Shown here: positions 1 to 64,000 of the stretch, one piece after another | Numbering within the stretch: position 1 is the first letter of the stretch | Layout: the number at the start of each line of letters is the position of its first letter | Assembly: GCA_012295275.1 (NCBI GenBank) | Contig: CM022666.1 | Location: forward strand, 200,001-264,000 | Direction: 5' to 3' | Length of the DNA: 64,000 nucleotides | From: Chrysomallon squamiferum | Taxonomy: Eukaryota > Mollusca > Gastropoda > Neomphalida > Peltospiridae | Program-made: the position numbers and the translations under genes | The notes under the pieces: model-generated | The model's database searches: none | What the model saw: the letters and a program-made list of their open reading frames with translations, nothing else | Told to the model about the DNA's origin: nothing

Positions 1-96
1 AACAATGTCAGTAGGTAAATAAGCCTTGATTTTCTGCCTTGATTAACGAGAGATAGAGATAATAGATAGAGAGAAAGAGATGAATTATTCATATTG

Positions 97-98
<2 letters not shown>

Positions 99-132
<34 letters not shown>
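99..132. repeat. (AT)n microsatellite
   Basis: Uninterrupted AT dinucleotide run. Confidence 0.95.
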
Positions 133-135
<3 letters not shown>

Positions 136-469
136 AACAGATTTAATAACTGCTTTGAAGGTATTGTTTTAATCAATTTATATGTAAAAGTAAAAAATAT
201 TCAGTAACTGATATAAAACTAAAGTCAGTCCGTGTATGAGCATATTACATAATGTCCCGGTAATTTCGCTTGTTGTTTGAAAAGTCCTGTTTATTAAATC
301 TGTATTAAAGGTTTAATCAGTAAACCTATTACAATACGATGTATGTTTAGACATATATACAAAAACCTGTTATCTTACTTCGTGTCTAGCCACTAGCTCG
401 CCCAGACAGTAATCTGGGATTATAAACTGTTCAGCCCAGCGCGCACCGCTCTTTATAGATATATATATG

Positions 470-493
470 TACACACACATGCACGCACACACA

Positions 494-533
<40 letters not shown>

Positions 534-706
534 GACATACACACAGACACACACACGCACGCACACACATACACACACACACACACACACGCACGCACAC
601 ACACACAGACACACACACACAAATACACACACACGCACACACACATACACACACATACAGATACACACACAGACACGCACACACACACACACACATATAT
701 ATATAC
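470..706. repeat. Imperfect (CA)n microsatellite
   Basis: About 235 bp of CA repeats with CACG, CATA and CAGA interruptions. It generates spurious long open frames in several frames (cysteine/valine-rich on one strand, histidine/threonine-rich on the other). Confidence 0.95.
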
Positions 707-943
707 AGACATGCACATCTACATACAAACAGATATATGCTCACTTACATGTATGTACCCTGTGTTTCATTTGTTAATACAATGAATTGGTTCCTGTACA
801 TTGCCTGGACACAGATTCACCTGAGCCAGTCGCTGTGCTTGTTAATAAACCAAACATATCAAGCTGTAGTAAATAAATGTAATAATAATAAAACAATGAA
901 TTAACAACAACAAAAATAATAATAGACGTAATAAATAGATAGA

Positions 944-974
<31 letters not shown>

Positions 975-1010
975 ATATATAAGTAAATATTTATTTGTTT
1001 ATCTTTTCAG

Positions 1011-2218
1011 ACTGCGAGACAAAGTCGAACAGACGGAGAGGAAGTCGGAGAAGGCGGACAAAAGTCCGTCTTTCTGACAGTCAGCTGAAAAATCTTCTGT
1101 CTGAGTCGGCTGGAAACTTTTCCCTCAGTATGTACAAAGTTTTATCACCCAGCTACAATAATTTTGTATTTTCTCCTATTGGTGTACAGATGGCGCTGTC
1201 GATGGCTTATTTATCAGCACGCGGGTCCACTGCACGTGAACTGCAGACGAGGCTAAACTTTATGAAAATGAAGACACCCAGAAATGTTCACAAAATTTTC
1301 CGTCGTTTAACCGATTCTTTGAGGTACGACGTGGGCAACGTGACTGTGAATGTTGTGAATGCAATGTACGTACACAGACCTGTCAGTCTGCGAAACAGAT
1401 TCGTTCGAAAGATGAGACGGTTTTACAAAGCACGAGTTAAGACGTTCGATTTCACACCGACTTCGGGTCCCGTGGCGAGCATAAACAAATGGGTTAAGAA
1501 AAAATCGAGAAGAAAAATAAAAGATTTTTTTTCACCGGACTCAATTTCTCCTCAAAGTTTGTTGGTTCTCATAAACGCGGTATATTTCCGAGGCGAATGG
1601 AAACAGCCGTTTGACGAAAACTCTACTTCTAAGGCTTTGTTTAAGTCAAGTCCGTCAGAGAGCATTTATACGGATATGATGGAAACTGAAGGGGACTTCA
1701 AGTCTAAACATATCTCGGCGCTGGCTTGTAAATCACTGGAGTTGCCGTATGCTGGGGGGAGATTTAGTCTGTTTATCCTTCTGCCGGATGCGAGTGGTTC
1801 TCTTGCCGATTTGGAAGAAAATTTAACAATAAACAAACTGGAAGAACTTCTAAACATCACCAATCAGCCAACCAGAATGCGAATTAGGTTACCGAAATTA
1901 AAACTCGAAATACCTATCCAGCTTAGAAGTGAAATACAGAAAATAGGCGTTGAAGAAATATTCAAAGCGAAAGCAGCCGAACTAACGGGAATTAACGGAA
2001 AACGACGAAGTCTCCATGTTGATTATGTAGCTCATAAATCATGTATAGAAATAGACGAAAGGGGAACGAACGGACAAAGTAGTTGGAAACCGTCGCTAAG
2101 ACTTTCACCCACAAATTCACCTTTATTTCACATAGATCGTCCATTTTTGTTTTTTGTGAGAGACAAAGAGTTTGCTATAAACTTGTTGATGGGAAAGTTC
2201 GTTCAGCCTTCTGGCTAA
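1011..2218 (+). CDS. Serpin family protein, 3' coding exon with complete serpin core
   Basis: Serpins are usually suicide inhibitors of serine or cysteine proteases. The exon carries a whole serpin fold of about 375 residues: the helix-B signature FSPIGVQMALSMAYLSARG, strand s3A NAVYFRGEWKQPF, the LELPYAGGRFSLFILLP segment, and the C-terminal block DRPFLFFVRD followed by LLMGKFVQPSG and a stop. A strongly basic N-terminal stretch (RRRGSRRRR) precedes the core and could be heparin-binding or a nuclear signal. The exon opens after a clear 3' splice site at 1008-1010 and is read in phase 1 (one base of the first codon comes from an upstream exon outside the visible part). A start at the ATG at 995 is possible only if that intron is not used. 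The hinge of the reactive loop (ERGTNGQSS) departs from the inhibitory GTEAAAAT pattern, so inhibition is doubtful. Confidence 0.9.
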
Positions 2219-2234
2219 ATTTATTGCCTTGCAT

Positions 2235-2240
2235 AATAAA
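2235..2240 (+). promoter_or_regulatory. Polyadenylation signal of the serpin gene
   Basis: AATAAA lies 17 bp after the serpin stop codon and is followed by a T-rich stretch. Confidence 0.7.
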
Positions 2241-3058
2241 GAATGTTTTTTTTTTTTTTGTTTGACTCATGACTTGCTAGAGCAAACATTTTTTTTTTTA
2301 GATTCTTCAGACATTAGCTGGTTTAAGAATGAAATGGTATTGATATCTTTCTTTCATCTATGACTGACACAGCTTACTACTGTTTTTAATAAGAAAAAAC
2401 GAAATTAAAAAAATGTCCAATTTTCAACAGCTAAAGAGTAAGCTGTTTCGTGAATTAAACATTAACAAAAATTCTCCCTTTTGTTATTTCATACCTTGAC
2501 ATATGTAATATTTATATACAAATCACCAAAATAGAAAGCTAATGGTTAACCGGTTAGTCGAATATTTTCTTTCACTAACTGGAAAAGGTGCAGTTTTTGT
2601 ATGAAATGTTTTCTCCGACAGAAAAGAAGAATAAGCAATCACATTACAGTGTAAGTAGCCACATACATATACATATGCATGAACCTGTAGCCAATGATTC
2701 TGTTGTAAATTTGTAACTCAAGGAACCATTTTGTAAATCTGTGGTTTCAATGCAACGTTGATTTCTTATGAATCACATACGATAAGATGTTTGTTAACTA
2801 AATAAAAATCCCTAACATATTTGTTAGAAAAGTGGTGTTTCTTTCTTTGTAAAATTATTAAATAAGTGAATATTTGTTTCACGATGTAATATAATATAAT
2901 CTTCTTAATATCCTTTTTGTTTTTCAATAACAATAATAATCAATAAACATGAAACTGGCATTGATACATTAATACTATTACACAGACAATCACCACAAAG
3001 CACTTTTACCACTGGAGCTGGTCATCTTTACTAAATTTACTATGACTAATCATGATTA

Positions 3059-3060
3059 AC

Positions 3061-3141
<81 letters not shown>

Positions 3142-3152
3142 AATAAATAAAT
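3059..3152. repeat. (AAT)n followed by (AAAT)n microsatellite
   Basis: About 25 perfect AAT units, then five AAAT units. Confidence 0.95.
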
Positions 3153-4006
3153 ACGATTAAAAAATTATTCAATTTCTATAAAGTAAAACAAACTGAATGG
3201 ATTCGAAATAATCTTGATCAGTAATGTGTATGTCTGTTTTATGTACATGTACATATGTTTGAATGTATGTATATATTCATCGTGCATGTAAAATAGAAAG
3301 AAAGTAGTTTGAAAACAATGTAATTTATTTACAAACTTTTACATTAATTTAATCAATGTAACTGAAGTGGTATATTACTGTATTAACAATGAAAATTATA
3401 AAAGTTTCAAAACCAGGAACATGGTAAGTTTGTCACATTTTTTGTTTGTTTTTTTAAAAAAAAAACACACAAAAAAACCAACATAACAAAACAAACTTGA
3501 AAGAAACATTTGAACTGTGCAGCACGCAGAATAAAAGAAAAAGATATAAAAAATAAAGAAATAGCGTAATTTTATTGACTTTGAGCCAACTCAGTGTTAA
3601 TTCTCTGTTTATTTTTCTTGTCCTAGTGGAAATGAAAAAGTTCTTCAAGTCATCAAGTTAAAACTGATTATAAAAAACATTTCATCTACTTGTTATATTA
3701 TCTTCATTATCATCTAGAACGTACACAGATAATAACACCAATTCAGATAAAATTTCTTTAAAAAAGTAGTTTCACCAAAATACAGTGAAGTAGGCCTAAA
3801 AAGGTGTTTAGTTTTTTGCATTGCTCGTGAAAGTAATATAATTATTTTTAATTTATCTTCGTGTGTTCTGTCGTCTAAAGAATGTAAGCCTACATGAAGA
3901 ACAAAACGAAGAATGACAGTTCGATATTTGGCTTATTCAAATGAAGACTGATGTAAACTTTTTATTAGATTTCCATGACGATGATTTCTTGGTATCCGTG
4001 GATCCA

Positions 4007-4243
4007 TTTCACTAGATATCATTCGGTTTAACAAGAATAAACAGTCCATCTCGTACTTCAGTGTCCGTTTCATTAGATATCATTCGGTTTAATCAGAGTA
4101 AACAGTCCATCTTGTACTTCAGTGTCCGTTTCACTAGATATCATTCGGTTTAATCAGAGTAAACAGTCCGTCTTGTACTTCAGTGTCCGTTTCACTAGAT
4201 ATCATTCGGTTTAATAAGAGTAAACACTTCAGTGTCCGTTTCA
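4007..4243. repeat. 61 bp tandem repeat, about four copies
   Basis: Units start at 4007, 4068, 4129 and 4190 with exact 61 bp spacing and few differences. Each contains TTTCACTAGATATCATTCGG and TACTTCAGTGTCCG. The last copy is shortened to about 54 bp. Confidence 0.95.
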
Positions 4244-4726
4244 GGAATTCTGCTTTGTTTGTGTTTTGTCACAAAACGAGCACAACATCATGAAATTCTT
4301 ATATTGAATACATGTCACATGTCACAGGTTCTAATCTGCAAAATCTGTCGACGAAATATTCTTTCATAATGTACCCTTTTTCTATTATATGAAGACTTAT
4401 ATTTATATTTTTAATACAATCGTAAGCGAAAAATTCAGACTGCTTTCATAATGCAACCTTTTTCAGTTATATGAAGGTGTATATAGTTAGAAAAAGCTTG
4501 AATATCGATTCGTACACAATGCATCCTTTTCCTGTCATACCAGTGTGTGACTCTATAGTTGTAGTTACAATCGAAATAATCTGAATGCTACTATTTTAAA
4601 TGACAATGTTTTCTGCCATTTGCATATTTTAAGCAATATCTATAATACAGTAACTGACAGTAAAGTTAATTTCAAGCTACTGTCTCAAACATAATATGGC
4701 TCTCTAAAATTTTCAAGGTTTTCAGG

Positions 4727-4730
<4 letters not shown>

Positions 4731-4811
<81 letters not shown>
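4731..4811. repeat. (CT)n microsatellite
   Basis: About 40 CT units. Confidence 0.95.
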
Positions 4812-4819
<8 letters not shown>

Positions 4820-5076
4820 AAATGACAAGTTAAAATGTTTATTTTTGAAAAATTAATGTTAAGGAACAAAACGACAGTCCTCTGTTCTGTTGGGCTCATT
4901 CAGTTCTGGGACTGGCTTCTTGTCATCAGTACATGAGCGGTAAACTGATATCTGTCACAGAAAACATCAAAACAAAAATTAGAAAACTGTGCTTAACAGT
5001 ATTGTCTATTACACAGTACAGTGTTATAAAGTTATTATTATTGCTCTGTAATGTTAGTAAGTAACTAATTGGAGCT

Positions 5077-5115
<39 letters not shown>

Positions 5116-5159
5116 GACAGTTATAAAGAAAAAATTAATCAGATTTCTAAAGAATGCAC

Positions 5160-5187
<28 letters not shown>
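5160..5187. repeat. Poly-A tract
   Basis: Run of 28 A on the plus strand, downstream of the end of gene A. Confidence 0.9.
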
Positions 5188-5190
<3 letters not shown>

Positions 5191-5307
5191 AATAAGTAAA
5201 AAGAACAAAGAAAAGAACAAAACAAATACTGAATAGGTGTCTGTTTGTGTGTCACGTGTACAATAAAATTATCAGTTATTATTATCACTAGTTTTGAGCA
5301 GTTAATA

Positions 5308-5372
5308 TCAGAAAATGTTAGTGAACCAGAGATTACACTGGAACCTAACATCAACAACCTCTTCATTAGAAC
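5308..5372 (-). CDS. Gene A terminal exon, coding part
   Basis: The acceptor TTCAG at 5373-5377 (read on minus) is followed by an open frame of 21 residues (SSNEEVVDVRFQCNLWFTNI, then F) and a TGA. Its phase fits the leftover base from the preceding micro-exon. This is the least certain exon because only the acceptor, frame and position support it. Confidence 0.5.
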
Positions 5373-6381
5373 CTGAAGTCATTTATTATGGTGCTAATTT
5401 AATTTCAATTTTTCGGTGGTTCTCATTTTTTTTATTTTTTTTATTTTTTTATCTACTGCTTTAATCAGATAGTTTTGGATATGGCCCCCTTTTTATGTAC
5501 ATATAAAACAAATGAGAAAAGTACACTTACTATCATCCTCACTGCTTAAAAAAGAAAAAGAAAGAAAGAAAGAAAGAACAAAGAAGCAAACTTAAAAAAC
5601 CATTCAGAAGTATTTTCAAATATAACTGAATCTTTTCTTTGTAATTAATATAATATAATATTCAATTAAAAGATTAGATATTTTATATATATGTCTAAGG
5701 TATTTAAGGTGTGTGTGTGTATAGGAATTAGAAAACCAGGCACATATTTCTTGCTATATGTATTTAATTTATGAACTTATAGCTGGATCTCTTATGAGTG
5801 TCATTTAATTTGGTAGTTAATTTTGTTGTCGTTAATTCGCACTCTGTAACTGGTATTTGTACTCTCAAAAACTACCAATTTATTCTCCTTAATGATTTAT
5901 TAATTTGTTGAATAGTGAATTTATTGTCAGTAATTGTAAATGTATTTTTCATAATTATTTCAAACTTTGAGACATTTCTTAAATCACTGTCACTAATTAT
6001 GAATTAGTAATAGTATTTGCATATGCCTAGAATAACTTCAGAACTGGAGACAACAAAGTAAAAAAAATAATAATAATTCTTCGTTACCAACAATGAGAAG
6101 CTAAAAAACAACAACAAACATTCCAAAAGCATCTAGATAGAAATAAATAAATCCAAATAACAAGGAAATATCTACTTTTCAGTGCAGTTGTTTGTGAAAG
6201 GTCGATTTTATATTGTCTCAATAATTAACATGCAACTTTGTAACTTATACTTGTTATTTATTTTGTTAGGGATAATTCTACAGTTTACACCTGTAATTCT
6301 GATAAATTCAGCAGTCTATGTACAAATACCTCAAATAACTAAATAATTTCTGTCTACATATTACAATAGTTCTTCTTCTTC

Positions 6382-6412
<31 letters not shown>

Positions 6413-7342
6413 TTTATTTTCTTATTTCTTTCTTTTTCTATTTCTTATTATTTTCTTCTTATTATTATTATTACTTTTTTTTAAAGAAAATACTCACTTT
6501 TTGTTATTTGCTTCTACAAAAATAAGAAAAGAAAAATAATATCAATGTACAATAATGACTTCCCTTTATTTTCCAAATAATACCTACCAGTTGTATTTAA
6601 AAATAATGAGTGAATAATAATAAAGGCTATGAACAGCACTGGTATAGTGAAGACAACAAATTGTTTTTACTAATAACATAACAGTAACAATTACCAGTTG
6701 TTCACCTAAAAATAACAGAATAAAAATAAATAAATAAACAAATAAAATTTTTTTTTTTAGAAAAGAGTGTGAGAAGAAAAAAATATAATAAAAAAATAAA
6801 AATAAATAATAAATAAATCAAATAATAATAATGAAGAAGAAAAAGAAGAAGAATTAAAAAAATAAAACAAATCCTGCTGAAATACAGATAACAGTAATTG
6901 TGCACCCACTGCAATGTACACTTACCTTTATCATCTGTAATTCCACTGAAAAAAAACAAAAAAATATATATATTACAAAATCAAAAAGCCTCACCATACA
7001 TGAAAATATCAGTTTGGTTCACTGCGCACTCAAAGTCGCTTACTAATTTCCATATGTCATGTTTATATAGTATCACTAACAGTAATTATAATAATAATAA
7101 TAGTAATAATAATAAATAAATAAAACATCAAACAAATATAAAATATATTTTATAACACACACACTTTATCTAGGTATGTTTGTATCTAATCATGCATTTT
7201 TACCCACACATCCACACTCACATTGGTAACCAGACACTTCTGTCCAGATATTTTAATTATTAAAATATCTAACTGAGTGTACTTACCTTTTTTGATTTAA
7301 TTTTGCTAAAATAAAAACAAAAACAGGAATAATAATTATCTA

Positions 7343-7388
<46 letters not shown>

Positions 7389-9030
7389 TGTGGGTATGTT
7401 TTGCTTATTTTCACCTGATCAGTTTCCTAATAAGACAAAATGGTCCACTAATGATTGCTTTCATTTGTTTTCATAATAAAAACTGCATAACAGTGGTAGC
7501 TACTACAGTTTCCCTATACAGTAATAACAAAGTAAAACTATTGCATGCAGTGCTATGTACATGTGTAATACAACAGAAAAATGTACACTTACCACCGTCT
7601 TGTTCAGTTAGACTGAAAACCAAAGAAATAAGTAAAAAATAAAATAAATAATAATAAAAATAAAAAAAGAATAGGAAAGAAAAAGAAACTAGAAGCAGCT
7701 TAAAAATTATTCATATCTTTTTTACTCACTTTGACATGCACACACATGCATTCACCTCTGTCCTTCACACAAGAGAAAAAAAATTATATGTTAACTAGCA
7801 TGTCAATACAAGATAACATTTTATTAATTTTATAAATTAAAAGGTTCATACATATCACCCGTTTTGATGAAAAAATAGTTAATTTTCTGTTAGTATAAAG
7901 TTGTGAGAGAAAGAGAGAGAAATTAAAATATATACAGAGATTCACTGAATAGTTTCCATCCAAATATTTTAACAATTATTTAAAGCATTTACTTACTGTT
8001 TTTCACTCGATGATGCTAAAACAAGTAAGAAAAAATAAAACAGAAAGAAAAAACAACAAAACAGAACAAACTGGAAGTGAGAAACTGGCTTTAGATTGTC
8101 TTTCTTTCTACATATGTCTGACATAAATTTAGTTTTCGTAATAATAATGATGGCCACAGTTTTGCCAAAGAGAATATTACTCACTGTTTTCAGAAAAAAA
8201 AGTAACAATTATGCTCACCATTTCCTTGCAGTAAACAAGTGTAATACATTAGAGATGTAGACTTACCATCATCTTTTTTGAGGCTAGACAAAATTAACAT
8301 AAATTTATATATTAAATAACACATAATTTTATATATTAAAAGTAACCTATATATTTCTTGTTAGGAAAACTACTGATAATAAAACAATATAAAACAATAT
8401 TCAATGCAGTTTTTGTTTACTTAAATGGTTCAATATTGAAAATACTACTACAAGATTTCTTTAAAAACTGATTTTCTGGTGTTTGTGTCAGCATTTATCA
8501 GTTTTATAAAGTTGTATTAATGAACTAAATTAAAGAAATAAATAATTAATTGATGAATATACTTACTCTGTGTGACTTGTTGCTGTGAAAATAAAGAAAG
8601 AAAGAATAAAACAGAAACAAAAGAGAAAAACTGGAATCCACTAATTCACTTTAAACTATAGCTTTTGTTTTCTGCATACAGCTGACATAAACTTGTTTCA
8701 TTTCCATCCTTTTATTTTTATTTCATTTCTGTTTGCTTTTTGTTTTCCTAATAACAGTGATGACTACTGTTTTCCTAATGAGCATCTTATAGCAATAATG
8801 TTACAACTGTGTAAGTGAGTGTTAATAATAGTGACTACTCACTGTTTTCAGAATAATAAAATAAAAATGTTACCCATTGTTTTGCTAGTAATACCAGTTT
8901 AACAACTAAATAATAATAATGGTGCAATTGTTGCAATGTAGCTCTGTAATTAATTAGAAATGTACACTTACTAAAACCACCTTGTTTATTGAGGCTGAAA
9001 AACAACAAAAAAACCCAATAATAATAATAA

Positions 9031-9061
<31 letters not shown>

Positions 9062-10398
9062 AAGAAAAGAAAAAAAGTAAAAAGAAAAAAACAATAACAA
9101 AGTTATATATACGCATATACTCACACCCATACCAACACACATAAAATCTGTTAACTCAAACACAGTATGTATATCTGAGAATGTTTTAATCAAATACAAA
9201 TTTACATTTTAATCAGCAAGTCAGCATTAGATGTATTAAAATAATTAAAATAATTAAAAGTATACATAACAGACATTTATTTATATTACAAACTTTATTA
9301 CTTGTTGATATTTGCTCAAATTATTTAATAATTAAAATTTATCATTTGGGTAAGCATGCATCTAATTTGTGAGTGTCAGCTGCATATAGCATGACTGATA
9401 GTAATGATGATGATGATGATTATGATGATTATAACAATAACAATAACATATTAATAAAACCATATACTTAAACAACTAAATAATTTCTGTCCAAATATTT
9501 TAGTAGTTATATTAAAGAATATACTTACACCATTTGACTGTCTTCTTCTAAAAAAGGAAGATTTTGTCTTATTGATTCTATTAAAAAAAATCTAACTTTA
9601 TTCCTAACTGAATATGGTTCCTTTATTTGCAAATCTTTGTTTTCCTAAAAAAACATTCTGTATAATAGCAAATATTTTCCTAACAACAATAGTTACAAAC
9701 TGTTTTAACTACAGAGATAAATAAATAATGCCTACCTACTGTTTTTCAAATAAGAAAGAAATAAAACAATACATTGGCTACCAGTTGTTTTCCTAATATG
9801 ACTGCTGTAACAACCATTTCACTAACAACAGCAGTGTAACAGCAATGGCTTCTAATGGGTTTACTAATAAAAATAGTGTAGTAACAAAATAGCAGTAATC
9901 ATGCACCCCATGCAATGAACATATGAAAATAATCTACACTTACCCTCTTTACTGAAAAATAAGAGAAATTATGTATATTAAAACATGTTCATATATATTT
10001 TACTTATTCTATATTATGCTAGCATGTATATTTGTTGATCTATTAGTTTCAGTATATATGTATGTATATATGTTACAACTAATCATTGTGTCATCAGTCA
10101 CTGTATTGTCTAACAAGTAGTGCTGGTTTTAGCAGTAATAGTATTAGTATTGACACAAGTAATAGTGGCAACAATATAGTAATAATAAATGAATAAATAA
10201 TAAAACAAACAAACAATACAAAATAAATAAATAAATAAATTAATTAATTAAAAATTAAAGATAAACATTATAATGATTGAATAATACCTAATAAACAGCT
10301 GTTAGTTGTGTCCAGATATTTTACTAATTAACATGAAGAATATACTTACTTTTTTTGGCTTTCCTTTTCTAAAATAATAATAATAATAAAAAAAAAAA

Positions 10399-10443
<45 letters not shown>

Positions 10444-10843
10444 TATTATTATTATTATTATTAAAAATAAAATATATTTAGCACATTTAATAACAATAAA
10501 ATTAATTTATAATATAAAAGGAAACTGTTATATTAATTTTTATAATGAGGTCATTTATATCAAAGATATGTTAATGGTTAATAAAAATGAAATACATAAA
10601 TAAATAATGATTATTTGGAACCCATACAAAATTATCGATCTACCTACCTACCTATCTATCTATACATCTATCCGTTTATCTATGTATTTGTCTACCTATC
10701 TATCTGTGTGAAGGAATACAATTGTTTTTGTTTTTTTTTTCTCTAATTGTGGACTCAGTCTGTCAGGTATTTTTGTCTTTTTAAACACACGACATTAAAA
10801 CAGGAGCAAAAAGTTTGGATGAGTAACACGAAAATGTCTAATC

Positions 10844-10931
<88 letters not shown>

Positions 10932-11687
10932 AACCCACAGAGAGAAAGAGAGAGAGAGAGATTTTTGATTTGTTTTCTCTTTCAGGGGTGTTTGTTTAGA
11001 GAGGTTGATGAATTAATTACCTTTGGCAGCTTTAGATCTTCTGTAAAACATGGCAGCAGAAATTACAACAACAGCTATTAAAACGGGGATAATTAATGTT
11101 GAAAATGAAATTTTGGTACCTAGAAAAACAAAAATATTAATAATAAAATAAAATTCAGTGTATTAAATTAAAAATAAATAAATAAATATTAAATAAATAA
11201 ATAAATAGTAAAAAAAAATTATAATAAAAAAGAAGGATAATAATAATAAATATAATAGCAAACAATCAAACAAACAACTAAAACAACAGCAATAATAAAT
11301 TTGAAATAAATTTAAAGTTAACATATGCTTTAATTATAAATTTACTGAATGAAAAAACAACACAGGAAAACCAAAAGCAAATGAAATGAAAGTGTTCACT
11401 ATAATACTAGGTCCAAATGAATGAAAAAAAATAAATAAATAAATAAATAAATATATAAATTGAAAAAAAAGAAGTAAAAATAATAAATTACCACTATTTA
11501 GAGTAAAAGATCATTAATATAATAAAAAAAAAAAAAAAAAAAGTATTTATAACTAAGAAGGAAATAAATAGGGAAAGCCGATTTATAGACTTGACATAAA
11601 TAATAAAAATAGTAATTAAGAAAAAAGAAGAAAAAATCCCAAACGCAGTACTGACTACACAATGACACTACAAAATAGAAACAACAA

Positions 11688-11718
<31 letters not shown>

Positions 11719-11726
11719 GCTACTAC

Positions 11727-11779
<53 letters not shown>

Positions 11780-12519
11780 TTTTGGTAAAACGAAATACCT
11801 GGCGATTCAGAGTGTGGTTTTAACGAAGGCGCTGTAAATTAAAGAAAAAGGTAAAACATGAAAAAATTGTTTTGATCATACTCTGTTTATTCATATTATT
11901 CAAGCTTTTTGCACTTCATGTTATTTATTCGCAGTGGACTATACAAACAAACCCACATAATAAGCAGCAGAAGTTGCAATTGGAAAAAAACCCACACAAA
12001 CCCCTGTCCCCTCTAAAACCAACGTGAAATGATTCAAGTAAATTAATATACATAAAAGTAAAGGGTAAAATATGGAAAGATTTATAATTTCAGCAGTTTA
12101 TTTTCTTATACAAATATGTCAATAAGTTTTGATAGGTTTTTGACATACAATATTTCAGAGCCAGTTTATATTAATAAAATGAAAATACACTCTGAAAGCA
12201 GATTTAACTACATACAAGTTTCAAGTAAGTTTTCAAAATACTATTTCTGTGAAAAACGAAAGGAAAAGAAAGACAGACAGAAAGAAAAAACGATACTAAA
12301 TAAACAAAATAGAGTAAAATGACGCTTTCAAAGTTTCCGTTAGTGTTTTTCCTAGAGTGGTGACATCTGGTGTTCATAGACACAACTCGTAAATACAGAA
12401 CACATTACTCAGTCACGAAAGAATTAGACTTTTTAAAGCAAGAATTAGTTCCCTATGTAAACTAGTATTTGAAATAATTTTAAGAAATAGTATAAATGAC
12501 CGTTATTTATTTATTTTTA

Positions 12520-12599
<80 letters not shown>

Positions 12600-12709
12600 T
12601 TATTATCAAACGCACTTATTAAATAATATATATTGTTTCCTCACCATCTTTGAAAAATATGGCATTTAAAACTGAATATATAAAAAAGTGAATGCAACCA
12701 AAATGAAAT

Positions 12710-12740
<31 letters not shown>

Positions 12741-13343
12741 CATATATATTTACATATATAATGACACCTTGCATATTAAACTTCTGTGAACATAATTACG
12801 TGAAAGGACATTTAAACATAATAAACTCGTATTTACTTACACATAACATCCACCGTCTGAACAGCCTGAGCTAAAGACTTTTGGCCATTACTGTTAATGT
12901 AACTGACTTTACATTTATATAGTCCTGTGTCAGAGATTCTGATCTTTGTAAATGCCACTTGAAGAAAAGATTTTCTTTTGAACCTGTTCTCGATCTTTCC
13001 CACTGCTTTTGCTCTTAACGCTAAAGAAGGTTCCACCAGATAACCTTCACCTTTGTTTTTTAACGAATGCGCTTGAGCTATAGTACGATCTTCATCTCTG
13101 CTATTAAGGTTTCTTGTTATCGATAAATAATTTAGTATTTCAATATTTTTGGCATCAATGATAGTACAATTAATTTCCGTCGGCAATCCGTTTAAAATAT
13201 AAAAGGGCATTATTGAGATAAATGCTATGTCTCCTGTAAGTATACAAGTATGCATTCTAAAGTTAGTACTTGTAAAATTAAATAATTTGTTATAACAATT
13301 CGATTTTTTTTCTCTATCTGCAGTGATGATTTCACATCATCAT

Positions 13344-13406
<63 letters not shown>

Positions 13407-14460
13407 ACGTAATACTACTAACTGTATATAACAACAATAATAAAAATAATAATAATAATTATAATAATTACAATAATTATAATATACGTAATACTACTAT
13501 TACTGATACTGATGATGGTGATGATGATGATGATGATGATCACGATAATGATGATAATATAATAATAATGAAAATATTAATAATAATACACGTAATACTA
13601 TTACTAGTATATAACAACAACAACAATAATAATAATTATAATAATTATAATATACGTTTTACTACTACTACTGATACTTATAATAATAATGATGATGACG
13701 ATGATGATGATAATATAATAATAATGAAAATAATAATAATAATAATGAAGACAATAACAAAACATAAATTTATAAAATTATATTCTTAAATAATTCAAAT
13801 AGTCACAGAAGAATAAAAATATAAAAATATATAACATACAGACCTACAGTCAAAGGCTCAGCACTTGGAAGAGCTGGAAATGAAAGAAAACATGACAAGT
13901 TATACTGGCATTAACCGTGCCTGACTACTACAATATGAACACAGTGTTGTCCAGTCACTACACTTTAGATAGCACTGGCAACCGATTATACTGTAGTAAG
14001 ACTTCCAGGTATCAGTAATCATTACGTACAAGCTCCGACCACCAGGTTAATCCCACTGGTTAGGAAAAACAGACTCTTTCTCTGTCTAACTCTACAGCAC
14101 GATCTTTGTGAAGCAGAGTCACTGACATATTTTTCTAATCATTTTATCAGGAATATCTTAGAATGCAGATCGATATATTAGTATTTATAAAAAATAAAAA
14201 AATAAAAACTTTTCAAAATACAAAAATGAAATGTTTACAATAAATATAATAATATTTAAACCAGTATTTCCATAAAATGAGAACCCTCTGAAAACATAAT
14301 AAATAAAATATGTATAATTAATGTGAAAATATATAAAAGGGACAGGATAAGTAATTTAGAAAATTAAACAGTAGATACAAAACATATAAACACAAAGAAT
14401 GATAATAAATAAATAAATAAATAAATACATAAATAACAGTAATAATTTATTAATACTTCC

Positions 14461-14511
<51 letters not shown>

Positions 14512-15751
14512 TACTGCATGAATAAATGACAAAATAAAATTCTTTAAACTTCCAAGTTTTTATTCATTTTTTTCGCTGTTAACAAAGTGTGTAATTTTTA
14601 GTGTTTTATTAAACTTACGCTGAATAATCAGGTCTGCAGACGATACAGAATCTACAACTTTCCCGTTTGAATCGCTGTAATTGATTTGACATGTGTATTG
14701 TCCCGAGTCAGAGATCATCACCTCTGACAGCTGAACCTCGACAACAGACTTTGCTTTGTCTTTGTTGTCACACTTCCCCGTCACTGATGAAATCGATGCC
14801 ATCTGTGTGTCCACGCGGATGACGTTGTCACTGCCGTTACAAGGAGCAGCGAGAGCGAGAGTAGTTTCTGTATCGTCACTGATACCTGTTCTCTTCAGTT
14901 TCATTCCGATCAGCGTGTGGATGTCACTGTTCTCGCCAGTCCTGCATCTCACCATCACAATCATTCTCTCGTACACAGGCTGAGGAGGCATCGTAAGCTT
15001 TGCTGTTTCCAAAACAACTAAACAAATACATTAAAAATACAATCTTCCATTTGTTTATTTCGTAGGTATAAAATTCAATACTTTTTTTGTTATTTCAGAA
15101 TGTATTACTGCATGAACTGAAAGAGTACATCGCTGATAAAAAAAACAATAAATAACAACTTTGATTTATTTATTAGAAACGTAAAAAGCGTAACAAAAAT
15201 AAACAGACGTACCGAGAGCTTTAGACTGTTCTCTTACACCAGCTGTAAATAAATGAAAACACAAATCTCTACAGCTAGAGTGATCAGTAATGACTAAATA
15301 ATGTATTTTCTGTATTTACCAGATATTGGTATGTATTAACATATTACGTTTAATGTGATACGAACTTATCTCTGACCACTGATTATCTTCTTAGGAAAGC
15401 GTACAACAGGACATTTTATCAATAATTTCTTAAAGTCGTAAGCATTTTCTCTTATTTGTCTTCGGAATATATGTCATAGAATTATACTTTTATCTGACTT
15501 GCATAAATATGATTTGAAAGCAAAATATTTATCAGATTAAATAACTGTTATCATTTCACACATGCGCACACAAAGGAAACATTATAATGAATTTCTATTT
15601 ATTTAGCGTGAAATATTTGCTGCATCTATAAACACGTAGAATGAATAATAACAGATCAACCACTAAGCTTTAGTTCCCTGCTTTATTATTTCACTTTTTT
15701 TAAATGTTCTTTTTTATTTTTATCTTTCCTTTGTTTTTCTACCTTTATCTT

Positions 15752-15806
<55 letters not shown>

Positions 15807-18800
15807 TTTTAATTTATTTATTTCTTATTGAAAAATGCTAATTCAATCTTTAACCAGTTTTGTTGCTGGTCGTGTTTTCTTTCACGAATTTTGTTACTGA
15901 AAATCTACAGTACATACAAATTTAAATAACTACAAAATCAAATATCTCGTTTTTATATTTATTTAACCTTTCTGAAACATTTTGTAACAACTGAACTAAG
16001 ACATAGGTATCATTTTTTGTCTGTTATGTTTTCGATTGTGATATATTTTAACGGGCGCTGACTTCATGGACTGTCTATAAATGTTATTACTTACGGTTAA
16101 CAATCAGTTTTGCTGTAGCGTTTGCCTCTTCATTAAGGTCGTTGATACCATAATAACTAATACAACACATGTATTCTCCTGAATCAGCAGCAGAAACTTC
16201 CTTTAGCACAATCCTCACAAACGACGCTTTCTTGTAACGCTCAGCAATCATTCCGGTCACTATTGCTCTGCCTGTCAAGTTCTTCTCTTCCAGGTAGCCT
16301 ATTCCATTGTTAATTAGCCCGGCAACACTGGCCAGTGTTTTAAACTCTTCGCTGTTTTGAAGCTTTCTCTTTAACGATACAACAAAGATTAAATTGACTG
16401 GCTCGATGTCAGCTGTACTACATTCGATCATCACAGAATTACCGATGTACACAGTCTGTGGTATAATCAGCTTCGCGGCGTCACATACAACTAAACAAAC
16501 AAAAGAAAAAAAGAAAAAAAAGGATATTTACTGAAAATGATCACATTTGGTAAGTACAAGATTAAATACTCTTCTTTATTACAATGCTTTATGGAAGTCT
16601 ATATATATATATATAATACCTACGCACACATAAAAAAATATGTATGAACAAAAAGTAAAAATATGTAGTGAAACGCAAGTGCGTGTATAGTTCGAATCAG
16701 AAATTATTAAATCACATTCAAATTAAACCAACAAATACATTTCTCTGACAAAAAAAAAAAAAAAAAATAAAAAAAAAAGAATAAAAAAAAAGAATTACAT
16801 AATTATGACATAAAATACAAATATAAAAGTCACATAAAATGTTATTAAAATTAAATAACATACCTTCAATTGTAATCGGTGGTTCTACAAAATCTGTAAG
16901 TTAACGAAAGGAATTAAACAAAAACAGAACAACAAGAAAACAAACAAAGAAACTAACTAAATAAATAACATTAAAATAGAGATATTTCTGACAATATGAT
17001 GACTGGTGATGATGTTATGTAACGACAACAACGAGAAAACTGCTAGAAACTAATAAACAGAAGTTATCGAGATGCGATGCAGTAAAACAAGGTCATTTAT
17101 CTCTGTCTCCGACTGATATATGAATACTGATACCTGAAACAAAAATCCTAAACAATTTTCAACAATAAAGCTAAAACTTCAGTTATAAATAAGCGAAGTA
17201 TTACTTATGAAGAAAACAAACTATAGTATCAGTCTAACCATGAAAAAAACCTTTTTTGACTGAACTGATGTTTAAATTATGAATTTATATTATATAAAAA
17301 TGATACTACAATTAAATGTATCAGAGATAGCTTAGATCTGCGGATTCTCAAGATGTAGAGCCCTTTAACAGCAATATCAGAATACTGGGACACAGTAAAA
17401 GTTATATGTTTATTACGCAAAAATACTTATAACTACAGTTCATAACTACAGTTCATAACTACAGTTCGTACTGCTATCACAACTCAGCGGTTCGACTTTG
17501 ATGGATCGTATTGATGGATCTTATTAATATTTATCATTATGTGATCAAAACTCATTTCTTTTTTCCTTTTGTTTGAAGCCTTTCACATACTCACGTAGTT
17601 TAATTAAATAAATACTATGAGATAACATTTTCATAAATATTTTTAAAATTAAAAAAAAAAAAAAAAAAAAATTAAAAACAAAAGTTTCTTCGCATAATTA
17701 AAGAAGTAATAATAATAATTCTACTACTCATGCTACTAATAATACTACTACTACTAATAATAATGATAATGATGATGATGATGAAAATAATAATAATAAT
17801 AATAAATGGGAACCCCAGAAATTCAAATGTAATTGAGTCCTCGTAAATGTACACTGCAGGTAATGTTTCTGATTAATTCAATAATTAATACGTTCTATTA
17901 ATGAAGTTACTTACTCTTAATTGATATTTTTTTAGAAACTTGATCATTCACGACGTCGCCATTTAAATTCACGTAACTAACAATGCACGTGTATTCGCCT
18001 GAATAACCTTTATGTATTCCTGATAAACTAATCTGCAAAAAAGACTCATTTTTTTTATTACTGTCGCATTTTCCTGTCACTGCTGCCACATAAACTAAAC
18101 TTTTGTCTTTCACTGTCGCTTTACCGTTGTCCTCTTTTGTCGCAATAGAAGCCATAACAGTGGCTTCGTTTTTGTCTGCAAGTTTCCTCTTTATAACCAG
18201 AGAATTGAGTACAACGTCTTCGGCGCCGTGAAGTCTGCAGCTGATGGTGAGAGGAGTCATTTTGTATTGTGGACGTGTAACTATTTCCAACTGCGCTCTT
18301 TGATGTGAAACTAAATAAGTATATTTAAAAATAAAATAAAATTATTAAACAATTTAAAAGCTTTTAACATTTTAACATATTAAAATCCTCTTCTAAAGTT
18401 ATCCTTCCTGGTCATCTGGAATCAATTAGACTTGAAAATACTAACGTACAGAATATTTATCTAAGGAGCAATGCTAAGTTTGTTTAACGTGCTACATATT
18501 TAAATATTTTATAAATATCATTCAAACTGTGTGATAAAAGCAACAATGACTATAGATGACAATGATGAAAAAAAAAAAAAAAAAAAAATGAAGAAAAACT
18601 AACAAAACAACAACAGCAAGAACTCCTGTCACAGGCTGAATATTAAAGTTATGTAGAATTAATTTGATTCTCATATTGCCCGTTAAAGTGATATTAATGT
18701 TTGATTTCGCTGCAGCTTACAAAATTTCATCTTTTAATTTTGCACCTATATCGAATAGTTTAATCATACCAAGGAAGATTTGTATACTTGCTAGTCATGT

Positions 18801-18833
18801 TGTTATGTTGTTATTTTTAATTTTTAATTTTTA

Positions 18834-18866
<33 letters not shown>

Positions 18867-21801
18867 TCACCCTAAATAGAACCTTGATTAGCAGAATTAT
18901 AATTTATTCCTGCTAATGTAATTACGGCTAGCACAACTTCAATAAAATAGAACTGTGATATTTGCTAGAAAATATTTGTAATAAATGCAATATCAGTCTA
19001 AGTTACTAAATCATACATTTTAACCAACAAATACATTTTAATATTGAAAGGACATAAAAGTATAATCAATCTTTTAATATCATCCAGATACAATTATAAA
19101 AAGATACAGACCTTGAATTGAAGTCCGTGGTCTTAAAATACCTGTAAATTAGTCAAAGAAATTACAGTTAAAAATTCAGAATTGTTGCAGCATTTTGTTA
19201 AGAAACAACATTTTATACATTTCGTTATTACTGCTTTTTAGTACCTAAAATATAAACAATTAAAAGTGTGCTTTGAATCCAAATTTATTTTTGCTTATTT
19301 AAAATTAATACTTAATTTGACGTAATTTTTTTTATCTGAATGCAATTACTTCTACACATAATTAAATGACATTTACTTACTCTTAAAAGTAACCAATGTG
19401 GAACTTGTTGAATATATATAAACCTTTTCTTTGTAATACATGTAACAACACGAATATTCTCCTGAATCAGCGCTAGTCATTTGTAACACTTTAAGCTGCA
19501 AATAAGATCCTTTCCTGTCACTGTTGTCAGACTTTCCTACCACCTTGGCTCGAACTGCTAAGTCTTTTTCTTTTAGAAATGCTTTGCCACTGCGCACGAC
19601 TGTATACGCACAGGCCACAAGAGTAAAATTGTCACTGTTGAGCTGTTTTCGCCTTATTAATATACCTAAGAGCATATCTATTTCAGTCTCTCTATTAGCA
19701 GTGCATGTCAGTGTCACTGGAATTCCTTCATAAACAGGATTTGGATTTACAGTCAAGTGTGCTATTTCAATAGCTACAACTAAAAACGTTAATAATAAAT
19801 AACAACAACAACAACAATAATAATAATAATAAAATAATAATGATGATGATGAATATGATGACGGTGATGATGATAATAATAATAATACCAATAAGAAATG
19901 ATTATGATATCAACAACTTAATTACTTTCAAAACAACCATTTTAAATATAAATGAATATATATTACAAACTGGCGTTTTTATAATTTGTTTTTACTTTTA
20001 TTCAAACGAAATATACTTCTAAATGGGGATGCCTAGACACTATGATAGAATAGTATAGGGATAAGATCCTAACATATTAATTTGTGTTCAAGAAATGAGT
20101 TGCATTTCCGGAAACAATGCGCGTATATTTTTATTATGCTTCCGACTGTTTTACGTCAGTTAGCCGATAGGTGGCGCATTTTAGCTTTACACGACCATTT
20201 TCTAAAAAGTAAACAAAATGAGGAAACATTCGGTACACCCAAGAAAATGCGTTGCTCATCTTCCACCAATCAGAATACATTTTACATCAGTGGAAAATTA
20301 GAACCTTAAGCTGTAACATTTTAGTAACTATTTATCAATATTTTGAAAAAAAAAAAAAAAAAACACATTCCTAATTCTATAACGCAGATTCGACAAAATT
20401 CCCTTTTCGGAGGCATCATGTATTGTATCTATTCTGCCGCAAAGCTAGAAAAAAAAAAAAAAAAAGAAGAAGAAGAGAGTAATAATAATAATATAAATAA
20501 ATAAATTTGAGCATCATAACATATTCAATTTTGCTAGTAATTTTTGATAGCAACCGTGTGTATAGTACAGGAATTTTCTCTTAAACATCCTTATTATTTT
20601 TATCATTATTATTAATTTTTAAAAACTTATTGAACTATTAAAAAATATCAAATCACTGTTTTAAATGTTTCAGCATACTGGTTGGTTTGCGTGTTAACTG
20701 GTTCATCGTCTTAACAGTTCGATATCTCCCTGAACAAGTCACGTTCTGTGCCTCTTTACACACAAACACTGTAAGTTATTTTTAAATACAATTCAACTTT
20801 TAAAGAGATTAAAAACAGGTTTTTTATTTGTCTGTTTGTTTTCAAATCATTTCTTATTAGAAATTTTTAGCTTCTAAATTAACGTAGTTTGGTGTTTAAT
20901 TATTGACGTTGTGTGGGCTGGTGTGGACAACTAGATACGCGCAGTTTCCATGTCTTACGACAGTACTGGCTCAAAGGTTCCCAGTTTCCGTTATACTAGT
21001 AACACTGACCTCAAATCTGGACCACTGCTGATAAAATAATATTATGGCTACTCATTTTCGTCGAATTAAAAAAAAAAAAAAAAAAAATCTGGCAAATAAC
21101 GTTCATCAGTGCTATTAATGTACAACAGTGGTAACGAAACATTTATTGATTTAAAAAACATATATATATATAAAACAAGGGATATTATATAAATAATAAT
21201 AATAATAAATAAATAATAATAAAATAAAATAAAATAATGTACATGGCGTTTTAGTGATATTATTCTACGTCATATGCATACATTATTATAAGGATCACGT
21301 GATAGGAAGGGTTCACTGGATTCTGTAGCATCATCAGTGTAAACAAATCGTAAGTTTGATATTATTTTTTTTAATCAGTCGGGAAATAAAAATAACTTTA
21401 TTATCAATTATATTTCGCTTTTTCTCTCTATTTTAATTATATATATATATTTATTGTTGCTTATAAAGTTCGTGTATGTTTCAAAGTCCTAATTGTGGTT
21501 TTCAACACCCTTTGACAATGTTTGTACTTAAACCACTTAATGACAAAAACGAATATTTATAAAATTATTTCTAGAAAATGTATTTTTATTAACATTCACA
21601 TAAATATTATACTTTGAATTGTTTAAATCATTCAAACAAAAAATAAGTCGAGGTATAATTATGGTGCCAGACCATCTGATCTTTTTGTTAGTTTTTGCGA
21701 TAGTGAAATGCATTTAATAATAATTTGAGAAACTGATTTTGCGATAGAAACATACCTGATGGAAAACCAAAATATAGTCCAAGGTAAACCCAGCTGGACA
21801 T
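5308..21801 (-). CDS. Receptor gene A: five-Ig transmembrane protein with micro-exon-encoded tail
   Basis: Whole-gene span on the minus strand; exons are listed separately. The model is a signal-peptide exon (46 nt), five Ig-like exons (399, 396, 396, 399, 393 nt), each followed by a linker exon (30, 30, 30, 30, 33 nt), a 99 nt transmembrane exon, twelve micro-exons (210 nt in total) and a terminal 65 nt coding segment. All junctions are GT-AG and the phases match throughout. The joined coding sequence is 2556 nt, or 851 residues. The predicted product is a type I surface protein with a single helix. Its hydrophilic tail of about 100 residues is rich in Lys, Ser, Asn, Glu and Asp. It is head-to-head with gene B and has the same five-module order as B and C. 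Ligand and function are unknown; a recognition role is inferred from family divergence. Confidence 0.82.
5531..5544 (-). CDS. Gene A micro-exon 12 (14 nt)
   Basis: CAGTGAGGATGATA between a T-rich AAG acceptor and GTAAGTGTAC donor. It encodes NSEDD with the borrowed bases. Use of the internal CAG instead would give 11 nt with the same phase. Second member of pair 6. Confidence 0.6.
6498..6513 (-). CDS. Gene A micro-exon 11 (16 nt)
   Basis: AAGCAAATAACAAAAA between TTTTTGTAG and GTGAGTATTTTC. It contributes EANNK. First member of pair 6; length is 1 mod 3. Confidence 0.65.
6926..6945 (-). CDS. Gene A micro-exon 10 (20 nt)
   Basis: TGGAATTACAGATGATAAAG between TTTTTTTTCAG and GTAAGTGTAC. It contributes SGITDDK. 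Second member of pair 5. Confidence 0.75.
7287..7305 (-). CDS. Gene A micro-exon 9 (19 nt)
   Basis: CAAAATTAAATCAAAAAAG between TTTATTTTAG and GTAAGTACAC. It contributes AKLNQK. First member of pair 5. Confidence 0.75.
7346..7387. repeat. (GT)n microsatellite
   Basis: About 20 GT units inside an intron of gene A. Confidence 0.95.
7593..7612 (-). CDS. Gene A micro-exon 8 (20 nt)
   Basis: TCTAACTGAACAAGACGGTG between TTGGTTTTCAG and GTAAGTGTAC. It contributes HLTEQDG. Second member of pair 4. Confidence 0.75.
7997..8015 (-). CDS. Gene A micro-exon 7 (19 nt)
   Basis: CATCATCGAGTGAAAAACA between CTTGTTTTAG and GTAAGTAAAT. It contributes ASSSEK. First member of pair 4. Confidence 0.75.
8267..8283 (-). 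CDS. Gene A micro-exon 6 (17 nt)
   Basis: CCTCAAAAAAGATGATG between AATTTTGTCTAG and GTAAGTCTAC. It contributes DLKKDD. Second member of pair 3. Confidence 0.75.
8567..8582 (-). CDS. Gene A micro-exon 5 (16 nt)
   Basis: CAACAAGTCACACAGA between TATTTTCACAG and GTAAGTATATTC. It contributes TTSHT. First member of pair 3. Confidence 0.75.
8972..8994 (-). CDS. Gene A micro-exon 4 (23 nt)
   Basis: The 23 nt exon starts CCTCAATAAACAAGG and lies between GTTGTTTTTCAG and GTAAGTGTAC. It contributes VLNKQGGF. It opens like micro-exon 6 (CCTCAA), consistent with duplication. Second member of pair 2. Confidence 0.75.
9529..9547 (-). CDS. Gene A micro-exon 3 (19 nt)
   Basis: AAGAAGACAGTCAAATGGT between CTTCCTTTTTTAG and GTAAGTATATTC. 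It contributes EEDSQM. First member of pair 2. Confidence 0.75.
9944..9951 (-). CDS. Gene A micro-exon 2 (8 nt)
   Basis: TAAAGAGG between CTTATTTTTCAG and GTAAGTGTAG. It contributes NKE. This is an extremely small exon, supported by its flanking signals, its phase and its place in the alternating array. Second member of pair 1. Confidence 0.65.
10350..10368 (-). CDS. Gene A micro-exon 1 (19 nt)
   Basis: AAAAGGAAAGCCAAAAAAA between ATTATTTTAG and GTAAGTATATTC. It contributes EKESQK. First member of pair 1, directly downstream of the transmembrane exon. Confidence 0.75.
10376..10463. repeat. (AAT)n to (ATT)n palindromic microsatellite
   Basis: AAT units switch at about 10442 into ATT units, so the two halves are reverse complements and can fold into a hairpin. 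It lies in the intron between the transmembrane exon and micro-exon 1 of gene A. Confidence 0.9.
10850..10928. repeat. (CT)n microsatellite
   Basis: About 39 CT units (GA on the sense strand of gene A), about 90 bp downstream of its transmembrane exon. Confidence 0.95.
11021..11119 (-). CDS. Gene A transmembrane exon
   Basis: A 99 nt exon in phase 1 at both ends, with acceptor TTTTTCTAG and donor GTAATT. It encodes TKISFSTLIIPVLIAVVVIS, then AAMFYRRSKAAK. The hydrophobic helix of about 20 residues followed by RR and K gives a type I orientation with the basic side in the cytosol. Confidence 0.85.
11690..11779. repeat. (ACT)n followed by (AAT)n microsatellite
   Basis: About ten ACT units followed by about twenty AAT units, just downstream of the linker exon at 11799-11831. 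Confidence 0.9.
12526..12605. repeat. (ATT)n microsatellite
   Basis: About 26 nearly perfect ATT units in an intron of gene A. Confidence 0.9.
12841..13233 (-). CDS. Gene A Ig-like exon 5 (membrane-proximal)
   Basis: A 393 nt phase 1-1 exon. It carries the B-strand Cys in EINCTI and the F-strand motif SDTGLYKCKVSY. The C strand is degenerate (LSITRNL, no Trp), and the extra Cys of the TGKC motif is absent (VGKIEN). A 33 nt linker exon follows at 11799-11831 and encodes PSLKPHSESP. Confidence 0.85.
13350..13404. repeat. (AAT)n microsatellite
   Basis: About 18 AAT units upstream (sense strand) of gene A Ig exon 5. Confidence 0.9.
14468..14511. repeat. (ATT)n microsatellite
   Basis: About 14 ATT units in an intron of gene A. 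Confidence 0.9.
14619..15017 (-). CDS. Gene A Ig-like exon 4
   Basis: A 399 nt phase 1-1 exon starting VVLETAKLTMPPQPVYE. It carries the B-strand Cys in MVRC, C strand IGMKLKRTG, VTGKCDN with the extra Cys, and SDSGQYTCQINYSDSNG. A fourth Cys lies in the C'-D region (APCNGS). A 30 nt linker exon follows at 13844-13873 and encodes LPSAEPLTV. Confidence 0.88.
15751..15808. repeat. (TTTA)n microsatellite
   Basis: About 14 TTTA units in an intron of gene A. Confidence 0.9.
16095..16490 (-). CDS. Gene A Ig-like exon 3
   Basis: A 396 nt phase 1-1 exon. It carries the B-strand Cys in MIEC, C strand VVSLKRKL, and ADSGEYMCCISY with a Cys doublet in strand F. The TGKC Cys is replaced (TGMIAE). A 30 nt linker exon follows at 15213-15242 and encodes GVREQSKAL. 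Confidence 0.88.
17915..18310 (-). CDS. Gene A Ig-like exon 2
   Basis: A 396 nt phase 1-1 exon. It carries the B-strand Cys in TISC, C strand SLVIKRKL, VTGKCDS, and YSGEYTCIVSYVNLNG. Three cysteines in total. A 30 nt linker exon follows at 16864-16893 and encodes FVEPPITIE. Confidence 0.88.
19381..19779 (-). CDS. Gene A Ig-like exon 1 (membrane-distal)
   Basis: A 399 nt phase 1-1 exon starting VVAIEIAHLTVNPNPVYEG. It carries the B-strand Cys in TLTC, C strand GILIRRKQL, VVGKSDN (TGKC Cys missing), and ADSGEYSCCYMYY. A 30 nt linker exon follows at 19112-19141 and encodes ILRPRTSIQ. Confidence 0.88.
21756..21801 (-). CDS. Gene A signal-peptide exon
   Basis: ATG at 21801 opens MSSWVYLGLYFGFPS, plus one base before a GTATGT donor. 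This gives the same phase, length and M-S-x-W pattern as the first exons of genes B and C. The short hydrophobic segment acts as the signal sequence. Confidence 0.75.
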
Positions 21802-21886
21802 TGTAAAAACATTAACTGATCTTGTACATAAATTGTAGTTAAATGTTCTAATCATCGCTGGACATCCGGAAATGGCCGCATAACCG

Positions 21887-21916
21887 TTACGTCAAATACA
21901 CGTGATTATGACGTAA
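21887..21916 (-). promoter_or_regulatory. Two CRE/ATF-like sites of gene A promoter
   Basis: TTACGTCA at 21887-21894 (TGACGTAA on minus) and TGACGTAA at 21909-21916, 86-115 bp upstream of the gene A start codon. Confidence 0.5.
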
Positions 21917-21981
21917 TATTTTTAGAAAATGACCCAGGGTTTCTTCTGTAGAAAATATTATATTATTATTATTATTATTAC

Positions 21982-22014
<33 letters not shown>

Positions 22015-22410
22015 AATATAAATTTATTAAAACGAGAAGGATATATTAGAATAATTTTAGAAAACACAATTTAAATATATTTATTTAAATGAAATAAGTT
22101 TCTACGTAAAAGGGATTAAAGATATGAAGCCTTGCTTGTATATGTTGTGAATGGTCGCCATCAGTAATTGCCAGTCTATGACAAACAGATATTACTGTCA
22201 TAAAATATTTGAATATTGCTAATTCACAGCCAGTGTCGTCAGGTATTCGTCAACTGAGTGTTATGTCGATCTAACTACTACTACTACTAATAATAATAAA
22301 AAAAAAAATAGTAAAAAAAAAAATAATAAATACATATAATAATAACAAAATAAGGTCTACAAGTATATATTACTTATATAATTAATTTTAAATATTTATT
22401 ATTATAATAA

Positions 22411-22415
22411 TAATA

Positions 22416-22454
<39 letters not shown>
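22411..22454. repeat. (ATT)n microsatellite
   Basis: About 14 ATT units. Confidence 0.9.
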
Positions 22455-22515
22455 GTCAAGAGTGTTAATTATCTAAAAAGAAAATAATAATAAAAAGGTG
22501 GTTGGAACTTTAATA

Positions 22516-22546
<31 letters not shown>

Positions 22547-23008
22547 CTCTAATCAAACGATGTTTCCCATGAAGATTACTATTGCAAACAAAAATGTGTG
22601 GTACAGAAAATTGTTTTGAAATAGCTGTTTGTAGAGAGCAGACTCTAGTATATTTTGAATTTGAATATGTCAATTTAATTTAATTGAATAATATATATAT
22701 ATATGTATATGTATGTATGTATGTATGTATATATGTATATGTATATGTATGTATGTATATATTTATGTTTGTATGTATTATGAATGTATCATAGCCGTAA
22801 CAACATTGAGACAAATGAGGCAAATGCTTCATACCGAAACTGAATTTTTTTTTTTATCTAATGTTTAATTTTTTTTTTTTTTTTTTTTTTTTAAACAAAG
22901 ATTTTATTTGAATAATATACAATATAAATGGCTAGACTCGATGATTTTGCATCTTTCATGTCGGAGCTTCTGGGGCGTTAGGGGGTGCCCAGACTCGCCC
23001 AAACTGTT

Positions 23009-23011
23009 TGT

Positions 23012-23055
<44 letters not shown>
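23009..23055. repeat. (GT)n microsatellite
   Basis: About 22 GT units about 175 bp upstream of the gene B start. A shorter (GT)n lies at 22513-22540. Confidence 0.9.
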
Positions 23056-23060
<5 letters not shown>

Positions 23061-23161
23061 CTTTGTTTTGTGATAGTTTGAAGTAATTATGCTTTTGTTG
23101 CTGTTAATTTAAATCTAGTCTAAGGCGTTACTTTTGTAATACGGTAGCGAATTATAAAATA

Positions 23162-23169
23162 TGACGTAA
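23162..23169 (+). promoter_or_regulatory. CRE/ATF-like site of gene B promoter
   Basis: TGACGTAA 70 bp upstream of the gene B start codon. The same motif occurs 60 bp upstream of C. Confidence 0.5.
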
Positions 23170-23231
23170 TTGTCCGATTTTTTTGTTTACAGATAAACAG
23201 TACGTGTATGAGATCGACGAATTTCATCAGA

Positions 23232-37174
<13,943 letters not shown>

Positions 37175-37846
37175 GTTACAATTACATTATTACTTTGGTT
37201 ACTGTTTTTACTGAAACTTACAATTATATACCTATCGAAGCAAAATTCTATTTTTTCTTGAAAATATTAATTATAATTATTAAAATTAAATGATTTAATA
37301 AATATCATTCGTAATAAAGTGACATTTGCGTACGAATTTGATAACAGTACATTTATTTTATTTTGATGTTCTAAGATCTTGTTGAGCGGTGTGTGCTGCT
37401 GGATTAGTTTTAAGATCTGAGTGAGGCTGTGAGTGTCAGATGTATGATGTCAACTTTCAAAGTTTTTAAAGTTTGCTTATTTCGTTTCTCTTTAAGGAGA
37501 CAAATGTAGTTAAAAGTACGTACTGAACTTCTGTCTTGGTGTCGGCAGCTTATTTATTTATTTATTATTGCTGTTATTATTATTTTTATCATTACTGTTG
37601 TTGTTCTTCTTCTTTTTCATCATCTCCTTCTTATTATTGTTATTATTATTATTATTATTATTATTCCTGTTATTATTGTTTTTGTTGTTGTTTTATTGTT
37701 CTTGTTATAACTGTTATTATTATTATTGTTTTCGTTGTTTATATGTTTCTTAGTATTATTATTAGTAGTAATGTCCTTGTAAATTTGTATTGTTGTTTTT
37801 ATAATAATATTTGTTCTTCTTGTTTTTGTGGTTGTTGTTGTTGTTG

Positions 37847-37854
<8 letters not shown>

Positions 37855-37901
<47 letters not shown>
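37855..37901. repeat. (ATT)n microsatellite
   Basis: About 15 ATT units immediately upstream of the candidate micro-exon at 37915. Confidence 0.9.
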
Positions 37902-37902
<1 letters not shown>

Positions 37903-37914
37903 TTTATTTCGCAG

Positions 37915-37928
37915 GTCAGTATCAGTCT
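37915..37928 (+). CDS. Candidate alternative micro-exon of gene B (14 nt)
   Basis: GTCAGTATCAGTCT between TATTTCGCAG and GTAAGTATAT. Its length (2 mod 3) pairs with the 16 nt form of the upstream tail exon to give 30 nt, as in the gene A pairs. It would add TSVSV. The next plausible acceptor (CTCACAG, ending 38135) would close the frame with TGA at once. Not supported by paralog comparison. Confidence 0.4.
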
Positions 37929-38212
37929 GTAAGTATATTTACAGAAATTGTGAATGCATGCTATATTTCACTTGAGGATTTAAAAAAAAATAAAATAAAA
38001 TAAAATGTTACTATATCACTAAAAGGAAGAAAAATTGTTGTTCATTGAACTAAATTTAATGTCATAATTTTGGTTAGAAGTGAAGAAAAACGTTGTTGAA
38101 AACATGGTCTTAGTTTATTCTTTTATAACTCACAGGACGAACAATGATCTCTTTCCAGCCATGTCATCGTTTTATACCAGGAGTCGGCAGTTTTTGGAGA
38201 GAGGGGTTAGAT

Positions 38213-38273
38213 AGCTGTGGAGTGTTTTAGAGTAGGGCCAAGATATGCAAATGTATATAGACACATATACACA

Positions 38274-38329
<56 letters not shown>

Positions 38330-38377
38330 ATATAACACATCTGATACCTTGGCCCTACTCCAAAACACTCCACAGCT
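38213..38377. repeat. Inverted repeat flanking a (CA)n tract
   Basis: Arms at 38213-38242 and 38348-38377 are reverse complements at 29 of 30 positions. The loop contains (CA)n at 38280-38327, and a (CT)n tract at 38389-38444 follows. The structure could be a foldback or MITE remnant. Confidence 0.85.
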
Positions 38378-38383
38378 GTTGAG

Positions 38384-38446
<63 letters not shown>

Positions 38447-40884
38447 AATATTGAGCAGCAAAAAGGGATGCTAGAAAGCAAGGCTGCTTTGGTCTGGAGG
38501 TTTAAAGAAAAAATAAAGAATTAAATATAATAATTGGGTCCGACTAAAATCCCTCGCGGGTCGATGTCTAGCGGCTCAAAGCGAAGGCGACACTTTCATG
38601 TTTTTCCCGTTTAGAAAAAATAAAAAAATAAAAAAATATTAAAAGTATATTAATAAGAAAATATAAAATAATGTAAATAAATCTATAAATCATCAATAAA
38701 TAAATAAATAAAAAGTTATGAGCAAACAATCCATCGACTTCCAGTTTGTCGGTTATATAGTTTTTGCTAGTAATAAGTTGTGCGATTATTATTTACTCTT
38801 CTTTTCAATGTAGTTTAGATCTTCGCTTTGTGTTTCGTCACATATCTGCGCATACTTGCATTAGTATCTCACGAAAATGATAACCTAATGAAAACATTAT
38901 TAAAAGAAATGATTTCTAACATTACCAAAATTGTTACAGTTCTATGAAGAGAAAAGACGGTGTTTGTTGTATGACTGTGATTTAAGATCAGTCAAGCAGT
39001 AAGGATCATATATCAATTACTAGGGCTTAAAACAAACTTGAATCACTTTGTGTATTGCTCAGTGGAAAAGTCTTACCAGATAACTTCAATGACTGTTATA
39101 CCTTTAAATATTTCAGCTTAAACCGACATCAGCTGTGTAAATCTACTCCAACACAGCTTTTTTACAACAGGTAGAAACATGTGGAGTCAATTTCAACAAA
39201 CGGTTAACTCTCAAAATGACATTTCAAGACAACTGCTGTTAGTCAGAGGTAGAAACAACACGTGACTGTTGGAAGCACGTGACAGTTCCGACATAACATT
39301 GGTCAGAACGTCAGCACGGTGTGTCAACGAAGAAACATTTTCCATGTAATCGAGTTTCATGTGTTCCTTTTAGATGATAATTACTGCTAATAAATATACG
39401 TAATTGATTATTATAACAATGAATACAGCATACCTTATTCATGTATCATTTGTATCATATATCATATACATGTCCATAATAAGATGCTAATCTAAATGAT
39501 TATTATTATTTTGTTTTTTATTTTTTTTTTTTAATTTTTTTCTTCTTCTTATAATAATTATTATTATTATTATAGTATTAGTTATTATTTATTTATTTAT
39601 TTATAATTATATTATTATATTTTTTATTATGTTTATTATTATTAATATTATTGTAATAATAGATATAGATATGGTAATTGTATTAAAGTGTTAATTTAGT
39701 GTAATATTTTTCGTCTTCTTTTTCATCCTTCTTCGGTTACTTTCTTCTGTTAACACATCAGCTTGTACCAATTACGTGTGATTCTAAAAGTATATTTTAA
39801 ATTAACATCCATAAAATTCTTAACAGTTATTGTTATCAATTCATTGTTACTACTGAATTTTGCTCAGAATTTTGAAATCTTTGTAAAACTCTTCCGAAGA
39901 TAAATCTGCTTGAGATGTACAATAAATTATTTTGTTCTTATATAATTTATAACCTGTTTAGAATTTAAATTTAAAATATTTAACAAATTTAAAAACAAAT
40001 AGAACCCTGTATAGTATAATATTTCGCTGTTATAAGGGGCTCATTTCTTGTCATAACTTGCCCAGATCTCAAATATTAATTCAACCCGACCAGTGGTTTT
40101 AGAGATATGGGACCTAAAGTTTAGCGTTTTACAAAAAAAAAAAAAAAAAAAAAAAAAAAGGAGCTGGAGAGACAGCACATATCAAAACCCTAATATCTTG
40201 TAACAGTGTGTTGATTTTGATGAATGTGGAGTTACTGGTTACCAAGATATTAGAATGTAAAAACATTATCACCGATTATATATATATATATGAACTGCAA
40301 AATTTTATGAGCCTGTTATCTGCAAATCTTCTGAATAAACTGAGTGAATTTCATTGAAGATTGTGAGGTTAAAATGTTACTTTTTGTGGGGAGTGTGTGG
40401 AGGTTGGCTTTCATTGACCCGACATTTTAATAATACACCCGATATTAATAAAATTATGTGTTGGTAGACAATATTACATGATCTTTGTCACAAGATTATG
40501 TATAGGTCAGTGGTCAAAAGTCAAACAAAAATATTTTGTATCGTGCAGTGTAATGCTTTTAAAACTTCCTAACAATTAACATGACCCGATTGCATTAGAC
40601 GATGTAACTAAATTATTTATTATGTTGTTATTTTTTGCTTTTGAATTCAGTTTCGTTAGATTAAGCATAAATTTAGCATTAATTTGTATGGATGTGACGT
40701 TTTATAAAAATATTCCACATCCTTGTGATTCCGGACACCGAATATTCCGGTACCTTTCTGGAACTGATGCATTCTTGAAAATTTTCTTTACTTACTAAAA
40801 TCTTTCAGTGGCTTCTAGAATGATCAAGTGCCTTCTTGAACATTCGAATATTTTTATCAATGTTCTTGTGTAATACACAAGTAA

Positions 40885-41055
40885 CTAACGAAAAGAGAAT
40901 GTGCAGTTTTCATTGACAAATGGTTTTATGATTCTTGTGATGTTCCAGATGCTGCAGATCTATATAGGTCTGCAGGTGCACAAGTTGGTGTTTTGTATGT
41001 GGACAATGGCGAAGCTGCTAACCTTCTGGCGGCTCATTTTGTTGCAGGTGGATGA
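40885..41055 (+). pseudogene. Unrecognised coding-like fragment
   Basis: An open frame of 56 codons without a start, ending in TGA. It has a protein-like composition unlike its surroundings: FIDKWFYDSCDVPDAADLYR, then SAGAQVGVLYVDNGEAANLL. A second protein-like stretch (LWPEDRDKLWAPLRVDGT) lies in another frame at about 41100-41156. I do not recognise the family. It could be a decayed transposon or gene exon. The first ~50 bp recur at 42524-42573 with a stop in frame. Confidence 0.35.
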
Positions 41056-42696
41056 TGGAATCAAAGAATTACCTAATTTGAACACGCTTATTAATTAAAC
41101 TTTGGCCTGAAGATAGGGACAAACTGTGGGCTCCACTCAGAGTTGATGGTACATGATGATGGCATTTGGAGAGATTGATGTGTGATAACCGCCTCACAAG
41201 CCCTTTACCGTACCACGACACAAGCATGTGAACAAGCGAATGACTGTTACTTGTGTATAGTAGATCGAAAAGATACATATTCCTATATACTTTCATATAC
41301 ATGAAAGGTTCTCCAAATAGTCTTCTCTGGAAAATGACGTTTCTTAATAAGACTGAGAACATGTTTCAAGAACAGGATATTGGTCGTAATCCAAACGATT
41401 GGCGTCTCTTAATATCTATTTCCTCACGATTTCTCAAATGTTTTCTTCTGCACAATGTAAATTAGTAGACATGTATAAAAATTAGACACTTTGAGCATAT
41501 AAAGGAATTCTACGAAAATGTAAAATTTCTTCTGGAAACTACAGCACGTGCAAATTGCAGGTTACATGGCAATTCAAACTGATTACAAAACGGCTGAAAG
41601 GAAGTTATCCAAAACAAATCCTTGTGGCTGAAGGTTTTAAACATTTGGTCCGATGAAAACACGTCCTTTATGCTTTTGAGAAATGTGGAAACAAATATGG
41701 GAAATGTATTTGTTCAGTGCTTCTACGAACTGTTTCACAAGACTAAGTTTCCTGTGGAGTGGAGGCACAAAGACTTTACCTGATTCATCCATCTCATCAG
41801 TCTTCATTTTAGATGCTTTTTCCTAAATGTTTGGTTTCGTGCTTCAGCTGACTTGGGGCAATGCAGAATCCACACACGTAACAAAATGAATGGCGATAAA
41901 GACTTTTGTTCTTGAAAAGTACTAAACTGTCCTATGCACGTATAAGTCTAGATATAGACTATCTGGGAGAAACATTAAAAACAGTGTATCTTTCTAGGCA
42001 GCTTCAGAATATTCTAGAAGGAACTAAAAAATATCACGCATTAGAAGACTCTAGAAAGTAATAAAACACTGTAGAGTAGAAATCATCAGCTGCTCAAAGG
42101 TACTGAATACATGGCGGTTTGATTTGAAGACTGCTGGGATTTTTTTTTTCTAAAAGTTGATATACTCTGCAAATTATGCTTAATCAAAGAAAACTGAATG
42201 GAAAATATAAAAATATCGACATAACAAAATGTTTGTCACCTTGTTTTAATGCATTATCTACTCAGTATAGCCTTGACTGGATATTTCTGGTAATTTAAAT
42301 TTTGTAATCGCTTCAATTCACCACATACAGTGTCTCCCTAGTTGGATAAAACATCTAAATATGTTACTACAGTTGAATGATCATATTTAATTATTACAGG
42401 AAATTACATGTTATGCGGTCCTCTACGGAAAATCATACAAATATTTACTTTATCAAAGTTTACCTGAATTAAGTTCAGAAATTATCTAACAACATATCAT
42501 ATAATACTCATGCATTAGTAACTAACAAAAAGAGAATGCGCAGTTTTCAGTGAAAAATAGGTTTATCATTTATATAGTATATAGTAATGATATGTCATCA
42601 GGATAACAGTGTGAAATGCTATCATTGAGGGTACCTATACAAAAATAGCCAAAATGGGTACGTAACCCCCTATATTTTAATCCCGTCCCATATTCA

Positions 42697-42767
42697 CGAC
42701 GTCACAAGACTCAAGCAATTATAGATTTGTTATAAGGCCAGGAACGAATGTAGTTTATATGACGTAA
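42697..42767 (+). promoter_or_regulatory. CRE/ATF-like sites of gene C promoter
   Basis: CGACGTCA at 42697-42704 and TGACGTAA at 42760-42767, the latter 60 bp upstream of the start codon. Confidence 0.5.
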
Positions 42768-42819
42768 CTGTGTCAGACGACCAAATGTTTAACAAGATAA
42801 AGGCTAAATTTTCATCGCA

Positions 42820-52219
<9,400 letters not shown>

Positions 52220-53163
52220 GCTGTAATTATATTATTACTTTGTTATTTTTATTAAAGTTTACAGTGTGCACTTGTCGATAAAATAAATATTATCTTTATG
52301 ATGTACTCAAACGCAATTGTTATATTAAATCATTTAATATATATATGAAACAATATGTTGTAATTCGTTATAAACTGACGTTATAAAATGTATTTGATAG
52401 GAATACATTTATTTAACTTTTCTATTCTAAGATCACGTTAAGCAGTGTGTGTTGTTATATTAACTTTATCATTTGAGTGTGCCTGCAAGCGACAGATATA
52501 ATATGTCAGTCTTTCAAGGTTTCTAAAGTTTACTCATTTCGTTTCTCTTTAGGTAGAAAAAGACAGATAAAGGTACTTACTCGATATGTGGCTGATGTTG
52601 CCTCCTTATTTATTTATTTATTTATTTATATTCTTATTGTTGTTGTTATTAATTGCTTTTATTTATGTTTTTATTACTATTTCTATTATTACTGTGATTG
52701 TTGTTGTTGTTGTTCTTCTTCTTATTACTGTTATTACTGATGTTGCTGATTATTATTATTATTATTATTATTATTGGTGAATGTATACAATTTTTTTTGT
52801 TTTCATTGTTGTTAAATCAGTTATTGTTATCATTATTATTACTATTAATACAGCAAATTTGATTAAAAAATAAATAAAATAAAATAAAAATAAAAATATA
52901 AATAAATAAAAAAAAAAAAAAGAAAGAAAAAAGACATAGAAGTTGAGGGAAAAAGAAAAAAGAAAGAAAAAAGAGAATTCATGAAATGACTAGAAATAGA
53001 AAATTTAATGGTTAAGTTTGGTTATTCTATTTATTTTTTCGTTTTTGTTTTTTGCTTTTAATAATACTATTGACATAATGAGAATTGTAGGCGACTGGAA
53101 AAGTTCTGTACTAGTAAAGAACATTTAACTTTGTTGGTGTTTTTTCTTTGTTTTTATTTCTTC

Positions 53164-53194
<31 letters not shown>

Positions 53195-54230
53195 TTTTTT
53201 TTTTTTGGTTTCTTTTAACTTTTCAATGTCTAACATTTTGCAGAAAAGTAAACTTCATCTAGCTGTTTAGTACACTGTGACTCAAAGACACCAGGAAGAA
53301 AATATCTTCGAGAAAGAGATTGTTGATAAAAAGTTCTGACAGTTTCAACTTTAGTTTTCTACAGTTAAATGAAAATCAGTCTTTATGAAATAAATATGTT
53401 GATAAAGTGCTTTCTTTTGTTCGTTCGGAGAAAGTAATATATATATTTTTTTTTTTTGAAAGTTTTAGTTAAAGAAAAAAGAAAAAAAAAAAATCCCTCA
53501 GTATAGTGTTCTGTGCAATCTTTTCAGCGAGAAATGTTATAAATTCGTAAAACATTTCCTAGAAATAATGAAAATACGATTTTTGTAATTGAAACTAACC
53601 CTGTAAAGAAAACACTTTAATTAAACATAATCAAGACAAAAATTAACCTCAATAAGAAGTGTAAAATTCGTTTACATTGTGTTATTATAAATGTCTTTGG
53701 TTTCATTTCTTGTTTCTTTAACTGATATATGTAATAATAAAACAGTATTTCATAGTGCTGTCATCTGTAGTTTCCTTTGGCGAAGTAATTCATTTCATTA
53801 TTGGAAATATACTGTCGTTTTGCTTATTAATAAAACCTGTTCCTTTCGAATAGTGTTTTTATTACTCTGTTCATTAATGTGTTATAAGTGTATGTTCTTG
53901 AATATAAGTTGTTCAGAAAAATATTTTATTAATACAACCCAGATATAACGTTTAACTGCCTGCTGAACAGCCGGATGCTTGTATTTCATTACACTAATGC
54001 AATAACACAGATTGTTCATCAAGAAACATTTTATTTTCATTACAACAACTCACAAATATGCCTGAGATCCATTTTTTTTTTTTTTTTTATAAGTTCCAGC
54101 TTTCTTCAGCATCGAGTTACAATGTTAGTCGTAGTAATATTATTAATAATCAAAATCAATTGTTGAGAACCCTTTCCTCAAAGCACTTTACAATGAGAGT
54201 ATATTAAGAACAAAATGGAATTTATCATGA

Positions 54231-54306
54231 GGCCTCTAATCAAACAATCACAAATACGACAGTTTTTATATACTTCTGATGTTATTAAAAGCAGATCTCA
54301 GTTCAG
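54231..54306 (+). repeat. Dispersed intron-1 repeat, intergenic copy
   Basis: Related to 43288-43368 and 57296-57372. It shares CCTCTAA-CAA-CAA and ATATACTT..GT.TTA..A.CAG positions. Confidence 0.65.
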
Positions 54307-54558
54307 TTATGTTATCAAACATCAGTATATTACAGAAGCATTCTTACTGGAACGAAATACAGAACCATTAAAGATAGATGTTACATTAATTAGTAGACTA
54401 AGCAACAATCGTAAGATTGGTGAGTTCATTTTGATGCAGCTGATTTCAAGTGATCGAGTAGGGTGGGGTAAAACGGCAGGTTGGGATCAAACGCGTACCT
54501 TTCTCTATTTTAGTATATTTTGTAATGATCTGTGACGCTGTCGATGTTTTGTAATTTA

Positions 54559-54595
<37 letters not shown>

Positions 54596-54799
54596 TATTA
54601 TTATTATTATCAGTTGTATTAGTAGTAGTGGTGGATGTAGTTGCAGTAGTGATCTATTTTCAAGAATGATATATATTACTTAATTTAGAGATTTATGATC
54701 CAGTTGACGTTAAAACTAAAGAAAAACGGCAGTTCCTTGGTAATTGACATTTTTTACAAATGTACCGGTGTAGTATATCATCAAACGACACACACACAC

Positions 54800-54901
<102 letters not shown>

Positions 54902-55124
54902 TTGTTCCATAAACTTTTATGTTTTCATTAAGGCAAATCTGAAAATAAATTATTATTGTTGTTGTTGTTGTTGTTGTTATTCGCTATTTGTTTGGTCCTG
55001 CTTTTTAAACTCAAATGTTGATCAAAATCCATCATACCCCAAATGTATCTATGTTTTCCCAAATGTTTTGGGGGTAAAAGTGTTGGTTGATGAATATTTT
55101 ATAAACAGTTAATAATAATAATAA

Positions 55125-55155
<31 letters not shown>

Positions 55156-56062
55156 AAGAAGACAGTTTTTGGGGATGTGACTATAAATGGATCAGAATCT
55201 GAATTTCATTTGGAAAGTATTTAAGAAATTACTTCTAAATACATATTTCTCATAACCTGTTTGAATGTGGGGGTGGATTTTATTAAGATAATTTCAAACC
55301 AAAGAGGAGACTGAATATGGAAATTTGTATTGAGTTATCTATCTATCACTTATTATGTATGTATTAAGTTTTGAACCAAGTAACAAGCTTATCTTAACAT
55401 AACAATTTTTTTCTTCTCCACTAACACTAATTAGACACTTATTCCATTGTGAGTTCCAATATTTGTTCAAAGGTATTCCTTCAACAACAGAAGAAGAAAT
55501 TTTTTCTAAATACCACTGAATAAGCAAGAAGGTTAATTTTAGAAACCAAAGTCTTGTGACAGAGGTACATTTTTGGATTATTACAAATAAATAAACTAGT
55601 CAAAACCTTTAAAGATTTTGTGTTGAAGGTCTCGAACATGCAGTCCTATCTAAAATTATTCCGAGAAGTGATGTGCCTAAATAACTGAGGTGGACGCACA
55701 GTTTCGCAATCTATACGTAACCGATTCGATATCATTTCAACCTAGATTCAACAATTATGTTGTAATTTAATCCGATGAAATCGACATTTTTGAAAACTGA
55801 TCATTTTGCTTAGAAATAATAATCTTCAAACAGAATTTGGGAGGTTTCAGTTGCGGATAATTGACTGAATAACCATAACTTAATGCGTCGTTCGACAGAA
55901 ATTAGCATGGTCATCTAGCGGTGGTCACGTAAATTCTTTCAGCTACAATTCTACTGGTTTTTTAGGTTTTTTTTTTTTTTCTTTAAGTATGAAATAAATC
56001 TTCTTCTGCGATATATTTCTGAATGGGGTCTGTTGCTTGAAAATAGTCAAGACACTTTAAAT

Positions 56063-56103
<41 letters not shown>

Positions 56104-56474
56104 TTCGACAGATTAATGAAGCTAAGATATTGTTTTTCTATGTAGTCAAGCCTGTTTGCAGGAAGATTACTCGTAGAGTTAACCTCAAGAGCGTACAAAG
56201 TAATTTATGAAGTAGGTTTGCGATATGTTTGTAGAAACATAACCCCAAAGCACTTTTGATTGAAATTAAATGTTGTTTCTTTTTTCTCACAATACTAGGT
56301 ATCATCCGAGCAAGAAACACAATTTCAGCTAAAATGGATCGAAACACCATGGCAATCCACAAGTATAGGACGTTTTGAGTACCTACGCTATAGCTTCAAA
56401 ATTATAAATTTCTTAAGACACAGGGTGGGGGTATGCTTTTAGGTCATGTGAAACCCACGATCTAAATTAATGTG

Positions 56475-56493
56475 TGACGTGACAGCAACGTCA
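56475..56493 (+). promoter_or_regulatory. CRE/ATF-like sites of gene D promoter
   Basis: TGACGTGA at 56475-56482 and AACGTCAT shortly after it, about 50-68 bp upstream of the start codon. Confidence 0.45.
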
Positions 56494-56542
56494 TAGATAT
56501 TTCAAAAGACAGGGTAAATATTCGGGATCGACACATTTCATC

Positions 56543-56588
56543 ATGTCAGACCGGATTTTTTTATTATGTTTTGCAGTTTGGCCAGTAG
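56543..56588 (+). CDS. Gene D signal-peptide exon
   Basis: MSDRIFLLCFAVWPV, plus one base before GTAAGT. One codon shorter than in B and C. Confidence 0.8.
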
Positions 56589-56780
56589 GTAAGTGAACTG
56601 TTAGATCAGTTTGATAAATTAATATTTCAATGACATTTAATGAACACTTTTGTTAATTTCTGTAAATAATATTAAAGCTCATTATGTACAGTTTGAATTG
56701 AAAATGATGAGCTGTTATCGGTAAAACAAAGGAATTCGCGTAACGTCATCTGGGTTTAGCGAACCCCTTACTACTACTAT

Positions 56781-56860
<80 letters not shown>

Positions 56861-57376
56861 AGAAGAAAAAGAATAATAAAAAAATGGTTTAGCGAACTCC
56901 CTACTACTACTGTTAATACTACTACTACCTATTATTATTATTATTATTATTATAGAACAAATAAATACATTAATGAAATAAACAAAATCTGAAGCAAATG
57001 CTGACGCAAACTCTATCAAAAATTGTACAAAATTAACTCCTAACTTTATCTTTTCAAGCCAAATGAATAAATGCCAATAACACAAAATAAAATTAAATAT
57101 AAGCAAATAAATAATAATAAATTAAGAAAAGTGTTTATGCTGTAACTTAGCTACTTATAAAATGTGGAATTATAAGAAATAATAATTAAAGAAAAAGGAA
57201 TTCAAGGCCTTTCAATATAAGCAGCAATTATTAATGTTCAACTTTGTTTAGAAAGTGATGTTAAAAGTAAAACACAATCCAGGAATTACACATAGCGCCT
57301 CTAAACAAGCAATAACAAATAAGCGGGGTTTTAATATACTTTTGGTGCTATTAAGAACAGCTCTTAGTTCATTATT

Positions 57377-57424
<48 letters not shown>

Positions 57425-57600
57425 ACTATTATTATTATTTATTTTTTATTTAAAGTATATTTTTAGCTATTCGATTATTCAGTCAAACTTGTAAATTTTT
57501 GTCATCATTAAGGCAATTTGAAAATCAATTATTATTATTATTATTATTATTATTGTTGTTGTTGTTGTTGTTTTCTCTGTTTTGGATATACTGAGATGAT

Positions 57601-57684
<84 letters not shown>

Positions 57685-60600
57685 TGACAACATATGCGTA
57701 TCGATATTTTTCAGTCTTTTATTCTTAAAGGGTAAGACTTCTCTTTCCAGAAAAAACTACTGTTTCTGTAAATTTCTTAAATCAGTTAGAAAAGAATTTG
57801 AAATATCACGCACGATATTAGACTAAATACAAGTAATAATAATACAAATAATAATAAGAAGAAGAAGAACAAGAAAAAGAAAAGGAATACTGATAATTTT
57901 GTATGTCTAAGCATCTGTGTGAATTAATAAGATAAGAAAAAAGAAGAAACACAAGAAAAATTAGAGAAATGAATGATGTACATTATTATTTATTTATTTA
58001 TATATGTATTTATTTATTTCTCAACAGTTAAAGGACTGATAATCACAGTAAGACCAAATCCTATTTATGAAGGCGATTCTATGACAGTAAGATGTGATAT
58101 TGAAGACTTCAGCAAGATCGATAGGATCTTCGCCTTCACAATAACAAGAAAACCTCTCCGTGCTCAAAATTATACCACTGTGTGCGTTGTATACACACAA
58201 TGGCGCAATAATAGAGCGTTTCTCATGGATGAATCATTAAGATCAGTAACAACAGTAACAGGAAAAATTGACGACGTGAACAAAGAAGAAAGTTTTATAC
58301 AAGTAGTACTGACACCTGTGACTAGCGATCTTATAGGACAATACGAATGCTCGATGATGTATAAACGACCAGACTATAACGTCATAATTGACAGAGTTTC
58401 CATGAAAATTAATGTTCTGAGTAAGTGAACAGATTAATATAGCACTTGTTATTAGATTGTTAGTACAGTAAAAAAAAAAAAAATTCTTATTTATATACCA
58501 TTTATGTAGTAGACAGAAGGATCAAGGCTATAAAGTTATATCTTCATCTTTTCATTTTTTTCAAAGTAAACACAAATGCATTTTTTTTTCATTGTTTATA
58601 CCATTTGTTTTATATTTTCAGATGCCGTGTTTCCAAAGTCTATAATTCGAGGTTTGTATAATTTATTATATATATATATATATATATGCGGAAAGACAGA
58701 AAAAATATAATATATATATTTCCTTTTTGTTTTTCTTCTTTTTCTATTTCTTTTTTTTTTTAAATGTTAAAATCTATTTCTCTCTTACAGTTTTTTGTTT
58801 TCTTCTAACTAAAATGAATGTATAATATACTCATTTAGTGAACATCTAACTGTTGGTCAGAAGTTGCTTTTCAAACCTTCACGACAAACTGTAAAATATA
58901 CAACTTTAAGCATATATTTTAAATAAATATACCTATTCACCTTTTATAAATGAGTCAAGGAATTATATAGTGATTACTTTGAATGTGTTAATGAATGTCT
59001 CGTGTCAAACTGTATGTGATAAATACCGTCATCAGTGGGAAACAAAATCGCTGAGGAACGTAACAGTTTCAGATTTTAACAGTACTGAAAAAATTATTCG
59101 AAAAGCTAAACATTTCAACATTTGTTTCCTTAAATATGCACCATTCAGTGCACACGAACTGTGACACAGAGGTACTTCTGAAAAATGTTACACTCCTCGA
59201 GACATGAAAGATAGGTGGTAGAATAATTAGGTTGTGGGATGCCTATCCACTTCAGTGATCTGTTTTAATGATAAAATGTATTTCTGTTAATTTTAAAGCC
59301 ACATACCCCAACACATTTTTGCTGTTATCTATTAGAACAGTGAATTCTATATTTTTTTATCAAGATTATCAGAAATGCTGTTTAAAATATTAGTATACTT
59401 CCATATTAAAAGTAAGTTTGAACAAACGGAGAACTAACAATATAATTACCTATGTCCATCTGAATTATTCTGTTGCTCAGTGGAAACTCGTTCTCCTCTG
59501 TGATTCTAAAGTCTGCCCTAAGACCTCTCTAATGTCTGCTATTTTCAAACAGACTAAAAAGGAGAGAAGATTTTGTGTTTAGTAAGGAAACATACAGGCT
59601 ATCATTTCAACTAAACACAAAGACTTTCAATAAACAAGTGTCTAACAAGTGTGATACATCTCTTAGAAATTGAAAATCTAATATTATAGCCAATTTGAGA
59701 TAAACGATTTTGAAATATTTTATCTCTACTTGCTTAGTTGTATCTGAAGAGTGTGATATATCTCTACACATGTTGAGTCAGGGAACACGTTATTGCCAGA
59801 TGGCATTACTCACTACCTTTCACATCCATGTACACAAACTGAATATTTTCCCTGCATAGAAGAAATCACTTTCTAATATTTCACCGTCCGGGAATCGTTG
59901 CACAGAAAATTGACAGATTGAAATTATAATAATATGAAATGTTAAAAATTGAAATATCAACTAGAAATTGAAAATCTAAAATTATAGGCAGTTTAACTTA
60001 AACGATTTTGAAATATTTTATCTCTACTTTTTTAGTTGTATCTGATGAAGTAAAACTGACATTAGATTCGAATCCTGCCTACGAAAGAACCCCTCTAGTA
60101 ATCAGATGTGAACCTGGTACCTCCGAAGAAGTCGAGGATGTAAGAACACTAGCAATAAGAAGACAATTTCCCTACGATTATGAACCAACTACTATAGCTA
60201 GTGCTGCTACCAAAGAGGAAATGGGTGAAGCCAATATCAAAGACACAGATTTAGAGAAAACAGCAACTGTTTCAGGACTGTGTGACGGGAAAAATGTAAA
60301 GAATTCTTATATTGAGCTTATACTGCCGGTCATGACTAGCAATGATTCAGCAGAGTACATTTGCTACATCGAATATGAAAACCCAGATGAAGATATTCTG
60401 AATTCTGAGATTTCTAGGAAAATCACTGTTGCACGTAAGCAATGACGTCAGTTTAACATAATTATTCCCAATGATGCACAGGATTTTATTTATTTATTTA
60501 TTTTTTAATTTAATACATTTTTATTTATTTATTATATTTTTTTCTTGATATGAAATATTTCTAATTTATTTGTAAAATTATTTTGTATTTACCATATCTA

Positions 60601-62234
60601 AACTTGTTCTTTGACCTGTTATTATTACATTGTTATCAGTTTTTTATTTTTCTCTCTCATCAAGTATAAATTTCGAATAATTTAATTCCACATCTAAACA
60701 ATTTCAGGTGTTTACATTTATCCTAATGAAACGTTTAAACATTCACTTTAGAAAAATAAACCCAGAGCAACCTTCAGTGTCCCATCTTTTCTAGAAAGAA
60801 ATTAAAATAAAAATGTTAACGAAATTCTTACTTACTCAGAATTTTGACCATAAGTCCGTTCTTTTAACCTATTCATTGCTTGAACCAGTAATGTGAGTTG
60901 TATTTACTGTTTACTCACAAATGTCATACTGCAAATGGATGAAACTAGCATACAGAATATGTTCAGCGTGTTTGGTATCTCATAACAATTAAGTAAAAGG
61001 TGACTCTTTGATATCTAATAATTGTTCTTTATAAAAGATGGTGGCGTGACTTTGATGAACATGCGATCTTCTGTTCAGAAAATATTTCAGCTGCTCTCTT
61101 TACTCATTTGTGTTCCGTGTGTGAACATTCATTTATCACCACTAAAATCGTTTCATATAATAGAATGTGAAGATTATAAACAAACGTTTATAATTTACTC
61201 TGTTCTCTTTAACAGCATTCTCAAGACCAACACCGGAAGTTCAAGGTATTTTGTATAATTTTCTGTAATATTTTATAGAATCCTTGTAATTAAATGCAAA
61301 GAGCTTTATTAATAACTAAACGTTCCTTTGAATAAAAATCTTTTAGAATATTTCAACCAGAAGATTTCGAATATACAATTCCGTAGCCTAAAACAAACAC
61401 GATTTGCATCATTATGCACACAAAAAGCTGAAGACATAGGTAAAGAGTAAGAAAAAAATGAAAACGAATGACATATATCATAAATTCATTTCTTGCGAAA
61501 GGTTTTTCAACTTAAAATAAAATATTCTTATAAACAATTTGGTTTCCGCAATTACTATTATTATTACTGTTATAGTCTGTATGTATCTAAGCTCGTGTGT
61601 GCACATACAGACAATGCATACGCTCTCATATATCGTATGTTTTTAGCTGTGACCGATGTACTGTACATGAATATAATTCCAAATACTGTGTATGAAGGAA
61701 CTCGTGTGACAATCACATGCAAAATTGCCAGAATTCTTGCAGTTCAATATCTCGAGCATTTGACTCTAAAGCAAAAGCTGATAAATAAGGAGGAAACAAC
61801 AATAGCTTATGCTTCGACAGTAAGTTACAACGGCAAAGCCAGCTCGGTAGGAAATAATGTACGAAAAGTGACAGGAAAGTGTCAGGACAGTGACAAAAAG
61901 GGATCTTTCCTTCAGATTGAACTGCTACCAATGAAGATCTCTGATTCAGCACAGTACAAATGTTACTGTCATTATGTGAATATTTCTGGTCTGCATACGA
62001 CTTCTGTAGTTTATGCAGATGTCAGAGTCCAGAGTAAGAAATAACATTTTTTTTTTTTAAATAAATTCTTTTTTTTTTTTTTTTTTTTTTTTTTTTGAAT
62101 TTGAATTGATGAAAAGTATGGAAGGTAGAAAAGAAAAAACTAATAGTAATAATAAAACTGTTAATAATAAATATAGTAGTACTAGTAATAATAATAATAA
62201 TAATAAATAAAATAATAATAATGATGATGAATAA

Positions 62235-62278
<44 letters not shown>

Positions 62279-62824
62279 GAGTAAAGAAGAAGAAGAAGAA
62301 GAAGAAGACAAATAATGAAATTTGAATAAACAGGGACGAGCTCTTTTTCAAATGTATTATTATTATTAGTGCCGTAATATATTAATATCAATATGTCTTA
62401 AAAGTAAATTATTATCTTGTACATTATCTAGACATTTAACTCTTTTAAATCGTAACGTTTGTTTTAGCTTTCCATTTCAAATACATTGTTTTCTTTCATT
62501 ACTTTACAGGTTCTTCAAAACAACCTACTGCACCTCAAGGTTTTATATCATTTTATTTCGTGTTAAGAATTATATTACGTTATTGTTTTTGATAAACTAC
62601 ATTTTCTTCCTCTTATCTCAGAAGAAATAATAACTTTACGTAATGATATCGTCTTAAATTCATTACTAACCTTCAAAACTAATATTCATTGAAAAGTTGT
62701 CTAATAAAACATTCAGTATGTTAACTAAGAAAGCATATTTGATCTTACACTAAGTCATTTACTCTATATTATTGTAAGTCATTATCATCAGCATCACCAT
62801 TGTCATTATTAATATTATTATTAA

Positions 62825-62858
<34 letters not shown>

Positions 62859-63958
62859 TTGTTTAGTTATTGTTGAGAAAGCAAGGTTGACAGTATATCC
62901 AAATCCTGTCTATGAAGGCGTACCTATGACAGTTACATGCAGTGTTGGTAACATCACCCAGGTCGAAAGATTAGATATGATTGGATTAAAGAGAAAACTT
63001 GTCAGTGAAGCACAACCAATCCTTATCACTAGAGCTAAAGAAAACGAAAATGGTGGTAAAGCCAGATTAGAAGAGTCAAGTTTAAAATCAACCTCAACAG
63101 TGAGAGGAAAATGTGATAACAATGACAAAACTGGATCTTTCGTGGAAATTAGTTTGTGGACAATGGATATGTCTGGTATAATAAAATACATATGTTTCAT
63201 CAATTACACTGACATATCCGCGGAACTTGTTCAATATGAAACTTCATCCTACATCACAATTCTCAGTGCGTACAAATTTAATTTACCGTAATTACATGGG
63301 TTGTGGTAATAACACATTGATTTCGTTGGACTTAACACACAATGTAAATTTAGATAATTAGTCATTCGTTTCTTTTTTCAAAGTGAGTCTTAATATTATA
63401 TATTTTTCTGTGTTAAATATTTAAGATACTTCAGTCAATACAAAAATAAATAAATAAATAAATAAGGAAATTATATTTTTCTTCAGTCAAAAGAAAAATA
63501 AATAAATAAATAAATAAAAACAATTTAAACTTCAACTTGAATTTTGCTATTTGAAACATCTTCTCTCAGTACTTGACACTAGTTGTCCTGTACGATAACA
63601 ACAAAATTCTATCCAAGACGATCGTTCATTTGATCTAAAATCCACTCTGTTATTAATTATACCTGTTTTGATTTGTCGTACTTTTGTTTTTACTCTTTGA
63701 AGGTAAATATAATTTTATATATTTATATTGTTTCTTTCCAGAAATTGGAAAACCACTGGCTAAACCACATACATGTATGTATTTCATTTAAATTAAGTCA
63801 TGGCTTATATATCTATAATAACGTTTTATGGTAAATTTATCTTTCTATCTTAATCCTGAAACTTTATTTCCAAGAATAATTATTAAGCAGTTTATATTGA
63901 ATCCATGGTCATTTTTTCTTTCCCTCTCTTTTAATATTTGTAAGAAATATTTTAACTG

Positions 63959-64000
<42 letters not shown>
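56543..64000 (+). CDS. Receptor gene D: partial, continues past window edge
   Basis: The visible part has a 46 nt signal exon, Ig-like exons of 393, 399, 387 and 399 nt, and linkers of 30, 30, 30 and 33 nt, ending at the linker exon 63742-63774. Every length and phase equals that of gene C at the same position, except that the signal exon is one codon shorter. By homology an Ig5 exon, a linker, a transmembrane exon and a tail exon should follow beyond 64000. Introns such as 61040-61640 and 63270-63740 align well with those of C. A ~80 bp duplicated piece of the Ig2 acceptor region lies in the intron at 59.66-59.75 kb. Confidence 0.85.
56769..56860. repeat. (ACT)n and (ATT)n microsatellites
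   Basis: About 20 ACT units followed by about 10 ATT units in intron 1 of gene D. Confidence 0.9.
57296..57372 (+). repeat. Dispersed intron-1 repeat, copy in gene D
   Basis: The copy closest to the gene C element (shared GCGGGGTTT.AATATACTTTTGGTGCTA). Confidence 0.7.
57378..57682. repeat. (GTT)n, (ATT)n and (GA)n microsatellites in intron 1 of gene D
   Basis: GTT units at 57378-57423, ATT units near 57530 and about 40 GA units at 57604-57682. Confidence 0.95.
58028..58420 (+). CDS. Gene D Ig-like exon 1 (membrane-distal)
   Basis: A 393 nt phase 1-1 exon. It carries TVRPNPIYEGDSM, B-strand VRC, AFTITRKPL, VTGKIDD (no third Cys), and DLIGQYECSMMY. A 30 nt linker exon follows at 58622-58651 and encodes AVFPKSIIR. 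Confidence 0.9.
59662..59749 (+). repeat. Partial duplicate of the gene D Ig2 exon acceptor region
   Basis: Matches about 85 bp at 59963-60049, including the polypyrimidine run, a TTGCTTAG acceptor and the first codons (VSEE for VSDE). It then diverges into sequence shared with the gene C intron. No full Ig exon follows. Confidence 0.75.
60036..60434 (+). CDS. Gene D Ig-like exon 2
   Basis: A 399 nt phase 1-1 exon. It carries DEVKLTLDSNPAYERTPL, B-strand IRC, TLAIRRQF, VSGLCDG, and NDSAEYICYIEYENPDED. A 30 nt linker exon follows at 61216-61245 and encodes FSRPTPEVQ. Confidence 0.92.
61647..62033 (+). CDS. Gene D Ig-like exon 3
   Basis: A 387 nt phase 1-1 exon. It carries DVLYMNIIPNTVYEG, B-strand ITC, LTLKQKL, VTGKCQDSD, and SDSAQYKCYCHY. 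A 30 nt linker exon follows at 62510-62539 and encodes SSKQPTAPQ, identical to gene C. Confidence 0.92.
62161..62312. repeat. (AAT)n and (AAG)n microsatellites
   Basis: Long AAT-rich tract ending in about eight AAG units, in an intron of gene D. Gene C lacks most of this expansion at the equivalent place (47.9 kb). Confidence 0.9.
62867..63265 (+). CDS. Gene D Ig-like exon 4
   Basis: A 399 nt phase 1-1 exon. It carries VEKARLTVYPNPVYEG, B-strand VTC, MIGLKRKL, VRGKCDNNDKTGS, and IIKYICFINYTDIS. The donor is the weaker GTGCGT, where C has GTATGT. A 33 nt linker exon follows at 63742-63774 and encodes IGKPLAKPHT. Confidence 0.92.
63961..64000. repeat. (AAT)n microsatellite at window edge
   Basis: AAT units running off the end of the window. 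Confidence 0.9.

Follow-up and report, generated by a model that had tools for sequence, protein, structure and literature searches.

A candidate array of paired micro-exons in the cytoplasmic tail of an immunoglobulin-type receptor gene of the snail Chrysomallon squamiferum

Tandem duplication of exons is familiar from one immunoglobulin (Ig) receptor of arthropods, Dscam, in which the duplicated ectodomain exons are alternative and one is chosen at a time. Receptor tails provide a second theme. The BG genes of chicken, relatives of B7 and butyrophilin, form a clustered, expanding family of Ig-type transmembrane (TM) proteins in which the tail is encoded by 13 to 36 exons of 21 or 24 nt and the number of tail exons differs between paralogs (PMC4046983). 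The micro-exon genes (MEGs) of schistosomes contain rows of very short exons with long introns between them and have grown via duplication (PMC10526429). The window analyzed here is a stretch of 64,000 nt of the C. squamiferum genome (assembly GCA_012295275.1, contig CM022666.1, positions 200,001 to 264,000). It harbors gene A, whose cytoplasmic tail would be encoded by twelve micro-exons. A preliminary description of this DNA knew of no established case of such strings in Ig receptor tails; the chicken BG genes (PMC4046983) are one.

Gene A and its micro-exons

Gene A lies on the minus strand. From 5' to 3', a candidate first coding exon (21756..21801, the predicted start in the frame model), five Ig exons, linkers, a TM exon, twelve micro-exons and a terminal exon join into a single frame of 858 amino-acids and 25 exons, which uses every micro-exon candidate of the strict scan defined below. 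The Ig exons (19779-19381, 18310-17915, 16490-16095, 15017-14619 and 13233-12841, spanning 12841..19779) are all phase 1 to 1, as are the linkers between them, one 30-nt exon each; a further linker of 33 nt (11831-11799) is located upstream of the TM exon. The latter (11021..11119), phase 1 in and out, encodes a hydrophobic stretch followed by RRSKAAK, and hydropathy and position identify it as the single TM exon 3' of the Ig domains. Pfam analysis at E up to 0.1 returned an Ig family for six of the seven Ig exons tested, the curated cut-off being passed by one, from gene B; Ig2 of gene A returned no Pfam Ig family at this threshold. Two cysteines are invariant across the 15 Ig exons compared, and the AlphaFold model made for the Ig test exhibits eight strands with a mean pLDDT of 92.7. 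The gene is very probably a snail Ig superfamily TM receptor of the five-Ig type. A protein database search with the 858-residue model gave no match at E up to 0.001 among 7997 scored candidates, which is uninformative because the collection was predicted from public genomes and metagenomes; no match was confirmed in the viral contigs searched.

The twelve short minus-strand segments initially proposed are all present, from 10368 to 5531. Unit 1 comprises m1 (10350..10368, 19 nt, phase 1 to 2) and m2 (9944..9951, 8 nt, phase 2 to 1); unit 2, m3 (9529..9547, 19 nt) and m4 (8972..8994, 23 nt); unit 3, m5 (8567..8582, 16 nt) and m6 (8267..8283, 17 nt); unit 4, m7 (7997..8015, 19 nt) and m8 (7593..7612, 20 nt); unit 5, m9 (7287..7305, 19 nt) and m10 (6926..6945, 20 nt); unit 6, m11 (6498..6513, 16 nt) and m12 (5531..5544, 14 nt). 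As the acceptor of m12 is a tandem (AAGCAG), this exon is 14 nt long, or 11 nt via the second acceptor; both forms are 2 mod 3, and the strict scan picks the shorter. The GTAAGT-like donors were also correctly described: eleven are GTAAGT and that of m11 is GTGAGT. The strict scan (at least 66% pyrimidine in 15 nt, YAG, an exon of 5-30 nt and a GTRAGT donor) finds 12 candidates on the minus strand of 5308-11119, none on its plus strand, and nine in the remaining window on both strands. In 1000 dinucleotide shuffles of 5308-11119 the mean is 0.47 candidates and the maximum six, which rules out a chance origin of the array. It is also unlikely to be a dispersed repeat: the genome matches (40 of 1069 candidates scored) were judged to be of low complexity and map to simple-repeat stretches of the array.

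The open frame of 70 codons reported from the TM exon through the array holds, while the other two frames contain stops; such a run has a probability of ~0.005 given the base composition of the exons themselves. The end of the gene was placed differently. The final exon first proposed (5308..5372, minus strand) is in frame with a stop, but only 47% pyrimidine precedes its AG, and neither AATAAA nor ATTAAA occurs within 200 nt after its stop; it is probably wrong and is kept as the less likely alternative. Judging by the DNA, 4859..4944 (minus strand) probably fits better as the terminal coding exon: it carries a stop (IYRSCTDDKKPVPELNEPNRTEDCRFVP) with an AATAAA 16 nt past it, and its GC content is 45%, compared to 37% for 5372-5308 and 21% for the intron before 4944-4859. 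Its acceptor is also weak (53% pyrimidine), and a shorter end, DDNISLPLMY, would result from the use of an alternative acceptor at 4951, 7 nt upstream.

The two-exon unit and its distribution among relatives

The array of gene A assembles as six tandem two-exon units. The phase is 1 at the end of the TM exon, moves to 2 across each odd micro-exon and back to 1 across each even one, and 1 is also the phase in which the terminal exon is entered. The six odd micro-exons are without exception 1 mod 3 (16 or 19 nt) and the six even ones without exception 2 mod 3 (8, 14, 17, 20 or 23 nt), hence an odd-even pair is frame-neutral though each exon alone is not, and a whole unit can therefore be gained, lost or skipped with the frame intact. 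Chance alternation of phases over 12 sites had been called unlikely: the array is indeed non-random, but the 12 sites are not independent events, because the array grew via duplication of the two-exon unit. That lengths within a class differ solely by multiples of three is stronger evidence than the alternation itself. The introns bear the same signature, since sequences following like-numbered exons are alike and the odd/even split ranks best of 462 bipartitions. Parity by exon letters alone is not significant in gene A (82/924), and between units the conservation of exons does not clearly exceed that of the intron sequence immediately past the donor, three odd exons of gene J being the exception. 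As to possible joins in gene A, the phase rule is satisfied by 233 odd-even orders, and of all 4096 micro-exon subsets, 542 stay in frame up to the terminal stop.

Arrays following the gene A phase rule are also found in genes H and J of the same cluster and in gene M, ~15 Mb away and seen in part. In gene J, eight of nine strict candidates, together with its own TM and terminal exons, yield a frame that follows the gene A phases and ends in a stop. Gene H does so with six of ten strict and two relaxed candidates and its own TM and terminal exons, the members of this chain having been selected among candidates with the frame in mind. Gene M adds nine strict entries, every one 1 or 2 mod 3. Over the 304 kb scanned, the tail intervals of A, H and J hold 31 of the 78 strict candidates, a density of ~1.8-1.9 per kb versus 0.08 elsewhere, and their opposite strand holds none. 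None of these 31 is divisible by 3, versus 17 of the 47 elsewhere (Fisher p 5e-5); this p-value and the frame of gene H carry less weight than appears at first sight, since the candidates were already known when the intervals of H, J and M were chosen, the H members were picked post hoc and the 47 background candidates include repeats.

Likeness between genes is limited. The donors of gene J segregate by parity, 5/5 odd being GTGAGT and 4/4 even GTAAGT (Fisher p 0.008), a contrast not seen in A or H. Same-parity similarity is modest between A and J and between A and H, absent for the H-J donor flanks, and reversed for the H-J exon letters (5000/5000 permutations at or above), so that a single ancestral unit for all genes is not demonstrated, the H-J comparison counting against it. 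Some copies also lack a partner or a splice site: in gene H, the copy at 326625 has no acceptor and those at 325026 and 327386 are unpaired, as is 352012 in gene J.

Gene B exhibits a candidate micro-exon (37155..37170, plus strand, 16 nt, GCGATGGTGAGACGAC, phase 1 to 2) and a candidate second one (37915..37928, plus strand, 14 nt, phase 2 to 1). A copy of the former retains its donor in gene F (C2:294076), while that in gene C (52200..52215, plus strand) has lost it through a GT to AT change; the donor is lost in gene D as well. The count of units is thus six in A, one at most in B, and zero intact in C and D. In genes B and C the TM exon reads through to a common short end, ..SFYLHLFL or ..NFYLHLFL. 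No array was detected in gene E (no strict candidate), in gene I (a single strict donor that has two acceptor forms), or in two distant copies, one in the 10 kb below C13:17.552 Mb (one strict candidate) and one at C2:553-563 kb (none). Units seem to have multiplied independently in the relatives and to have disappeared in places.

Explanations for the array and its tail length

The proposal of a micro-exon array in an Ig receptor cytoplasmic tail is supported by the gene-wide frame and by relatives sharing its phase rule. Because related genes of this genome share the paired design, the array is very likely a real coding sequence for the cytoplasmic tail of a five-Ig receptor, which expanded as a cassette of two micro-exons was duplicated in tandem. 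Duplication of this frame-neutral odd-even cassette would build the tail, which scores as disordered by the charge-hydropathy rule in A, H and J. As each gene A unit contributes 9-14 mostly polar residues, the number of units would set the length of this flexible tail. Skipping of a whole unit would yield receptors differing solely in tail length, and skipping of a single exon would shift the frame.

For tail length, a rival explanation, with a little under an even chance of being right, is the constitutive inclusion of real micro-exons: units would have been duplicated neutrally in a gene rich in introns, and tail length would be unregulated. It leaves the exons themselves untouched and opposes the tail-length part alone. 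Donors are uniformly strong in gene A (12/12 GTRAGT) and unit number varies widely among relatives, as expected from drift; the multiples of three within each length class count against plain neutrality, though what they imply is coding constraint, not regulation. Tentatively, and with a distinctly smaller likelihood, the phase rule may instead be a splicing grammar, in which alternative odd/even joining produces many receptors that share one ectodomain but have tails of graded length, in an expanded and possibly immune family. The tail would then act as an adjustable spacer or as a strip for docking, and each gene would gain or lose units independently. It is improbable that the array serves a poison-type regulation, in which skipping of a single exon breaks the frame and leads to transcript decay, tuning the receptor level: in its favor, every micro-exon in the chains of A, H and J has a length that is not a multiple of three, but the two-exon unit alone accounts for such asymmetric exons. 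Least likely, the candidates would be splice-like relics of duplicated intron DNA, with the true tail ending just past the TM exon by intron read-through or by a direct join to the terminal exon. In favor of this, the frame also holds when the TM exon is joined straight to the terminal one, read-through occurs in the B and C sequences and some array copies are broken; against it, relics would not be expected to retain 12/12 strong donors, an open frame and lengths that keep to their frame class.

Gene predictors and aligners often overlook exons of 5-20 nt, and such tails may for this reason be missing from annotations. The relatives within one cluster form a natural series, from no intact unit to six, in which the splicing of micro-exons in a row and the consequences of tail length for a receptor could both be studied.

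Comparison with known systems

With arthropod Dscam, the snail genes have in common an Ig receptor and tandem exon duplication; the snail exons are micro-exons of the tail and all can be joined. The preliminary likening to schistosome MEGs breaks down on the defining traits. Very short exons in rows, long introns and growth by duplication are common to both, but MEG products are secreted and MEG exons are mostly multiples of three (PMC10526429), whereas gene A possesses a TM exon and encodes a receptor tail, and single exons of A, H and J are never multiples of three, only pairs being so. Among molluscs, no comparable counterpart appeared in the portions covered of the literature on molluscan, cephalopod, octopus and gastropod micro-exons, tandem short exons of Ig receptors, and scaly-foot snail Ig.

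The closest resemblance is to chicken BG: as in BG, the tail of gene A is predicted from sequence to come from numerous tiny exons located 3' of the TM exon, which suggests that the tiny-exon-array tails of BG receptors have a molluscan equivalent in this family. The logic differs. BG small exons are each symmetric, whereas none of the 12 of gene A is divisible by 3 and gene A lacks that symmetry; the duplicated unit of the snail is a pair of mutually cancelling frame-breaking micro-exons. BG has one Ig V-like domain, gene A five Ig exons. Snail units span 21-48 nt (extremes from gene M), as compared to BG exons of 21 or 24 nt; the sole unit of 21 or 42 nt among A, H and J is one of 42 nt in A, while 39 nt accounts for 5/10 units of A and J and 36 nt for 3/4 of H, and hydropathy is low. 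BG exons correspond to heptads of a presumed coiled coil, whereas the snail tails are predicted to be disordered. The two arrays are likely a case of convergence, and what is new in the predicted snail arrays relative to chicken BG is the use of asymmetric exons of 5-25 nt in pairs, encoding a tail of predicted disorder.

Gene A and its micro-exon array

Gene A, a receptor gene on the minus strand, can be read as 25 exons in a single frame of 858 amino acids. Its chain runs from a putative first exon through five Ig exons with their linkers, one transmembrane (TM) exon (window 11119-11021) and twelve micro-exons (m1 to m12, 10368-5531) to a terminal exon (probably 4944-4859). The linker exons are 30 nt long between Ig exons and 33 nt ahead of the TM exon, and every Ig, linker and TM exon runs from phase 1 to 1. 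The terminal exon possesses a weak acceptor, and an alternative acceptor 7 nt upstream would lead to an earlier protein end. Alignment of 15 Ig exons from the window reveals two invariant cysteines, and the predicted model of the first aligned exon is of high confidence (pLDDT 92.7) and mostly beta, with 8 strands. Pfam matches are weak: at E values up to 0.1, 6/7 Ig exons tested hit an Ig family, Ig2 of gene A matches no family, and one tested exon, from gene B, passes the curated cut-off. By sequence, the top PDB hits are Fc receptors and titin, matched over short stretches. A serpin ORF (window 983-2218, plus strand, 411 aa, Pfam PF00079, E 8e-96) adjoins the receptor cluster.

The twelve micro-exons of the preliminary description were all recovered, in position and length, by reading and scanning 4000-14000 on the minus strand; their donors are GTAAGT in 11 and GTGAGT in one. 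A strict rule (15 nt with a pyrimidine content of 66% or more, YAG, exon of 5-30 nt, GTRAGT donor) yields 12 candidates on the minus strand of 5308-11119, all 12 used in the gene A chain, and 0 on the plus strand. Dinucleotide shuffles of this interval (n=1000) give a mean of 0.47 candidates (maximum 6), and 100-nt-block shuffles 0.37 (maximum 5). Elsewhere in the window, the two strands together carry 9 candidates, including three within the gene B tail (two with a common donor). Elsewhere in the source assembly (404.6 Mb, 22 contigs), the 40 candidates scored out of 1069 match the array DNA only at what look like its simple-repeat stretches.

A plan of two-exon units

Odd micro-exons (19, 19, 16, 19, 19 and 16 nt) are each 1 mod 3 and carry phase 1 to 2, and even ones (8, 23, 17, 20, 20 and 14 nt) are each 2 mod 3 and carry phase 2 to 1, giving pairs of 27, 42, 33, 39, 39 and 30 nt. 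In alignments, the introns 3' of several odd exons share a likeness, GTAAGTATATTC...AAAATATTTGGACAG (m11 left out), and those 3' of even exons a different one, GTAAGTGTACATTT. When local alignment scores were computed for +7 to +60 after each exon, and again for +7 to +110, the true odd/even split ranked first among 462 splits in both cases; at +7 to +60, 2/924 labelings reach the true score, namely the split and its mirror. The exon letters of gene A alone give no significant parity signal (82/924 labelings), and no odd/even rule was found in its intron lengths. Given the parity split of the intron flanks and the mod 3 length classes, the best reading of the array is a two-exon unit present in six tandem copies, its exon lengths varying by steps of three. 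Exon identity between units generally does not exceed the identity of the intron sequence directly downstream of the donor, three gene J odd exons being the exception (0.79-0.84 vs 0.45-0.55). The parity-specific likeness downstream of the donors could reflect splicing enhancers or common ancestry.

Relatives of gene A

The window (C2:200001-264000) and its flanks harbor a tandem cluster: gene A on minus, B to I on plus, then J on minus. Five Ig exons are found in each of B to I, except G (four and a short match); two were matched in J. Gene H possesses a TM exon (C2:322944-323072), micro-exons of 16, 17, 16, 20, 16, 20, 16 and 20 nt, and a terminal exon (C2:328487-328521). Gene J has a TM exon (C2:356064-355942), micro-exons of 13, 20, 19, 20, 19, 20, 19 and 20 nt, and a terminal exon (C2:351406-351345). 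Both chains, picked with the frame in view, are open to the stop with phases equal to those of gene A. The H chain uses 6/10 strict entries, dropping 324422 (13 nt), the 29-nt form at 324341, 325026 (16) and 327386 (20), and takes two members (323516, 324661) from a relaxed scan; the J chain uses 8/9, dropping 352012 (19 nt).

Donor flanks show a modest same-parity similarity in the A-J and A-H comparisons (reached by 29 and 80 of 5000 permutations) and none in H-J (3022/5000). For exon letters the corresponding counts are 90 and 152 of 5000, and H-J goes in the reversed direction (5000/5000). Acceptor flanks across A, H and J give nothing clear. The gene J donors contrast GTGAGT with GTAAGT (5/5 and 4/4), a feature absent in A and H.

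Eroded copies are also present: an odd copy at C2:326625 with an altered acceptor, a degraded one near C2:351545, and a gene B/F micro-exon whose donor is lost in the C and D copies. Gene G carries a single odd and a single even candidate, in reversed order; gene F has one candidate and gene I one donor, and none was found in gene E. The TM exons of B and C (window 33309-33463 and 51323-51479) run on to a common short stop (..SFYLHLFL / ..NFYLHLFL), possibly a short-tail form via intron retention. In gene B, the intron that separates the TM exon from the first micro-exon contains a tandem repeat of ~3 kb (window 34000-37080, unit ~43 bp, ..GTCATCTATTTATTATACACTAGTCTTCATGATGCAGTG..).

The strict scan of 304 kb, both strands, returned 78 candidates: 12 in the A tail interval (1.92 per kb), 10 in H (1.79), 9 in J (1.91) and 47 outside (0.08 per kb); the opposite strand of these tail intervals has none. 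Lengths divisible by 3 account for 0/31 within these intervals vs 17/47 elsewhere (Fisher p 5e-5), a value serving as a guide only because the limits of the H and J intervals were set once the hits were known and the background 47 include repeat copies. An element, TTTTATTATGTTTTGCAGTTTGGCCAGTAGGTAAGTGAA, with close variants, mimics a 12-nt micro-exon at window 23269 and 56577 and at C2:271333, 298897, 310865 and 329286; it is probably a dispersed repeat. At C2:398577-398858 (minus), six strict candidates are a 10-nt look-alike, TTTTACCGAG between AG and GTRAGT, spaced ~39 nt or multiples thereof, resembling a minisatellite.

The family reaches beyond this cluster: a single Ig query matched 90 exons on C2, C12 and C13, and at C12:2.26-2.76 Mb related Ig exons form a large cluster, many of them in open frames of ~160 aa. 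In a further copy, gene M (C2 at 15.10 Mb), seen in partial view, a TM-like exon is followed by candidate exons of 25, 23, 19, 20, 16, ..., 16, 5, 16 and 5 nt; here too the lengths are 1 and 2 mod 3, two candidates measure 5 nt, and one odd exon has no partner. The first two (25, 23 nt) satisfy the relaxed donor rule only; the strict rule gives 9 entries, some with a common donor, plus 1 on the opposite strand.

Proposed working of the tail and known systems

Phases, frame, unit duplication in gene A and arrays in relatives are established at the level of the DNA. The micro-exons would be spliced, and the number of units would set the length of a flexible tail. Beyond the TM exon the tails count 98 (A), 58 (H) and 70 (J) residues, and all three fall on the disordered side of the charge-hydropathy rule. 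Skipping a whole unit would retain the receptor, and skipping a single exon would shift the frame. In gene A the phase rule permits 233 odd-even orders, and 542/4096 subsets reach the terminal stop; genomic data are compatible with regulated as well as constitutive inclusion. By eye, no known signalling motif was seen in the units, and the single tyrosine of the gene A tail lies within the terminal exon.

In the literature searched, no comparable array was found in molluscs. Schistosome MEGs, as described in PMC10526429, differ from the snail array by a secreted product and exons mostly in multiples of three. The earlier statement that Ig receptor tails offer no established case is contradicted by the chicken BG genes. 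According to PMC4046983, these encode Ig V-like receptors, form an expanding cluster and build the tail, a presumed coiled coil, from 13-36 exons of 21 or 24 nt. They are the closest known kind: the snail array operates in the manner of a BG tail without being one, because its unit comprises two asymmetric exons and its exon sizes and predicted structure differ.
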